The notes beneath the pieces were generated by a model. That model made no database searches, was not told the origin of the DNA, and was given only the letters and a program-made list of their open reading frames with translations. A DNA stretch of 64,000 nt from Enterococcus haemoperoxidus ATCC BAA-382 (lineage in GTDB: Bacteria; Bacillota; Bacilli; Lactobacillales; Enterococcaceae), in the NCBI RefSeq assembly GCF_000407165.1, contig NZ_KE136479.1, positions 755,464 through 819,463 of the forward strand. The letters are read 5' to 3'. Every line of letters begins with the position of its first letter. Within the stretch, counting starts at the first letter, position 1. This document shows, piece after piece, positions 1-64,000 of the stretch. The position numbers and the translations under genes were made by a program.

Positions 1-192
1 TGTACAAGCAATCGAAACGGAACGATCAATGTATATCCAGTACCAAGTCATTGGCAAATCGGGGCAGAAATTGCCAATGACCCAGAAAAAGTAAGAGCGT
101 TGACTCAGGATATTTTGGATAATGTACGAGTGGTGAATGTGGATGTAAGGAATCCAAGAGATGTGTTGGATGTGATAAAGATACAGAAGTGA
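1..192 (+). CDS. C-terminal end of an unidentified protein (5' end outside window)
   Basis: Frame 1 is open from the first base to a TGA at 190-192, giving the last 63 residues of a protein that starts upstream. The piece has an ANDPEKVRALTQDILDN stretch followed by RVVNVDV. A decayed copy of similar text (WANDAEN, LTQNVLDQERVV) is found at 5172-5336, so this family was present at both ends of the T7SS effector island. A terminator follows directly. I do not recognise the family and assign no function. Confidence 0.6.
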   Translation, partial: CTSNRNGTINVYPVPSHWQIGAEIANDPEKVRALTQDILDNVRVVNVDVRNPRDVLDVIKIQK

Positions 193-208
193 ATAAACTT
201 GTGTCAAC

Positions 209-257
209 AAAACGGATAGTTTTGAAAATGAAAATTTTCTAGACTATCTGTTTTTAT
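209..257 (+). terminator. intrinsic terminator after the partial first gene
   Basis: AACGGATAGT pairs with ACTATCTGTT around an AT-rich loop and is followed by a T-rich run. It lies 17 bases after the stop codon of the first gene. Confidence 0.65.
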
Positions 258-419
258 TTCCAATTTAAAAGCTAAAATAGAACGTATACTAGGTTTGGAA
301 ATGTATTTTATAATTTTCTTTTAATTAATTATGGTGAACAATTGAAAATTATATATTTACATTGAGTTATTTAAGAATTACAATTAAGTATATATAGTAT
401 TATCTAATCTTAGTAACTA

Positions 420-570
420 TACAGTCACCGTAGGTACAAAAACCAGAAGAAGTAAAAAGAGATTGGTAGGATAACAGTCAGCAAATCTTAAGTAATATCG
501 AGAAAAGTTATCAGAAGCTTAATACTATATTTAATCCGACAAAACAAATTACAAGTATATTATAGTTTAC
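420..570 (+). pseudogene. decayed remnant of the TslA-like lipase 5' region
   Basis: Bases from about 440 to 550 match, with substitutions and stops, the part of the intact lipase gene at 1847-3133 that encodes its EEVKRDWWDN and ILNNIEKSYKK stretches. The same text also occurs at 1250-1340. No reading frame survives (DWWDN has become DW-stop). With the unit at 991 and the intact gene this makes three copies, each in the same position relative to a DUF1310 gene. The rest of the 193-593 gap is AT-rich sequence in which I see nothing else. Confidence 0.65.
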
Positions 571-593
571 TTATTAATGATGAGGTGTAAGGG

Positions 594-998
594 ATGACTA
601 AAAGAAAATTTATAGTGACAGGAGTAGGAATAGTTTTAGTTATTATTCTAGGTATCGGAGGAAAAGTGTATATGGATAATAAACGATTCAATGGTGAAAT
701 GATGAGTGTAGTAAAGAGTGGTCAAGCAAAACATATAATTGAAGAAGGATTGAAAAATATAGATTCTAATGCGTTGACACCAGAGGGAGTTATAAAGTCA
801 TACGATATAGATTATGAAAGTATTGAACATAATCCTATGGGGGGAATTAATGGTAAATTGTATATAAATAATACAAAAAATTTATATGCTACGTTCATTT
901 TAGATGTTGATTCTGAAGGTAATTTAAATAGAAATCATGGAATTTCAAGTTATTCATCTGAATTAGATAATATGTTAAAGGAGAAAAATATTGGGTAA
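594..998 (+). CDS. DUF1310-family membrane-anchored protein, putative T7SS lipase immunity
   Basis: 134 residues. An N-terminal hydrophobic anchor (about residues 7-26) is followed by a small extracytoplasmic domain with the DUF1310 landmarks SGQAK, KSYDIDY and EHNPMGGI. A weak GTGTAAGGG site precedes the ATG. The stop overlaps the start of the lipase fragment at 991. A second copy at 1402 is clearly paralogous. Known: DUF1310 genes are small proteins of Listeria and enterococci with no established function. Inference: the order DUF1310 then T7SS lipase, repeated in tandem, and an anchor that faces the outside fit immunity against a lipase that attacks membranes from outside. Not shown by sequence alone. 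Confidence 0.75.
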   Translation: MTKRKFIVTGVGIVLVIILGIGGKVYMDNKRFNGEMMSVVKSGQAKHIIEEGLKNIDSNALTPEGVIKSYDIDYESIEHNPMGGINGKLYINNTKNLYATFILDVDSEGNLNRNHGISSYSSELDNMLKEKNIG

Positions 999-1370
999 AG
1001 CATATACAGATGATGAACGTGTTCAAATAGCAAAAAAAGAGTATGATAATTTGAATGAGAATGATCCAGTTACCATTAATAACGGAGAAACAATAGGCTA
1101 TGTATCAAAAGTAGTGAATGATAAAAAAACAGGGGAACAGGCTTTTATCATCACTGACGGCAATCCGAAAGTACAAAAACCGTCTGAAGTGAATAACGTA
1201 ACGGTGCTGTATCAAGGCTCTACAAGTCCAGAGAAAATAGGCAGTCAAGCTGGAGAAGTGAAGCAGGATTGGTGGGACAACAACAAATCTTAAGTAATAT
1301 CGAGAAAAGGTATAAGAAGTCTAATACTATATTTGATTCGATAAAAAAAATTGCAAGTATGTTATAGTTT
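991..1370 (+). pseudogene. truncated TslA-like lipase gene (N-terminal 100 codons, frameshifted)
   Basis: The open part (991-1293, TTG start) encodes 100 residues nearly identical over most of their length to residues 3-99 of the intact lipase at 1847-3133, including the KVVNDKKTGEQAF and NNVTVLYQGSTSPE stretches. After DWWDNN a 4-base loss relative to the intact copy (AACAACAAATCTTAA against AACAACAAGCAAATCTTAA) puts a stop in frame. Homology continues in another frame to about 1360. It therefore lacks the GHSQA nucleophile region and the secretion region. It is a relic of tandem duplication, although the fragment could still be translated. Confidence 0.75.
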
Positions 1371-1401
1371 ACTTATGAAAAATGATTTTGAGGTGTTTTA
1401 G

Positions 1402-1854
1402 ATGAAAAATGATAAAAAAGTGAATGAACGAGCACTCTCTGAGGTGAAAAAAATAAAAAAAAGAACGTTTTGTTCTATTTTAGGAATATGTTTATTGATT
1501 GTTATTGTAATAGGAGGAAAAGTGTATATGGATAACAAACGATTTAAAGATGAGATGTTAAATGTGGTAAATAGTGGTCAGGCAAAACAAGTTTATGAAA
1601 AAACATTAAAAAATGCAGATTCAAAAGCTTTAACTTCAGAAGGAATAATTAAATCATATAAAGTGGATTATGATAGTGTGGAACATAATCCTATGGGAGG
1701 AATAATGCTTAAATTGATTATCAATGATGATAATCAATTGTATATTCGAGTGACTTTAGATCAAGAAGAAAATGGGAGATTAACTAACAGTTCTGGTGGA
1801 GGGTCACTGCCCTTGGAAGATATGTTAGAGAAAGGGAATATGAATAATGACTAA
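1402..1854 (+). CDS. DUF1310-family membrane-anchored protein, second copy, putative immunity
   Basis: 150 residues. Compared with the copy at 594 it has about 16 extra cytoplasmic, Lys-rich residues before the hydrophobic anchor (about residues 24-40). Both copies then share GGKVYMDNKRF, SGQAK, TSEGIIKSY and EHNPMGGI, so they are recent paralogues that have diverged mainly in the second half. GAGGTGTTTTAG precedes the ATG. Its last 8 bases overlap the start of the intact lipase gene, which suggests translational coupling and matched dosage of the two proteins. As the only DUF1310 gene joined to an intact lipase it is the best candidate for the cognate immunity protein. Confidence 0.75.
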   Translation: MKNDKKVNERALSEVKKIKKRTFCSILGICLLIVIVIGGKVYMDNKRFKDEMLNVVNSGQAKQVYEKTLKNADSKALTSEGIIKSYKVDYDSVEHNPMGGIMLKLIINDDNQLYIRVTLDQEENGRLTNSSGGGSLPLEDMLEKGNMNND

Positions 1855-3133
1855 TTACTCAGATAAGCAACGAGTTGATATTGCTAAAAATGAATATGAT
1901 GACTATAAAGAAGGCGAACCTGTATACATTGATGATAGAAATACAAAAATAGGCTACGTATCAAAAGTAGTGAACGATAAAAAAACAGGAGAACAAGCTT
2001 TTATCATTACAGACGGAGATCCGAAAGTACAAAAACCGTCTGAAGTAAATAACGTAACGGTGCTGTATCAAGGCTCTACAAGTCCAGAGCAAATAGGCAG
2101 TCAAGCTGAAGAAGTGAAGCGGGATTGGTGGGACAACAACAAGCAAATCTTAAATAATATCGAGAAAAGTTATAAAAAACCGAATACTATATTCGATCCG
2201 ACCAAACAAATGAAATCTTCTGCTAAAACGCTAAATAGTGCGATGGACAAATATTCCAATGCTCGCTTTGATGTATATGGTCATTCTCAAGCTTCTTCAA
2301 ATGCCCAATATGCTTTAGGAGCATTGGATTCAAAAGATAAGTTAAATCGAGTGAATGGTGCCTTTCTTTATCAAGGGCCGAATGCGTATTGTATGATGAC
2401 AGAAAAGCAACGAAAACGAGTAGCTCAGTTAAAAGATCGTATCTTTAATTTCGTAGATGAAAAAGATATTGTGCCTATTGGCTATAGACATACAGATTGG
2501 AACATTAAATTGTCACATGTAGGAATGCTTATTTTTATTGATTCAAAGAAAAAAGGAATGATTGACCAACATATGTGGGGCGGGTATCAGTTTAAGAACG
2601 GAAACCTACAAGTAACGAAGGAATCGTTAGTACAATTCCAACAAGCCAAACATGCGTATAATATGTTGATTATGCGTGAGCAAGTGAAGAACTTAGAACA
2701 ATTAAAGAAGAAATTCATGGCAAGTGGTGGGGGGCTGTCGTCTGGTGAACAAATTTATTTAGATGATAGTCAAGCCTTAGCGGTTGTGAGCCATGCTTCC
2801 TCAGAATTTAAAACCGCGATGTTATCAGTTGTGATGGTGTATCAAAAAGGCATACAAAACGCAGAAAAATTATGGACAGAAACGTTAACAGATGCTCGAT
2901 CGATTGGGACTGATTTATCTGAAGGAGAAATCAAATCTGCCCTAGCAGAAGGTGGTTGTACAGAACAAAGTATTGTGACAGAACCCGTGAATGAGTACAA
3001 AGAAAAAATAAATAAAGCCAAAAAAATGGATGAAAAATTCAATCAATTAGCAAAAGAAATAAGAGGTAAGATGACCGAATTAGTACAACGAGACCAAGAA
3101 TTAGCAAAACAATTAAAAGGACTTGTGTCGTAA
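1847..3133 (+). CDS. TslA-like T7SS-secreted lipase with reversed domain order
   Basis: 428 residues, no signal peptide. Residues 1-250 form an alpha/beta-hydrolase-like domain: a VTVLYQGS strand, a nucleophile elbow GHSQAS with Ser147 (last Gly of GxSxG replaced by Ala), then DEKDIVP (Asp207) and DQHMWGG (His242) as plausible acid and base. Residues 260-428 are almost entirely helical and Lys/Glu/Gln rich, like an LXG-type targeting region but at the C-terminus. Known: S. aureus TslA is a T7SS phospholipase with this reversed layout, needs two small helical partners and is neutralised by an immunity protein; homologues are reported in Enterococcus and Listeria. The two genes downstream fit the partners. 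I infer an antibacterial, membrane-lipid-degrading toxin. Confidence 0.8.
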   Translation: MTNYSDKQRVDIAKNEYDDYKEGEPVYIDDRNTKIGYVSKVVNDKKTGEQAFIITDGDPKVQKPSEVNNVTVLYQGSTSPEQIGSQAEEVKRDWWDNNKQILNNIEKSYKKPNTIFDPTKQMKSSAKTLNSAMDKYSNARFDVYGHSQASSNAQYALGALDSKDKLNRVNGAFLYQGPNAYCMMTEKQRKRVAQLKDRIFNFVDEKDIVPIGYRHTDWNIKLSHVGMLIFIDSKKKGMIDQHMWGGYQFKNGNLQVTKESLVQFQQAKHAYNMLIMREQVKNLEQLKKKFMASGGGLSSGEQIYLDDSQALAVVSHASSEFKTAMLSVVMVYQKGIQNAEKLWTETLTDARSIGTDLSEGEIKSALAEGGCTEQSIVTEPVNEYKEKINKAKKMDEKFNQLAKEIRGKMTELVQRDQELAKQLKGLVS

Positions 3134-3148
3134 ATAATAGGAGAAAAA

Positions 3149-3457
3149 ATGAAAGCAGAAGAAGAATTACTAAGAGATTATCAAAAAAATAGGGCAGAAT
3201 TAGAAGAACAAGAAGATACAGTGAAACGATACATACGAAAAGGACAGGATTACACCCAAGAAATCTTTTTTCAAGTACGTCAGATACTAGGAAAAAGAAG
3301 CACTTCTATGGAGTCGATAATGGAAACTCAACGAGAATTACAGCGAAATGAAGACCATTATTTAGAAGAATTAGCACAGGAGCGCAAAGCGCTTATACTG
3401 CAACAAGAAGAAGTCGAACAATTTTATCGAAAGAAACGTCAAGAATTAACAAAATAG
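3149..3457 (+). CDS. small coiled-coil T7SS partner protein (TlaA/TlaB-like)
   Basis: 102 residues, almost wholly helical, rich in Glu, Gln, Lys and Arg with heptad-like spacing, no signal peptide or membrane segment. AATAGGAG precedes the ATG and the gene starts 15 bases after the lipase stop. Size, composition and position match the two Lap-like helical partners that TslA-type lipases require for export. I infer that it binds the helical C-terminal half of the lipase to form the composite secretion signal. Which of the two named partners it corresponds to cannot be decided from sequence alone. Confidence 0.65.
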   Translation: MKAEEELLRDYQKNRAELEEQEDTVKRYIRKGQDYTQEIFFQVRQILGKRSTSMESIMETQRELQRNEDHYLEELAQERKALILQQEEVEQFYRKKRQELTK

Positions 3458-3467
3458 GAGGAAAAAG

Positions 3468-3743
3468 TTGTTGGTAAAAGATGAAAAAGAGCGAAAAGAA
3501 CGAGAAAAAGCATTCCGAAAAGAGAGTCAACGACTCGCAATAAAAGGGCTTGGGAAAAGCACGAATGAACAAAAAAGCAAAGATAAAGAATCAATAAAAA
3601 CAAAAGGAGAAACCGAACTAAAAGACGCAGCTGCGATGATAGGGACGACAGGAAGCTCATTTCAAGAGTCGGTAAAAGGACAATTCGGTAAAAAAGTGAC
3701 AGAAGTATTTGAGCAACAAAAACAAACAATGGATCATTTTTAA
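3468..3743 (+). CDS. second small helical T7SS partner protein (TlaA/TlaB-like)
   Basis: 91 residues starting with TTG, six bases after a perfect AGGAGG. The first 50 residues are highly charged (Lys/Glu/Arg). The last 40, from LKDAAAMIGTTGSSFQESVKG onward, look like the helical hairpin end of a WXG100/DUF3130-type protein. It follows the previous gene by 10 bases, so lipase and both partners are one operon. Inference: it is the second chaperone/targeting factor of the lipase. No terminator is visible directly after it; a damaged coding remnant follows. Confidence 0.6.
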   Translation: MLVKDEKERKEREKAFRKESQRLAIKGLGKSTNEQKSKDKESIKTKGETELKDAAAMIGTTGSSFQESVKGQFGKKVTEVFEQQKQTMDHF

Positions 3744-3749
3744 AAAGAG

Positions 3750-3830
3750 GAATCGTTTTATCTTTTTAGAACAGTTGAGATAGATAAAGGAATATTGAAT
3801 AAACTGGTATCCAATGCTCAAAAAGAATAG
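3750..3830 (+). pseudogene. short coding remnant between partner gene and DUF443 genes
   Basis: A 26-codon open stretch without start codon encodes FRTVEIDKGILNKLVSNAQKE and then a stop. It ends six bases before the next gene. It looks like the C-terminal stump of a lost protein, possibly a toxin exchanged out of the locus. Too short to identify. Confidence 0.3.
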
Positions 3831-3836
3831 GGTATT

Positions 3837-4268
3837 ATGGCTAGTGTTGTTCTATCGATGTTGATTGGAAGACCAGTTTACAAACTATCGACTATTTTTT
3901 TTCAAGAGCTTGATGTTACTTCTGAACTAGATAAACGTGCAATCTATTTACTGATAACGTTTGGCTGTTTGCTTATTTTTAGATCTATCATTATGTTCTA
4001 CAATAAGCATAAACTTAGAAAAGTATTATCTGTAGTAGGTTGCAAAGTAACAATTGAGATTGAGAAAAGGAGCATTCCTACATATTACAAGAAGTATAGT
4101 ATGATTCGATTGATTTTGATAGTTATGATTGCAGTAGGGATAATCTATATAACGATTGTTTATCTGTTTGATTTCATTGTAGTTTTTATTTTAAGTGTAC
4201 TTATTTTTATATTTATGAATAGAAGTTATTTATTTCCCTATGGTAGTCGTTTTCGTATAAAAGACTAA
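3837..4268 (+). CDS. N-terminally truncated DUF443-like membrane protein
   Basis: 143 residues with about four hydrophobic segments (roughly 1-12, 33-52, 88-110, 112-127). Its LITFGCLLIFR ... FYNKHKLRK ... VTIEIEKR ... KKY pattern aligns with LITLFPALIIR ... FQSKKSMLK ... VTQIKVR ... KKL in the second half of the neighbour at 4392-5087, so it appears to be the C-terminal half of the same family. The frame has a TAG two codons before the ATG and no clear ribosome binding site. Family knowledge: DUF443 proteins include TsaI, the immunity protein for the S. aureus T7SS toxin TspA. Probably a broken copy. Confidence 0.5.
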   Translation: MASVVLSMLIGRPVYKLSTIFFQELDVTSELDKRAIYLLITFGCLLIFRSIIMFYNKHKLRKVLSVVGCKVTIEIEKRSIPTYYKKYSMIRLILIVMIAVGIIYITIVYLFDFIVVFILSVLIFIFMNRSYLFPYGSRFRIKD

Positions 4269-4295
4269 GAGATTAGAAGAATTAAACGTACAAAT

Positions 4296-4330
4296 AAGAG
4301 TCAATAACTTTATGGTTGTTGACTCTTCCT
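4296..4330 (+). terminator. hairpin after the truncated DUF443 gene
   Basis: AAGAGTCAA pairs with TTGACTCTT, with an inner TAAC/GTTG extension and a five-base loop. The following T-run is weak (CCTATAT), so termination may be partial. Confidence 0.45.
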
Positions 4331-4391
4331 ATATACAGGATACAGACGATTAGACTTCTCCAAAACTAAAGTAAAACAATATTAAAATGGA

Positions 4392-5087
4392 TTGGATGTG
4401 ATAAAACTGGAGTTTACCACTGTAAAACCTCTTTATAATAACCATCGCTATAATGTAATGCATTCTCAATCAAACTACTATCTAATTGATAAAAATAGTT
4501 CATTGTTAGGTTATTTCTTTTTCGGATTAAATTGGCTGATGCCACAAAAATCTTATATCTTAAATAAAACCCAAGCTGACGATTTGCTAATTCATCGAGT
4601 TGAAACTAAAAATAGAAAAGTGTTAAGCAGTATTTTAATAGTGCTAATGATTTTAATTTTTAATATAGTATTATCCAAGTTATTAACTCTTTTTTATGCT
4701 TCAACAAGTATAGAAAATAGCCAACTTATTGAAATTGGAAATATAGTTATGATGATTCCTTCAAGTAGTTACATCTATCTGCTGTTTCTTATAACACTAT
4801 TTCCAGCTTTGATAATTCGAGTATTCTGGTCTTTTCAATCTAAGAAATCCATGCTGAAAAGAATTAAGTATGATGAATTGTCTGTTACTCAAATTAAGGT
4901 GAGGCCGGTTTCTTTAGTTGATACTTTAAAAAAATTAGGTGTGTACTTTATGTTTCTATCATTAGTTATTATAGCGGGATTTTTGCTGGTGATAACGGAA
5001 GGCTATTGGATTATCTCTTTATGTTTTGCGATGTTGTGTTTATTATATCTATCGACCAATCATCTATCAATAAATACAGGGAAATAA
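4392..5087 (+). CDS. DUF443 (tandem five-TM) family membrane protein, TsaI-like immunity candidate
   Basis: 231 residues. A cytoplasmic N-terminal part holds LGYFFFGLNWLMPQKSYIL, close to the FxxxINWFxPK signature I associate with DUF443. It is followed by about five membrane segments (near 78-100, 115-145, 180-200, 203-225). The frame starts with TTG at 4392 or GTG at 4398; an ATG at 4387 is in another frame. Known: DUF443 proteins occur in tandem next to T7SS toxin genes in Staphylococcus and one, TsaI, protects against the membrane-depolarising toxin TspA. No TspA-like toxin is present here, so this looks like an orphan immunity gene. Confidence 0.6.
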   Translation: MDVIKLEFTTVKPLYNNHRYNVMHSQSNYYLIDKNSSLLGYFFFGLNWLMPQKSYILNKTQADDLLIHRVETKNRKVLSSILIVLMILIFNIVLSKLLTLFYASTSIENSQLIEIGNIVMMIPSSSYIYLLFLITLFPALIIRVFWSFQSKKSMLKRIKYDELSVTQIKVRPVSLVDTLKKLGVYFMFLSLVIIAGFLLVITEGYWIISLCFAMLCLLYLSTNHLSINTGK

Positions 5088-5171
5088 AAAATATATTGAA
5101 AGAGGTAACCGTTCAATAGTCATTGATAGACATACTTGTCATATTTAGAGAGTATTTAAGAGTTAAGGGGT

Positions 5172-5336
5172 GAGGAGCTAAAATGTGGAAACGATAACGA
5201 GTTATCTTGTTCTCAACAATGGGCAAATGATGCAGAAAATATGAATGAGCTCGAGAAAATCAGCCAGCTGACACAGAATGTTTTAGATCAAGAAAGAGTT
5301 GTTAAAAAGAATAATTTTGAGTTTGTGGAGAGTTGA
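5172..5336 (+). pseudogene. remnant related to the partial gene at the left edge
   Basis: An open stretch without convincing start encodes ELSCSQQWANDAENMNELEKISQLTQNVLDQERVV and ends at TGA 5336. The WANDAEN / LTQNVLDQERVV text resembles IANDPEK / LTQDILDNVRVV in the partial gene at 1-192. The rest of the 5088-5611 gap is AT-rich and shows no other coding or RNA signal that I can support, apart from the leader of the next gene. Confidence 0.4.
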
Positions 5337-5611
5337 TCATTTGGAAGGTGATTATCAGTGATTGAGGAATAAAGGTTTGTAAGAGAAATTTTTAAAGCTG
5401 AGACTTAACTAGATTTCTTCTATTTTTAAAATACTATTTTAATAGTGTGATAATAATAAAAATATTGTGAAAGTATATTGTATTATGGTTTTTAGTATAA
5501 TGTACATATGATTTGAAATAATTAATTATTTGGATTGAAAAATATATATAAACAATTATAATATATACGTATGGTTTTATATAATAAACGGAATTCCATT
5601 TAGAAAGAGGT

Positions 5612-6334
5612 ATGAAAATGTATAAAAGTAAAGAGTATTACTTAATGTTAAATGATTGTTCTAGAGGTATAATAAATCAAAGTTTTTCATCAGAAAATGA
5701 ATCATTAAATAAACAATATAATTTTATTCAAGATTTAGATAGTTGGATGGAAGTTCTGAATAATAGACCAGAATGTAATTTATACAAAAATGCTTTTACT
5801 GAATATCAACATGCAATAAATTTGAGCTGTCAAGGTATGTATAGACAGGCATTTGTTGCATTACGTTTTTTTTTAGAGCATACTTTCGCAGCTGTTTATT
5901 TCTCTGTAAGAGAACTAGAATTTAAGTTATGGCAAGAATCTCTACAAGATATATTTTGGAGTAAGCTTAACGATGAAGATAACGGAGTACTTTCAAGCAC
6001 AATGTCAAAGATATATTCCCCGTTATTAGTTGAAGAACAAGAAAAATATAGAAAAAGGGCTAAAAGTGTTTATAGAAAATGTTCCGAATATACGCATGGA
6101 AACTTTGCAACATATTCTACATTAAAAGAGCATATTTCATTTGATTCAAGTATTTTAAATTTGCTATCTAAGAGAGTAGAAGAATCTCAAGAAATAATAA
6201 TATTTATTTTGTTTTCAAGGTTTTGGGGTTCTCTGGATAGAAATGAAAAAATTTCTTTAGAAAGTACTTTGAATGATACTATATCAAGTAATTCAGCAGT
6301 TCAAAATATTTTAAGTGATAGCCAAGGAGATTAA
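5612..6334 (+). CDS. HEPN-like helical protein, probable RNase or nucleotidyl effector of a defence pair
   Basis: 240 residues, nearly all helical, no signal peptide or membrane segment. The middle begins AFTEYQHAINLSCQGMYRQA-FVALRFFLEH (residues 61-90), the long helix pattern seen at the start of HEPN domains, and later has RKCSEYTHGN with Arg155 and His162, an Rx6H arrangement close to the Rx4-6H active-site motif of HEPN RNases. AAAGAGG precedes ATG 5612 (a second ATG is at 5618). Its stop is 4 bases before the start chosen for the ATPase at 6339. Known: HEPN RNases are frequent effectors paired with sensor ATPases in anti-phage systems. The HEPN call rests on motif pattern only. Confidence 0.5.
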   Translation: MKMYKSKEYYLMLNDCSRGIINQSFSSENESLNKQYNFIQDLDSWMEVLNNRPECNLYKNAFTEYQHAINLSCQGMYRQAFVALRFFLEHTFAAVYFSVRELEFKLWQESLQDIFWSKLNDEDNGVLSSTMSKIYSPLLVEEQEKYRKRAKSVYRKCSEYTHGNFATYSTLKEHISFDSSILNLLSKRVEESQEIIIFILFSRFWGSLDRNEKISLESTLNDTISSNSAVQNILSDSQGD

Positions 6335-6338
6335 TCAA

Positions 6339-7964
6339 ATGTCTAATTTTTTTTACAGAACAGAGGATATAAAACCTGATGAAGTTCATAATTATTTTGT
6401 TGAATCAAATGAGGATAGAAAAATTATTGAAAGTTTGAAAGATGTTCCTCCAGTAATATTAGTAGGTAGCAGGGGAGTAGGAAAATCTTTTTTATTTAGA
6501 ATGGCTCAATATGAATTAAATAAGGACTTTGAATCAAAAAAAATTCTTCCAGTTTATGTTACTTTTAGGGGGAGTTGTTTAATTGATCGAAGTAACCAAG
6601 GACAATTTCATAAATGGATGCTGGCGAAAATTTGTAATGAAATTTTAAGAGCGCTAAGAAAACGAGGATTAATGTCGCTTACTTTAGAAACAACTAGGAG
6701 CTTATCTGGGGACAATCAAATATTTGAGGATACAGAAACTTCATTTGAAAAAATTGCTAAAGCCTTTGAAAATTCATGGAAAACACAAAGTAGCGTTATT
6801 AATACAGCAATATTACCCGATATAGACGTTTTTCTAAATGCAATAGAAGATATCTGCGAAGAATTAGGAATTCAGCGGATAAAAATTTTTATTGATGAAG
6901 CCGCTCATGTTTTTATCGCTGAACAACAGAGACAATTTTTCACCCTTTACAGAGATTTGAGAAGTCCCTATTTGACATGTAATGCGGCTGTTTATCCTGG
7001 TGTAACGGTATACGGTGATAGTTTTCAACCCAGTCATGATGCAGTAATGATTAACCTTAGTAGGGATGTACAAGAAGAAAATTATTTAAGAACAATGAAA
7101 GAAATTGTGCTAAAACAATCAGAGGGGGATAAACTTGCAAAAATCATTTCGGAACGAGGCGAAAATTTTAAAATTTTAGCCTATGCTGCAAGTGGAAATC
7201 CTAGGCATTTATTAAAGACCATTACTAAAGCTCAAAATCTGACTTCTAAAAATGTAAATAATATTTTTAGGGATTATTATAGAGTGGATATTTGGTCTGA
7301 ACATTCTCAGTTAGCAGAAAAATATTCAGGGCATAAATCTTTAATTGACTGGGGAAGAAACTTTATAGAGGATGAAGTACTACCGTCAATCAAAGAAAAA
7401 AATGATTCTAGATTAACTATAGTTGAGCTTGCGAAAAAATCGTCTTCATCATATTTTTGGGTCCATAGAGATGTTCCAGAAAATATAAAAAATTCATTGA
7501 GATTATTGGAATATACTGGGATTTTAAAAGAGAATGGTTCAGGTATAAAAGGAACCAGAAAACAAGTGGGGAATCGATATTTTGTTAATCTAGGATTATT
7601 GTTGAGTTTAGAATCCACTCCAACTTCAAATGGATTAGAAATAATTAATTTTTTATCACCGAGAATACCAACGGAGTATGGGATCAATAATAAACTATAT
7701 AAAGAGATAGAAGACCTCAATATTGATATAAAAAATTCTGAGCTTTCTACAATTTTAAAAGATTTATTAGCGAAAAAAATTAACGTCTTAGATTTACCAA
7801 AATGGCAAACCGATGAACTAAAAAAAATTGGTATGACTACTATTGAAGATATACTTAGAGCCAGTGAAGATAGATTTAAGGAAATTTTTATGGTTGGTGA
7901 GATTCGTGCTAGAAGAATTTCCAATTCAGCAAAATCTGCTGTGTATGAGTATTTATCAGATTGA
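6339..7964 (+). CDS. P-loop ATPase with C-terminal helix-hairpin-helix region, probable defence sensor
   Basis: 541 residues from ATG 6339, chosen because AAGGAG lies 9 bases upstream; the frame is open from 6315. Walker A GSRGVGKS is at residues 43-50, and Walker B IKIFIDEAAH has Asp186-Glu187. About residues 200-300 look like the sensor/lid part of a STAND or ORC/AAA-type ATPase (AASGNPRHLLKTI). The C-terminus (about 485-541: LPKWQTDELKKIGMTTIEDIL ... GEIRARRISNS) has the double helix-hairpin-helix pattern of DNA-binding domains. It is four bases downstream of the HEPN-like gene. Inference: it senses a nucleic acid or phage signal and controls the HEPN-like partner. Confidence 0.65.
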   Translation: MSNFFYRTEDIKPDEVHNYFVESNEDRKIIESLKDVPPVILVGSRGVGKSFLFRMAQYELNKDFESKKILPVYVTFRGSCLIDRSNQGQFHKWMLAKICNEILRALRKRGLMSLTLETTRSLSGDNQIFEDTETSFEKIAKAFENSWKTQSSVINTAILPDIDVFLNAIEDICEELGIQRIKIFIDEAAHVFIAEQQRQFFTLYRDLRSPYLTCNAAVYPGVTVYGDSFQPSHDAVMINLSRDVQEENYLRTMKEIVLKQSEGDKLAKIISERGENFKILAYAASGNPRHLLKTITKAQNLTSKNVNNIFRDYYRVDIWSEHSQLAEKYSGHKSLIDWGRNFIEDEVLPSIKEKNDSRLTIVELAKKSSSSYFWVHRDVPENIKNSLRLLEYTGILKENGSGIKGTRKQVGNRYFVNLGLLLSLESTPTSNGLEIINFLSPRIPTEYGINNKLYKEIEDLNIDIKNSELSTILKDLLAKKINVLDLPKWQTDELKKIGMTTIEDILRASEDRFKEIFMVGEIRARRISNSAKSAVYEYLSD

Positions 7965-8063
7965 TCTGTCGATTATACTATAAGGATTAGACAATATAAA
8001 AATTCTGATTTCAAATTCTATAGTGGAAAAATTAAATATATACCGTTTTATTAATTTACTATG

Positions 8064-8116
8064 TTTACATTTTTTTTGATAGTTGTGATATAATACATCA
8101 AGAAAAATGTTGATGT
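8064..8116 (+). promoter_or_regulatory. promoter with inverted repeat before the DNA methyltransferase gene
   Basis: TTTACA at 8064-8069 and an extended -10, TGaTATAAT at 8086-8094, are followed by ACATCAA-8-TTGATGT at 8095-8116 covering the likely start of transcription. The 7-bp inverted repeat could be an operator or a 5' hairpin. Methyltransferase genes of restriction systems are often autoregulated, so this is a plausible control site. Confidence 0.6.
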
Positions 8117-8134
8117 AAAGACTGAGGTTGTTTA

Positions 8135-9691
8135 ATGTATAATGTAATTGATCTATTTGCTGGAGCTGGTGGATTAAGCTTAGGTTTTAGCAAAAATAAA
8201 GAATTCAAAATTGTAGCTGCTGTTGAAAAGGATAAGTACGCACGGGAAACATATCTTTATAATCATAAAAATGAAGATATAAAAATTTTATCTGATGTAA
8301 GAGATATAGACTACAATTCACTAAAAAAAAGTTTTAATATAGTTGATGTCATTATAGGAGGTCCACCATGTCAGGGGTTCTCTAATGCTAACAGACAAAA
8401 AAGTAATATAATAAATTCTAATAATATATTGGTAAAAGAATATTTTAGAGCAATAAAGGAATTAAAGCCGAAAGTATTTATAATGGAAAATGTTAAAATG
8501 TTAAACTCTGAAAAACATAGATTTTATTATTCAGAAATTGATCAAACTGAGATTGATTCTTTGAGTATTGAATTGAGAGAAGATCAGATTATAATAGCTA
8601 ATAGAAAATATAATGATTTAGATATTATAAAAATTGCAACCCAAAATAGGTATAAAAATTATCTTTTAAGTAATTCGTTATATAGTTTATTAAATACACT
8701 ATTGCGAAAAGGAAGAGATATTGAAAAAATAGAGAAATTTTTAGAAAAAAATTTGAATAAACTAGCAACTGAAATTCAAAAATCTACAAATGATTTTTTG
8801 TTAACCGATTTGAACAGTTTTCTATTGTCAATTAAAGAAAGTGATTTTTCTGATCTATTTTTTGAAAAATTCGAATCATTTATGAATTTTCAAAAAGGAA
8901 TGAAAATATTAGAAGAATTGGTATTAAATAAAATTATTGTGGATTTTTCTAATGTTGGGGATACAATATATGCTCGTGTTTATTCGTACTCTGTGATTGA
9001 ATATATAGAGAAAGTTTTAAAAGGTGAATATAAACAATTTTCCGGAGTAGTGAATGCAATTAATTATGGTGTTCCACAAAAACGAAATAGATTTATTTTA
9101 ACTGGAATTAGAAGTGATTTACAATGTGATGATATGTTGGATTTTTACACTCATAAAGATAATAATTTTTATACTGTAAGAGATGCAATTGAAGATTTGG
9201 AAAATATTAATCCTGAAATAGATGTTAAATCGGATCCTAAAAAAATTTTTTTAGAGAAAAGTTCTAAGACTTATTTAAAAAATATTAACGATTCAAAACT
9301 TTTATTTAATCATGTAATAACGGCGACTAGAGAAACAGCCTTAGAAAGGTTCAAGGTATTAAAAGAAGGAGAAAATTTTCATAATTTAGAAAAAGAACTA
9401 AAGGACACATACTCTAATCCTGAAAGGACTCAAAATACAATTTATTTGAGAATAAAATATGACGAACCATCAGGCACAGTTGTGAATGTAAGAAAATCAA
9501 TGTGGATTCATCCTGTACTTGACAGAGCAATAAGTATACGAGAGGCTGCAAGATTACAATCATTTCCCGATAGTTTTGTTTTTAAAGGAACGAAAGATTC
9601 GCAATATCAACAAATAGGTAATGCAGTTCCTCCCAAATTGGCAACTTTCATTTCCGATAAAGTTTTTGATATACTAAGTGGTAACCGTTAA
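8135..9691 (+). CDS. C5 cytosine-specific DNA methyltransferase with large insertion
   Basis: 518 residues with all core C5-methyltransferase motifs in order: SAM-binding DLFAGAGGLSLGF (6-18), catalytic GGPPCQGFS with Cys79, ENV (118-120), QKRNRF (315-320), RLQSFPD and QIGNAVPP near the C-terminus. It transfers a methyl group from S-adenosylmethionine to cytosine C5 in a specific DNA site. Between ENV and QKR there are about 195 residues instead of the few dozen usual in small enzymes such as M.HaeIII; this stretch is Lys/Ile/Asn rich. Own promoter upstream and terminator downstream. The next genes lack a recognisable nuclease, so it is either the self-marking arm of a defence system or a signalling methylase. 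Confidence 0.95.
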   Translation: MYNVIDLFAGAGGLSLGFSKNKEFKIVAAVEKDKYARETYLYNHKNEDIKILSDVRDIDYNSLKKSFNIVDVIIGGPPCQGFSNANRQKSNIINSNNILVKEYFRAIKELKPKVFIMENVKMLNSEKHRFYYSEIDQTEIDSLSIELREDQIIIANRKYNDLDIIKIATQNRYKNYLLSNSLYSLLNTLLRKGRDIEKIEKFLEKNLNKLATEIQKSTNDFLLTDLNSFLLSIKESDFSDLFFEKFESFMNFQKGMKILEELVLNKIIVDFSNVGDTIYARVYSYSVIEYIEKVLKGEYKQFSGVVNAINYGVPQKRNRFILTGIRSDLQCDDMLDFYTHKDNNFYTVRDAIEDLENINPEIDVKSDPKKIFLEKSSKTYLKNINDSKLLFNHVITATRETALERFKVLKEGENFHNLEKELKDTYSNPERTQNTIYLRIKYDEPSGTVVNVRKSMWIHPVLDRAISIREAARLQSFPDSFVFKGTKDSQYQQIGNAVPPKLATFISDKVFDILSGNR

Positions 9692-9721
9692 TATGAATAG
9701 TTTTTTTGAAAAATAATAGTA

Positions 9722-9753
9722 AGAGAGTGGACTCTACACTCTCTATTTATTTT
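9722..9753 (+). terminator. intrinsic terminator after the methyltransferase gene
   Basis: AGAGAGTG-7-CACTCTCT followed by ATTTATTTT. It separates the methyltransferase transcript from the GHKL operon that starts 117 bases further on. The rest of 9754-9870 is AT-rich and contains AGGAGG before ATG 9871. Confidence 0.65.
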
Positions 9754-9870
9754 AATAATGTTCATAATTTTTTTGACTACAGATAAGAAATCCATTAATA
9801 TATGTATATATAAACGATAATTTCTTTAATAATTATAGAAAATTTTTTTATAAGTAATGAGGAGGAAAAT

Positions 9871-11688
9871 ATGAATAAGCGTAACTGGTATTTCGCAGAT
9901 AATGGTAAGGGACAAGAAGAGGGGTTTAGTTCACAGGGACTAACCGAATTCAAAAGAGATCATTTCACCCATGTTGCAAGAGAAAACTGTCAAAACTCTA
10001 TTGATGCCAAGTCAAAACGCAATAATGGCCCTATTGTAATAAAATTTAGTGTTGTTGAAGTTTTGAGTAATGAAATACCAGGCATAGACAACCTTATTAC
10101 TCACTTAAATGAATGTGCAAGTTATTCTGAAAATGATGATGAAGAGAATTTTTTTAAAAAAGCTATTAAACATTTAACTAGAAATAAAGTTAGAGTATTA
10201 AAAATAAGTGATTACGGAACAACTGGTTTAGAAGGGATTGGGGTGCCAAAATCAAGCTGGAACGCATTGGTCAATTCTATTGGAAAAAGTAAAAAAGGAA
10301 AAGGTTCAGGAGGTTCATATGGTCTTGGTAAAAACGCGCCTTTTGTTGTTTCTGAAGCAAATACAGTATTTTATTCCACTTTGAACGAAGAAAAAGAATA
10401 TGGGTTTCAAGGTGTCTCTAAGCTTATGTCACATGAGCATAATGGAATTACAACAAGAGCAACTGGATATTACTACTGTAATGATTCACACAGACCTATC
10501 CAGGATCCAAAAGAGATTCCAAATATTTTTCGTAGATCAGAGGTTGGTACAGACATTTTCTCGGTAGCTTTTGTAAATGGTAACAGTTGGAAAAAAAGTA
10601 TTATAAAATCTACAATAGAAAATTTCTTTGTTGCTATTGAAAGAGGAGAATTAGAAGTATATGTAGATGAAACAGTTATTTCTAAAGAGTCTTTGGACGG
10701 TTTAGTTGTAAAATATTTTCCAAAAATTGGAAAAACGTTAGTTAATTTTTATCAATATTATGATGCATATCTAAATGGAAATAAATATTTGATAAATATT
10801 TTAGATAAGGGAACTGTAGAGTTGTATTTAAAACAAGGTGAAAATTATAATAGAAAAGTTGCTATGTTTCGCTCAACAGGAATGAAAATAAAAGAACAAA
10901 GTCGTTTACCTAAGGAAATATCTTATGCTGGAGTTTTGATTACTAGAAATGACGATGTGAATGAAATTCTCAGAAAAATGGAGCCACCTACGCATACGGA
11001 TTGGTCAGTTGACTTTTTGTATGATAAAACTCAAATTAAAGAAAGTAAAAAAGTTTTGGATGAAATAATTAGTCAAATTAAAGCAATTATTAATGAATTA
11101 GTTTCAAAAAATATAGACGAGAGTATTATTCTTACATTAGATGGATTATTGCCAGATCTAAATGATCAGGAATTACTAAATATAAATAAATCAAATCAAG
11201 TTGTTCCAAATAAAAACAGGGTTAATTACTCAAGTGTTGAAGATCCTAATGAATTGAAAATTAAGAAGAAGTCTAACATCGGTAAGAAACTTGCTAAAAA
11301 TAAGAAAGTAAAAGAAAGAAATAACTCAACGAAGAGAAAAAGTAAAGTTAACAATAGAAGCAATGAAAAACAAGACAGATATACTAACTTAGATTTCAAA
11401 AAAGTTCGAAGTTTTAGCAATGATGACACTAAAGATTATACTCTAATATTGGAAACTAGCAATACAGGAAAAGGACTATTTGAAATTTCTTTAATTGGAA
11501 AAGGAAATAAAGTGTATAAAGAAACGATTGTTTCGGTTCAAGACAAAAATAATAATGAAATAATTGAAATAAAAGATACAAACATTATAGGACCTATATA
11601 TTTTATTAAAGGGCAAAGCAGAGTATTAAGTGTAAAAATCCCAGGATATTCTAATTATTCATTAGGAGTAGAAGCTTATGAAATCTAA
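9871..11688 (+). CDS. GHKL (MutL/MORC/Hsp90-type) ATPase, probable defence component
   Basis: 605 residues. The Bergerat ATP-binding fold is visible at the N-terminus: N box ARENCQNSIDA (Glu38, Asn42, Asp45), G1 box SDYGTTG (114-119), G2 box GSGGSYGLGKNAPF (about 145-158). A middle domain follows, then a Lys-rich linker (about 465-505) and a beta-rich C-terminal part (510-605). Known: MutL/MORC-like GHKL ATPases recur in prokaryotic restriction-modification-like operons beside C5 methyltransferases. The order here, methyltransferase then GHKL, agrees. The last 11 bases overlap the next gene. Likely role: ATP-driven clamp or conformational switch on DNA. AGGAGG precedes the ATG. Confidence 0.8.
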   Translation: MNKRNWYFADNGKGQEEGFSSQGLTEFKRDHFTHVARENCQNSIDAKSKRNNGPIVIKFSVVEVLSNEIPGIDNLITHLNECASYSENDDEENFFKKAIKHLTRNKVRVLKISDYGTTGLEGIGVPKSSWNALVNSIGKSKKGKGSGGSYGLGKNAPFVVSEANTVFYSTLNEEKEYGFQGVSKLMSHEHNGITTRATGYYYCNDSHRPIQDPKEIPNIFRRSEVGTDIFSVAFVNGNSWKKSIIKSTIENFFVAIERGELEVYVDETVISKESLDGLVVKYFPKIGKTLVNFYQYYDAYLNGNKYLINILDKGTVELYLKQGENYNRKVAMFRSTGMKIKEQSRLPKEISYAGVLITRNDDVNEILRKMEPPTHTDWSVDFLYDKTQIKESKKVLDEIISQIKAIINELVSKNIDESIILTLDGLLPDLNDQELLNINKSNQVVPNKNRVNYSSVEDPNELKIKKKSNIGKKLAKNKKVKERNNSTKRKSKVNNRSNEKQDRYTNLDFKKVRSFSNDDTKDYTLILETSNTGKGLFEISLIGKGNKVYKETIVSVQDKNNNEIIEIKDTNIIGPIYFIKGQSRVLSVKIPGYSNYSLGVEAYEI

Positions 11689-12580
11689 AAATATTTTATA
11701 CCCATGGCCTATTTTATCACCACTACATGATGATCTGGTTGACAGTTGTTTTAGAATGGATGTTGCTTTTGAACCTAAACTTGTAGATGGAAATTATCAA
11801 GTTACATTAAAAATAGACCTTGATGATAGAAAGCTATTAAGTTTGATAGAAAGTAGAAAAGCAAAGATCACAGTTATTACAGAGTCGAGAAAAACTTATT
11901 ACTTTGATAAATATGATGTGGATGATATTAATACTAGTTTTCAAATTGATATCCCATATAAAGATGTTGATAATATGACGTACTTAACTGCCTATATTGT
12001 AATATCTGTTGAACAGTATAGTTATTCAAATCCTTCATTTAATGAAGATTATTCAAATCAAATATTCGATTTAAAAGTGGGATCGATTCTTGGAATATCT
12101 AATACAATTACAATTGAAACGATTCAGGATCCGGTTGAGGTGGCCTCAATTTTTACTATACAAGCAAATTCTGAAAAAGATGATCTGGATTTTAGTGTAG
12201 ATATTGACTCTGAAGATAAGAAAATAGTAATCAATCTTTCAAAAGACAATAAAAAATTATTTTCTGCTTTGTATAGCGTAGACAAACAGACTATATATGG
12301 ATTATTGCTTGTTCCCGTACTTACGGATGTACTAATGCAAGTAATTGCTGACTATGATCAGTACAGAGAAAAGAATTGGTTTCATTCACTCAATATATCA
12401 TTAAAAGAACAGAATATTGATATTAAAGAATATTCATCAAATGATGTAGAAATTCAAGAAATGATTGAAGATAGTAGAACATTTGCTTGGAAATTAATGA
12501 AAACCAACTTGGCAACATCTTTTGATGCAATATTAGCACTTCAAAATGATTTGGAAGAAGTTGGTGAAAAATATGTATAA
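11678..12580 (+). CDS. beta-rich protein of unknown function in the GHKL/DUF6339 operon
   Basis: 300 residues with no recognised domain. Residues 20-215 alternate short hydrophobic and charged stretches typical of beta sandwiches (for example YQVTLKIDLDD, ITVITESRKTYYF, LDFSVDIDSEDKKIVINL). The last 80 residues are helical and include NWFHSLNISLKEQ. No nuclease, helicase or ATP-binding motif is visible. It overlaps the GHKL gene by 11 bases upstream and the DUF6339-like gene by 8 bases downstream, which implies co-translation and a shared complex. Possibly an adaptor or a very diverged effector; I cannot tell which. Confidence 0.7.
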   Translation: MKSKNILYPWPILSPLHDDLVDSCFRMDVAFEPKLVDGNYQVTLKIDLDDRKLLSLIESRKAKITVITESRKTYYFDKYDVDDINTSFQIDIPYKDVDNMTYLTAYIVISVEQYSYSNPSFNEDYSNQIFDLKVGSILGISNTITIETIQDPVEVASIFTIQANSEKDDLDFSVDIDSEDKKIVINLSKDNKKLFSALYSVDKQTIYGLLLVPVLTDVLMQVIADYDQYREKNWFHSLNISLKEQNIDIKEYSSNDVEIQEMIEDSRTFAWKLMKTNLATSFDAILALQNDLEEVGEKYV

Positions 12581-13292
12581 TTTTATGAATATAGACAAGC
12601 TTTTAGAACTGAAAAATTCAATCGATGAAAATATTAAATATTATCAGAATGGAACACAATTTTTGGAAAATCCGCCTAAAGAAATTTTAGAACATATTGA
12701 TAAAAAAATTATTTTAAAATTTGATGGTAGTAATTCAAAATCTTTGGAAGTTGAAAATGTAAAACAATTTTATTTGGCATATAAAGATATGGGATTAGTT
12801 GATGCTTCTTCAGAAGGAACTTGGACGTTATTGACACATACAATTTTTTGGAACTATGTCCAACAGAGATGGCCTTTGAAAAGTTTAAAAAACTCTGATA
12901 AATTTATAAAAGATCATTATTTTAAAGGACAACACTTTCAGTCGAGAAATACTTTAGCACGCTTGTGGTGGCTAGGATATTTTACTTATGATGAGACTTT
13001 AGAGAATCCCTGGTATACACTAGAATTGTTAGATCAATATGGTGATAAAGCAGAGTTAAGCCATCTTATTGTTGAAACTATCGAAATTGCCAATAGTAAG
13101 GATGCAATACGAATCTTAGTAGAGTCATTATTTGAGATGCAGGAAGACAAGATTAATGGAAAAAAGCGAAGGAAATTTGCTCGGGAGTATATTAAAAAAT
13201 ATAATTTACGAAGTGCTGTAAGAATTTTAGGATCTTTGAGTAAAGAACAAATGAAAAATGATTTGGAAGTATTAAAAAAGGAATTTAAATAA
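12573..13292 (+). CDS. DUF6339-like protein, defence-associated
   Basis: 239 residues from ATG 12573, which lies inside the end of the upstream gene; the frame is open from 12546 but an ATG embedded in the previous stop region is a typical coupled start. The centre has the family-like string of an acidic TWTLLTHTIFWNYVQQRWP stretch followed by RNTLARLWWLGYFTYDE, which I recognise as DUF6339. The rest is helical with a basic tail (GKKRRKFAREYIKKYN). No biochemical role is known to me. Tight coupling to the GHKL ATPase and the beta-rich protein points to one multi-subunit system. Confidence 0.7.
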   Translation: MYNFMNIDKLLELKNSIDENIKYYQNGTQFLENPPKEILEHIDKKIILKFDGSNSKSLEVENVKQFYLAYKDMGLVDASSEGTWTLLTHTIFWNYVQQRWPLKSLKNSDKFIKDHYFKGQHFQSRNTLARLWWLGYFTYDETLENPWYTLELLDQYGDKAELSHLIVETIEIANSKDAIRILVESLFEMQEDKINGKKRRKFAREYIKKYNLRSAVRILGSLSKEQMKNDLEVLKKEFK

Positions 13293-13318
13293 TGAAATTT
13301 GTCAAATACTTTAAGTTC

Positions 13319-13348
13319 AAAGTTTATTCTTTTAATCAATAAACTTTT
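13319..13348 (+). terminator. probable terminator of the GHKL/DUF6339 operon
   Basis: AAAGTTTATT-9-AATAAACTTT followed by TCTTTTGTT. It begins 27 bases after the DUF6339 stop. The stem is all A-T apart from two G-C pairs, so it may be weak. Confidence 0.5.
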
Positions 13349-13351
13349 CTT

Positions 13352-13660
13352 TTGTTATCAAGATATCTTAAAATTGAATCTACTAAAGAGACAAATGATT
13401 CAATAACAGTTATGATCAAGGAAATGAAAAATGTGAAGGATCATATAAAATATATTAATTATCATTCTTTATTTCTTTATAATTTATGGAAAGCTTATAG
13501 AAAAAATTTAATAACAATTCAGCACAAGGATATTTATGATGTATCCTATTATCTAGTGGAAACAAAAGAAGTTATGTGCATTGAGGTAGAACAAAAAAAT
13601 GACACAAATATATTATCCGAAAAATTTACTATTTCATTTTATGATAAATTAGATTATTAG
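13352..13660 (+). CDS. small hypothetical protein or remnant at the defence island end
   Basis: 102 codons beginning with TTG inside the T-run of the preceding hairpin, without a ribosome binding site, so the true 5' end may be missing. The product has mixed charged and aromatic residues (NYHSLFLYNLWKAYRK, IEVEQKNDTNILSEK), no membrane segment and no motif that I recognise. A strong terminator follows 6 bases after the stop, which supports that the region was once transcribed as a gene. Could be the fifth member of the defence operon or the stump of an older gene. Confidence 0.4.
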   Translation: MLSRYLKIESTKETNDSITVMIKEMKNVKDHIKYINYHSLFLYNLWKAYRKNLITIQHKDIYDVSYYLVETKEVMCIEVEQKNDTNILSEKFTISFYDKLDY

Positions 13661-13665
13661 ACTTC

Positions 13666-13694
13666 AGAGGATGGATCATCTCCATCCTCTTTTA
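13666..13694. terminator. strong terminator at the right border of the defence island
   Basis: AGAGGATGGA-5-TCCATCCTCT is a perfect 10-bp stem with TTTT after it on the plus strand. It sits between the plus-strand small gene and the minus-strand gene at 13708 and can serve the plus strand. Confidence 0.85.
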
Positions 13695-13707
13695 TAACAT
13701 ACGCAAT

Positions 13708-14016
13708 CTATTCCAAATCCAATTTCCTAATCTCAAACTCAGTCTCAACCTTCTCAGCCCTAACCATCTCCATCACCAATTCATCCCCCAACTCAATCAA
13801 CCGATTGTAATCCTCATAAAAAGCATGGAACATCTGCGCCCGCGCATAATACTCCTTCACAATCCGTTTCTTATTAATCGGCCCAGACCGAAACTGAAAA
13901 AAATGATCCAAAATCGCCAAAGGCTCCTGCCAAGAAGCCATCTTCTCCATAAAATCCCGCAACTCAATAATATCCTGATACGTAACCGCCTTTAAATTCT
14001 GTCCTTGTTTATCCAT
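13708..14016 (-). CDS. hypothetical cytoplasmic protein
   Basis: 102 residues from the ATG at 14016, chosen because AAGGAG stands about 10 bases upstream; the frame stays open to 14160, but that part is Arg-rich, carries no start signal and looks untranslated. The product is helical, with MEKMASWQEPLAILDHFFQFRSG and RIVKEYYARAQMFHAFYEDYN, no signal peptide or membrane segment. Base composition here is less AT-rich than in the defence island, marking a return to host-like sequence. Family not recognised. Confidence 0.5.
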   Translation of the reverse strand: MDKQGQNLKAVTYQDIIELRDFMEKMASWQEPLAILDHFFQFRSGPINKKRIVKEYYARAQMFHAFYEDYNRLIELGDELVMEMVRAEKVETEFEIRKLDLE

Positions 14017-14232
14017 TCTCCTGATCTCCTTCAAATAAGGCGGAGAAAAGCCGATAAGCGCCAAACGAAATCCAAGCCCAAACCCAACTTCTCCCGCCAG
14101 TTTTCTCACTGAATTTCGTGCTTCAGCAATTCTTTTTCTATATACGCATTGACGAGGCAAACCTATAACCCAGCGCTACAAATGACTTTCAAAGCCTTGC
14201 GGTATTCATAACGTTTTGTCCCAGAGTAAAAC

Positions 14233-14263
14233 AAAAAACGATACCGAACCTGTCAATATCGTT
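14233..14263 (-). terminator. minus-strand hairpin, left copy
   Basis: On the minus strand AACGATA-13-TATCGTT runs into TTTTG TTTT. A related hairpin with the same A/T flank lies about 310 bases further right (14539-14573), so this belongs to the duplicated RNA locus. It may end a short minus-strand RNA of the unit. Confidence 0.5.
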
Positions 14264-14370
14264 ATCAATCAGCTAAACCAAACCCACAATTCACCCCTAA
14301 ATAACCATCAATCCCAAGAAATTCCCAAAACAAACTAGAATTTCAAAAGAAAATTAGGTACAATAAAGAA

Positions 14371-14480
14371 GCTAGTGCTTCGGTGCTAGCAAATTGGCAA
14401 CTTGTATAGATTGGCTCTTAACTTTCTATGCAAGGCTTCATCGTTCGGTTGCCGCCAAACGGTGAAGTGCCTTTTTGTTT
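14371..14480 (+). ncRNA. putative structured small RNA, copy 1
   Basis: A promoter-like box (CTAGAA at about 14335 and TACAAT at 14359-14364, 18 bp apart) precedes a transcript with three elements: GCTAGTGC-TTCG-GTGCTAGC hairpin; a second hairpin ATAGA/TCTAT with GCTCTTA in its loop; and a terminator GGCTTCATCGTT/AACGGTGAAGTGCC with loop GGTTGCCGCC and TTTTTG. The 5' TTGGCAAC can pair with the terminator loop GTTGCC. A second copy exactly 300 bases downstream keeps each stem with changed bases. No long reading frame. Function unknown. Confidence 0.6.
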
Positions 14481-14538
14481 TATCCAGTTTTTCATCGATT
14501 CTTAAAACGTCCCTCCCTTCAAACGTACTCGTAGGACA

Positions 14539-14573
14539 GAAAAAAACGGCATTGAGCAGATGCCCAATACCGT
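14539..14573 (-). terminator. minus-strand hairpin between the two small RNA copies
   Basis: On the minus strand ACGGTATTGGGCA-2-TGCTCAATGCCGT is followed by seven T. It corresponds to the hairpin at 14233-14263 in the upstream unit and would end a minus-strand RNA coming from about 14650. Confidence 0.6.
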
Positions 14574-14670
14574 CGACAATAGCCTAATTTCATATACACA
14601 ACAACCAATCACACCCAGAAAAAGCAAAGATTCGCTAGAAATCTCACCCTATTTTAGGTACAATAAAGAA

Positions 14671-14790
14671 GCTAGTACATGTTGCTAGCACTATTGGCAA
14701 CTTGTTTGGACTTGCTCTTAAAGTCTTAACAAGGCTTCGATCGTAAGGTTGCCGCCGAACGATTGAAGTGCCAATTTTTATTTATATGTC
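14671..14790 (+). ncRNA. putative structured small RNA, copy 2
   Basis: Same layout as copy 1: conserved TTAGGTACAATAAAGAAGCTAGT promoter/start block (TACAAT 14659-14664); GCTAG/CTAGC hairpin; GACTT-GCTCTTA-AAGTC hairpin, whose stem bases differ from copy 1 while the loop is the same; TTGGCAACTTG; terminator GGCTTCGATCGT/ACGATTGAAGTGCC with the same GGTTGCCGCC loop and a T-rich tail. The stem changes with retained pairing are evidence that the RNA structure is under selection. The rest of 14161-15070 has no gene that I can support. Confidence 0.6.
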
Positions 14791-15017
14791 TTGAATCGAT
14801 CAACGATTCGAATTTCTATCCTACACATTTTATTATACCGAAAGACACCACCCACCGCAACGAAATTCGGCATTTCCACCCATTAAATAACACCAAAAAC
14901 AGCTTCCTTATATATAAGAAAAAATAACAAAAAAACTTTTTCCTCTTCAACCAATATTCACCCAAAAAAGCCCGAACTCCAGCTATGAGAAAAAACTAAT
15001 ATTCCAACCCGATATCT

Positions 15018-15046
15018 TTGAAATATTTATTTAGCCATACTATAGT
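15018..15046 (+). promoter_or_regulatory. promoter of the giant adhesin gene
   Basis: TTGAAA (15018-15023), 17-bp spacer, TATAGT (15041-15046), then GGGAGG eleven bases before ATG 15071. Confidence 0.65.
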
Positions 15047-15070
15047 AAAAAGATGGGAGGTAAGATATAA

Positions 15071-18000
15071 ATGAATAAAGTGTACAAAATTTCCCTGAAT
15101 TACTTAGCCGTTTTGATGTTGGTGATCGCCAACTTGTTACCCACCGCCAGTGTGTTTGCAGAAGGACTGACCAAACCAGATGAAAATATCTTCGACTCAG
15201 AATCCTTATATATCAAAGCTGACACCAAGAAAAATGAAACGAACAACAAATTAATCGACGTAAACTACGAAGTAACGAACAAAAGGGATCAACCAATCGA
15301 TCACGTAGTTCTAAAACAAAAGAACCAAAATGACTCACCAGTAAAATTCGACGCAACAACCCTAAAAAGCGACGACCAATTGGTGGCGCCCGACGATCAA
15401 TCGATCCAGTTTGATCAAAAAGAAAACCAAGATGAGGGGACAGAACTAACCATCACCACGATCCAACCTCATACCACCAAACATCTGACAATCAGTGCCG
15501 AGCAAACAGATGAATCAATCCATCAGTTTGCTGTTGAAATAAATCAGGCAGACGAAAAATTAGGAGACATCACCCTAACACTGCCAAAGAACGAACAAGA
15601 AACGAGCAGTACATCATTACAAGAAAAAGAAGCTGACACAGAAGTAGCAGAATCTCAATCAGAAGAGCTAACAACTGCTGCACCAGAAGACTCAGCAGCA
15701 ACGACCTCAGAAGAAAACAATCAAGTCGCGCCGAGATCCCAAGCAATCGGACCAAGAATTGCGCCAACGCCAGGCCGTGGCTTTGATAAGCCAATTTATA
15801 AAAGCATCCACAAAGGGGAATTATTCTCTACAGGAAATACCAACTTAACCCCTGTAAACGAAGCGACAGCGAGCGCTTTTTTGAATACCAGAACGCCACT
15901 TAGCGGTCAAGCAATCAATAATTTTCAGTTGAAATTTGCGGATGTCGATGGCGATCCAACGACCTATAACTCAAGTAAAGCCTACATCGATTTAGATGGC
16001 GCCAAAGAAGTCGCATGGGCAGGCTTATTTTGGAGTGCATCCCGTTTTAAAGGCCCAGCTACAGCGACGAATATGACCGATGATGAAATCAGTGCTCCTG
16101 TTCAATTAACCACACCCAATGGAACAGTAACCCGTGTTGCACCACAAAGATATCATCGAATTGACCAAGATGCTACCAATCCTGGGCAAGGTTTTGGGTT
16201 TAATAATACGGGCTTTTCTAACTTTGCGGATGTGACCTCGATCCTTCAAGGAGATAAAAGTGCGACTGGTGCATACACATTAGCAGATATTCCGATGACC
16301 GATTTCCTACAAGGCAAATTTCAAAGTTTCAACTTCAGCGGTTGGAGTTTATTTATCGTGACCAAAGACCAAGCCAAACGATCCCGTACCTTCAATGTCT
16401 ATTATGGCGCTAGAGGGAACAAAGCTGGAACCAACAATGAATTTGTCATGAAAGACTTTCTAACCTCTAAACAAGGAAAATTAAACCCAATCGTGACGTG
16501 GTTTACCGTTCAAGGCGATAAATTTTTCACAGGTGACAATGCCCAAATCCAAAATAGTGCAGGAACTTGGGTCAATATCAGCAATACAATCAACCCAGTC
16601 GGTAATGTTATGAACGGAACCGTTTCAGATAACGATCAACACATGGTGGATAAATATCCGGGTCAATTTAATCCTGGCTTTCCCAACTTTTTAGATATCG
16701 ATGTCGATCGTTTGACCTTACCAGAAGGGATCATCACTAACAGTCAGAAACAAATCAACTTTAAAACAACCAGTAGCGGAGATGATTACTCAACCAACGC
16801 GATCGGTTTTTCAATCAATGCGGAAACACCCGAACTTGAAGTCACCAAAGAAATTATAAATCCAAAAGAAACCTATAAAATCGGGGATACCGTAACCTAT
16901 CGTGTCCATCTCAAAAATACCAAAGAAAACACGGAAGCGGTCAACAGTCTTTCTAAAGACCAATTAGATAGCCGTCTAGATTATGTACCCGGCAGCTTAT
17001 CCATCGTAAGTGGTCCAAATGCTGGCAATAAAACAGATGCCACAGGCGATGACCAAGGGGAATACACAGCAGCCGATCGTGCAATCACGTTTCGTGTAGG
17101 AGAGGGCGCCAACGGCACACAAGGCGGTAGCTACAAAGGAACGACCGCGGAAACAGTCTATGAATTTCAAGCAAAAATCAATGATACAGCCAAAGCAGAA
17201 GAACTGATTCCAAATAGTGCTACATTCCAAGGCGTAGATTCTGCCACAAGTACAATGATCGATAATACATCCAATGTCGTAGAGGTAAAAATCGCCCCAG
17301 AAGAACTGGTCGGCAAACTTGAAAGCTCAAAAACAGTCAACAATCAATCGCCAAAAATCGGCGACGAAATAGAATACACGATTCAATTTAAAAATACCGT
17401 ACCAAAGGGTATTTTAAATCAAGTGACCGTGACCGATACTTTACCAAAAGGGCTAACTTATATCGAAAACAGTGTCACAAGCACAGGGCCTGATCCAAAA
17501 CCAACCACATTAACGGTTGTAAATGGTCAAGTAACCGCTGAATACCCAAAAATCGCCGATACCGAAACACGCACCATTTCCTTTAAAGTTCGTGTCAATG
17601 AAGAAGCAGTAGTCGGACAACCGATCATCAATAAAGCAACGATCGATGATCACACAAATCCGCCCGATGAACCAGAAGTCCCAGTGACACCAATAAAAAC
17701 ACCGGGAGAATTAGAAAGTACCAAATCCGTCAACAATCAATCACCGAAAGTTGGGGATGAAGTCGAATATCGTTTGTCTTTTCGTAATAAAATTCCGAAT
17801 GGTGTCTTAAATCAAGTCACAGTGACGGATACTTTACCAAAAGGCATGACCTATGTAGACGGCAGTTTAACCAGCGAAGGCGCTGACCCGCAACCGACAA
17901 GTCTAACCATGACTGACGGAAAAGTCGTTGCAGAGTACCAAAAAATTCAAGATACAACAGTACGAACCATTGTCTTTAAAGTCAAAGTCAATGAAGAAGC

Positions 18001-21000
18001 TATTGTTGGGCAAAAAATCGTAAACAAGATAACTGTAGATGATCATGTCAATCCGCCCGATGAACCAGAAATTCCAGTAACACCTGTTGAAACACCTGGA
18101 CGATTAGATGTCACCAAATCCGTCAATGATCAAGCACCAAAAATCGGGGACGAAGTCGAATACCGGATTACCTTCAGAAATAAAATCACGAACGGTGTTT
18201 TAAACCAAGTTACCGTAACGGATACTTTGCCAAAAGGCGTAACCTATGTAGAAGGTAGCTTGACCAGTGAAGGAGACGATCCAAAGCCAACAAGCTTAAC
18301 CATGGAAAATGGTCAATTGACTGCTGAATACGGTATGATCAATGACACTAAAGTCCGTTCGATCATTTTCAAAGTCAAGGTCAACGATGAAGCAAAAATT
18401 GGCGAAGCAATCGTCAATAAAGCGAAAATCGATGATCACACCAATCCGCCAGATGAACCAGAAGTGCCGATCGTGCCAGTCATCACACCAGGCGAGTTGG
18501 AAAGTAGCAAATCAGTGAATAATCAAGCACCGAAAATCGGTGACGAAATCGAGTATCGCATCACATTCCGTAATAAAATCACAAACGGTGTCCTAAACCA
18601 AGTCACCGTGACCGACACCTTACCAAAAGGCTTAACCTATGTAGACGGAAGTTTGACCAGTGAAGGCGCTGATCCACAACCTACAAGCTTAACGATGGAA
18701 AATGGCCAACTTGTCGCTGAATATCCTGAAATCAAGGATACAACCATACGAACGATTAGTTTCAAAGTCACCGTAAATGCGGAAGCGGTAGTCGGACAAC
18801 CAATCGTCAATAAAGCGAAAATCGATGATCATACCAATCCGCCCGACGAACCAGAAGTGCCCGTCACACCCGTTGTAACACCGGGACAATTAGACGTAAC
18901 GAAATCAGTCAATCATCAAGCACCAAAAATCGGAGATGAAATCGAATACCGTATTAGTTTCCGTAATAAAGTCACAAATGGTGTGATCAATCAAGTCACT
19001 GTGACCGACACCTTACCAAAAGGGTTGACCTATGTAGAAGGCAGTCTAACAAGTGAAGGCGCTAATCCGAAGCCAACGAGTTTGATCATGGAAAATGGCA
19101 AAATGACCGCTGAATACCCAAAAATCGACGACAATACCGTCCGCTCTGTTGTGTTCAAAGTCCGCGTGAACGAAGAAGCGATAGTCGGACAACCAATCGT
19201 CAATCAAGCGATCATCGATGATCACACCAATCCACCAGATGAACCAGAAGTGCCCGTCACACCAGTCGAAACGCCCGGTGAATTAGAAAGCACTAAATCG
19301 GTAAATAACCAATCACCGAAAATTGGGGACGAAGTGGAATATCGCTTGTCTTTCCGTAATAAAATTACCAATGGCGTCTTAAACCAAGTGACGGTTACAG
19401 ATAATTTACCAAAAGGCATGACCTATGTAGAAGGCAGCTTAACTAGCGAAGGTGCTGATCCGCAGCCAACAAGTTTAACGATGGCGAATGGTAAAGTCGT
19501 TGCGGAATACCCGAAAATCCAAGACACAACAGTACGAACGATTGTCTTTAAAGTCAAAGTCAACGAAGAAGCCATTGTTGGGCAAAAAATCGTGAATAAG
19601 ATCACCGTTGACGATCATGTCAATCCGCCCGATGAGCCTGAAATCCCAGTTGTCCCAGTCGAAACACCTGGACAATTGGACGTGACAAAATCAGTAAATG
19701 ATCAAGCACCAAAAATCGGGGATGAAATCGAATACCGCATTACCTTCCGTAACAACGTCACAAATGGTGTCTTAAACCAAGTCACCGTGACCGACACGCT
19801 ACCAAAAGGCGTAACATACGTAGAAGGCAGTGTGACAAGCGAAGGTGATGAACCCAAACCGACAAGTTTAACGGTGGAAAAGGGCAAACTAATCGCTGAA
19901 TATCCAAAAATCAGTGATAACAAATCCCGTTCGATTGTCTTTAAAGTCAAAGTAAACGAAGAAGCAAAAGTCGGTGAACCAATCGTAAACAAAGCCAAAA
20001 TCGACGATCACACCAATCCACCGAACGAACCAGAAGTACCTGTAACACCAGTCGAAACACCAGGAGAACTAGAAAGTACGAAAACGGTGAACAATCAATC
20101 ACCGAAAATCGGGGATGAAATCGAATATCGAATTCGTTTCAACAATAAAATCCCAAATGGTGTCCTAAACCAAGTTACGGTAACGGATACTCTACCAAAA
20201 GGAGTAACGTATGTAGAAGGTAGCTTAACCAGTGAAGGTGATGATCCAAAACCAACAAGCTTAACCATGGAAAATGGTCAGTTGGTTGCAGAATACCCGA
20301 AAATCACCGACACTAACATTCGTTCAATCGTATTCAAAGTGACTGTCAACGAAGAAGCTGTTATCGGACAGCCAATCATCAATAAAGCCAAAATCGATGA
20401 TCACACGAATCCGCCAGATGAACCAGAAGTCCCAGTGACACCAGTCGAAACACCGGGGGAATTAGAAAGTACGAAAACAGTCAATAACCAAGCACCGAAA
20501 ATCGGGGATGAAATTGAATATCGAATCAATTTCAATAACAAAATAGCAAAAGGTGTTTTAAACCAAGTCACCGTCACCGATGTATTACCAAAAGGCGTAA
20601 CGTATGTGGAAGGTAGTTTAACCAGTGAGGGCGCTGATCCTAAACCGACAAGCTTAACCATGACAAATGGCAAACTATTCGCAGAATACCCAAAAATCAG
20701 CGACACCAAAACCCGTTCCATCGTGTTCAAAGTGACCGTCAACGAAGAAGCAGTAGTTGGTCAACCCATCATCAACAAAGCCAAAATCGATGACCACACG
20801 AATCTACCCGATGAGCCAGAAGTGCCAGTGACGCCAGTAGAAACACCGGGGGAATTAGAAAGTACGAAAACAGTCAATAACCAAGCACCGAAAATCGGCG
20901 AAGAAATCGAATATCGTATCACCTTCCGTAACAAAATCACTAATGGTATCTTAAACCAAGTCACCGTCACGGATACCCTACCAAAGGGCGTAACCTATGT

Positions 21001-21760
21001 AGAAAACAGTGTGAAAAGTGAGGGCGATGAGCCAAAACCGACAAGCTTAACGGTAAAAAACGGTAAACTAACTGCTGAATACCCAACAATCAGCGATACC
21101 AAAACCCGTTCTATCGTGTTCAAAGTGACGGTTAACGAAGAAGCAGTGGTTGGTCAACCGATCATCAATAAAGCAAAAATCGATGATCACACGAATCCGC
21201 CCGATGAACCAGAAGTACCCGTGACACCAGAACAACCGCTAGGGAAACTAGAAAGCGAGAAAACAGTCAATAAAAAGACCGTTAAAATCGGTGAAGAGAT
21301 TGAATACCGCATCAGTTTCCGCAATACAGTAAAAAATGGTCTCTTGAATCAAGTCACAGTCACAGACAATCTACCAAAAGGGTTGACCTATGTAGAAAAT
21401 AGTGCGAAAAGTGAAGGGGACGATCCGAAACCAACAAGCTTAACGGTAAAAAATGGAAAAGTAGTCGCCGAATACCCAAGAATCAGCGACACGAAAACTC
21501 GTTCCATCGTATTCAAAGTCAAAATTAACAAAGAAGCCGTTCCAGGCCAACAAATCAAAAACATAGCGGTAGTGGATGACCACATCAATCCGCCAGATAA
21601 ACCCGAGGTACCTGTAATACCTGAAAAAGAAGATCCAGGAAAACCTAATCTTCCAGAGGCAGGAGAAGCATTATCAAATTCAGCCGTATTTATTGGGTTT
21701 GCGATGTTAGCGACAGTAATATTGGTAAATCTGGAACAAAGGAAAAAGGATAAAAATTAA
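15071..21760 (+). CDS. giant LPxTG-type cell-wall adhesin with DUF11 repeats
   Basis: 2229 residues. Signal peptide (about 1-31, ending SVFAEG); a Glu/Ser/Thr-rich stretch (about 180-225); a globular N-terminal region (about 240-590) likely to be the ligand-binding part; one diverged DUF11-like domain (about 592-745); then eleven repeats of 131 residues each opening TPGELESTKSVNNQ-like and holding VTVTDTLPKG and DDHTNPPDEPEVP; a sorting signal LPEAG followed by a hydrophobic segment and the tail EQRKKDKN. LPEAG in place of LPxTG still fits sortase recognition variants, but anchoring is an inference. DUF11 repeats form Ig-like stalks that project adhesins from the wall. Own promoter and terminator. 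Confidence 0.9.
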   Translation: MNKVYKISLNYLAVLMLVIANLLPTASVFAEGLTKPDENIFDSESLYIKADTKKNETNNKLIDVNYEVTNKRDQPIDHVVLKQKNQNDSPVKFDATTLKSDDQLVAPDDQSIQFDQKENQDEGTELTITTIQPHTTKHLTISAEQTDESIHQFAVEINQADEKLGDITLTLPKNEQETSSTSLQEKEADTEVAESQSEELTTAAPEDSAATTSEENNQVAPRSQAIGPRIAPTPGRGFDKPIYKSIHKGELFSTGNTNLTPVNEATASAFLNTRTPLSGQAINNFQLKFADVDGDPTTYNSSKAYIDLDGAKEVAWAGLFWSASRFKGPATATNMTDDEISAPVQLTTPNGTVTRVAPQRYHRIDQDATNPGQGFGFNNTGFSNFADVTSILQGDKSATGAYTLADIPMTDFLQGKFQSFNFSGWSLFIVTKDQAKRSRTFNVYYGARGNKAGTNNEFVMKDFLTSKQGKLNPIVTWFTVQGDKFFTGDNAQIQNSAGTWVNISNTINPVGNVMNGTVSDNDQHMVDKYPGQFNPGFPNFLDIDVDRLTLPEGIITNSQKQINFKTTSSGDDYSTNAIGFSINAETPELEVTKEIINPKETYKIGDTVTYRVHLKNTKENTEAVNSLSKDQLDSRLDYVPGSLSIVSGPNAGNKTDATGDDQGEYTAADRAITFRVGEGANGTQGGSYKGTTAETVYEFQAKINDTAKAEELIPNSATFQGVDSATSTMIDNTSNVVEVKIAPEELVGKLESSKTVNNQSPKIGDEIEYTIQFKNTVPKGILNQVTVTDTLPKGLTYIENSVTSTGPDPKPTTLTVVNGQVTAEYPKIADTETRTISFKVRVNEEAVVGQPIINKATIDDHTNPPDEPEVPVTPIKTPGELESTKSVNNQSPKVGDEVEYRLSFRNKIPNGVLNQVTVTDTLPKGMTYVDGSLTSEGADPQPTSLTMTDGKVVAEYQKIQDTTVRTIVFKVKVNEEAIVGQKIVNKITVDDHVNPPDEPEIPVTPVETPGRLDVTKSVNDQAPKIGDEVEYRITFRNKITNGVLNQVTVTDTLPKGVTYVEGSLTSEGDDPKPTSLTMENGQLTAEYGMINDTKVRSIIFKVKVNDEAKIGEAIVNKAKIDDHTNPPDEPEVPIVPVITPGELESSKSVNNQAPKIGDEIEYRITFRNKITNGVLNQVTVTDTLPKGLTYVDGSLTSEGADPQPTSLTMENGQLVAEYPEIKDTTIRTISFKVTVNAEAVVGQPIVNKAKIDDHTNPPDEPEVPVTPVVTPGQLDVTKSVNHQAPKIGDEIEYRISFRNKVTNGVINQVTVTDTLPKGLTYVEGSLTSEGANPKPTSLIMENGKMTAEYPKIDDNTVRSVVFKVRVNEEAIVGQPIVNQAIIDDHTNPPDEPEVPVTPVETPGELESTKSVNNQSPKIGDEVEYRLSFRNKITNGVLNQVTVTDNLPKGMTYVEGSLTSEGADPQPTSLTMANGKVVAEYPKIQDTTVRTIVFKVKVNEEAIVGQKIVNKITVDDHVNPPDEPEIPVVPVETPGQLDVTKSVNDQAPKIGDEIEYRITFRNNVTNGVLNQVTVTDTLPKGVTYVEGSVTSEGDEPKPTSLTVEKGKLIAEYPKISDNKSRSIVFKVKVNEEAKVGEPIVNKAKIDDHTNPPNEPEVPVTPVETPGELESTKTVNNQSPKIGDEIEYRIRFNNKIPNGVLNQVTVTDTLPKGVTYVEGSLTSEGDDPKPTSLTMENGQLVAEYPKITDTNIRSIVFKVTVNEEAVIGQPIINKAKIDDHTNPPDEPEVPVTPVETPGELESTKTVNNQAPKIGDEIEYRINFNNKIAKGVLNQVTVTDVLPKGVTYVEGSLTSEGADPKPTSLTMTNGKLFAEYPKISDTKTRSIVFKVTVNEEAVVGQPIINKAKIDDHTNLPDEPEVPVTPVETPGELESTKTVNNQAPKIGEEIEYRITFRNKITNGILNQVTVTDTLPKGVTYVENSVKSEGDEPKPTSLTVKNGKLTAEYPTISDTKTRSIVFKVTVNEEAVVGQPIINKAKIDDHTNPPDEPEVPVTPEQPLGKLESEKTVNKKTVKIGEEIEYRISFRNTVKNGLLNQVTVTDNLPKGLTYVENSAKSEGDDPKPTSLTVKNGKVVAEYPRISDTKTRSIVFKVKINKEAVPGQQIKNIAVVDDHINPPDKPEVPVIPEKEDPGKPNLPEAGEALSNSAVFIGFAMLATVILVNLEQRKKDKN
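17312..21620 (+). repeat. eleven tandem 393-bp repeats inside the adhesin gene
   Basis: Period 393 bp (131 codons), measured between the TPG codons at 17699, 18092 and 18485. The first and last units are the most diverged. Inner units alternate two types, ELESTKSVNNQ and LDVTKSVNDQ (for example units 2/3, 4/5, 6/7), which suggests that pairs of repeats were duplicated together. Copy number is likely to vary between strains. Confidence 0.9.
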
Positions 21761-21787
21761 CCAATATCATTAATCTGATGAGAAGGA

Positions 21788-21827
21788 ACAGGGAAGAACT
21801 TACTTTTAAGTTTTTTCCTGTTTTTTT
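21788..21827 (+). terminator. terminator of the adhesin gene
   Basis: ACAGGGAAGAACTT pairs with AAGTTTTTTCCTGT (two G-U pairs) and is followed by TTTTTT. Confidence 0.8.
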
Positions 21828-21948
21828 GAGTAAAATTAAAATAGCTTTTTCTTAAATGAGCGAATATGTCAACAAATTCATCCTTTTTCAACCTACTCAA
21901 AAATGATACGATAAAAGAGGTACAAATAAAGAATAAAGGAGAAAAGAA

Positions 21949-22401
21949 ATGGAGTTGGGAAGGTTATATTCCGATGCATATCGCAGAGGAATCATGTTGG
22001 GTGTGTTCTTTTTATTACCTGTAATCCTATGTTTTGGGTTGATTATTTTTACTGATGTCGATCGACTCGGCCTGCAAATGGGGTTAATAGGTGGAACGAT
22101 TTTTGCTGTATTATCGATTTTTCAATTTATCTTTAGAAAAGATGGGTTGTATTTGTATGAGAATGGCTTAGAGCTGGTTCATTTTAATCGAAAGAAAGTA
22201 TTAATGTACGAAGATATACGCTATTTTACAATTACAAGTAACTGGAATCTAGCTGGGATCAGTACAAGTTTTATCTCATTTCGTAAGTCACCCCATATCG
22301 TGATTCGTTTAAAGAATGAAAAAATGATCAAAGTCTTTTTTGAAGTGAATCAGTTTGCAGCAAGTGAGTTGGCAAACAAAGTAACCTATGTTAAATCATA
22401 G
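21949..22401 (+). CDS. small membrane protein with PH-like C-terminal part
   Basis: 150 residues. Two hydrophobic segments (about 16-35 and 42-60) are followed by a soluble beta-rich part (70-145: GLYLYENGLELVHFNRKKVLMYEDIRYF) that resembles the PH-like domains of small Bacillota membrane proteins. AAAGGAG precedes the ATG and a strong terminator follows, so it is a single-gene unit. Function unknown. It lies between the adhesin and the LXG module without clear relation to either. Confidence 0.65.
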   Translation: MELGRLYSDAYRRGIMLGVFFLLPVILCFGLIIFTDVDRLGLQMGLIGGTIFAVLSIFQFIFRKDGLYLYENGLELVHFNRKKVLMYEDIRYFTITSNWNLAGISTSFISFRKSPHIVIRLKNEKMIKVFFEVNQFAASELANKVTYVKS

Positions 22402-22408
22402 TATTTCT

Positions 22409-22443
22409 AAGAACTTGTCAGATTTATGGACAAGTTCTTTTAG
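22409..22443 (+). terminator. intrinsic terminator
   Basis: AAGAACTTGTC-9-GACAAGTTCTT followed by TTAG TTTAA, eight bases after the stop of the small membrane protein. Confidence 0.8.
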
Positions 22444-22494
22444 TTTAATCTAAGATACTTGATGAAATGGAGCGTTTATATTTTGAAAAATAGT

Positions 22495-22525
22495 AATTGC
22501 AAGTCTCAGATTTGCAATTTTTTTT
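22495..22525 (+). terminator. second terminator-like hairpin before the LXG operon
   Basis: AATTGCAA-9-TTGCAATT followed by a run of T. No gene lies between it and the previous terminator, so it may insulate the LXG operon or end a short RNA. Confidence 0.55.
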
Positions 22526-22632
22526 CGTCTAAAAGAAAAATTTGATAACTATAAGACACATTAATGTGGCAAAATGATGTTAAGGAGTTTAGGGAGACGA
22601 AAATGTAAAAATAGGGGAAAGGGGGTTGAAAT

Positions 22633-22944
22633 ATGTCGGAAACCAAAAGCAGCCTAACTGTGGCAGGAGTTATTTCAGCGCGGTTTAATCATACTGTCCG
22701 TGGTTTTTCTTCCGTGAATAAAACGACATGTGAAGCTGAACACACCACCTTAAGTGGAAATAATAATGCCCAAAATAGCTTAACAAGTATTCATAGTCGA
22801 GGGCAGCGTATAGCAAATGCGATTACTCGTGACGGTAATCATATTCATTCAAAAGCACAAGAATTCAGTTTGATCGATCAAACAATCAAACAACCTTTTG
22901 ACTTACAACGATTTTCTTCATCTCTTGGAGGTGGCAGAAGCTGA
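22633..22944 (+). CDS. DUF3130/TIGR04197-type WXG100-like T7SS partner (LapC1-like)
   Basis: 103 residues, two predicted helices around a central turn, no signal peptide. The text SSVNKTTCEAEHTTLSGNNNAQ and a C-terminal FSLIDQTIKQPF match the SACOL2603-type T7SS small-effector family. AAGGGGG precedes the ATG. It overlaps the next gene by one base (TGATG). Known: DUF3130 proteins bind cognate LXG domains together with DUF3958 proteins to form the export signal of T7SSb. The gene order DUF3130, DUF3958, LXG here is the canonical one. Confidence 0.8.
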   Translation: MSETKSSLTVAGVISARFNHTVRGFSSVNKTTCEAEHTTLSGNNNAQNSLTSIHSRGQRIANAITRDGNHIHSKAQEFSLIDQTIKQPFDLQRFSSSLGGGRS

Positions 22945-23321
22945 TGAGTATAAAAGAAAAAGAACTAAAAATTAATCAGCAGTTACGACAGGTGAATCTT
23001 GAGCAAGAAGAAAAATGCCAAGAGATTCAGGAATTAGAAGAGTTGGAAGCAGATTATTTTTCGATTCATCAACAGGAACAACAATATTACCAAGCTTTGA
23101 TTTTTAACAATGAAGGCTCGCAATATACAGGTCATTTTATAAAATTAGATGATGAGGCTAATCGCATACATCAATATGAGCGCCAACGTTTAGAAGATAT
23201 AGCAGAACGTTTGGTAAGTGAGGAAGTGCAATTAAGAGACAAAGAAGAAGAATTATACATTCAAAGAGCACAGCTGTTTTCTGATATAGAAAGAGTGGAG
23301 GATGACCGCTATGGGCATTGA
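22944..23321 (+). CDS. DUF3958-type coiled-coil T7SS partner (LapC2-like)
   Basis: 125 residues, continuous Gln/Glu-rich helix (INQQLRQVNLEQEEKCQEIQ and LEELEADYFSIHQQEQQYY), no signal peptide or membrane segment. It shares one base with the upstream gene and overlaps the LXG gene by 20 bases, a tightly coupled trio. By family knowledge it is the second targeting factor for the LXG protein, acting as an export chaperone in the cytoplasm. Confidence 0.75.
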   Translation: MSIKEKELKINQQLRQVNLEQEEKCQEIQELEELEADYFSIHQQEQQYYQALIFNNEGSQYTGHFIKLDDEANRIHQYERQRLEDIAERLVSEEVQLRDKEEELYIQRAQLFSDIERVEDDRYGH

Positions 23322-24072
23322 TTTTTACATAGATGAAGTAAATGGACAAAGTGCTGCTGCAAAACAAATGGCAAATGAATACATTCAATTTTGCGGAACA
23401 TTGAAGAATAGTGTCGATGCATTTATGAATGCACCACTTTCTAGTAAAACGTATGATTCAGCGAAAGTCTATTTCTCAGCAGTCTATCCGATATTAGCAA
23501 ATGGGTTTATACTGGCCTGTGAGGCATTAATTGAAGCGCACAGTAAATTTCCCAAAGAGTTTCAGTCCTCGGTAGACACGTGTGATGTGATCGAAGAACA
23601 ATTAAAAGCAGAGCTTGCACAAGGGCAGGCTATACTGCAAAATATGGTACGTACGATGGACAAAGAAAAAGTACCTAATCCACGGATGAAACAACGGTAT
23701 CTAGGCGTGCAAAGTTCGATTCAAAAGAACAAAGAAAAACTGCAGAAGTTGTATGAATTCAATACAACCTCCCAAAATTTGTTTTCAGAATTCGAAGCAC
23801 AGCTGGCAAATTTAGATGCTGGACTAGCAGAAGTTGAAAAAGGCGCAGCATGGAATCCTGTTTCAGGAACATTTGATTTGTCGAGGATGAATTTATCTTG
23901 GATAAAGCCGATAGGAAATGAGTGGGATAAACGACAGAAGAAAATTGAAGCAAAAGCTAGAGTATCTGAACAAATACATCAAAAAATAGACTATCAATTT
24001 AATGAAGTAGACAATCTAATTGGTGTGATTGTGAATGGAGAATTTGACCTCGCGAAAGCGCACGAAGTATAA
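23302..24072 (+). CDS. LXG-domain T7SS protein lacking a C-terminal toxin domain
   Basis: 256 residues. It begins MGIDFYIDEVNGQSAAAKQM, the usual LXG opening, and is helical throughout, with the family-like WNPVSGTFDLSRMNL near residue 190-210. The length equals the LXG targeting domain alone; polymorphic toxins normally continue with 100-300 residues of toxin. A TAA stops the frame and 35 further in-frame codons follow (24076-24183), then a terminator. So the toxin was deleted or replaced, leaving a carrier without warhead. It may still be exported with its two partners. No immunity gene is visible. Confidence 0.8.
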   Translation: MTAMGIDFYIDEVNGQSAAAKQMANEYIQFCGTLKNSVDAFMNAPLSSKTYDSAKVYFSAVYPILANGFILACEALIEAHSKFPKEFQSSVDTCDVIEEQLKAELAQGQAILQNMVRTMDKEKVPNPRMKQRYLGVQSSIQKNKEKLQKLYEFNTTSQNLFSEFEAQLANLDAGLAEVEKGAAWNPVSGTFDLSRMNLSWIKPIGNEWDKRQKKIEAKARVSEQIHQKIDYQFNEVDNLIGVIVNGEFDLAKAHEV

Positions 24073-24075
24073 AAA

Positions 24076-24183
24076 ATGATTGAAGCTCATGACATTGGTT
24101 GTTTAAGAGGATTTGGTTCAGAATGTTTAGATCAATGGAATATTAATGAGGGAAAATCTATTGTAGATGATTTATTTGGCTAA
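24076..24183 (+). pseudogene. 35-codon stump in frame after the LXG stop
   Basis: ATG at 24076 is in the same frame as the LXG gene, two codons after its stop, and encodes MIEAHDIGCLRGFGSECLDQ and then a short acidic end up to TAA 24183. No ribosome binding site. It could be the end of a toxin or immunity protein joined by deletion. Confidence 0.4.
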
Positions 24184-24208
24184 GCAGTATTTGTTATTGA
24201 TTCAAAAT

Positions 24209-24256
24209 AAAAAGCATGTAAAGGAGACTTTTGTCAGTCTTTCTACATGCTTTTTC
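24209..24256. terminator. bidirectional terminator between LXG module and coa operon
   Basis: AAAAAGCATGTA pairs with TACATGCTTTTT around an inner GGAGAC/GTCTTT hairpin. A-tract and T-tract on either side let it serve both converging operons. Confidence 0.8.
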
Positions 24257-24263
24257 ACTATCA

Positions 24264-24908
24264 TTACAATTTTTGTGTGGCATTTTTTTTCACTAAGCGC
24301 AATAATACAGAAGCGACACCAACCGTGGCAACAGCTGCAACGATTGCTTCCACAACGCCACTGGTAAAAATTACGGTCAAAATACCTGTATAAATCGCGG
24401 TACCGCTTGCGCCAATGCTTTGTGCATAAGAATCTTTAAATAGAAAATAAATCAAGTTCATCACGAGGATCGTATTTGTAACGGAACCAAGAAAACCTGC
24501 AATAAACAAACTAACAGGTTGTGAACTAGGTTTATTTTTTGTCAGTTTTTTTAAACCTATAAAAACAAAATAAGGCACAATACCGATTAAAATTCGTGGA
24601 ACTAGAGCAACAATAATTGCTTTCCAACTCCCTTGATCAGTTCCGATTACAGGAATAAACGGAGAGAAAACAAAGGACAGTGGCGACAAAACAATCGTGC
24701 TGCGGATCATACTGATGATACCAAAGACGCCGCCTAAAAACGCACCGATTCTTGGGCCTAAGACAATGGATGCGATAATCACTGGAATGTGCATGGTTGT
24801 CGCATTGATCGGTCCGATTGGAATAAATCCTAAAAAAGGAACTGCAGATAGTAGAATTAGAATCGCTAAAAACATAGCAGTTAATGTAAAGGTTTTAGTA
24901 TTTTTCAT
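24264..24908 (-). CDS. ECF transporter S component, probably pantothenate-related
   Basis: 214 residues with about six membrane segments and the S-component features of an N-terminal TAMFLAILILLSAVPFLGFIP helix and a PINATTMHIPVIIASIVLGPRIG loop. ECF S components bind the vitamin and use a shared energising module encoded elsewhere. It is the last gene of an operon with coaB and coaC, 16 bases after coaC. That neighbourhood is the usual one for the PanT-like S component of streptococci and enterococci, so pantothenate or a precursor of CoA is the most likely substrate. The substrate is inferred from context. Confidence 0.8.
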   Translation of the reverse strand: MKNTKTFTLTAMFLAILILLSAVPFLGFIPIGPINATTMHIPVIIASIVLGPRIGAFLGGVFGIISMIRSTIVLSPLSFVFSPFIPVIGTDQGSWKAIIVALVPRILIGIVPYFVFIGLKKLTKNKPSSQPVSLFIAGFLGSVTNTILVMNLIYFLFKDSYAQSIGASGTAIYTGILTVIFTSGVVEAIVAAVATVGVASVLLRLVKKNATQKL

Positions 24909-24924
24909 AAATGACTCCTCAAAA

Positions 24925-25470
24925 TTATTTCGCTAAAATGTCATTGATCTTAGCGACAATCTCCTCAACTGTTGCAAGGGCACCGCGCCCAAAATCACCA
25001 CAAGCTAATAAGGCTTCCCGTGGATCGATTTCATGATACCCAACTTCTTTGAGTGTTGTTAAATTTCGTTGCGTGATAGGATTTTGATACATATACGTAT
25101 TCATTGCAGGAGCGATAAATTTAGGTACTTCTTCTTTTAACGCTAACGCAACAGTAGAAAGCATATCATCTGCAATACCATTAGCTAATTTGGCTATAAT
25201 ATTAGCAGAAGCTGGAGCGACTAAGAAAAGATCGGCCTTTTTTGCTAATTCGATATGGTTGATCTTATCAGGTGTTATTTCTTCCATGACATCTGTATGA
25301 ACAGGATTTTTAGATAAAGACTGCAGTGTCAATGGGGTGATAAATTTCGTGCTGTTAGTCGTCATGATTACATCGACATTGTAGCCTAATTTTGTGAATT
25401 GACTGGTAATATCTGCGGCTTTATATGCCGATATACTGCCGGAAATCCCCAATAAGATTGTTTTCATCAT
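24925..25470 (-). CDS. coaC: phosphopantothenoylcysteine decarboxylase
   Basis: 181 residues from the first ATG of an ATGATGAAA start, with GGAGG just upstream inside the end of coaB. Flavoprotein fold visible from GISGSISAYKAADI at the N-terminus, the substrate loop PAMNTYMYQNP (with the conserved Asn and the Met clamp), and ACGDFGRGAL near the end containing the catalytic-flap Cys. It decarboxylates 4-phosphopantothenoyl-L-cysteine to 4-phosphopantetheine in CoA synthesis. Separate coaB and coaC genes instead of a coaBC fusion are normal for streptococci and enterococci. The start overlaps the coaB stop by 4 bases. Confidence 0.92.
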   Translation of the reverse strand: MMKTILLGISGSISAYKAADITSQFTKLGYNVDVIMTTNSTKFITPLTLQSLSKNPVHTDVMEEITPDKINHIELAKKADLFLVAPASANIIAKLANGIADDMLSTVALALKEEVPKFIAPAMNTYMYQNPITQRNLTTLKEVGYHEIDPREALLACGDFGRGALATVEEIVAKINDILAK

Positions 25471-26237
25471 TGCATCCTCCATTTTTCTTCAACTTTAGAA
25501 ACGATTAGTTGAGCGATCTCATTTTTTGTCTGAGCTGTCTCAGTTTGCCCTTGTGTATCGATCAAGATTCCTTGATGTTGGTCGCCTTTAATCTTCTCAA
25601 GATCATTAGCTAGTACAAAGTCACAGTTGTTTTTCGCTAAGATTGTCTGACCAACTTGAATTAATTCTTCTGTGGAAACGCCAACTAACAATTTGAATCC
25701 TACAAGCACTGCTTGGGGTTGTTTTTCTCTAAGCATTGCAATTATTTTAGGGTTTTTCTTCAAAAAAAGCAAGAGGCGATCTGTTCCAGAAGGAATTTTC
25801 TTTTCTTGTTGAATCGTTTTGCCAATTTCATCTAAACTAAGGTAAAGAGCCTCTGTCAATTTGGTTAGATCGGATAAGGCATCATCTTTTGTTAATGTAG
25901 TTGCAAGTTTTTCAATAAAAGTTTCTTCTGACAATGTTGTTTCAGTAGTAAAATCACTAACAGCCATGCTATGAATGATTCCATCAAATGTTTGGTGCTC
26001 AAACTGATCGAGTAATGCTGATTCTAATTCTTTTGTTGTTTCAATTTCAATAAGGGTCAAATTTGTTTCATTAGTAGGTCGGACTGCTCGAGGAGTGGTT
26101 ACGTATGTTACGAAATGGCCTTTTGCTAAAAAGGTTTCGCCAATTATTTTTCCAAGACGTCCAGTCGAATGATTGGTTATAGAACGTACATTATCGATTT
26201 TTTCTGACGTTCCTCCTGCTGTGATTAAAATATTCAT
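25467..26237 (-). CDS. coaB: phosphopantothenate-cysteine ligase
   Basis: 256 residues. N-terminal ITAGGTSEKIDNVRSITNHSTGRLG is the signature of CoaB, with the conserved GG-T and N-S-G elements of the nucleotide site; the C-terminal half includes VGFKLLVG and a FVLANDLEKIKGDQHQ element. It joins cysteine to 4-phosphopantothenate using a nucleotide triphosphate. AAAGGAG is placed correctly before the ATG. It sits between the oxidoreductase gene (14-base gap) and coaC (4-base overlap), so these four minus-strand genes probably form one transcript. Confidence 0.92.
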   Translation of the reverse strand: MNILITAGGTSEKIDNVRSITNHSTGRLGKIIGETFLAKGHFVTYVTTPRAVRPTNETNLTLIEIETTKELESALLDQFEHQTFDGIIHSMAVSDFTTETTLSEETFIEKLATTLTKDDALSDLTKLTEALYLSLDEIGKTIQQEKKIPSGTDRLLLFLKKNPKIIAMLREKQPQAVLVGFKLLVGVSTEELIQVGQTILAKNNCDFVLANDLEKIKGDQHQGILIDTQGQTETAQTKNEIAQLIVSKVEEKWRMQ

Positions 26238-26251
26238 TTATCGTTACTCCT

Positions 26252-27244
26252 TTAGTTCATTTTGATGATTGTTCGTCCACTATGGGTGCCGGCTTGCAGC
26301 TGTTCTAAAGTTTGAGGCAGTTCATCTATCGTTATTTCATTTACTAGTTCATGATGGCTTACATTCAAATCAGTTGCTAGACGTTGCCAAATAGCTAAAC
26401 GTTGGGGCATTGGAACATTGACTGAATCGATGCCTAATAGATTGGTCCCTCTTAAAATAAAGGGTAAAACCGTTGTGTTTAACTTGATTCCAGCAGCATT
26501 TCCACAGATAGCAATACTTCCGCCATAGCTAAGTTGAGCTAACAAGACGCTTGTTACTTCACCTCCAACAGTGTCGATGACAAAATCCACAGTTTGTCTT
26601 GCTAATGGCTTGATTTTTTCAGGCATGAATTCTTCTAATAAAAGCACTTCAGATGCGCCAATTTTTTTCAAAGGCGCAATTGCTGCTTTTTTCCGACTCA
26701 ACGCTACGATATTTTTATAACCAAGTTGTTTTAACATGGCAATTGCTAAACTTCCAACACCGCCAGATGCGCCTGTAACTAAAATTTTTGCTTCTTTATT
26801 TTGAGCGAGTCCATTATTTTCTAACGCCTGAACAGACAATGCAGCGGTGAAACCAGCTGTTCCAAAAATCATAGCGTCTTTTAAGCTTAATTCGTTTGGT
26901 AGAGGAACGATCCAATCTCCAGATACTTGAGCGATTTCAGAGAAGCCACCAGTATGAGTTACGCCTAAACCATAACCTGTTACTAAAACATTTTGGCCTT
27001 CTTTAAAACGCTCATCTTGGGATGACAAAATAGTCCCACTTAAATCAATTCCAGGAATCATGGGATAATCACGAATGACACCCCCATTTTCTTTTACCGC
27101 GAGTGAATCTTTATAATTAACCGAAGAGTAGGCAACTTTGACCAATACCTCTCCTTCAGATAAATCAGTAAGTGCTATTTTTTCTACTGCACTAGTGATC
27201 GTTTCAGCTTCTTTTTTTACACGAAATCCCCAAAACATATCCAT
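26252..27244 (-). CDS. YhdH/AcuI-type zinc-independent NADPH quinone/acryloyl-CoA reductase
   Basis: 330 residues of the medium-chain dehydrogenase superfamily: SSVNYKDSLAVKENGGV and YPMIPGIDLSG in the GroES-like domain, then the Rossmann motif VTGASGGVGSLAIAML, and a SRK element that in this family favours NADPH. The catalytic zinc ligands of alcohol dehydrogenases are absent, as in YhdH/YhfP. It reduces small electrophilic enones or acryloyl-CoA; the physiological substrate here is unknown. First gene of the operon with coaB, coaC and the ECF component; AGGAGG is upstream. Confidence 0.85.
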   Translation of the reverse strand: MDMFWGFRVKKEAETITSAVEKIALTDLSEGEVLVKVAYSSVNYKDSLAVKENGGVIRDYPMIPGIDLSGTILSSQDERFKEGQNVLVTGYGLGVTHTGGFSEIAQVSGDWIVPLPNELSLKDAMIFGTAGFTAALSVQALENNGLAQNKEAKILVTGASGGVGSLAIAMLKQLGYKNIVALSRKKAAIAPLKKIGASEVLLLEEFMPEKIKPLARQTVDFVIDTVGGEVTSVLLAQLSYGGSIAICGNAAGIKLNTTVLPFILRGTNLLGIDSVNVPMPQRLAIWQRLATDLNVSHHELVNEITIDELPQTLEQLQAGTHSGRTIIKMN

Positions 27245-27507
27245 AAATATCCTCCTTTGTCATGTACGTCACAACGTTCCTTGTGATTATACTTTTTAGC
27301 ATGCTTCAAAGTACAATTTGAACGAAGACAAACAACTTTTCTTTTATTGCTACTATCATAACATATTCTCTTTTTATCTTTAGCAAATTCTTCTTGAAGA
27401 ACTCTTCTTAATAGAAGAAAAATGGGGTAGAATAGAAGATGAGATTTTTTATTGGACAATAAGAAAAAAATTAGTCATGTTTTTGCTAAAAGTGAAAGGA
27501 ATTCAGT

Positions 27508-28029
27508 TTGTTGAAATTTAAGATTGGTATGCGAACATTTAAAACGGGGTTAAGTGTCTTTTTTTGTATTCTGGTGAGTATTCTATTAAAGCGGGAAACT
27601 TATGTAGTGGCAGCGATTACAACGGTTTTTACACTGCGAGAAGATATGGAGAATACGCTAAAATATGGCAAGCATCGAATCATAGGAAACGTGATGGGGG
27701 CAATTATGTCGATTGCAGTAATTGCTGTATTTAACTGGTTAGGCAGAACAGAGCTTGTCCAGTTGATTTTTATTCCAGTTATCATTACGTTGATGATTGC
27801 ACTACTTGCGAGTCTTGGGTACCATGAAGGAACAGTCGGCGCCTGTGCAACCTTGTTAACGATCGTATTTATGATTCCAGCGGATCAGTCTTACGGCTAT
27901 GCATTTGCCAGAGTGGTTGACAGTTTTATCGGCATGGGGATTGCGCTGTTGGTAAATTATTTCATCCCGTTGAAGCTCAGTAAAAGAAGAATGATACGAT
28001 CTATAGAAAATAAAGAAGTGTCTGAATAA
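27508..28029 (+). CDS. aromatic acid exporter-like (ArAE/DUF939) membrane protein
   Basis: 173 residues with about five hydrophobic segments and the family start GMRTFKTGLSVFFCILVSILL ... VVAAITTVFTLREDMENTLK. It is as long as the N-terminal membrane half of ArAE family proteins and lacks the cytoplasmic C-terminal domain. It begins with TTG (27508 or 27511) after AAAGGA. Divergent from the coa operon. Substrate unknown. Confidence 0.75.
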   Translation: MLKFKIGMRTFKTGLSVFFCILVSILLKRETYVVAAITTVFTLREDMENTLKYGKHRIIGNVMGAIMSIAVIAVFNWLGRTELVQLIFIPVIITLMIALLASLGYHEGTVGACATLLTIVFMIPADQSYGYAFARVVDSFIGMGIALLVNYFIPLKLSKRRMIRSIENKEVSE

Positions 28030-28167
28030 CAGATGCTTTTTTATTTTGTCAAAATACGTCAATCAATGCTAGTATAAAAGTATGAGATAAATATAAAAAA
28101 ATCAAACTTTATTACTAAAATTTGTTGCTATTTTTTGAAAAATTCGTATACTAGAAAAGGTAAAATT

Positions 28168-28198
28168 AAACTTTTAGTTTAGTATGAGCAAACTTTTA
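28168..28198 (+). promoter_or_regulatory. direct repeat before the XRE-cupin regulator gene
   Basis: AAACTTTTA occurs at 28168-28176 and 28190-28198 (22-bp period, two helical turns), with a related AAACTTTATTA at about 28105. The location between promoter region and the regulator start fits operator sites for the regulator itself. Confidence 0.35.
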
Positions 28199-28231
28199 TG
28201 TGTTTTTAATAGATTGAAATGGGGTGGTCAA

Positions 28232-28774
28232 ATGGAAATTGGTGAGAAGCTGCGGAACTTACGTGTACAAAAAAACTTAACACAAGAAGAATTAGGTGAA
28301 CGAACAGATTTAACAAAAGGGTATATTTCTCAGTTGGAACGTGATTTAAGCTCGCCTTCAATGGAGACATTTTTTAATATTTTAGAAGTATTAGGCATCA
28401 CGCCAGAACAATTTTTTAGTGAGCGGACGCTAGCTCAAAAAATTGTATATAAAGAGGAAGACAGTACACTTTATTATGATGAAGAGAATGGTTATGAACT
28501 AAAATGGCTGATTCCGGAATCAAACGAAAAAGAGATGGAACCGATTGTTTTGACATTTGACAAGAATGGTCAGTATAAGACATTTGAACCCTCATTATCT
28601 GAAACGTTTATCTATGTGATCGACGGTTCTGTTTCATTGATATTAGGGGAAACAACGTACACTGCTAAGAAAGGCGAAGCAATGTACTATCAAGCGAAGG
28701 AACGTCATCAGTTGATCAACCATTCAAAAGGAAAAAGTCGGATATTGATCGTTGCTACGGAGTCCTATTTATAG
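28232..28774 (+). CDS. XRE-family regulator with cupin domain, probable polyamine operon regulator
   Basis: 180 residues from ATG 28232, preceded by GGGGTGG; the frame is open upstream to 28184 without signals. Residues 1-65 are a helix-turn-helix (RNLRVQKNLTQEELGERTDLTKGYISQLERD) and residues 105-178 a cupin barrel (ETFIYVIDGSVSLILGE ... KGEAMYYQAKERHQLIN). This is the layout of PuuR and of the regulator found upstream of potABCD in Bacillota. It most probably senses a polyamine and represses the transporter operon that starts 137 bases downstream. Confidence 0.85.
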   Translation: MEIGEKLRNLRVQKNLTQEELGERTDLTKGYISQLERDLSSPSMETFFNILEVLGITPEQFFSERTLAQKIVYKEEDSTLYYDEENGYELKWLIPESNEKEMEPIVLTFDKNGQYKTFEPSLSETFIYVIDGSVSLILGETTYTAKKGEAMYYQAKERHQLINHSKGKSRILIVATESYL

Positions 28775-28910
28775 CATTTAATTTTTTAGACTTGGCTTTC
28801 GGAAAAAAGAGAAAATCAGATTGTGGCTAAAAGGACCACCCTCGTATTTTACTATTTTTCATTCAAGGCAAAACGAGTCCATTACATTTTTAAAACGGAG
28901 GTATCAGCGG

Positions 28911-29996
28911 GTGAAGAAAAATATTATTACGTTTGATAACGTTGTAAAACAATATGATGATGAAAAAGTTCTAAAAAACGTTAGTTTTGAAATTGAACAA
29001 GGAAAATTTTATACATTGCTAGGACCTTCTGGTTGCGGGAAAACAACGATTTTACGGATTTTAGCTGGTTTTGTAGATGCGACGGAAGGGGATATTTATT
29101 TTGATGGACAAAGAATCAATGATATTCCAGCCAATAAACGTCAAGTGAATACTGTCTTTCAAGATTATGCTTTGTTTCCTCATATGAATGTGTTTGATAA
29201 TGTAGCATTTGGGTTAAAAATCAAAAAGATACAGAAGAAAGAAATTGAAAAGAAAGTGAAAGATGCTTTGCGGATGGTTCAGTTACCAGGTTATGAAACG
29301 CGTGAAATCAGTGAGATGTCTGGTGGTCAGCGCCAACGTGTAGCGATTGCCCGCGCCATCGTCAATGAACCCAAAGTCTTGCTTCTAGATGAGCCTTTAT
29401 CTGCATTGGATTTGAAGTTGCGGACAGATATGCAATATGAATTACGTGAATTGCAGCAACGTTTAGGAATTACGTTTATTTTTGTTACACATGATCAAGA
29501 AGAAGCTTTGGCAATGAGTGATGAAATTTTTGTCATGAACAAAGGACACATCGTGCAAAGTGGTACGCCTGTAGATATTTATGATGAACCAATCAATCAT
29601 TTCGTGGCAGATTTTGTGGGAGAAAGCAATATTGTCAACGGCACAATGATCGAAGATAATTTAGTTGAATTTGTCGGCAAACGTTTTGAATGTGTGGATG
29701 GCGGGATGCGCCAAGCAGAACCAGTTGAGATAATGTTACGTCCGGAAGACCTGACGATCACGACAGCAGACAAAGGAAAATTAGTTGTAACTGTCGATAC
29801 GCAATTATTCCGTGGGGTTCACTATGAAATCATCTGTCATGATGAAGATCACAATGAGTGGATGGTCCATTCAACTAGAAAAGCAACAGAAGGTGCTAAA
29901 GTGGGCCTCTTTTTTGAACCAGAAGATATCCATGTTATGCGTTTCAATGAGTCAGAGGAAGATTTTGATGCTCGTTTAGAAAGCTACGAAGAATAG
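28911..29996 (+). CDS. potA: spermidine/putrescine ABC transporter ATP-binding protein
   Basis: 361 residues from GTG 28911, which has GGAGG nine bases upstream; the longer open frame from 28821 lacks such a site. Walker [11 protein letters not shown]-loop [10 protein letters not shown], signature [14 protein letters not shown], Walker [13 protein letters not shown]-loop VTHDQEE, then a C-terminal TOBE-like domain (MLRPEDLTI). It powers import of spermidine/putrescine through PotBC. First structural gene of the potABCD operon. Confidence 0.95.
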
Positions 29997-30007
29997 GAGG
30001 AATAATA

Positions 30008-30817
30008 ATGAAAACAATGCGTCGGATTTATTCGATTCCTTATATGATGTGGCTATTATTGTTTGTGATTGCGCCTGTTTTGATGATTATCTATCAATCT
30101 TTCTTTGATATGAACGGTCAGTTTACTTTAGACAATTATCAAACGTACTTTACGTCAGGTACTTATTTGAGTATGACACTTAATTCAGTTTGGTATGCAT
30201 TTTTGATCACGTTGTTTACGTTTTTGATCAGTTATCCAACTGCTTACTTTTTAACGAAGTTAAAGCATAAGCAATTGTGGTTGATGTTGGTTATTTTGCC
30301 AACTTGGGTGAATCTCTTACTGAAAGCTTATGCTTTTATTGGGATTTTTAGCATTCATGGGAATGTAAACCAGTTCTTAAGTTTCCTTGGAATTGGTCCG
30401 CATCAAATTTTATTTACAGATTTTAGTTTTCTATTTGTCGCAACCTATATTGAAATTCCATTTATGATTTTACCAATCTTTAATGCGCTAGAAGAACTTA
30501 ATCCTTCGCTGATCAGCGCCAGCCGTGATCTTGGGGCTAACAGTGTTGAAACCTTTCAGCGGGTGATTTTTCCACTTTCATTGAATGGGGTAAAAAGTGG
30601 CGTTCAAGCAGTTTTTATACCCTCACTATCCTTATTCATGTTGACTCGTTTGATTGGTGGAAACCGTGTTATCACATTAGGTACAGCTATTGAAGAACAC
30701 TTTATGGTGACACAAAACTGGGGCATGGGCTCAACAATTGGTGTGATTTTGATTGTGGCAATGTTTGTTGTGATGCTGTTGACAGGTGAGAAGAAGAAAA
30801 AGGGGCGGGTGAAATGA
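30008..30817 (+). CDS. potB: spermidine/putrescine ABC transporter permease
   Basis: 269 residues, six membrane segments, with the permease EAA-loop ALEELNPSLISASRDLGANSVETF near residue 165-190 that contacts PotA. AGGAGG precedes the ATG. It overlaps potC by 4 bases (ATGA). Forms the heterodimeric channel with PotC. Confidence 0.93.
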   Translation: MKTMRRIYSIPYMMWLLLFVIAPVLMIIYQSFFDMNGQFTLDNYQTYFTSGTYLSMTLNSVWYAFLITLFTFLISYPTAYFLTKLKHKQLWLMLVILPTWVNLLLKAYAFIGIFSIHGNVNQFLSFLGIGPHQILFTDFSFLFVATYIEIPFMILPIFNALEELNPSLISASRDLGANSVETFQRVIFPLSLNGVKSGVQAVFIPSLSLFMLTRLIGGNRVITLGTAIEEHFMVTQNWGMGSTIGVILIVAMFVVMLLTGEKKKKGRVK

Positions 30818-31650
30818 CAAAGAAAAAATTTAAATGGTCTTATGTATATCTGATCATCGTTTTTGCTTTATTGTATGCACCGATTTTCTATCTGATTTTC
30901 TACTCATTCAATGATACAGATACGATGAATAAATTTACGGGATTCACACTTGCAAATTATGCGGCTGTCTTTGACGATACACGCTTATTGATTATTGTGT
31001 TGAATACGTTCTTGTTGGCTTTTTTATCGGCGCTATTAGCTACGATCATCGGTACATTTGGGGCGATGGGAATTTATTACACTAGACGTAGAAAAACTAG
31101 AACAGCTTTGATGAGTTTTAATAATATTTTGCTCGTATCTCCGGATGTCATTATTGGTGCCAGTTTTTTGATCTTTTTTACAGCAGTTGGCTTTATTAGC
31201 TTAGGTTTTGCCAGTGTATTATTGTCTCATATTGCCTTTAGTATTCCGATCGTCGTCTTGATGGTGCTGCCGAAATTACAAGAAATGAATGATTCCATGG
31301 TGGATGCAGCTCGTGATCTTGGGGCCAATAATGTACAAGTGATCAAAAATATTATCTTGCCATTTTTATCACCAGGTATTATTGCAGGTTATTTTATGGC
31401 ATTCACCTACTCACTAGACGACTTTGCCGTGACCTTTTTCGTTACAGGAAATGGATTCTCAACACTTTCAGTTGAAATTTATTCTAGAGCGAGACAAGGA
31501 ATTAGTCTAGAAATCAATGCGTTAAGTGCCTTAGTCTTTATTTTCTCTATGATTTTAGTGATCGGCTACTATTTTATCAGCCAAGATAATACGTCCAAAC
31601 GTATGAAAAAAATGCGTCGTGAACAAAGTGAGGTGGCTAACCTTAAATGA
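30814..31650 (+). CDS. potC: spermidine/putrescine ABC transporter permease
   Basis: 278 residues, six membrane segments, EAA loop MNDSMVDAARDLGANNVQVIKN around residue 155-175. Overlaps potB and potD by 4 bases each (ATGA junctions), implying translational coupling. Partner of PotB in the membrane channel. Confidence 0.93.
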   Translation: MTKKKFKWSYVYLIIVFALLYAPIFYLIFYSFNDTDTMNKFTGFTLANYAAVFDDTRLLIIVLNTFLLAFLSALLATIIGTFGAMGIYYTRRRKTRTALMSFNNILLVSPDVIIGASFLIFFTAVGFISLGFASVLLSHIAFSIPIVVLMVLPKLQEMNDSMVDAARDLGANNVQVIKNIILPFLSPGIIAGYFMAFTYSLDDFAVTFFVTGNGFSTLSVEIYSRARQGISLEINALSALVFIFSMILVIGYYFISQDNTSKRMKKMRREQSEVANLK

Positions 31651-32720
31651 AAAAACTACAATCTTTGCTTATCGGTATTTTAGCGATCATTCTGATTTTA
31701 TTTTTCGGAGTTCGTCAATTAGAAAAAGCCAGCGGTATGGCGGGTGCTGATACCTTGACGATTTATAATTGGGGCGATTATATTGATCCTGATTTATTAC
31801 GTAAATTTGAAAAAGAGTCAGGTTATAAGGTCAATTATGAAACATTTGACTCGAATGAAGCCATGTTTACGAAAATCCAGCAAGGTGGTACGGCTTACGA
31901 TATCACGATTCCTTCTGAATATATGATCCAAAAAATGATGAAAGAAAAAATGCTATTGCCGATCGATCATAAGAAACTAACAGGATTAGAAAATATCGAT
32001 GAACGTTTTTTAAATTTAGATTTTGATCCGCAAAATAACTATTCGATTCCTTATTTTTGGGGAACATTAGGGATCATTTACAATGATAAATTTATTGGCG
32101 AAGATCAAATCAAGCATTGGGACGACTTGTGGAAACCAGCATTGAAAGATAATGTGATGTTGATTGATGGTGCTCGTGAAGTATTAGGACTATCCTTAAA
32201 CAGCATGGGATATTCATTAAACAGCAAAAATAATCAAGAGTTGCGCAAAGCAACGGATAAATTGAACAAACTAACAACTAATGTAAAAGCAATTGTTGCA
32301 GATGAAATCAAAATGTACATGATCAACGAAGAAAGTGCGGCAGCTGTAACGTTTTCTGGTGAAGCAGCTGAAATGCTTGATGGCAATGAACATCTGCATT
32401 ATGTGATACCATCAGAAGGATCTAATTTGTGGTTTGATAATATCGTGATTCCTAAAACAGCAAAAAATATTAAAGGCTCCTACGAATTTATCAATTTCAT
32501 GTTGCGACCTGAAAATGCTGCTCAAAATGCAGAATACATTGGGTATTCCACACCAAATAAGGCGGCGAAAAAATTATTGCCTGAGGAAATTTCTAGTGAT
32601 GAACAGTTTTATCCAAGTGATGAAGTGATTAAGCATTTAGAAGTTTATGAAGATTTAGGGGCGAAATATTTGGGGATTTATAATGATTTGTTTCTTGAGT
32701 TTAAGATGTACCGCCGATGA
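31647..32720 (+). CDS. potD: spermidine/putrescine ABC transporter substrate-binding protein
   Basis: 357 residues. An N-terminal hydrophobic segment (about 4-24) is followed by LTIYNWGDYIDPDLL, the start of the PotD/PotF binding fold; polyamine-site features such as YDITIPSEYM and WDDLW are present. Unlike many Gram-positive PotD proteins there is no lipobox cysteine after the hydrophobic segment (LFFGVRQLEKASG), so the protein is probably held by an uncleaved membrane anchor. Last gene of potABCD. Confidence 0.93.
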   Translation: MKKLQSLLIGILAIILILFFGVRQLEKASGMAGADTLTIYNWGDYIDPDLLRKFEKESGYKVNYETFDSNEAMFTKIQQGGTAYDITIPSEYMIQKMMKEKMLLPIDHKKLTGLENIDERFLNLDFDPQNNYSIPYFWGTLGIIYNDKFIGEDQIKHWDDLWKPALKDNVMLIDGAREVLGLSLNSMGYSLNSKNNQELRKATDKLNKLTTNVKAIVADEIKMYMINEESAAAVTFSGEAAEMLDGNEHLHYVIPSEGSNLWFDNIVIPKTAKNIKGSYEFINFMLRPENAAQNAEYIGYSTPNKAAKKLLPEEISSDEQFYPSDEVIKHLEVYEDLGAKYLGIYNDLFLEFKMYRR

Positions 32721-32836
32721 TTGGAAAACTCAGTAAAAACGCGTTAAATCAACAAAAATTCAGGAGAATAAGCCACCGTTTTTACTGCCAGTTTTCCAAA
32801 ATTCTACCAAAAGCGACGAAATTGTCGCTTTTTTGG
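32721..32836 (+). terminator. double hairpin region ending potABCD
   Basis: TTGGAAAACT...AGTTTTCCAA (32721-32730 and 32790-32799), with an inner CAGTAAAAACG/CGTTTTTACTG extension, forms a long imperfect hairpin. It is followed by a standard terminator CCAAAAGCGAC-6-GTCGCTTTTTTGG (32807-32836). Confidence 0.8.
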
Positions 32837-32940
32837 TGTTTTCTACCAGAGAATTTTAGCTATAAAGCTTGGTTTATGTATGATTAAGCATAGATGTTTT
32901 TTTGAGAAAAATTATCATTAAAAAAAATTGTTTTTTATCT

Positions 32941-33030
32941 AGAAAAAGAGTACTAGAAACATCTACTGTAAATGCTGGATATGAAAATTTTAATATAACA
33001 ACATTTTATCGCCATGTAAAAATAAATTGA
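32941..33030 (+). pseudogene. remnant of an AraC-family regulator C-terminus
   Basis: Thirty codons encode RKRVLETSTVNAGYENFNIT then TFYRHVK and a stop. The GYENF...FYRHxK text is the second helix-turn-helix of AraC-family proteins. No start codon and no upstream homologous part. The remaining 32840-33378 sequence is AT-rich; I see no other gene in it. Confidence 0.45.
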
Positions 33031-33378
33031 ATCAATTCTAAGTTAAATTATATTGGCAGTAAATTTTAGCACACTTCTGAAAAGGTATCGTATATGGCGA
33101 TATCTTTTTCTATTTTCCAACAAGAATATAGTTCATGAGAATATTTAAGTCAACACACTCCTGTGATAGTTTGTCAGTAGGTTCCTTGAATGAATCACAG
33201 TTTGGGAGGCAAACCAAGTTCTTGATAGTTGATTGATAGAATTTGTTTTATAGTAGAACTGTTCAGCGAAAGTTATATGTTTCAATATAATGTATAATTT
33301 ACTATAAAAATAAGAACTCTCTTTTTCTTTATAGGTATTTGATATAATTAAGTAAATATTATGTGAGGATAGTACAAC

Positions 33379-34300
33379 ATGAGAACTAAATTATTTTTTT
33401 CAAATGAAGAATCACATATTTGGTACGGTGCTGGTAGCGGTGATATAGAAAGATATGAATGTCCTTTTACTTAAGGGAAAATAAAAAATTAGATGAAAAT
33501 ATAAAAATGTAAGTAGAAAAAATTAAAACTTCGTAATTATATTGATGAATTAGAGAATATTAGGCAAAAACATCTAGAAGAAATTCAAAATATTAAATCA
33601 GAGATTGATGATATTTATCATCACAATAATAGAGCTAAAACGCTTATAGAATTACACTCTAGAAAGGAAAAGGTTGTAGGTAGAATTAGCTTATGGTTAG
33701 AAAGTTTAACTGATGAAGAAAACTCAAGTAATATAGAGATAAAAATCAAAACACTGAATTTAAGATTAGAAGAAATTCATGTTTTATTAGATAAAGATTC
33801 TATTGAAGAACGAAAACAATCAGCGTTATTACGTATTTCAAGTGATATGATCAGAGGTAAAAGAATTAGATCTAGAACATTTATCTAATCCACATAGACT
33901 AGATATGAATAAAGTAACGGCTGTTGTTGATAAAACTGACTGCCTAGTACAATTACAACAACATGGAAGTGGATCAAATTGGGTTGGAGTTCACTTAATA
34001 GCTTATTTTGCGTTACAAAAATATTTCACTCAAAGTAAACGTCTTGTAACTAGGTTTCTATTCATGGATCAACCTTCCCAAGTATATTTCCCTTCAAAGA
34101 CAGAAGGTAAAGACACTGATAGGGAAATGTTTACAAAAATGTATGATTTCATGTATAACAAAGTAAATTCTTTATCGAGCCAAATTCAAGTAATTGTAGT
34201 TGATCACGCTAAACTATATGATACTCATAATTTCAAAGCCTCGTTTATTGAAGACGGGCATACTGATTTAAAACTCATATCAATAGATTGGTATGAATAA
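33379..34300 (+). pseudogene. broken DUF3732-family (ABC-3C-type ATPase) gene
   Basis: Three pieces in different frames read as one protein. Piece 1 (ATG 33379) gives FFSNEESHIWYGAGSGDIER and stops at 33474. Piece 2 (about 33536-33888) gives a coiled coil and VVGRISLWLESL. Piece 3 continues from about 33857 in another frame (VKELDLEHLSNPHRLD) into the open frame 33905-34300 with FLFMDQPSQVYFPS, the aspartate-rich Walker B-like element, and VIVVDHAKLYD. This order and these motifs are those of DUF3732 proteins, SMC/RecN-like ATPases of three-component ABC-3C defence systems. The Walker A N-terminus is missing. The last open piece (131 codons) could still be translated but is not a whole gene. 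Confidence 0.65.
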
Positions 34301-34789
34301 AATATAGTATTGGCAGTACTAATTAACTTTTAAAAATGAGTTAGGTTTTTCAAAATAATACACAAATTAATGACAATAATTGTTAATACTTCAAACATTA
34401 ACTTATCATTTCTATATGTAATTACCATTCAATGAATGTGATAGGCTTATAAGTAATAGAGAAGGGATTCAGTTATGGAACAACTATAAACTATAAATTA
34501 TAAATTAGTAGCTAATATATATAAAATAATTAATGTTAAACCATTAATATGAAGTGTTTTAATAAGTATAAAGCTAATGATTAAAGAGAGTATGTTTATC
34601 GTTCACTAGACATGAAAGCTAAGTTATGTATAATTAAACATGTTAAAAGACAAGAGTAAATATAGAAGACAATGATTTAGTTGACCCAAATACCAAAGTT
34701 TAAAAGAAAGAGATCTATCATTTAAAGATAAAAATAGAGTGGAAAAATAATATGGATTTGAGTATTTTGAAAATAAAGGAGAGTTTTTT
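34301..34789. other. AT-rich intergenic stretch
   Basis: No reading frame with a plausible start signal and no convincing hairpin. AAAGGAG at the end belongs to the hydrolase gene. Confidence 0.5.
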
Positions 34790-35776
34790 ATGAAAAAAAT
34801 AGCATTAGGTGTATCAGTAATTATTTTGATTAGTATTTTATCTTTTTTTACCATATTATTTTTCACTCCTAAGCCTTTATTTGCAGCTGTTAAGGCGATA
34901 CCTGTTGAAGCAAATTTAACAAAGCCATCTAATTACAGAGAAATTGAAGATAATATTAGTGTTAAAAAAAATATTACGTATTCAAATGAATATTTGGAAA
35001 GCACATTAGATATTTATTCACCGAAAAAGTTGAAAGAGTCGGCTCCTGTAATTTTATTTATTCATGGTGGTGGTTTCTTTAAAGGCGAAAAAGAGATGGC
35101 AAAATATTTTGGTCCCACACTTTCCAATGAAGAATATATTTTTGTAAGTATTAATTACAATCTTGCGCCGAAGGCTACAGTATTTGACCAAATTAGGCAA
35201 GTGAATGAAGCGGTCAAATTTATTGTTGAGAATGCTGAACAATTTTCAATAAACGAAAATGAAATTAGTTTAGCTGGCTCGTCAGCAGGAGGTTTTTTAG
35301 CGTTACAATTGTTATCAGCTTACCATGATGATAGTTATGCAAAAAAAATTGAAATTCAGCCAGTAAAAAATACACTATTTAAAAGTCTACTTTTATATAG
35401 TGCTGTATTTGATTTATCAGAATTTCAAAACTTTGATGGTAATATACTAAGTAATTATGTGGTTTCTAAAATGGGTTGGGGATTGACTGGCGAGAAAAAT
35501 TGGAAACAAGACAAGCATTTAGGTCAGCTTCTAAATTTAAATAATTATATCAGTGAAAAATTTCCACCGATATTTATTACAGATGGAAATACGAATACTT
35601 TTACTAAACAAGCTAAAAACTATGTAGCTAGGCTAGAAGAATTTAAAGTTCCAACTCAAACTTTGTTCTTTGATTCAAAAGTTGAGGTGGGACATGGATA
35701 TCAATTAAATATGGAGACTCATGCATCAGAGAAAGCTGTGGCTCAATCGTTAGAATTTTTAAAGTTAGATCAATAA
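34790..35776 (+). CDS. membrane-anchored alpha/beta hydrolase (HSL-type esterase)
   Basis: 328 residues. An N-terminal hydrophobic segment (2-24) suggests an anchored or secreted enzyme. Oxyanion motif FIHGGGFF, nucleophile GSSAGGF (Ser at about 165), Asp in ITDGNTNTF and His in VGHGYQL form the triad of the hormone-sensitive-lipase type esterases. AAAGGAG is well placed before the ATG. It stands alone between decayed genes. Substrate unknown; likely short acyl esters outside the membrane. Confidence 0.8.
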   Translation: MKKIALGVSVIILISILSFFTILFFTPKPLFAAVKAIPVEANLTKPSNYREIEDNISVKKNITYSNEYLESTLDIYSPKKLKESAPVILFIHGGGFFKGEKEMAKYFGPTLSNEEYIFVSINYNLAPKATVFDQIRQVNEAVKFIVENAEQFSINENEISLAGSSAGGFLALQLLSAYHDDSYAKKIEIQPVKNTLFKSLLLYSAVFDLSEFQNFDGNILSNYVVSKMGWGLTGEKNWKQDKHLGQLLNLNNYISEKFPPIFITDGNTNTFTKQAKNYVARLEEFKVPTQTLFFDSKVEVGHGYQLNMETHASEKAVAQSLEFLKLDQ

Positions 35777-35835
35777 GTTACTTAATTAAATTATGAAATG
35801 GAGTAGCCTGAGTTGTGAGACGAATTTTCTTCAGC

Positions 35836-35887
35836 AAAGTGAATTATTAACATTGTTACTAATAGGTTAATGGTTCACTTTTGTTTT
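35836..35887 (+). terminator. terminator after the esterase gene
   Basis: AAAGTGAA...ATTAAC pairs with GTTAAT...TTCACTTT, followed by TGTTTTTAT. Confidence 0.7.
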
Positions 35888-35909
35888 TATAAATGAAAAC
35901 TATTAGAAA

Positions 35910-36455
35910 CTACTCTAATTTTTTATTTACATATAATGTTTGTACATAGGTGTTCATTTGATAAGCCCAGCCTTGATCAGAGTGGAAGGGGCGGCGATAG
36001 GGACAATCATTTGTTTGAGAAATTGCTTCTACTAACCCGGCTATAACTGTTTTACCGTTTGGTTGAGCAGAAAGGCTGTAGCTTAGAATTTCACTGTTAT
36101 ACATATCCATAAACGGATCTAAATATGTTTTTTTCTGTCGAAGAATGCTCGCGTCGTCTGTTTCATAGTATTTAAATTCAGTTGTATCCGTCGTGATTTT
36201 TTCATGAGAGCCCGAAGTATTGAGTCTTCGATGAATCAAGTTTTTAGCTACTTTCCCAACGTTTCCCTTATATGAATTATATTTCCTAGATTTCTTGGTA
36301 AATGCGTTGACTTGTAACTGTAGCTTTTGAATTAATCGCTGTACTTTCTTTTTATTTACTTTGTATCCACGTCGTTTTAATTTTTGTGTCATTCTTCTAT
36401 AGCCATAATGTTAATGTTCTTTACGAATTGCTTGAATTTTTTCTTCAATCATTTG
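35910..36455 (-). pseudogene. broken IS3-family (IS150 group) transposase orfB
   Basis: The minus strand encodes the orfB HTH_21 end (KIQAIRKEH, then TAA, then HYGYRRMTQKLKRRGYKVNKKKVQRLI) and the start of the DDE catalytic core (KITTDTTEFKYY with the first Asp, DMYNSEILSYSL with the second, HSDQGWAY). An in-frame TAA interrupts EH-stop-HYGYRR, and the C-terminal third with the catalytic Glu is missing. No second orf or terminal inverted repeat is seen, so it is an inactive fragment. Confidence 0.85.
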
Positions 36456-36463
36456 TGTTGAAT

Positions 36464-36973
36464 ATGAATATAATCATGTATGTACTATTTTTTGTTATAG
36501 CTTTATTCAGAATGGGAGTGCTTTTTATTTCTAAACGTCATGAAAAGAAATTATTAGAGACAGGCGCGATGGAGTATGGTAAAAAAGTATCCAAACAACT
36601 AGTAATTTTGCATACTTTATTTTATTTTTGTTCTTTTTTTGAAGGTATAATCACGAGCGTAAAAATAGATATAATTAGTTATATTGGATTATTTCTGTTA
36701 ATAGTGTCATTTATCGTATTAATCGTAGTGGTTAAATCATTAGGGGAATACTGGACAGTTAAATTAATTTTTGCTGGAAATCATGTGTTAAATACTAGTT
36801 GGGTGTTTAAATATATTAAACATCCAAATTATTTCTTAAACATTGTTCCTGAGTTAATAGGTATAACCCTATTATTTCATGCTTGGTTAACGATAATGGT
36901 TTTCATAGTTCCCTATAGCATATGTCTTTATTTAAGAATCAAAGAAGAAAATGAATTATTAGCTTCTTTGTAG
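36464..36973 (+). CDS. isoprenylcysteine carboxyl methyltransferase-like membrane protein (YpbQ-like)
   Basis: 169 residues from ATG 36464; the frame extends upstream to 36386 but that part is antisense to the transposase fragment. About five membrane segments and the ICMT signature IKHPNYFLNIVPELIG near residue 120-140, with RLRIKEENELL-like acidic end. Family members methylate or modify hydrophobic small molecules at the membrane; B. subtilis YpbQ works with a type III polyketide synthase, which is not seen here. The IS fragment abuts the start, and no good ribosome binding site remains, so expression is doubtful. Confidence 0.65.
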   Translation: MNIIMYVLFFVIALFRMGVLFISKRHEKKLLETGAMEYGKKVSKQLVILHTLFYFCSFFEGIITSVKIDIISYIGLFLLIVSFIVLIVVVKSLGEYWTVKLIFAGNHVLNTSWVFKYIKHPNYFLNIVPELIGITLLFHAWLTIMVFIVPYSICLYLRIKEENELLASL

Positions 36974-37290
36974 CTTGAGATGAGAGCGCTGAAATATTGG
37001 TGCGTAATTTTCTATCAATGAAGTTTAAAATAATCATGTATTAATAGATTTACCACAAATAAGAATGGTGTAAGCTCTTCGTGAACGTAATTTTTTGTTC
37101 ATTAAGAGGTTCTATAAAGAAAGCGTTTGATTGTTAAAATTCGACCATAATTTGTCCGAAACATGAATTTTTTTCGAAACTTTCCAATCATTTGAGTTAA
37201 GTACAAGATTTTCGCTTATACTTATGGTAAAATAAACTCAACTTATAGAAGTTTAAACGCGATTTTTAGAGGCAAAAGGCAGGTGGGTAC

Positions 37291-37422
37291 ATGGAACAAT
37301 ATCCCAAGAAATTCAGTAATAATAAGAGATTTATGTTATTCTCACACTCAAAAGTTTTAAAAACTGGAATTGCCGCGTGCATTATTCAGTGCTTTAAGAG
37401 TTATTACAGAGTTACCTGATTG
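37291..37422 (+). pseudogene. 43-codon remnant, possibly of an ArAE-type exporter
   Basis: ATG 37291 preceded by AGGCAGGTGG gives MEQYPKKFSNNKRFMLF and then SHSKVLKTGIAACIIQCFK before a stop. The KTGIAACI helix start resembles the first helix of ArAE/DUF939 proteins, as in the gene at 27508. Nothing further of such a gene follows. The rest of the 36974-37521 gap shows no gene. Confidence 0.35.
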
Positions 37423-37521
37423 CCTAACAGTAAATAAGGATCAACCAAAAAAGATGAGTGATAGATTCTAAGAATCAATGAATATCAGAATCTTTAATAC
37501 ATGTGAGAGGAACTAAAATGA

Positions 37522-38838
37522 ATGAAAAGAAAACTATTATCACTACAGATGATATGTGTATTGCTCAGTGTTAATTTTGTACCAGTAATTGGTTATGCTG
37601 ATGAATTGACGCAAACAGAGTCAGGATCAAACAACATCGAAGAAGGAACAACAGAAACGACAGAAAGTTCTTCAACTGAGGACACAACGACACCGACAGA
37701 TTCATCTTCAACTGAAGAAACTGGTACAACTGAATCAACCAATACCAGTACCGAGTCGTCAGAAGAAGTACAACCTCCGGCAAGTAGTCATGAGGAAGTC
37801 CCAGTAGCGCCACAACCAAGCGCTCCAATTGAAACGACAGTAGTACCAGAGCAGCCTGTTCAGCCAACCGTTGATCATGCACCTACTGAAGCGCAATTGG
37901 ATCAAACTATCAAGGTCGTTAAAAATGAACCAACAGAAACATTCATTCGCCGTATCGGTGAAAAAGCTCGTGCTGTAGGTCAAAAAAATGACTTGTATGC
38001 CTCTGTTATGATTGCTCAAGCCATTTTAGAAACAGGATCTGGCAATAGTGATTTAAGCCAACAGCCTTATCACAATCTCTTCGGAATCAAAGGAGAGTAC
38101 AAAGGAGAGAAAGTTGTCTTTTCTACACAAGAAGATGACGGATCTGGCAATTGGTATACGATTGATGCTTCTTTCAAAAAATACCCTGGATACAAAGAAT
38201 CGTTTGAGGATTATGCTAAGTTAATGAAAGAAGGCATCGATTCAAACAAAACAATTTATTCAGGGACTTGGAAGTCAAATGCCGTGAGCTATCGTGAAGC
38301 GACAAAATCTTTAACAGGTGTTTATGCAACGGATACGAGTTATGATCAAAAGCTAAATGCTTTTATTGAAGAATATGATTTGACTGAGTATGACAAAGAA
38401 AAACCATCTACTTCAACAAGTGGTATCATTGTTTCAGACAGTCATCCAGATAGTGATTTTAAAGAGTATACAGGTGAAACCTATTCTGGTTCAGAAGCAT
38501 ATGCAGCAGGAAACTGTACGCAATATGTCTATAACCGTATTGTTCAATTAGATGGTTCTGTCGAAACAACAATGGGTAATGGAATGGACTGGGGATCAAC
38601 TGGTAAAGCGAATGGCTATGAGGTTTCTAATAAACCTAAAGCAGGAACGGCCGTTAGTTTCCAACCAACAGTTGCTGGAGCAGATGGAACGTATGGACAT
38701 GTGGCATTTGTTGAACATGTGTATGATGATGGATCTATCCTAATTTCAGAAATGAATGTTGCTGGTTTAGGAATCGTTTCATTTAGAGTAATTGATAAAG
38801 ACACAGCTAATACGTTAGCATACGTGACACCAAAATAA
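37522..38838 (+). CDS. secreted peptidoglycan hydrolase: glucosaminidase (GH73) plus CHAP domain
   Basis: 438 residues. Signal peptide 1-27 (cleavage near GYADE); Ser/Thr/Glu/Pro-rich linker to about 130; glucosaminidase domain about 135-290 with the AQAILETGSGNSDLSQ catalytic-Glu stretch and YHNLFGIKG; CHAP amidase/endopeptidase domain about 320-438 with AAGNCTQYVYNR (catalytic Cys) and GHVAFVE (catalytic His). It cuts both the glycan strand and peptide or amide bonds of cell-wall peptidoglycan. GAGAGGAAC precedes the ATG. The domain pair is that of enterococcal autolysins used in cell separation. Confidence 0.9.
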   Translation: MKRKLLSLQMICVLLSVNFVPVIGYADELTQTESGSNNIEEGTTETTESSSTEDTTTPTDSSSTEETGTTESTNTSTESSEEVQPPASSHEEVPVAPQPSAPIETTVVPEQPVQPTVDHAPTEAQLDQTIKVVKNEPTETFIRRIGEKARAVGQKNDLYASVMIAQAILETGSGNSDLSQQPYHNLFGIKGEYKGEKVVFSTQEDDGSGNWYTIDASFKKYPGYKESFEDYAKLMKEGIDSNKTIYSGTWKSNAVSYREATKSLTGVYATDTSYDQKLNAFIEEYDLTEYDKEKPSTSTSGIIVSDSHPDSDFKEYTGETYSGSEAYAAGNCTQYVYNRIVQLDGSVETTMGNGMDWGSTGKANGYEVSNKPKAGTAVSFQPTVAGADGTYGHVAFVEHVYDDGSILISEMNVAGLGIVSFRVIDKDTANTLAYVTPK

Positions 38839-38842
38839 AAAT

Positions 38843-38894
38843 AAGTTAATGATGATGTCGAGTTGGAGTACTCAGCATTATCATTAACTTTTTT
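38843..38894 (+). terminator. terminator after the peptidoglycan hydrolase gene
   Basis: AAGTTAATGAT pairs with ATCATTAACTT across a 26-base loop and is followed by TTTT. Confidence 0.75.
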
Positions 38895-38968
38895 AGTTTT
38901 TCTCAAAATTCTGTTTACTTTTTCTTAACTATTCTATAGAAAACCTAAATGTTTTGGGCATAGTTTCT

Positions 38969-39031
38969 TCAAACCTCCACGTTATTATATAGACATACCC
39001 AATAACAAACCCAAACAAAACACTTTTTCAT
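38969..39031 (-). CDS. candidate 20-residue hydrophobic peptide
   Basis: On the minus strand GAGGAG, five bases before ATG 39031, precedes a frame encoding MKKCFVWVCYWVCLYNNVEV. The product is a short, Cys/Trp/Val-rich, membrane-seeking peptide. The plus strand of the same region ends in a strong terminator at 39063-39096, so a plus-strand RNA would be antisense to its start region. Resembles type I toxin-antitoxin organisation, but is unlike named toxin families I know. Confidence 0.3.
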   Translation of the reverse strand: MKKCFVWVCYWVCLYNNVEV

Positions 39032-39062
39032 TTTTACTCCTCAAGTAAAAAGAACTCCTTTG

Positions 39063-39096
39063 CCGCTCGATCACCCAGTCGAGCGGTTATTTTTTT
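39063..39096 (+). terminator. strong terminator without an obvious gene upstream
   Basis: CCGCTCGA-8-TCGAGCGG followed by TTATTTTTTT. The hydrolase gene already has its own terminator 170 bases earlier, so this one may end a small RNA starting around 38980. Confidence 0.7.
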
Positions 39097-39114
39097 GTAA
39101 AATAGTTGTTGAAC

Positions 39115-39741
39115 TTAATAATGTATTTTCCTGCTGTTAATGCTTGATTCATTCCAAAATTCATATGAATCAGCCATTTTTCTAGAAATTATTTGCTGTA
39201 ATTGAGAAAGTTCTTCCTGCTGTAACTCTCTTTTTTGAATTAATAAAACTGAAGTCGAGTTTAGTTGTAGCGCAATAAAATCATTCGCTTCAATGCATCG
39301 GATGAAACTGGACCATTCATAAGTGGAAACAGATAATTGTGTCCTTACTTCAACAGATTCATCTGTAATAATAAACTCCTTTTCGATAAAAAATGATTTG
39401 TTTGACGGATCTTTTAAACTTTTTTTGAGTCTAAAATCAATTTCTTTATAATAGATAAGCAGCAGTTCTAGACCTATTACCAAAAAAAGTAATGCACTAT
39501 AAAAAAATATCGGACAATAATGCAGTATGTCAGCTAAGTTGATGGATATAAATTTGAATGTATCTTGTTGGAAAAATTTCCAGATTAAATAAATAGAAAT
39601 GATGAACAGAAAAAAACTAGTAATAGATAAACTTAAAAGTAAATATCTTCGATGTTTATATTTCTTTTTCATGTAGATTTTATTAAACTCTAGCCAACTA
39701 TTTTGAGTCAAGGTTTGTGTTAATTTTAGTTTTAGTTCCAT
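39115..39741 (-). CDS. membrane protein with YcxB-like C-terminal domain
   Basis: 208 residues from ATG 39741 (GGAG nine bases upstream; the ATG at 39750 is too close). Two hydrophobic segments (about 30-52 and 72-96) separate a short N-terminal part from a C-terminal domain of about 70 residues (FIITDESVEVRTQLSVSTYEWSSFIRCIEANDFIALQL) that matches the YcxB-like pattern. Function unknown. Confidence 0.7.
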   Translation of the reverse strand: MELKLKLTQTLTQNSWLEFNKIYMKKKYKHRRYLLLSLSITSFFLFIISIYLIWKFFQQDTFKFISINLADILHYCPIFFYSALLFLVIGLELLLIYYKEIDFRLKKSLKDPSNKSFFIEKEFIITDESVEVRTQLSVSTYEWSSFIRCIEANDFIALQLNSTSVLLIQKRELQQEELSQLQQIISRKMADSYEFWNESSINSRKIHY

Positions 39742-39832
39742 TTTTATCATCTCCTACTATGGATTATAGCGTTTACTTTGTTGAAATGACAGTTTTTTTG
39801 ATAGACGACAGTGAAAAAATAGTTATATCCTG

Positions 39833-39873
39833 AAAAAAATGCTGACCATAAAAATCATGGCCAGCATTTTTTA
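39833..39873. terminator. bidirectional terminator downstream of opuA
   Basis: AAATGCTGaCCAT pairs with ATGGCCAGCATTT, with A-run on the left and T-run on the right. Serves the minus-strand opuA operon. Confidence 0.8.
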
Positions 39874-41589
39874 TTATTTTTTCCACTCAGCGACTTCTTT
39901 TGAATGACTGTCGATCCAGTCTCTAGCAGCTTGAGTTGGTTCAGTTCCATTATTGATTTCTAACATCACAGATTCCATATCTTCTTTTGTCCAATGGAAA
40001 TTTTTCAAGATGTTATAGGCTTCAGGATTTTCTTTTTCTAATCCTTTTCTAGCCATTGTGTGAATTGTTTCTTCTTTGCCCATTGTGCCTTTTGGATCTT
40101 CTAAATATTTAAGATCGTATTTAGCAAACATCCAATGTGGAGACCAACCCGTAATAACAATCTCTTCTTTGTTTTTGATGGCTTGTCCAAGAGCAACGGT
40201 CATGGCACCAGATGAAGAAGTTTCAACTGACCAATCAGATAAGTTGTTATAAGCTTTTTGTGTTTTTTCAGCCGCAGCAACAACACCTGCACCAGGTTCG
40301 ATCCCGGTGATTTTTTTACCAGCTTGATCTTTTAAATCTTCAATTGAATCAACGTCCATATATTGTGGAACAACGATACCAAGTTTAGCACCTTTTAAGT
40401 TTTCACCTAAATCATCCACTTTATTTTTATATTGTTTGTATTGCTCACCATGAGTTCCAGGAAGCCAAGCGGCAACCATTGCATCTGTTTCCCCTTTTGA
40501 GAGAGATTCCCACATAATGGCATTATCTAGCGGTGTCAGTGAGACATTGTAACCTACATCTTTTAACACTTCACCGATCACGTGAGTTGAAGCAACTTCT
40601 GTATCCCATTCTACATAAGAAAGAGAAATATTTTTTTCTTCATTTTTTGCAGAAGAGAACAGAGTAGAGCCGGCGATCAAAGCGATAATCGCTACAATAG
40701 CAACAGCAGTGCCACCAATTTTTTGTTTTTTAGATAATTTTGATTTAGCTGGTGTTGATTTTTTCTTATTTAAATTTTGAGTAAAACGATCAATGATAAT
40801 CGCTAAAATAACTAAAGCAACCCCATTAACAAAACCATTTCCGACTTGGGCACGTTGTAAGGCAGAAAGAACGCCGCGACCAAGTCCAGGAGCACCGATC
40901 ATTGATGCGATAACCACCATAGAAAGTGCCAGCATTGTTGTCTGGTTGACCCCCGCCATGATCGTATTTTTAGCTAATGGTAACTCAAGTTTGAATAGTT
41001 TTTGCCAACCCGTACTACCAAATGAATCAGAAGCTTCAACTAATTCTTTCGGTACTTGACGAATCCCAAGATTGGTAAAACGAACAGTTGGTGGTAATGC
41101 AAAGATCACTGAGGCAAATACCCCAGGAACCATCCCGATTCCGAAGAATGCTACTGCAGGAATCAAATACACAAATCCAGGCATTGTTTGCATGAAATCT
41201 AAAATAGGGGTAATAATGCTTTGCGCTTTATTACTTTTTGCCATTAAAATTCCTAGTGGTACACCAATGACGATGGAAACTACACTAGAAAGTAAAACTA
41301 AAGTTACGGTACTCATCAAATCTGTCCATAAATTTTGATTGTAAATGAAAAGTAACCCGATCAGTGTGAACAAGCTTAAACCAATTTTCTTATTTGAAAT
41401 AAAAAATGCAATGGCAGTTAAAATAATGATAAATAGTACGGGAGGAATCGCAACTAATAGAGAGGTGATTCCATCCATTAAACTTTGACCTGTTGATTGG
41501 AAGAAACTGAAAACTCCTGAAAAAGTATTCGTCATCCATTCAGTGATCGTTTCGACCCAACTTGCTACTGGTAATTGATAATTATTCAT
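39874..41589 (-). CDS. opuAB: glycine betaine ABC transporter permease fused to substrate-binding domain (OpuABC)
   Basis: 571 residues. The N-terminal 300 residues are an OpuAB-type permease with several membrane segments and a loop [28 protein letters not shown] contacting the ATPase. One further membrane segment (about 290-312) leads to a C-terminal OpuAC-type binding domain ([33 protein letters not shown] with the aromatic residues that cage betaine). This fusion is the lactococcal/enterococcal form of OpuA. Overlaps opuAA by 8 bases. Imports glycine betaine during osmotic stress. Confidence 0.93.
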
Positions 41590-42772
41590 TGATATTCACC
41601 TCTGTTTCTGCTAATGCTTCAAGAACGCTGCCTCGAATGACGACACCAAGCAATTTATTGTTGTCCGTTACAGCAACTGGCGTAGGTGAATCATAGATGA
41701 TTGGGAAAATATCGTTGACGAGCATATCTTTGTCGATAGAAGTGATATCTGTATCCACATAATCAGTTAATGGTTTACCTGCTTTACGTGCTTCTAACGC
41801 TCGCTCAGCTCGGACGACCCCTTTTAGTTGACGTTTTTTATCAACAGCTAAAAGCATACTAACTTCTTCTTGACGCATCCGTGTTAAAGCAACCGTTGGG
41901 CCGTCAATTTCAATATTAGTTGTTAATGCAGGAACCATGATATTTTGAGCAGTTAAAACCTTAGAACGATCTACATCTTCAACGAAGGTACGAACGTAAT
42001 CATTGGCTGGGTTTGTTAAGATTTCTTCACCAGTACCAATTTGCATAATCTGACCGTCTTTCATTAGAGCAATTCGATCGCCGATACGTAATGCTTCATT
42101 TAAATCATGTGTGATAAAGATGATCGTCTTTTTCACATTTTCTTGTAGATCTACTAATTCATCTTGCATTTCTCGACGAATCAACGGATCAAGAGCAGAA
42201 AAGGCTTCATCCATCAGTAAAATTTCTGGATCGTTAGCTAAGGCTCGGGCTAAGCCAACACGTTGTTGCATTCCGCCAGACAGCTGTTTAGGAAACTGAT
42301 CTTTAAAAGCGAGTAAGCTTGAGTTTTCTAACGCTTGTTCGGCTTTAGCAGTACGTTCTTCTTTTGGGACACCGCGAACTTCTAAACCATATTCTGTATT
42401 TTCTAAAATCGTGCGGTGAGGGAAGAGACCAAAATTTTGGAAAACCATGCTCATCTTATTACGACGAACTTCTCTAAGGCCTTCTTTATCCAATTTTGAG
42501 ATGTCTTGATTATCGATAAGAATATTTCCAGAAGTGGGTTCGATCAAACGATTCAAAAGACGAATCAATGTTGATTTACCACTACCAGAAAGCCCCATGA
42601 TCACGAAAATTTCTCCTTCTTCTACTTCGAAATTCACATCGTATACGCCGACAGTAGCACCAGTTTTTTTCAAGATTTCGGTTTTATCTTTGTTTTCTTT
42701 GATCATATCCAGTGCTTGTTTTGATTTTTTACCGAATATTTTTGTTAAATGCGAGACTTGTACTTTGGGCAA
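41582..42772 (-). CDS. opuAA: glycine betaine ABC transporter ATP-binding protein with CBS domains
   Basis: 396 residues. Walker [11 protein letters not shown], signature [16 protein letters not shown], Walker [16 protein letters not shown]-loop ITHDLNEA, then a tandem CBS module (about 275-396) which in OpuA senses ionic strength or cyclic-di-AMP. AAGGAGG lies upstream of the ATG at 42772. Transcription must start within or beyond the repeat block at 42799-43275, so the mRNA has a long structured leader. Confidence 0.93.
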
Positions 42773-42798
42773 AACAAAATTCCTCCTTATTTTAAAAG

Positions 42799-43275
42799 CT
42801 GAGCAGGCTCGTCCAACTCCGACAGAAAAATAGGAAAATCAGAGGGTGGTGCTTTTCGCCACAATCGGATTTTATCTTTTTTTCGAGGAGTTAGCCTGTG
42901 AAGCTAGATAACACTAAAAGCGTAACGAGCTAGTTTAGCCTAGACAGGAAAATAGGAAAAAATGACTGAGATGCTTTTTGTCTCATTCAGTTTTTATCTT
43001 TTTCCCGAAAGGCTAGCTCGTGAAGCTAGATAACACTAAAAGCGTAACGAGCTAGTTTAGCCTAGACAGGAAAATAGGAAAAAATGACTGAGATGCTTTT
43101 TGTCTCATTCAGTTTTTATCTTCTTCCCGAGCGGCTAGCTCGTAAAGCTAGATAACACTAAAAGTATAAGAGGCTCGTCCAACTCCCACAGAAAAATAGG
43201 GAAATCAGAGGGTGGCGTTTTTTGCTACAATCAGATTTTATCTTTTTTCCGAGTAGTTGGCCTGCGAAGCTACCC
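42799..43275. repeat. four tandem 122-bp hairpin repeats in the opuA leader
   Basis: Units start near 42799, 42921, 43043 and 43164. The middle two are almost identical; the outer two resemble each other more than the middle ones (A-B-B-A order). Each unit holds an inner terminator-like hairpin (for example ACTGAGA-9-TCTCATTCAGT flanked by A and T runs) nested between outer arms (GAGCTAG/CTAGCTC, or CCAACTCC/GGAGTTAG) and ends with GCTAGATAACACTAAAAG. Both strands look like terminators. Confidence 0.85.
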
Positions 43276-43282
43276 AATATAA

Positions 43283-43312
43283 ATTATACTTTTTTTGTTT
43301 TTTACAAAATAA
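43283..43312 (-). promoter_or_regulatory. candidate opuA promoter upstream of the repeat block
   Basis: On the minus strand TATAAT (43288-43283) lies just before the first repeat, behind an A/T-rich tract with a weak -35. It would give a leader of about 500 nt containing all four hairpin units. The rest of 43290-43617 holds an AAAGTGAC/GTCACTTT inverted repeat (43346-43383) and the control region of the isomerase gene. Confidence 0.4.
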
Positions 43313-43523
43313 TGTAAAGAAAAATCATTTTCTTTTCTGTAAAAAAAAGTGACCATTCTAGATTAACATCGTGTAGTCACTTTGTCAAATTAGTGATCTA
43401 AAGAGAGAAAAATCAATGTGACTACCCTGTAAAGATATCATCTTTATTGAATTTTTTCTTTACTGCACGATGTGTTTTACATGTCAAGCTATTGGTGATA
43501 GTGAAGTCTATAGCAATGTTGAT

Positions 43524-43594
43524 TGATAATAGTTATCACTGATAGTTATTATCAAAAATATTGATTGTACTTCAGGTTTTTTCAAACATATAAT
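43524..43594 (+). promoter_or_regulatory. tandem palindromic operators and promoter of the tricarboxylate operon
   Basis: TGATAATAGTTATCA (43524-43538, perfect palindrome around TAG) and TGATAGTTATTATCA (43540-43554, imperfect) are separated by one C. They are followed by TTGTAC (43565-43570), an 18-bp spacer and TATAAT (43589-43594). GGAGGG precedes the TTG start at 43618. Position directly upstream of the -35 fits an activator or repressor site. Confidence 0.6.
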
Positions 43595-43617
43595 TAAGCC
43601 AGATAGGAGGGATAGAA

Positions 43618-44757
43618 TTGAAAAAAATAGAGTGCAGTATTTATCGAGGAGGTACGAGTAAAGGTGTATTCCTATTAAAGAAGGATTTGGATAGACTCGG
43701 TTATGATCAAGATGAGGTATTGCTAAGAATAATGGGGAGTCCTGACGTAAGACAGATTGATGGGTTAGGAGGAGCAGTTTCAACTACAAGTAAAGTTGCT
43801 ATTATTTCAAATGAAGAAAATGAAGATTGGGATGTGAATTATACCTTTGCACAAGTAGCTATTGACAAGCCAATTGTCTCTTATGCTGGAAACTGTGGAA
43901 ATATTTCATCTGCAGTTGGCATTTTCTCGATTGAAAGCGGTTTAGTGGATGCGGTTGACCCTATAACTACAGTTAAAGTTTATAACAAGAATACAAATAA
44001 AATAATCTATGAACATATTCCTACTCCTGACGGTCAATTAGTATATGAAGGAGATTTTAAAATTTCTGGAGTACCAGGAAGCGGACTTAAAATTGTATTA
44101 GAGTTTATGGAGCCCGCTGGTTCAATAACAGGAAAATTGTTGCCAACAGGAAATGTAATAGACACACTAACAGTAGAAGATTTTGGTGAGATAGATGTAT
44201 CAATTGTTGATGCTGCAAATCCTTTAGTATTTATAGAAGCGAATAAAGTTGGTCTGATTGGGAATGAGAATGCTTCTGAAATCGACAATAGTGAAGAACG
44301 ATTAAGATTGTTAGAGAAAATCAGAGGTGCAGCAGCTGAAAAACTAGAATTTATCAAAACAGCGGATCAAAGTTCTCAAAAATCACCAGGAGTTCCTAAG
44401 CTTACGTTAGTAAGTAGAGCTGAAAATTATACAACAGTAGGTGGAGAAAATATCAGGTCAGATAGCTATGATTTAGCTGTTCGAATGATGAGTATGCAAA
44501 AAGCACATAAAACGATTGCCTTAACTGGTGCACTTTGTACAGCAGCAGCTTGTGTGATACCTGGTACGATTCCAAATTTACTGCTAAAAAAAAATAATCT
44601 GTCAAGCAATCAAACAAAATTGGTTTTTGGTCATAGTGACGGTTTGATTGAAACAACAATCAATTATGAATTAAATAAGGAAGAGGGCGTAACTATCCGT
44701 TCTATTTCTTCCTATAGAACGGCGAGAAAAATTTTGACAGGTACAGTATTTTTTTAG
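43618..44757 (+). CDS. PrpF-family isomerase (aconitate/methylaconitate isomerase type)
   Basis: 379 residues from TTG 43618 with GGAGGG upstream. N-terminal IYRGGTSKGVFLLKKDL, DGLGGAVSTTSKVAII and CGNISSAVG are typical of PrpF proteins (PF04303), which move a double bond or change its geometry in 2-methylaconitate or related acids. No prpB/prpC/prpD gene is present; instead a CitMHS transporter and an aconitase follow. This favours a substrate such as trans-aconitate isomerised to cis-aconitate, as the PrpF-like fungal Adi1 does, over methylcitrate metabolism. The substrate is inferred. Confidence 0.85.
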   Translation: MKKIECSIYRGGTSKGVFLLKKDLDRLGYDQDEVLLRIMGSPDVRQIDGLGGAVSTTSKVAIISNEENEDWDVNYTFAQVAIDKPIVSYAGNCGNISSAVGIFSIESGLVDAVDPITTVKVYNKNTNKIIYEHIPTPDGQLVYEGDFKISGVPGSGLKIVLEFMEPAGSITGKLLPTGNVIDTLTVEDFGEIDVSIVDAANPLVFIEANKVGLIGNENASEIDNSEERLRLLEKIRGAAAEKLEFIKTADQSSQKSPGVPKLTLVSRAENYTTVGGENIRSDSYDLAVRMMSMQKAHKTIALTGALCTAAACVIPGTIPNLLLKKNNLSSNQTKLVFGHSDGLIETTINYELNKEEGVTIRSISSYRTARKILTGTVFF

Positions 44758-44780
44758 ATTAAAAAGGAGATGAAAAAAGT

Positions 44781-46148
44781 ATGTTGGCTTTATTGGGATA
44801 TTTGATGATCATTGTATTTATGGCACTGTTACTTACGAAAAAAATCTCCCCTTTCGCAGGGCTGATTCTTATACCTCTTGCTTTTGGTTTAATTGCAGCT
44901 AGTTATACAGGACAATCATTTTTAAACGTTTTTGATTGGATTTATGAAGGATTATATTATCAAGTTGTTGGTAACAAAGTAAAATCTGGTGTAGCACCTA
45001 CTATTACATTATTATTATTTGCTATTTTGTATTTCTCTATTATGTTGGATGTTGGCCTTTTTGATCCATTAAGCAAAGTTTTGATCAAATGGGCAAAAGG
45101 AGATCCTCTTCGTCTTTGCATTGCTACAGCTGTCATATCAACGATTGTTTCTTTAGATGGTGATGGTACGACAACAGTATTGATCGTAACAGCAGCCGTT
45201 TTGTCGTTATTCAAAAAAATGAAAATGCGACAGCTATACTTAGCAGTATTGATTGCTATTCCAAATTCGATTATGAACTTGGTACCGTGGAGTGGACCTA
45301 TGGCAAGAGCCATGCCAGTATTGAATATAGGACCAAAAGAATTTTTCTTACCCTTGATTCCTGGAATGATTGGTGCAACGTTGCTTACAGCTTACATGGC
45401 TTATAGCTATGGGACAAAAGAGCGCGCACGTTTAGGTTATACTGCTGGAAAGAGTATTGTTACTGAAGAAGATTTAAAGGCAATCATGAAATCACTAAAT
45501 GATGATCCAGATAATTTAAAACGACCTAAATTATTGTTATTCAATTTTATTTTGACAATCGTTATCATGGCGTTGTTGGTATTGGATACAGTTAATGGAG
45601 GCATCTTATTCTTAGTTGGAACAAGTATTGCACTGATTGTTAACTATAAAAATCCAGTTCTTCAAGCGCAACGATTAACTGCAAATGGTTCAGAAGCGTT
45701 AGGACCCGTCAGCTTAGTTTTTGGCGCAGGTGTTATTATGGGCGTATTAAATGGTAGTGGAATGAGTGCAGGCATTGCAGAGCATATTGTTTCTTTATTA
45801 CCTGAAAGTATGGGAGGCTATATTCCGTTGTTGCTAGCCCTAATTTCACTACCAGGTCTATTCTTTTTACCGAATGATGCATTTTATTTCGGCATTTTAC
45901 CTGTCATTGCCCCAATTGCATATAGTTTTGGGGCAACACCTGTAAATATTGGGGTAGCTTCCTTGATAGGGCAAGCGGTACGATTTGCCAGTCCTCTAGT
46001 TGCATTTCTTTACGTCTTAGTTGATCGAACTGAAGTCAGTTTTGGAGACTATCAAAAAGAATACTTAAAATGGGGAATACCTAGCTATTTCATTCAACTA
46101 ATAATCGCTATTGTAAGCGGAATCATTCCGTTGCCATTTTTAAATTAA
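44781..46148 (+). CDS. CitMHS-family citrate/tricarboxylate transporter
   Basis: 455 residues, about 11-12 membrane segments, with the CitMHS signatures SLDGDGTTTVLIVTAA and LPNDAFYFGILPVI. CitMHS proteins import citrate, often complexed with a divalent metal, in exchange for protons. AAAAAGGAG precedes the ATG, 23 bases after the isomerase gene, so both are one operon. Given its neighbours the substrate may be citrate or an aconitate. Its end overlaps the convergent LysR gene by 9 bases. Confidence 0.88.
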   Translation: MLALLGYLMIIVFMALLLTKKISPFAGLILIPLAFGLIAASYTGQSFLNVFDWIYEGLYYQVVGNKVKSGVAPTITLLLFAILYFSIMLDVGLFDPLSKVLIKWAKGDPLRLCIATAVISTIVSLDGDGTTTVLIVTAAVLSLFKKMKMRQLYLAVLIAIPNSIMNLVPWSGPMARAMPVLNIGPKEFFLPLIPGMIGATLLTAYMAYSYGTKERARLGYTAGKSIVTEEDLKAIMKSLNDDPDNLKRPKLLLFNFILTIVIMALLVLDTVNGGILFLVGTSIALIVNYKNPVLQAQRLTANGSEALGPVSLVFGAGVIMGVLNGSGMSAGIAEHIVSLLPESMGGYIPLLLALISLPGLFFLPNDAFYFGILPVIAPIAYSFGATPVNIGVASLIGQAVRFASPLVAFLYVLVDRTEVSFGDYQKEYLKWGIPSYFIQLIIAIVSGIIPLPFLN

Positions 46149-47057
46149 TGTTTTACAAAGATTGATAAATTCACGAGTATATGGTGGAAGTATTCGGTTT
46201 TTACGGTATCCAATCAATACTTCTGTGGAAAATAAATGTTCGTCAGTTTGACTGATTGAAAAGAAAAAAGGACGTTCTTTCAGGTTCAAGTGTTCTACAT
46301 GATTTTCGTAAACAAAGGATACACCATAACCCGCAACAGTTAGATTGAGAGCTGTTTCGATATTTTTTGTATAGAATACATTTTTAGGCTTGATTTGATG
46401 ATAACGAAAAATTTTTTCTGCCATTTGACCAGTTCTTTGATTTGGAAAGTGTAAAATAAATCGTTGATTTTTAAAGTAACGTAAATCAAAATATGGATAT
46501 TTGTGTTGTGATTTTTGTGATAATAGATCCTCTTTAAGGAATGATCTTGGCACTGCTAATAATATTTTTTCTTTGCGAATAATCTCATAATCCATATTTA
46601 AAAAACGATCTGGCTTATTCATGATAATGATATCTGCCTGTCCATCCTGGATTTTTTTCTCAAGAACGACAGAAGCATCTTCACATAGTTCTATTTTAAC
46701 ATTGGGATAAAGTGTATCGAATTTAGGCAAAATTTCTGGTAATAAATATGAGCTCCGTAATAAGGGGATTGCCAATCGTATTTTACCATAGCGTTGCTCC
46801 AACATAGTTTCCAATTTACTTTGAAAATTATCTTTTATTTCAAGGATGCTTAATCCTGCTGCAAGATATTCTTCGCCTAAAACAGTTAAAGAAAATTTTT
46901 TCCCGATCACTTGAAATACTTGAAAACCTAGACGTTCTTCCATATTTTTGAGGTACATGCTTAAGGAAGGTTGAGTAATAAATAATGATTCTGCAGCTTT
47001 AGTCAAATTTTCAAATTCTAAAATAGCACAAATATACTCAAAGTCTTTTATTTCCAT
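46140..47057 (-). CDS. LysR-family transcriptional regulator
   Basis: 305 residues from ATG 47057 with AAGGGAG upstream; the frame is open to 47075. N-terminal winged helix (DFEYICAILEFENLTKAAESLFITQPSLSMYLKNMEERLG) and a LysR effector-binding domain. It is divergent from the aconitase gene (85 bases between starts) and convergent with the transporter, so it most probably activates the aconitase operon or the upstream pair in response to a tricarboxylate. Confidence 0.88.
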   Translation of the reverse strand: MEIKDFEYICAILEFENLTKAAESLFITQPSLSMYLKNMEERLGFQVFQVIGKKFSLTVLGEEYLAAGLSILEIKDNFQSKLETMLEQRYGKIRLAIPLLRSSYLLPEILPKFDTLYPNVKIELCEDASVVLEKKIQDGQADIIIMNKPDRFLNMDYEIIRKEKILLAVPRSFLKEDLLSQKSQHKYPYFDLRYFKNQRFILHFPNQRTGQMAEKIFRYHQIKPKNVFYTKNIETALNLTVAGYGVSFVYENHVEHLNLKERPFFFSISQTDEHLFSTEVLIGYRKNRILPPYTREFINLCKTLI

Positions 47058-47141
47058 AAGTTTACTCCCTTTCAATAAAGCCCTTTAGTATTAATCATAA
47101 AGTATTTTCACTTTAAAACAACAATTTTTGGAGGTTAAGCT

Positions 47142-49829
47142 ATGAAAAGAACAATAATAATTCAAAATAAAGAATATAACTATTTTAGTCTGAAGGCATT
47201 AGGTGAAAAAAACAACGCTGACATTTCTCGTCTGCCATACTCTATCAGAGTATTACTTGAGAACGTTTTACGTCAAGAAACAGAAGAAAGCGATGAAGTT
47301 GTTCAACAACTGGTAAACTGGAATTTACCAAATACTAAAAAAATGGAAATTCCTTTTAAGCCCGGACGTGTCATTTTACAAGATTTGACAGGTGGGGCAG
47401 CTATTGTAGATTTAGCATCATTGCGTAAAGCGGTTAAAGATTTTGGGTTTGACCCAAATAGTATAAATCCTGAGATTCCAGTAGACTTAGTTATTGATCA
47501 TTCTGTTCAAGTTGACTATGCTGGATCAAAAATAGCTTTTCAGAAAAATGAAGAATTAGAATTTAAGAGAAATATGGAACGATACAGTTTTTTTAAATGG
47601 GCAGAACAATCATTTGACTCGTTTAGAGTCGTTCCTCCTGCAACTGGTATTGTCCATCAAGTGAATTTAGAATATCTTGCTGATGTTGTAACACAAAAAG
47701 AGACGAAGTCAGGAGAGAATTACTTATTCCCTGATACGTTGGTTGGTACAGATTCACATACGACGATGATCAATGCCCTTGGGGTTTTAGGCTGGGGCGT
47801 AGGTGGAATAGAAGCAGAAGCCGGCATGTTAGGACAGCCTTGTTATTTGTCTACTCCAGAGGTTGTAGGTATTCGATTAAAAGGAAAATTTAGAAGTGGT
47901 GCCACAGCAACTGACTTGGCCCTAACCTTGACACATTTATTAAGAGAAAAAAACGTAGTAGGGAAATTTGTTGAATATTTTGGGGAAGGATTAGCAAATT
48001 TAACAATATCTGATCGTTCTGTTGTAGCGAATATGGCGCCTGAATACGGTGCTACTTGTGGCTTTTTCCCTATTGATCAAGAAACACTTAATTATTTAGC
48101 ATTTAGTGGTAGAAGTGAGAAGCAACGTATGATTATTGAAGCGTATGTGAAAGAAAATCAATTATACTATGATCCTAATAAAGAAGCGGATTATAGTGAT
48201 GTCATTGAGTTGAATTTAGAGGAAATTGAGCCAAGTTTAGCAGGTCCAAAACGTCCACAGGATTTAGTTCCTTTGTCTAAAGTTAAGCAAGGATTTATTG
48301 ACTCTCTAACGTTGCCCAACGGAAATAGTGGTTATGGTCTACAACCAGAAGAAGAACGAAAACAGGCGATTATTCATTATGAGGATGGAACACAGGAGGT
48401 TATTGAAACAGGAGCAGTTGTGATTGCTGCAATCACGAGTTGTACGAATACAAGTAATCCTTTTATCATGTTGAGTGCCGGACTTCTCGCGAAAAAAGCG
48501 GTAGAAAAAGGGTTATCAGTCAAGAGGTATGTCAAAACATCATTATCGCCAGGCTCAAAAGTAGCGACTCGTTATTTTGAAAATGCGGATTTACTCTATT
48601 ATTTAGAAAAACTAGGCTTTGATATTACTGGGTACGGATGTATGACATGTGTGGGAAATTCTGGACCTTTAAATGACGCGGTTAGTAAAGTTATTCAAGA
48701 TGAAAATCTATTGGTATCAGCGGTATTGAGCGGAAATCGTAATTTTGAAGGACGTGTCCATGCAGATGTAAAAGCAGGCTATTTAGCTGCACCTCACCTT
48801 GTCATTGCCTATGCAATAGCAGGAAATATCAAAATTGATTTAACTACTGAACCATTGGGTTACGATGAACATAATTCACCTATCTATTTAGGAGATATCA
48901 TGCCTAGTAATGAGGAAGTAGAACAATTAATGAATAAATATGTCAAAACAGATTTATACAAAGAAGAGTATAAATCTGTATTTAACTCAAACCAGCACTG
49001 GAATGAAATTAAGACGAAATCGTCAACTACTTATAAATGGGATGATAACTCCACTTATATTGCTAATCCACCTTATTTTGAACAATTGCAATTACACATT
49101 AAACCAATCCAACCATTAAAAGAGCAACGCGTATTGGCGAAACTGGGTGATTCTATTACGACCGATCATCTATCGCCTGTTGGGGCAATTCCTTTAAATT
49201 CACCTGCTGGAAAGTACCTGATTGAACATGGTGTACGGCCGCAAGCCTTTAACTCATATGGAAGTCGCCGTGGTAACCATGAAGTGATGGTGAGAGGAAC
49301 GCTGAGCAATATTCGCTTGAGAAATGAATTGGCAGATGGTAAAGAAGGAGGATATACAAAATATTTTCCTACCGATAAGATTCTTTCCATATTTGATGCT
49401 AGCCAAAAGTATATTGAAGATAATGTAGGACTGGTTATTTTAGCAGGTGAAGACTACGGCATGGGGTCTTCGAGAGATTGGGCTGCTAAAGGGGTTCGGT
49501 TGTTAGGCGTAAATACAGTTATTGCAAAAAGTTTTGAGAGGATTCATCGATCTAATTTACTAATGATGGGTGTTTTACCGCTACAATTTCTGGATGGAGA
49601 AGATGCAAATAGTCTAGGATTGACAGGGAACGAAATTTTCGATTTTGAAATTGATGATACCGTACAGCCTAATGAAATAATCAATGTTCTTGCTACGAGT
49701 CCAGATGGGGCAACAATTACATTTAAAGTATGTGCGCGATTTGATTCACAAACAGAGGTAGATTACTATAGAAATCGAGGAATTCTTCAAATGGTTTTGA
49801 GAAATAAACTGCGCTCAAAAGAGAATTGA
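47142..49829 (+). CDS. acnA: aconitate hydratase A
   Basis: 895 residues, full length for AcnA/IRP type. [4Fe-4S] ligands Cys434 (SCTNTSNP), Cys500 and Cys503 (GCMTCVGN); active-site strings TDSHTTMINALGVLGWGVGGIEAEA, GSSRDWAAKG and the C-terminal swivel domain AFNSYGSRRGNHEVM. It interconverts citrate, cis-aconitate and isocitrate. TTTGGAGG precedes the ATG. Enterococci usually lack a citric acid cycle, so this enzyme is here a peripheral catabolic function linked to the isomerase and the transporter, producing citrate (for citrate lyase) or isocitrate. Confidence 0.95.
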   Translation: MKRTIIIQNKEYNYFSLKALGEKNNADISRLPYSIRVLLENVLRQETEESDEVVQQLVNWNLPNTKKMEIPFKPGRVILQDLTGGAAIVDLASLRKAVKDFGFDPNSINPEIPVDLVIDHSVQVDYAGSKIAFQKNEELEFKRNMERYSFFKWAEQSFDSFRVVPPATGIVHQVNLEYLADVVTQKETKSGENYLFPDTLVGTDSHTTMINALGVLGWGVGGIEAEAGMLGQPCYLSTPEVVGIRLKGKFRSGATATDLALTLTHLLREKNVVGKFVEYFGEGLANLTISDRSVVANMAPEYGATCGFFPIDQETLNYLAFSGRSEKQRMIIEAYVKENQLYYDPNKEADYSDVIELNLEEIEPSLAGPKRPQDLVPLSKVKQGFIDSLTLPNGNSGYGLQPEEERKQAIIHYEDGTQEVIETGAVVIAAITSCTNTSNPFIMLSAGLLAKKAVEKGLSVKRYVKTSLSPGSKVATRYFENADLLYYLEKLGFDITGYGCMTCVGNSGPLNDAVSKVIQDENLLVSAVLSGNRNFEGRVHADVKAGYLAAPHLVIAYAIAGNIKIDLTTEPLGYDEHNSPIYLGDIMPSNEEVEQLMNKYVKTDLYKEEYKSVFNSNQHWNEIKTKSSTTYKWDDNSTYIANPPYFEQLQLHIKPIQPLKEQRVLAKLGDSITTDHLSPVGAIPLNSPAGKYLIEHGVRPQAFNSYGSRRGNHEVMVRGTLSNIRLRNELADGKEGGYTKYFPTDKILSIFDASQKYIEDNVGLVILAGEDYGMGSSRDWAAKGVRLLGVNTVIAKSFERIHRSNLLMMGVLPLQFLDGEDANSLGLTGNEIFDFEIDDTVQPNEIINVLATSPDGATITFKVCARFDSQTEVDYYRNRGILQMVLRNKLRSKEN

Positions 49830-49841
49830 TAGAGGTGAATT

Positions 49842-50531
49842 ATGAAAAATAAAACTGATATTGCTGAAGTTATTGAACCAAATTTAAATTTTAGTAGTAC
49901 GAAATCACTGAAAACAACTGTCTATTTGGCGTTAAGAAAGACAATTCTCAACGGGAAAATCCCTGTAGGAACGAGGATTAATGAGTCAATGATTTCTGCA
50001 AGATTTAATATTAGCAGAACACCGCTTCGTGGTGCATTGCAAAGACTTAGAGATGAAAATTTATTAGAGTATGTTCCAGATAGAGGAATGATTGTAAAAG
50101 GAATCACGATTCGAGATGCTTATGAAATTTTTACGATCAGAAAATCTTTGGATCGTTTAGCCACAATAACTGCAATGTACGAAATGAGTGAAGCAGATTT
50201 TAAAGAATTGGAATTAATAGTGTATTTGATGCAGCAACAGGATAAAGTTGGTGGTAATTTGGCTTCACTTTTTGAGGAGTTTAATGAGTTTATTTATGAA
50301 AAAAGTCACTTATTTCGTCTTAGAGATACAATAGCAAATATTCAAAACTATTTAAGCTATTTCAGAGAACTTTCAGTGCATTCAAAAGACAGAAGTAAAG
50401 GAGCAATTGAGGACCATACAAAAATTTATCATTACATGAAAAGGAAAGATGAAAAACAAGTGGGAATTCTTTTAGATAAACATTTAGATAATGCTTTAAA
50501 CAGTATCTTAAATGAAATGGATAAAAATTGA
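49842..50531 (+). CDS. GntR-family (FCD-type) regulator of the tricarboxylate cluster
   Basis: 229 residues. Winged helix about 25-95 (TVYLALRKTILNGKIPVGTRINESMISARFNISRTPLRGALQRLRDENLLEYVPDRG), then an all-helical FCD-like effector domain with the metal-binding-type His in VHSKDRSKGAIEDHTKIYHYMKRKD. FCD regulators respond to organic acids. It follows acnA by 12 bases with GAGGTG before the ATG, so it is cotranscribed. It is a good candidate to bind the TGATAATAGTTATCA palindromes upstream of the isomerase gene. Confidence 0.85.
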   Translation: MKNKTDIAEVIEPNLNFSSTKSLKTTVYLALRKTILNGKIPVGTRINESMISARFNISRTPLRGALQRLRDENLLEYVPDRGMIVKGITIRDAYEIFTIRKSLDRLATITAMYEMSEADFKELELIVYLMQQQDKVGGNLASLFEEFNEFIYEKSHLFRLRDTIANIQNYLSYFRELSVHSKDRSKGAIEDHTKIYHYMKRKDEKQVGILLDKHLDNALNSILNEMDKN

Positions 50532-50664
50532 ATATATTTAAACATTAAACTATTTTTCTAATTTAAGATTAAAGCCTGTAAAAAGAATGGTCATTTGCTT
50601 TATGTTTTGGTGAATAATGCATTTTAAACTATGATTAGTAAAAAATAAAAAATAGTCTATCAAT

Positions 50665-50720
50665 AAACCAACCTCCAAAAGGGAAGCCCCAAAATTTGGA
50701 GGTTGGTTTAGAGTTTTTTT
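50665..50720 (+). terminator. strong terminator after the acnA-gntR unit
   Basis: AAACCAACCTCCAAA pairs perfectly with TTTGGAGGTTGGTTT (15 bp), followed by a T-run at 50714-50720. Confidence 0.85.
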
Positions 50721-50726
50721 AGTTTA

Positions 50727-51359
50727 TCAATTCGGATAGAAAAAATTCTGAACTCGTTGTAATGTCGACTCATGACCGACAAAATAAATTGTATCACCGG
50801 CAGTCAGTTTTGCATATGGACCAGGGGATACAAGGAGTTCATCACCATGTTTGATTGCAATCAAAGTGGCAGAAGTACTTTGCCATAAATTTAATTCACT
50901 GATCGTCATCTCAAGATGGGAGGCATCACTAGTTAATGTAAAGGTTACTGGATTTAACGGATTGAATGAGTCAAAACGTTTTGTTTGATCAACCAGTTTA
51001 TCTAATATTTCTGAAAAATGACTTAATTCTTCTTTTTGTTTTTTTACACTATCAATCAAATCTTCTTTTAGATCATGGATCGATTGGACATCTTGATATT
51101 GGTCGACGAATAGCTTGGCCTTTTCCATAGAATGAACATAAAAACCACTACCGTGTTTTGCTTGAACGATTTCTAAATCAACTAAAACACTGATAGCCTT
51201 TCTGGCAGTTTCAGGAGAAACACTATATTTGTTAGCCAAGGTAGAACGTGCATGAATTTTATCACCAACTGTAAATGTTTGGTCAACAATCTTCGCTGCT
51301 ACATCAACAGCGATTTGCTGATATTTAGGTTTCGTTACATTCATACTTTTTGAAGTCAT
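50727..51359 (-). CDS. GntR-type winged helix regulator with TrkA-C (RCK_C) domain
   Basis: 210 residues from ATG 51359, with AAAGGCAGG upstream; the frame is open to 51380 (TTG). N-terminal GntR helix-turn-helix (KIHARSTLANKYSVSPETARKAISVLVDLEIVQAKHGSGFYV), a coiled-coil middle (about 85-120), and a C-terminal RCK_C domain (LWQSTSATLIAIKHGDELLVSPGPYAKLTAGDTIYFVG). RCK_C domains bind small ligands such as cyclic-di-AMP, so it may regulate ion or compatible-solute genes. It follows the ABC-F gene on the same strand with an 18-base gap. Confidence 0.85.
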   Translation of the reverse strand: MTSKSMNVTKPKYQQIAVDVAAKIVDQTFTVGDKIHARSTLANKYSVSPETARKAISVLVDLEIVQAKHGSGFYVHSMEKAKLFVDQYQDVQSIHDLKEDLIDSVKKQKEELSHFSEILDKLVDQTKRFDSFNPLNPVTFTLTSDASHLEMTISELNLWQSTSATLIAIKHGDELLVSPGPYAKLTAGDTIYFVGHESTLQRVQNFFYPN

Positions 51360-51376
51360 ATGAAGCCTGCCTTTCG

Positions 51377-53320
51377 TCAATTATTATCTTCTACTTCTTC
51401 AAGCTCTAAACTAAGATTTTCCCAGTCTGTCAGCAATTGATCTTGTTGTGCGCGTTGTGTTTCTAGCTCTTCATTTAATGCCATTAGCTTCATATGATCA
51501 TCAACCAGTGCAGGGTCACTCATTGTTTGTTCTAATTGTGCGATCGTTGTGTCCAATGTTGCTAAGTTTTCTTCAATCTGGGTTATTTTTCGATTTAAAT
51601 TACGTAGAATTTTTTGTTGTTCTTTATTTTGATAAAAATCATTTTTAGGTTTTGCAGTTTCTATTTGTTTTACAGAGGACTGTTCAGCTAATAATGCAGC
51701 TAATTCTTCTTCTTCTTTTTTCTTCTCTAGATAATAGTCATAATCTCCTAGATATAGCTTGCTACCAGACTCAGAAAGTTCGATGACTTTTGTCGCAATT
51801 CGATTAATAAAGTATCGGTCATGTGAAACAAATAAAATAGTTCCTTCATAATCGATCAGAGCATTCTCTAAAACTTCTTTGTTATCGATATCTAAATGGT
51901 TAGTTGGTTCATCAAGGATCAGAAAATTTTCTTTATCCATGGACAATTTAGCCAAAGCAACACGAGCTTTTTCACCGCCACTTAGAAGAGGGATCGTTTT
52001 TTCAACATCATTTCCACTAAATAAGAAGCTGCCTAAAACACTGCGAATGTCTTTTTCAGGTGTGGTCGGATGTTCATCCCAAAGTTCAGCTAAAACGGTC
52101 TTCGTACCATGCAGATTTGCTTGTTCTTGGTCATAGTAGCCGATTTGAACGTTTGTACCCAGATTCGCTGTGCCTTTAATGAAGGGAATGCTTCCGATAA
52201 TCGATTTGAGTAATGTTGATTTACCAATTCCATTTGGTCCAACAAGAGCGATTGCTTCTTGTCTACGAATATCTAACGAGACAGGCTCAGATAAAATACG
52301 AGTATCATATCCAATTGCAGCATCTTCTATTTGTAAGACGACATTTCCAGAAGTTTTTTCAATAGCAAATAGGAAATTCGCTGATTTTTCATCCCCTTGA
52401 GGGCGATCTAGGCGTTCCATTTTTTCTAATGTTTTTCTACGACTTTGCGCACGCTTTGTAGTTGACGCTCTTACTAAATTACGGGCAACAAAATCTTCAA
52501 GTTTATTGATTTCAGTCTGCTGTTTTTCATATGCTTTCCACTCACTGGTCAGCTGTTCGGCTTTCAATTCTAAATACTTAGAGTAGTTTCCTTTATAATA
52601 ACGCATTTTATGACGGCTGATTTCATAGACTTCTGTAACCACTTTATCTAAGAAATACCGGTCATGTGAAACAATTAAAAGTGCACCAGAATAACTAGGT
52701 AAATAATTTTCCAACCAAGAAAGAGTGTCAATATCTAAATGGTTAGTCGGTTCATCCAAAATCAAGATATCAGGCTTTTGCAGTAACATCCGTGCTAAAG
52801 CTAGACGCGTTTTTTGACCACCAGACAATGTACTGATGTTTTTTGAGTAAAAGTCTTCTGTAAAACCGAAGCCATGTAAGACAGAACGAATTTCATTCTC
52901 ATAACCATAACCATTTTTTTCTGAAAACTCATGTTGTAGACGATCATATTCTTTCATAACAGATTCATAATTTGATGCTTCAGGTAACAGTTCGCTAATG
53001 ATCAGCTCTAGTTCACGCATCCGCTTTTCCATTGTGATGACTTCAACAAAAGCTTCAAGCATTTCATCCCAAACGGTTTTATCAGAATCAAGTCCAGTAT
53101 CTTGGGCTAAGTATCCCAGACTGGCTGTTTTATTTTTAGCGATTGTCCCAGCATCAGGAGCATCGATTCCAGCAATTATTTTTAAAAGAGTAGATTTACC
53201 AGCACCATTACGGCCAACTAAAGCGATCCGACTATTGGTACTGATCTCCATTTGTATGTTTTCAAACAAAGTGTCTGCGCCGAAATATCGGGCGATTTGA
53301 TTTGCTTGGAGTAAAATCAT
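51377..53320 (-). CDS. ydiF: ABC-F family ATPase (YdiF-like)
   Basis: 647 residues, two ABC domains without membrane segments: Walker A GRNGAGKSTLLK and GPNGIGKSTLLK, signatures LSGGQKTRLALAR and LSGGEKARVALAK, Walker B ILDEPTNHLDIDT and ILDEPTNHLDIDN, the ABC-F linker between, and a C-terminal coiled coil (about 560-647). ABC-F proteins act on the ribosome in translation or resistance. In B. subtilis ydiF lies near rex, ydiK, ydiL and groESL, the same neighbourhood as here, which supports the YdiF assignment. Confidence 0.88.
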   Translation of the reverse strand: MILLQANQIARYFGADTLFENIQMEISTNSRIALVGRNGAGKSTLLKIIAGIDAPDAGTIAKNKTASLGYLAQDTGLDSDKTVWDEMLEAFVEVITMEKRMRELELIISELLPEASNYESVMKEYDRLQHEFSEKNGYGYENEIRSVLHGFGFTEDFYSKNISTLSGGQKTRLALARMLLQKPDILILDEPTNHLDIDTLSWLENYLPSYSGALLIVSHDRYFLDKVVTEVYEISRHKMRYYKGNYSKYLELKAEQLTSEWKAYEKQQTEINKLEDFVARNLVRASTTKRAQSRRKTLEKMERLDRPQGDEKSANFLFAIEKTSGNVVLQIEDAAIGYDTRILSEPVSLDIRRQEAIALVGPNGIGKSTLLKSIIGSIPFIKGTANLGTNVQIGYYDQEQANLHGTKTVLAELWDEHPTTPEKDIRSVLGSFLFSGNDVEKTIPLLSGGEKARVALAKLSMDKENFLILDEPTNHLDIDNKEVLENALIDYEGTILFVSHDRYFINRIATKVIELSESGSKLYLGDYDYYLEKKKEEEELAALLAEQSSVKQIETAKPKNDFYQNKEQQKILRNLNRKITQIEENLATLDTTIAQLEQTMSDPALVDDHMKLMALNEELETQRAQQDQLLTDWENLSLELEEVEDNN

Positions 53321-53535
53321 GGGGCATCCTCATTTCTATTTCAATGCCTTTAGTGTAGCATAAATTCGTTGGAAAAAGCACCTATCCTATAGTGAGACTT
53401 AAAATTTATCGGGACTATTTAAGAAAGTTTGAAAAATATTTCTTTTTCTGAGCTGTAAGATTGCTTTTTATCTGGAACAACTGCTATCATGAGAGATGGA
53501 TATTTGTCTATATTTAGAGTATTGGAGGTACGATT

Positions 53536-54201
53536 GTGAAAGACCAAATTATTCCAAAAGCAACGGCAAGACGCCTTCCCCTATATTATCGTTATTTGAG
53601 AATTCTGCATGATGCAGGCAAAAATAAAGTATCATCTACTGAGCTCAGTGATGCAGTGCAAGTAGATAGCGCAACGATTCGACGAGATTTTTCTTATTTT
53701 GGCGAATTAGGTAAGCGTGGCTATGGCTACGATGTAGAGAATTTAATGAATTTCTTTGCAAAAACATTGAATGATGATGAATTAACAAACGTAGCATTGA
53801 TTGGTGTAGGGAACTTAGGAAGTGCCTTACTAAAGTATAAATTTCATCAAAGTAACAGTATTCGTGTTAGTTGTGCATTTGATGTCAACGATGATATTGT
53901 TGGCAGAATTGTCGATGGTATTCCGGTATATCCTATGACGGATATGATGGAACAAATTCGTGTACAGCAAATCGAGGTAGCAATTTTGACATTGCCAGCA
54001 CGTAAAGCGCAAGAAGTAGTGAGTCAGTTAGCAGATGCTGGAGTAAAAGGTATTTTAAACTTTACAGCAGCTCGTTTAGTAGCGCCCACAGATGTTTTAA
54101 TTCAAAATGTTGATTTGACAAATGAATTACAAACGTTGATTTACTTCTTACACCACGATAATGAATTAGCTGAGACGGAAGTCGAAGACGAAAAAGAATA
54201 A
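53536..54201 (+). CDS. rex: redox-sensing transcriptional repressor Rex
   Basis: 221 residues. N-terminal winged helix ([52 protein letters not shown]) and Rossmann domain with [16 protein letters not shown]. Rex senses the NADH/NAD ratio and represses fermentation and anaerobic genes when NAD is high. TGGAGG precedes the GTG start. Divergent from the ABC-F gene and followed by a perfect terminator. Confidence 0.95.
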
Positions 54202-54202
54202 G

Positions 54203-54256
54203 AAAAACCTCCTATGATTGCAATTTTGTAAGAAATGCAATCATAGGAGGTTTTAT
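54203..54256. terminator. bidirectional terminator between rex and the CPBP protease gene
   Basis: AAAACCTCCTATGATTGCA pairs perfectly with TGCAATCATAGGAGGTTTT (19 bp) around a 13-base loop, with A- and T-runs at the ends. Confidence 0.9.
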
Positions 54257-54279
54257 TGTTCAGAGACTTGTTTAACTCA

Positions 54280-54960
54280 TTATTTAGGTAGTTCAATATT
54301 TCCGTAGTGCAACATAAGTTGGGCAATGACAACGAGCGTATTCATCCCACAATGTGCAATGATCGAAGTCCAAATTTTCCCAGTCATTTTATACAGTACG
54401 GCAAAAAAGAAGCCCATGAAAAAATAAACAAAGAAATGCCCATCTTGATGAATAACAGAGAATAAGGAAGAACTAATAATAGCTGAAATCCAAAAACCAG
54501 TATACGCCTCTGTCAAGCCAATCAAAGAACGACGGAAAACAAATTCTTCCATGATAGGACCGCCAATAGTTGTTGCTAAAATAAAGAGTGGGTTAGCCAG
54601 AATAACTGCGATAATATTTTGGGTATTTTCTGAACTAGGCTTAGCTCCGGTGATTGTTGTTTCGATACTAAAAACGATCGCTTGAATAATCATGGCAATA
54701 AAAATTCCACTGAAACCAAGTAATAAAGTAAATACAGGAGACGTAAGCTTAGCCTCTTGTTCTACTAGTGTATTAGCAGTTTTTTTATTTTTAAAATAAA
54801 GCCAGATCATTAAAACAGCGCCAAGAATATACGTGACAGTTGTAGCACTAATCATAATATCACGTGAAAAAGGCTTGAAAAGAAAAGGCGAAAAGAATAC
54901 GATGCCATATAGAAGGATCATTGTAAAACTTAGTTTTTTAATAGACAGATTTGTAGGCAT
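54280..54960 (-). CDS. ydiL: CPBP-family intramembrane metalloprotease (YdiL-like)
   Basis: 226 residues from ATG 54960, preceded by AAAGGAG; 15 extra codons are open upstream. About seven membrane segments. Motif 1 PIMEEFVFRRSLIG (EExxxR), motif 2 FSVIHQDGHF and motif 3 IAHCGMNTL supply the Glu and His ligands of CPBP (Abi/CaaX) proteases. Substrate unknown. Its place between rex and groES next to ydiK is the same as ydiL in B. subtilis. Confidence 0.85.
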   Translation of the reverse strand: MPTNLSIKKLSFTMILLYGIVFFSPFLFKPFSRDIMISATTVTYILGAVLMIWLYFKNKKTANTLVEQEAKLTSPVFTLLLGFSGIFIAMIIQAIVFSIETTITGAKPSSENTQNIIAVILANPLFILATTIGGPIMEEFVFRRSLIGLTEAYTGFWISAIISSSLFSVIHQDGHFFVYFFMGFFFAVLYKMTGKIWTSIIAHCGMNTLVVIAQLMLHYGNIELPK

Positions 54961-55033
54961 AGAAAAAAAACTCCTTTCAACATTTACATAGCGGAAAAAG
55001 TACATTATAGTTTGCTTTTAATTTAGCAGGTTG

Positions 55034-55216
55034 TTATTTTCGATGATTATTGCGATATCCTAATAATAGAAAAATAAATACAAAGAAAAATGCTGCTTCC
55101 CATAAAGTAGTGGTCCAATCAAAACGTCTGCTCACTCCAAAAAAGAAGTTACCAACATTTGCAATAATCAAATAAAGTCCAGTTATCGTCAAAGCTCCGG
55201 TGATTCGTTGTTTCAT
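55034..55216 (-). CDS. ydiK: small membrane protein YdiK (DUF4305-like)
   Basis: 60 residues with two membrane segments (about 8-27 and 38-54) separated by a short loop RRFDWTTTLWEA and ending GYRNNHRK. AGAGAGG precedes the ATG. Size, topology and position between ydiL and groES match B. subtilis YdiK. Function unknown. Starts divergently from the groESL promoter. Confidence 0.75.
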   Translation of the reverse strand: MKQRITGALTITGLYLIIANVGNFFFGVSRRFDWTTTLWEAAFFFVFIFLLLGYRNNHRK

Positions 55217-55385
55217 TTTAATCGCCTCTCTTTCTGTTCTTATTTTACCATGAAATGGATCAGAGTGAAGAAATATAGCAATCTAAATTAAGGGACTTGT
55301 GCGTTGCAATGTACAAAAGTGTAAAAAGATAATTTCATATCCAAAAAATGAAGGAAGAATTATTTTATAAAATTAGTCAAAAGAC

Positions 55386-55453
55386 TTGCAAAATGATAGG
55401 GAAATGAGTATTATAAATAGTGTGAGTTAGCACTCGGTAACTAAGAGTGCTAA
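55386..55453 (+). promoter_or_regulatory. groESL promoter with CIRCE operator
   Basis: TTGCAA (55386-55391), 17 bp, TATTAT (55409-55414). The CIRCE element follows as TTAGCACTC (55427-55435), a 9-bp spacer and GAGTGCTAA (55445-55453), matching the consensus perfectly. HrcA binds CIRCE and represses chaperonin genes until heat stress. Confidence 0.95.
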
Positions 55454-55486
55454 AAAAGATAAATATTTTTTATGGAGGGATTTATT

Positions 55487-55771
55487 GTGTTAAAACCATT
55501 AAGCGATCGCGTCGTTATTGAAGTCGCGAAAGAAGAAGAAAAAACAGTAGGAGGCATCGTCTTAGCATCTGCTGCCAAAGAAAAGCCTCAAACCGGAAAT
55601 GTTATCGCAGTAGGTGAAGGCCGTGTTTTAGAGAACGGTACAAAAGTTCCTGCCGATGTTAAAGTAGGCGATACCGTAATGTTTGAAAAATATTCAGGTA
55701 CAGAAGTTAAATATGAAGGAAATGATTATTTGATCGTTTCTGGTAAAGACATTATTGCGATCGTCGAGTAA
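55487..55771 (+). CDS. groES: co-chaperonin GroES
   Basis: 94 residues from GTG 55487; the GGAGGG of the ribosome binding site is at 55474-55479, so the upstream ATG at 55472 is not the start. [26 protein letters not shown] is the GroES N-terminus with the mobile loop that binds GroEL. It forms the heptameric lid of the chaperonin. First gene of the CIRCE-controlled operon. Confidence 0.97.
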
Positions 55772-55821
55772 CTCATTTTTAAACATAAAAAATCATTTAA
55801 AATAAAAAATAAAATTTTTGA

Positions 55822-57462
<1,641 letters not shown>

Positions 57463-57535
57463 ACACTAATTAAGGGTTCTTTGTCAACTAATGTTTGTGA
57501 AGAAAATCCAAAGAATTAAATCGATTAGTATAATG

Positions 57536-57566
57536 CCTAGAGGAACTTTCCTCTAGGTTTTTTTTG
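57536..57566 (+). terminator. terminator of groESL
   Basis: CCTAGAGG-6-CCTCTAGG followed by eight T. Confidence 0.85.
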
Positions 57567-57570
57567 AAAC

Positions 57571-57720
57571 AGAATTGTGCCAAAATAAAAAGAAATTCTT
57601 AATTTGATAGTGTAAAAGTTACGCAACCTGTAAACATCTATCGTCAACACTTTAATATGTTTATTTAAACATTCTAATGGTCTATTAGAATAAGGTAATT
57701 CTAGTGCATTTTTTACTTCA
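57571..57720 (-). pseudogene. C-terminal remnant of an ISL3-family transposase
   Basis: The minus strand from about 57716 reads VKNALELPYSNRPLECLNKH then IKVLTIDVYRLRNFYTIKLRI. This matches the conserved end of ISL3 transposases (A-LPYSNGPLEG-N--IK-LKR-AYG-RNF--FKLRI) with substitutions. No start or upstream domains remain. The rest of 57463-57894 has only terminators. Confidence 0.65.
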
Positions 57721-57840
57721 TTTTAACTGGTTTTTGTCGAATTAATTCTAATGAAAATAGGGTATCTTCTCGATTATTTTACATTAAAAAAGATGCCGGT
57801 GATTTCTCATCAACATCAGAAAGTATAGAGCCCAAAAAAT

Positions 57841-57880
57841 AGCAAGCTAACATATAAAAGTGTTAGCTCGCTTTTTTTTT
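57841..57880. terminator. bidirectional terminator downstream of traX
   Basis: AGCaAGCTAACA-8-TGTTAGCTcGCT with T-runs on both strands. Confidence 0.8.
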
Positions 57881-57894
57881 GCTGATTTATTAAT

Positions 57895-58635
57895 TTAGTT
57901 GAAGTAAGGCATGATCAAAAACTGTTGAATACCAGTCAGTACTAACAAATGAACTGGATAAAACCAATAAAAAAAATATTTCCACTGTTTGCCGCGCTTA
58001 CCATTATAAAAATAGATTGGAAGAAAAGCTGTTGGTCCAAATAGACTATTTTGCAAAAGAACCCCTGCACCTAAAAGACATTTCGCTAAACGAAAATCTC
58101 TAAATAGATATAAAATGACAATCAATAAAACCCCAATCCAACCACCATAATCTGTATGGAACCATTCAGCTAAAAAAATCCCAATTCCTATCAGAATCAA
58201 AGAAAGCGTGATCGTTGTAATCGATCGTGTGGATAATTTTTTTAACCCAATGATTACAAGCAAACCAATCAATAGAGTGAAAAAAACATTTTGGCTTTTC
58301 AAATCAATAAGTTGGTGTGAAAAAGCGAGATCATAAGGAATCTCAGAAATCAAAGCGAATAATGATAAACGTATCAGATAGCGTTTTGTATTTGAAGTAT
58401 GAAGAAAGCCTTCCACAAGTAAAAAACAAAAAATGGGAAATGCAAGTCTTCCAAATATAATGAAAACACGGAAAAACACTTGAAGCGTTTCAGACAAAGG
58501 AGTAGGTTCCGGAGCAAAAGGAACTGACATTACTGATGGTGGAAAAGAAATGATTTTGGCTGTGTGATCCAAGAACATAGCAACAACAGCAATCCATTTT
58601 AATTGGCTGCCAGATAAAAAACGTGTTGTTTCCAA
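57895..58635 (-). CDS. TraX-family membrane protein
   Basis: 246 residues with about seven membrane segments. N-terminal FLSGSQLKWIAVVAMFLDHTAKI and internal RLAFPIFCFLLVEGFLHTSNTKRYLIRLSLFALISEIPYDLAF are characteristic of the TraX family (acyltransferase-3 relatives; F-plasmid TraX acetylates pilin). In chromosomes of Bacillota the acetylated target is unknown. It stands alone, with terminator-like hairpins on both sides. Confidence 0.85.
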   Translation of the reverse strand: METTRFLSGSQLKWIAVVAMFLDHTAKIISFPPSVMSVPFAPEPTPLSETLQVFFRVFIIFGRLAFPIFCFLLVEGFLHTSNTKRYLIRLSLFALISEIPYDLAFSHQLIDLKSQNVFFTLLIGLLVIIGLKKLSTRSITTITLSLILIGIGIFLAEWFHTDYGGWIGVLLIVILYLFRDFRLAKCLLGAGVLLQNSLFGPTAFLPIYFYNGKRGKQWKYFFYWFYPVHLLVLTGIQQFLIMPYFN

Positions 58636-58737
58636 TCGAAATTCTCCTATTCTAAAGGGTATACTATTGTCTTATTTTACCACAGATAATTCTATAAATG
58701 ATTGATTAGAAAAAGAATGATAGACTAACAAATAGCT

Positions 58738-58784
58738 AAAAACTGTTGATGAAAAGTTATCGTAAACTTTTCATCAACAGTTTT
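58738..58784. terminator. perfect 20-bp hairpin outside the left inverted repeat
   Basis: AAAACTGTTGATGAAAAGTT and AACTTTTCATCAACAGTTTT flank a six-base loop. On the minus strand the stem ends in TTTTT, so it would stop transcription coming leftward out of the recombinase segment. Confidence 0.75.
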
Positions 58785-58891
58785 GAAAAAAATATATATT
58801 AATGATATTTAAAATAGATTATTTTTTAATTAAATAGTGAAAAAAATAGGATATATTGTTATAATGAAACTACGATCAAGTGATAAAGATC

Positions 58892-58919
58892 TTTCTTGAA
58901 TGTAGTAGTTATAAGAAAA
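58892..58919 (+). repeat. left 28-bp inverted repeat of the recombinase segment
   Basis: The 28 bases starting TTTCTTGAATGTAG and ending GTTATAAGAAAA occur in exact reverse complement at 60509-60536. The repeat has inverted outer arms TTTCTT/AAGAAA, as expected for a tyrosine-recombinase core site. Confidence 0.85.
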
Positions 58920-58970
58920 TAATGTTCTAAAAATGATCTAACCAGCTTTGATTTCTAGCTACTAATTCAT

Positions 58971-58999
58971 TTTATATCAAAAATAGGAAGCAGTCTATA
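58971..58999 (-). promoter_or_regulatory. candidate leftward promoter inside the recombinase segment
   Basis: On the minus strand an extended -10, TGaTATAAA (58979-58971), is preceded by TTATAG about 18 bp upstream (-35 weak). It points out of the segment through the left repeat, 50 bp away. After inversion of the segment it would point at the regulator gene at 60734. The rest of 58636-59228 holds the hairpin, the left repeat and arm sites; I see no gene. Confidence 0.4.
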
Positions 59000-59181
59000 A
59001 GTAAAAGTTCGGTTTTTTATCATTTTTTTAATAAAATTGATAAAAAAATGAGAATAATTAACTACTATTTTGAATGTAGTGTGAAAAATAGATGGATTTT
59101 ATCATGATTTTTCTTGTTTATGTCCTATTTTATCCAGTAAAGGTTAATCAGTATTCGTTAGAAAATGATTTTATATTTTTT

Positions 59182-59202
59182 AGCCGTCAAATAAGCCGTC
59201 AA
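59182..59202 (+). repeat. left arm-type direct repeats (AGCCGTCAA x2)
   Basis: AGCCGTCAA at 59182-59190 and 59194-59202, period 12. The same text occurs at 60449 near the right repeat. Such paired short direct repeats are typical arm-binding sites of the N-terminal domain of Tn916/lambda-type integrases. Confidence 0.6.
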
Positions 59203-59228
59203 TTTTTTTGGGGAAAGGGTGTCGTGTT

Positions 59229-60353
59229 TTGAGCAGAAAAGGTGAGAACATTTATAAAAGAAAGGATGGTCGTTGGGAAGGCCGATATATGAAAGCGAGA
59301 AATGAGCATGGTAAAATTATTTATGGCTATATTTATGGGAAACGCTATAGACATGTAAAAGAACGATTGGCTGAATTGAAAGTTCAATACTCTTTTTCGC
59401 ACAAAAATATCAACGTGTACAAAGGCACAGTTGAAAATTGGTTAAATCATTGGTTGAATGTATTGATGCAAAAGAAAATTAAGCGTTCTACTTATTCAAG
59501 TTATCGTTTGCGTATCGACAAATACATTATTCCGTTTCTAGGAAAAAAACAATTAACTCAATTGAAAAGTCAAGACGTAGAAGAATTTGCTAACTATCTC
59601 ACTCAATTGGATTTATCTCCTTCGACTATCCATTCGATTATAACTGTACTAAAAAGTGCGATGAACAAAGCTTGTATTGAAAATTACATACTATCTAATC
59701 CATGTAAAAATCTATTTTTGGCAGCAACGAAAAATTCAGAAATATCAGCACTTAGTATGAAAGAACAAGAAAAAATCGAGCAAGTTGCCTTGAGAGAGGC
59801 AAACTGTTCAGCGGTTATTTTAGCATTATATACAGGTTTGAGGATTGGCGAAATCAGTGGATTAAAGTGGAGTGATATCGACTTTGAAAAAAATATTATT
59901 TATATAAGAAGGACACTTTATAGAATTCCTAGCACAACAAACAGCAATAAAACAGAGATCATTTTGGCAGAGCCAAAAACGAAAAGCTCTAAGCGTTCGA
60001 TTCCTTTAGCCAAAAATTTGAAAAACTACCTATTGGATAAGCAAAAAAGTATTACTTCTGAATATGTGATTTCTTGTAAAGAGAGTTATGCTGAGCCTAG
60101 AGTTATCAGTTATCGATTTAGAAAAATCATTGAAGAAGCTGGCATTCGATCGGTTCATTTTCATATTTTACGTCATACATTCGCTACAAGGTGCGTTGAG
60201 CAAGGGATCGATATTGCGACATTAAGTAAATTACTAGGACATGCTTCAATAAAACTGACCTTAGATACTTACACAGACTCTCTTTGGGAAAATAGAAAAG
60301 CAGCGGTTTCAGTAATTGATAATAAATTAAGAACGGCATTTGTTTCATCCTAA
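59229..60353 (+). CDS. tyrosine recombinase (integrase family) inside an inverted-repeat segment
   Basis: 374 residues from TTG 59229, ten bases after GGGGAAAGGG; seven further codons are open upstream. N-terminal AP2-like arm-binding domain (GENIYKRKDGRWEGRYMKARNEHGKIIYGYIYGKRYRHVKERL), a SAM-like core-binding domain (about 65-155), and the catalytic domain with Arg near 205 (TGLRIGEISGLKW), HILRHTFATR (His and Arg near 312-315), GHASIKLTLDTYTD (His and Tyr near 338-347). All catalytic residues are present. No phage, conjugation or excisionase genes accompany it. The gene lies between two 28-bp inverted repeats, so inversion, not excision, is the expected reaction. Confidence 0.92.
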   Translation: MSRKGENIYKRKDGRWEGRYMKARNEHGKIIYGYIYGKRYRHVKERLAELKVQYSFSHKNINVYKGTVENWLNHWLNVLMQKKIKRSTYSSYRLRIDKYIIPFLGKKQLTQLKSQDVEEFANYLTQLDLSPSTIHSIITVLKSAMNKACIENYILSNPCKNLFLAATKNSEISALSMKEQEKIEQVALREANCSAVILALYTGLRIGEISGLKWSDIDFEKNIIYIRRTLYRIPSTTNSNKTEIILAEPKTKSSKRSIPLAKNLKNYLLDKQKSITSEYVISCKESYAEPRVISYRFRKIIEEAGIRSVHFHILRHTFATRCVEQGIDIATLSKLLGHASIKLTLDTYTDSLWENRKAAVSVIDNKLRTAFVSS

Positions 60354-60360
60354 ATAAAAA

Positions 60361-60409
60361 AATAGTTCATGTTAAAACGAATCATTCGTTTTAACATGAA
60401 CTATTTTTT
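60361..60409 (+). terminator. terminator of the recombinase gene
   Basis: AATAGTTCATGTTAAAACGAA pairs perfectly with TTCGTTTTAACATGAACTATT around a three-base loop, followed by TTTTT. Confidence 0.9.
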
Positions 60410-60448
60410 TACCAGTAAGTTTCAACTTAGCAAATATATAGTTTTTTT

Positions 60449-60468
60449 AGCCGTCAAAAAATGGTCAA
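60449..60468 (+). repeat. right arm-type direct repeats
   Basis: AGCCGTCAA at 60449-60457 followed by a second, imperfect copy ending GGTCAA at 60468. Both are preceded by a T-run just as on the left side (TTTTTTAGCCGTCAA). Confidence 0.55.
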
Positions 60469-60508
60469 TGAAACTTTTAAGCCCTGTCAAATGAACTAAA
60501 ACGAGCAT

Positions 60509-60536
60509 TTTTCTTATAACTACTACATTCAAGAAA
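60509..60536 (-). repeat. right 28-bp inverted repeat of the recombinase segment
   Basis: Exact reverse complement of 58892-58919. The sequence identity ends abruptly on both sides apart from a shared GAT outside, which argues for a recombination site and not for a longer duplicated region. Confidence 0.85.
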
Positions 60537-60590
60537 AATCAGTTTAGCCAATTTTTAGAAACACCGCCGTTTGGTCTATTTATTAAGCCC

Positions 60591-60619
60591 TTAATAAATA
60601 AACGTATACTTATTATAAT
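60591..60619 (+). promoter_or_regulatory. promoter-like sequence before the winged-helix regulator gene
   Basis: TTAATA (60591-60596), 17 bp, TATAAT (60614-60619). It lies outside the inverted repeats, so a basal promoter exists regardless of segment orientation. The leader to ATG 60734 is about 110 nt. No other element seen in 60540-60733. Confidence 0.5.
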
Positions 60620-60733
60620 CGCAAATCTAGAATTTCTAAACTCTAAAGTCTTCAAAATCAGTAGAAAATTAAGTTCGAAACATTGAATCAACTAAAAAAC
60701 ATAGAAAAATGATGGTAAGGGAGGATATCAACA

Positions 60734-61444
60734 ATGTATGTGATTGGATACATTGCATCAAATAATGAAATAAGTGAACAACATAAAAAACTATTTGAAT
60801 CACTTCATTGTCAGATTCAACTGATTGAAAAGGAAAAAGTTGTTCAACTCCTTGAAAAGGAGAATAACGTATTACAACATATTGAAACCTTAATTATCGA
60901 TGTGGATAGGCTAAGTAATTTTAATTGGGTTTGTGAAATAATCATGAATTTACGCAAGCAAACGACGTTACCACTTTGGATTTTAACTTCATCTAACTAT
61001 ACAAATCGAACAAACCGAATTGTCTATTTACAGCTTGGCGTGGATGGCGTTCTCGACAAAGAACATGGGTTAGATGAGCCTATTTTGATGATGAGAAACT
61101 TAATGCAGCGATTTAAGCAACAGGTGACACCTAAAAATACATTAAGTAGTGAATCTGTTCAGTTTAAGTTAATACCGCAGAATTTAAGTGTCAGCTTAAA
61201 CCATGGTGAGGAAGTCAACTTAACAAAATTAGAATTTCTAACAATCGAGTATTTACATAAGCATGCCCGCGAAACAATGACATACGAAGATATCTATGAA
61301 AATGTATGGAATGATAGCTACGGAAATAGAAAATATCGAGTATCTAATTTAGTCTTTCATTTACGAAAAAAATTGGAATCAGATATTGAAAAACCAAAAT
61401 ACATTAAAACAATCCGCTCTAAAGGGTATATGTTAAATGTTTAG
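60734..61444 (+). CDS. winged-helix (OmpR/PhoB-type) regulator with atypical receiver-like domain
   Basis: 236 residues. Residues 1-130 have a receiver-like alternation, with LIIDVDRLSN where the phosphorylated Asp would stand and ILTSSNY and LQLGVDGVLDKEHGLDE as in response regulators, but the acidic pocket near residue 10 is missing, so phosphorylation is doubtful. Residues 145-236 are a Trans_reg_C winged helix (LTKLEFLTIEYLHKHARETMTYEDIYENVW ... YIKTIRSKGYML). No kinase gene is near. AAGGGAGG precedes the ATG. Probably controls the adjacent surface-protein genes. Confidence 0.85.
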   Translation: MYVIGYIASNNEISEQHKKLFESLHCQIQLIEKEKVVQLLEKENNVLQHIETLIIDVDRLSNFNWVCEIIMNLRKQTTLPLWILTSSNYTNRTNRIVYLQLGVDGVLDKEHGLDEPILMMRNLMQRFKQQVTPKNTLSSESVQFKLIPQNLSVSLNHGEEVNLTKLEFLTIEYLHKHARETMTYEDIYENVWNDSYGNRKYRVSNLVFHLRKKLESDIEKPKYIKTIRSKGYMLNV

Positions 61445-61479
61445 CTTAAAAAAATAGTAATTATTTAGGGGGAAAAGAC

Positions 61480-61530
61480 ATGCGGAGATATTTGATTTCA
61501 GTTAAGAAAATCATTTGCGAAACAGGCTAG
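61480..61530 (+). CDS. very short open frame before the surface-protein gene
   Basis: ATG 61480 after AGGGGGAAAAG encodes MRRYLISVKKIICETG. The ribosome binding site is strong but the product has 16 residues. It may be a leader peptide or the stump of a larger protein. Confidence 0.25.
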   Translation: MRRYLISVKKIICETG

Positions 61531-61626
61531 AATGAATGAGCTGAGTCAATCGTTGCTTGTTTGTCTGGAAAGGAGGGGAAAACTGGGTCGTTTCGTAAAC
61601 AATATAAACTTTGGGAGGAAAAAGAT

Positions 61627-62958
61627 TTGAAAAAAACACATGTATTGAAAAATGGGTTACTAACATTGGCAGCGACCCTTGCACTAGGAGCAGTAGTATT
61701 GACAGTACCAACTACCATTTCAGGAAGTCCGGTTGTGGCTTATGCAGCGGAGGAAACAGCAGAAGTAGCCACAATCGCTGAATTTGAAGCAGCATTAAAA
61801 AATCCAACGATCACTGTAATCAATGTGAACCAAAGTATTCAATTCACTAAAAACATTACAAATATCCCTAATCGTGATTTAACGATCAACGGAAATGCGG
61901 ATAAAGGTGTCGTGATCAATTCAGCTCACAACTCTATCTACGGCAAACAAAACACAAAAGGTAAAAATCTAGTAACGATCACTAACGCTAATATTGTTGG
62001 TGCAGACAGTGACGGACGTTTCTTTACAGGCGGAGCAGGTAATGGTCCTTCAAGTTACGGTTGGGATGTTTTAGCGAAAAATGTTACTTACACTGGTGCT
62101 CGTTTTGTTCACCTTAGTGAAGGAAAATTAACATTTGATGGCACAAACACTATCACAACTCGTGCTGAAAATGCTTGGGTTCATGATTTAGAATTCAAAG
62201 CTGGTTCTACCTATAATGGAATTGCTGCAAATAAAGACCATGGTCAATTTTCAGCTTTCTACTTCAACGGTGCTTTGATCAAAGGCAAAGCAACTGGTGA
62301 AGCAATTATCGGAGACAAAGCAAAAGTAAATGTAAAAATTGGACCACAAAGTAATGTTAACCATTACTATCCAGTTTTTTATGACAAAGTTCAAAAAGTA
62401 GATGTTGGTACAGATGCTTCACTTGATGTTGATGCAGCTGGAGTGGCATTCCAATTTATTCCTCGTGCAGATTACGTGAACAAAGTACCAACATTTAATC
62501 TAGCTGCTGGAAGTAAAGTTCACTTGAATGGCCGTGGTGGCGGAAACTACGCAACAATGAAATTACAGTACTACGGATCAGAAGTAAATGTTTCTGAAGG
62601 GGCTGAATTAGTTGTTACTGGTAACAGTACAAAAGCTGTTATTGAAAGTGAGTATAAAGGTGCGGTAATCAATTTAAACGCTCCTGAAAACTTTGAAGTA
62701 ACAAACAAAAAAGCAAATTCAAAACTATTCTATTCAACAAATACAACAATTAATGCAACAGACGTAAGTGAAGTAGCAACTTGGGCTCAAACTGGCGGTG
62801 AATATGAATACACACCAGTTTATTTAGATGCCGGAGACTTTTCACTGAACTTTGGTAAGATCTGTAACAGTAAAACCTTATCTATAACAGGAGATCTATC
62901 ACCTAACTTTGCTTTAGAAAACTACGGGAAAATTTCTCTAGTTGGCGGTGGCGCATAG
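61627..62958 (+). CDS. secreted pectate-lyase-like (beta-helix) surface protein
   Basis: 443 residues from TTG 61627, with GGGAGG nine bases upstream; the longer frame from 61561 has no such site. Signal peptide about 1-41 (LAATLALGAVVLT ... VAYAAEE). The mature part is a repetitive beta-solenoid of the pectate-lyase-like adhesive type (DLTINGNADKGVVIN, NLVTITNANIVGADSDGRFFTG, KLTFDGTNTITT, GSEVNVSEGAELVVTGNS). No LPxTG and no WxL motif near the C-terminus (which ends LVGGGA), so wall attachment is unexplained. Enterococcal WxL clusters typically carry such a gene as the first surface member. Confidence 0.8.
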   Translation: MKKTHVLKNGLLTLAATLALGAVVLTVPTTISGSPVVAYAAEETAEVATIAEFEAALKNPTITVINVNQSIQFTKNITNIPNRDLTINGNADKGVVINSAHNSIYGKQNTKGKNLVTITNANIVGADSDGRFFTGGAGNGPSSYGWDVLAKNVTYTGARFVHLSEGKLTFDGTNTITTRAENAWVHDLEFKAGSTYNGIAANKDHGQFSAFYFNGALIKGKATGEAIIGDKAKVNVKIGPQSNVNHYYPVFYDKVQKVDVGTDASLDVDAAGVAFQFIPRADYVNKVPTFNLAAGSKVHLNGRGGGNYATMKLQYYGSEVNVSEGAELVVTGNSTKAVIESEYKGAVINLNAPENFEVTNKKANSKLFYSTNTTINATDVSEVATWAQTGGEYEYTPVYLDAGDFSLNFGKICNSKTLSITGDLSPNFALENYGKISLVGGGA

Positions 62959-63040
62959 TTATTCTGCGTTAAACACAAAGCTATCAACGAGTGCAGTTTA
63001 ATGAAAGATTCGTATAAATAATGAATAACGATTAGATGAT

Positions 63041-63114
63041 GTTGGGGAAATTTTTTCGAATGACTTCACTAGAAAATTAATTTCTCGTGAGAGCCAACAG
63101 AAAATTTTCCCAAC
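63041..63114. other. long imperfect hairpin between surface-protein genes
   Basis: GTTGGGGAAATTTT pairs with AAAATTTTCCCAAC around a 46-base loop that has its own AGAAAT/ATTTCT pairing. No T-run follows, so it is not a clear terminator; it may adjust expression between the two surface genes. Confidence 0.4.
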
Positions 63115-63189
63115 AGTCTTATAAAATAAACTGCTTCAGTCGTAAATGATATTCGTTTAACTTAATTTGTTTGCTGAGGAGGTGGAACA

Positions 63190-64000
63190 GTGAAAAAAAA
63201 TAAGTGGAGAGCTTTCGTGGTTATCTGTTTTATGTTACTTGGAATTTACTATATAAATACTAGTAAAGATAAAGCCATACTGGCTGCTCCAGAAAACTAC
63301 AATGATATCTTATTAGCTCCAGGCATTAATATCGCCAATGGGGTAGGGACAGATACTGAAATCCCAGGAGATTTTGGTACAATGTTCAAACTGACCAAAG
63401 AGGTTAGTTATGAAGTCAAAGGCTTAAAAGATCCGGTAAATGATGTACTTGTAAAAACAGGTTCAGGAATAAATGACCCAAAAGCTTCAAAAGTATTTCG
63501 ATTTAGTCCTGATAATGTTGTACCTGAAAAAAGTGTTTTGGTAAAGAATGCAGGACTTTACAATGGCAGAAGCATTGATTTAAAGCTAGTGATCGACGAT
63601 ATGGATATTGCACCCGATGAGACGACTGGAAAATATCCATATGTAAACTTTATGGCGGTAAACTATAACGACAAAGACAAAACGGATGAAATTCCATCAA
63701 CCAATATAAAGGTCTGGAATGAAATGTTTTTAATGTTCGGAAGTGCGACAAGAAGTAGTTCAGGATTCAATGATGCCTACGCTATTGGAGACAAAGTAGA
63801 CTATCATTATGAATTTTTTGACCATGAAACGGGCGCTGCAGTGAATTTCCAAGGTACTTGGAATTTTAATAACATCAATGGCTTGAAAGCCGTAACAACA
63901 GACTTTGATGGGGATTTCAATAATTTATATGTGTTAAAAGATACGTGGATTGGTTATTTGAAAGATACACCGAAAGCTGGAAAGCTTGAGCTTTACGGTA
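63190..64000 (+). CDS. large secreted surface protein, N-terminal part (runs off the window)
   Basis: GTG 63190 with GAGGAGGTGG upstream opens a frame that continues to the window end (270 codons seen). N-terminal signal peptide or anchor (KKNKWRAFVVICFMLLGIYYI), then an extracellular part beginning around residue 35 (APENYNDILLAPGINIANGVGTD) with NNINGLKAVTTDFDGDFNNLY further on. Long proteins of this build in enterococcal surface clusters are adhesin-like. The C-terminus (WxL or LPxTG) is not in the window. Confidence 0.75.
   Translation, partial: MKKNKWRAFVVICFMLLGIYYINTSKDKAILAAPENYNDILLAPGINIANGVGTDTEIPGDFGTMFKLTKEVSYEVKGLKDPVNDVLVKTGSGINDPKASKVFRFSPDNVVPEKSVLVKNAGLYNGRSIDLKLVIDDMDIAPDETTGKYPYVNFMAVNYNDKDKTDEIPSTNIKVWNEMFLMFGSATRSSSGFNDAYAIGDKVDYHYEFFDHETGAAVNFQGTWNFNNINGLKAVTTDFDGDFNNLYVLKDTWIGYLKDTPKAGKLELYG

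Follow-up and report, generated by a model that had tools for sequence, protein, structure and literature searches.

A probable self-inverting promoter cassette that encloses its own tyrosine recombinase, beside a surface-protein operon of Enterococcus haemoperoxidus

What is a tyrosine recombinase doing alone between two perfect inverted repeats, just ahead of a regulator and a set of surface-protein genes? We addressed this question in a stretch of 64,000 nucleotides from E. haemoperoxidus ATCC BAA-382 (contig NZ_KE136479.1, positions 755,464 to 819,463), here called the window, to which the coordinates in Table 1 refer. Our answer is that the locus is very probably a self-inverting promoter cassette. 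The case is built from the architecture of the segment, from the many relatives of the recombinase and from relatives in which both orientations can be seen.

The window segment and its genes

The first-pass annotation had reported perfect 28-bp inverted repeats with a complete tyrosine recombinase as the only gene between them, and both points hold, the repeats exactly and to the base. No other ORF of at least 80 aa lies between the repeats, and the recombinase matches PF00589 (E 2.9e-27 in a Pfam scan). The repeat pair can be extended to 32 nt at 97% (58888-58919/60509-60540). When up to three mismatches are allowed, the 28-mer is found at only two places in the 3.58-Mb genome, which are the window repeats themselves. 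Across 13 genomes, a comparison that leaves out L156 and the more distant L160-L164, the two arms of the window site show 0.85 differences of 28 within a genome versus 2.99 between genomes, and none of 10,000 permutations gave a value as low as 0.85. We infer that the window recombinase pairs the two repeats.

Table 1. Features of the cassette and of the adjoining operon in the window
Feature	Position	Strand	Basis
Fixed promoter-like element GTGAAA-17-TATAAT, outside left repeat	58837..58865	+	Scan; conserved in nine aligned sequences
Hairpin left of segment	58739..58784	-	Perfect 20-bp stem
Left inverted repeat, predicted core recombination site	58892..58919	+	Perfect 28 bp; arms co-vary across 13 genomes
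Outward promoter TAGACT-17-TAAAAT	58969..58997	-	Promoter scan; conserved in nine aligned sequences; family enrichment
Left GCCGTCA pair, candidate arm-type sites	59182..59202	+	Invariant in nine aligned sequences; enriched in family
Tyrosine recombinase inside segment	59229..60353	+	Pfam PF00589, PF14659; alignment; predicted model
Terminator-like hairpin between recombinase and right repeat	60355..60411	.	Perfect 28-bp stems 60355-60382/60384-60411
Right GCCGTCA pair, second copy degenerate	60449..60468	+	Conserved in alignment A3; enriched in family
Right inverted repeat, predicted core recombination site	60509..60536	-	Same basis as left repeat
Inverted repeat and TATAAT-type element before regulator, outside segment	60574..60619	+	Scan; conserved in alignment A3
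Orphan OmpR/PhoB-type regulator	60734..61444	+	PF00486, E 2.4e-17
Surface protein with adhesive pectate-lyase-like domain	61561..62958	+	PF20585, E 8.5e-18
Large exported protein, runs past window end	63190..64000	+	ORF map with continuation

The recombinase has an N-terminal part of three strands plus a helix, a core-binding domain and a catalytic domain. Because the aligned copies begin there, its start was set at the TTG at 59229 and not at 59208; its stop is at 60353. In the predicted model, the N-terminal block comprises strands E6-9, E15-23 and E29-36 and helix H39-56 (pLDDT 60-79), an arrangement like that described for arm-binding domains in PMC8138268. The modelled catalytic domain has strands at 228-233 and 241-246, which may form a beta insertion like that of the IntTn916 subgroup. 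Taken alone, the N-terminal domain had no match in Pfam or among PDB sequences. For the protein as a whole, the Int of Tn1549 is the top match both by sequence and by structure, the structure matches depending mainly on residues 60-354. The protein belongs to the PF00589 tyrosine family and is not a serine invertase of the Hin or Gin type. In an alignment of all the genome's copies but L021 (12 of 13), residues R204, H311, R314, H337 and Y347, which we take to be the catalytic residues of tyrosine recombinases, are invariant. Mean pairwise identity among these 12 copies is 81% in the N-terminal strands, 40% in the core-binding domain and 58% in the catalytic domain.

The regulator that follows the right repeat has a winged helix and a receiver part that is barely recognisable (Response_reg at E 0.11, with the matches shown against response-regulator models all below cut-off). 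It stands before the first surface gene of the operon (61561..62958). Beyond the large exported gene lie small exported ORFs and then a WxLIP_PGBD protein (PF06030, C1:823380-823733), whose presence suggests an operon of the WxL/csc type; sequence motifs in the ORF map hint at putative WxL-domain proteins as well.

A family of cassettes with shared inner elements

The window recombinase is one of 13 copies in its own genome at E 1e-75 or better. Twelve of these lie between inverted repeats of 21-36 nt, which mostly differ between loci, with L031 and L032 sharing theirs. All 12 repeat-flanked copies are followed by a regulator of one family, with 169-392 bp separating the recombinase and regulator matches. 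Genes for exported proteins come next, and a PF06030 gene lies within about 10 kb downstream in 11 of the 12. Over the matched stretch, 12 of the 13 copies are free of stops, and the only stop in the other falls right at the end of its gene. Cassette sizes measured in the family are about 1.5-1.6 kb, and the window segment is 1.6 kb long. With 12 cassettes that have mostly different core sites, many surface loci could toggle largely independently.

Several copies depart from this layout. The thirteenth copy (L036, G000:C2:837642-838718) has neither inverted repeats nor an adjacent regulator; its neighbours are a ychF-like gene and, about 2.7 kb away, a PF06030 gene. Repeat-less copies like it, possibly orthologous, are found in other genomes (L083, L089 and L093). 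L200, L204, L208 and L212 (e.g. G019:C1:643973-645073) have no detectable repeats and lie about 10 kb from a repeat-flanked second copy. The recombinases of L031, L032 and L033 are nearly identical (361-365 of 366 residues). The middle of the site is the same in L031 and L032 and departs from this by one base in L033, possibly the beginning of insulation between sites. A second class of locus, seen in ORF maps, has the cassette followed by a large exported-type gene with no regulator. In L138, a clostridial cassette has a large exported-type gene on either side (1785 and 1411 aa), both pointing outward, and one promoter could choose between the two. On an E. raffinosus megaplasmid (L293, NZ_CP081847.1:124773-137858), a family recombinase is followed by a helix-turn-helix gene and by an accessory Sec locus annotated with secA2, secY2 and asp1; the arrangement thus extends beyond WxL operons.

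The family is widespread in the genus, all 22 genomes searched having 6-13 copies. In the taxonomic family, the recombinase is found in 37 of 105 genomes and in 4 of 17 genera (E 1e-70). By per-genome counts, the 22 genomes hold 194 matches, of which 150 were analysed; outside these are L156, G010:C4 and others. L156 was left out by a position filter and has a repeat and a co-oriented regulator. Flanking repeats are present in 121 of the 151 analysed rows; the 151 include one edge duplicate (the first L029 row is the gene of L032) and count both ends of the G021 locus (L221/L222) separately. Of the remaining rows, 26 lack both repeat and regulator and 4 lack only the repeat. A repeat score of at least 15 was reached at 118 of 147 loci with full flanks versus 14 of 441 mismatched flank pairs. 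Among 79 named loci, counted with one main recombinase each, this score was reached at 33 of 43 Enterococcus loci and 30 of 36 others. The long repeats of L117 and L118 (81 and 172 nt), both from outside Enterococcus, may be duplicated sequence, and the L282 repeat (score 15) is probably due to chance.

An alternative is that the system serves mainly to exchange cassettes or surface operons among loci or strains and that inversion is a side effect. Two E. raffinosus loci look as if a cassette had been replaced, the flanks of L293 and L295 being 99% and 89% identical and the cassette only 79%, and the three nearly identical recombinases of the window genome have near-identical sites. Yet the core sites differ between most loci of this genome, which should hinder exchange, and the flanks beside cassettes are conserved, as 473 same-orientation pairs attest. 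We regard exchange as a quite improbable main role.

Near both inner ends of the segment lie copies of GCCGTCA. In the window, the left pair ends 26 bp upstream of the recombinase start and the right pair begins about 60 bp before the right repeat; in the family, the preferred positions are about 30-50 bp upstream of the recombinase match and 46-64 bp short of the right repeat. On the recombinase strand of the 121 cassettes, the left inner flanks (30.8 kb) contain 164 copies and the right ones (19.5 kb) 110, with 0 and 1, respectively, on the opposite strand and a single copy in each set of outer flanks (36.0 and 36.1 kb). Exact copies occur on the left in 112, on the right in 89 and at both ends in 84 of the 121. 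This motif and the outward promoter motif considered below were written after viewing these sequences, and their counts describe rather than predict. The paired form is loose: with up to two mismatches, it is found at five places in the genome, four in cassettes and one outside. The strand-biased enrichment, together with the well-conserved N-terminal domain, suggests a set of integrase-type recombinases with common arm sites and mostly private core sites. The candidate element for binding by the N-terminal domain (residues 1-60) is AGCCGTCAAATAAGCCGTCAA.

Promoters, terminators and orientation

In the switch that we propose, the recombinase would pair the two inverted core sites and flip the 1.6-kb segment, its own gene included, and its N-terminal domain would help by binding the GCCGTCA elements at both inner ends. 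As the segment lies now, the outward promoter would point in the direction opposite to the surface operon, and transcription of the recombinase gene would run into a strong terminator, leaving the regulator and the surface genes off or low; the present orientation is thus presumably OFF. Flipping the segment would aim the outward promoter through the right repeat at the regulator, whose product would in turn switch on the surface operon (ON).

The outward promoter had been annotated as a leftward extended -10 element at 58971-58979. A promoter is present there, but it is better read as a -35 of TAGACT (58997-58992), a 17-bp spacer and a -10 of TAAAAT (58974-58969), a form kept in the window and eight orthologues. 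Its support comes from this conservation, since the promoter scan of the window is at chance (15 sites versus 16.4 in shuffles). In 80 of 121 cassettes, versus 1.8 in shuffles, the inner flank distal to the regulator contains the motif T[TAG]GAC[TA]-17-TANNNT in the outward-reading direction; the opposite strand there has it in 1 of 121, the other inner flank has 0 and 2, and the outer 200-bp flanks have 0-5. This confinement to one segment end agrees with the earlier claim that the promoter, once inverted, would read into the regulator. The strict motif is missing in 41 of the 121 cassettes, and a relaxed form, written after seeing these misses and run without shuffles, is found in 104 of 121 (6, 1 and 12 elsewhere).

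The terminator annotated for the recombinase gene corresponds to a hairpin of perfect 28-bp stems that is terminator-like in the scan on both strands (best 60-nt MFE -30.9). By an uncontrolled count, the interval from recombinase to right repeat contains a 60-nt stretch with an MFE of at most -10 in 99 of 121 cassettes, and some cassettes have weak hairpins behind the recombinase (L027, -7.1; L031, -7.0; L213, -5.7). On the other side of the segment, the hairpin claimed at 58738-58784 does have a perfect 20-bp stem, but it is absent from the terminator scan and, by eye, from some orthologues. It could end leftward transcription ahead of a TraX-like gene. A two-way switch that drives the left neighbour in the present orientation was considered and rejected: the nearest left ORF is on the readable strand in only 4 of 12 cassettes of this genome, or 5 of 12 if a 102-aa ORF beside L038 counts. 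The genes upstream of the L038 recombinase form what we take to be a type I-C CRISPR-Cas operon.

The OFF state may be incomplete because a further conserved promoter-like element precedes the regulator in the window. Another such element (58837-58865) reads into the segment toward the recombinase. Both are conserved in the window orthologues, and both would suit a different assignment, in which the segment inverts but the present orientation is ON, with fixed elements driving expression. Inversion would then shut expression off or only alter the supply of recombinase. The fact that the present orientation is far commoner would also suit this assignment. However, the fixed left element is not apparent by eye at the other loci of this genome, the uncontrolled hairpin count (99 of 121) places a low-MFE stretch between recombinase and right repeat, and the family-wide promoter motif is the outward one. 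An ON state now, sustained by fixed elements, is in our view unlikely, and so are both consequences that inversion would have under it.

The self-inverting cassette predicts that the segment inverts, and inversion is seen at two other loci of the family, though not in the window strain. Comparison of related assemblies revealed one cassette flipped between orthologues and one assembly with both orientations. In the former, L213 (G006) and its orthologue L215 (G013) have flanks collinear on both sides and a 1.5-kb cassette that is inverted at 84% identity; L213 is also inverted relative to L211 (G020). In the latter, the first and last 40 kb of the main contig of G021 match directly at 99.9% over nearly their whole length, the one exception being the 1560-bp cassette, which is reversed. 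Each junction combines an outer half-site that has remained with its flank and an inner half-site that has moved along with the segment, which points to strand exchange inside the shared core. The ends match as would the overlapping ends of a circle. A contig-end assembly artefact has to be allowed for as a residual chance, although reciprocal half-site exchange is what recombination predicts. For this 3.84-Mb contig (G021:C1, ends L285-L288), the inverted cassette may be the reason that it was left unclosed. Both orientations are thus found among family members in G006 and G021. A probable third case is a pair of Streptococcaceae (L082 and L085) in which the surface-type gene lies on opposite sides of the cassette, with support from one flank only, and three more flipped pairs have one-flank matches of 66-243 bits. 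By extension from these relatives, inversion would also occur at the window locus in the window strain, and it would switch the surface operon on, the regulator acting as activator.

These flips also bear on the idea that the locus is the remnant of a mobile element, the repeats being old attachment sites and the recombinase a functionless leftover integrase. The protein does resemble integrases of the Tn1549 and lambda types, and some copies in the family are broken, for example in G003. A leftover would hardly be expected to have both orientations in one assembly (G021), catalytic residues invariant in 12 aligned copies, 13 copies in one genome of which 12 lack a stop and one has a lone stop at its very end, a constant gene context and arms that stay alike within a genome while drifting between genomes. 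We consider a remnant extremely unlikely.

Inverted orientations are nevertheless the exception. Among 186 cassettes, flank-sharing pairs comprise 473 in the same orientation and 10 flipped, and 6 of the 10 involve L213 or L222. The recombinase points to the regulator in 106 of 108 rows with both repeat and regulator (in co-oriented rows L216, L218, L219 and L224, the regulator match is more than 2.3 kb away). One of the two inverted rows comes from a locus that is already represented among the 106 by its opposite contig end. This skew of 106:2 shows that the family is not at a half-and-half equilibrium; a bias of the enzyme towards the present orientation, or selection for it in culture, may be the reason. 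No flip was seen among five E. raffinosus megaplasmid records, of which four are mutually comparable and the fifth was compared with one draft contig. Low inverted fractions are known for some switches elsewhere, with 0.5% for Cdi7, 2.6% for Cdi5 and 4.3% for Cdi6 in PMC5903667.

Significance and relation to known systems

Promoter inversion has been reported as rare in Bacilli. In PMC5903667, 14 of 15 signature-positive Firmicutes are Clostridia and 1 is from Bacilli, and PMC11892184 gives Bacillus-like Firmicutes a median of 0 invertons per genome. Here, every one of the 22 genomes searched in one enterococcal genus carries 6-13 recombinases of the family. The cassettes offer a hypothesis for how these enterococci diversify their surface, with many coats toggled separately. 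They would also give recombinases of the integrase type a part in a chromosomal switch, whereas PMC8138268 ties the kind of domain that their arm-binding-like part resembles to mobile elements. Alike in the N-terminal domain and divergent in the core-binding domain, these recombinases form a natural set for learning how sites are chosen. Among the papers listed by searches of the open-licence literature, none, judged by title and abstract opening, describes this cassette system or a recombinase switch before WxL/csc operons.

A more speculative possibility, and one that we hold to be rather doubtful, is a genus-wide surface code in which captured integrases with one shared arm element and mostly private core sites switch in coordination. 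With such a code, the surface of this strain could take up to 2^12 states. Since the common arm element is found directly upstream of almost all the recombinase genes, each recombinase could bind there and restrain others, and this cross-restraint would lead to coordinated switching, for example with one coat ON at a time.

Switches with the recombinase gene inside the segment and invertible promoters of surface genes are already known. In the flagellar switch of Salmonella, which has an outward promoter, the recombinase Hin is a serine recombinase. The window family is like the Hin switch in having a recombinase gene inside the invertible segment and an outward promoter, but it differs in using a tyrosine recombinase and in having 12 cassettes in one genome with mostly differing sites. 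Hin is likewise named as an invertase encoded within its inverted segment in PMC5903667. With E. coli fim and C. difficile RecV, the family shares inverted repeats, a tyrosine recombinase and an invertible segment before surface or other genes. According to the same paper, segments of the fim/RecV type described there are 154-314 bp long with the recombinase gene outside, and RecV serves several sites (PMC5903667), whereas the cassettes described here enclose the recombinase and have repeated arm-like elements inside. The fimbrial invertible segment of Providencia stuartii also encloses a recombinase ORF near a surface locus. It measures 844 bp, has 14-bp imperfect repeats and is reported at one locus (PMC5903667), in contrast to the window family with its cassettes of about 1.5-1.6 kb, mostly longer repeats and many copies.

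In the content of the operon and its PF06030 protein, the locus resembles enterococcal WxL/csc operons. In its enzyme, it resembles the IntTn916 subgroup (Tn916, Tn1549 and phage integrases), with which it shares the predicted N-terminal three strands plus helix, the core-binding domain and the catalytic domain. The best-characterised arm-binding members move mobile elements by integration and excision, as PMC8138268 describes. The window recombinase is integrase-like, but we do not class it as the integrase of a mobile element because it is the only ORF between its sites and these sites are inverted.
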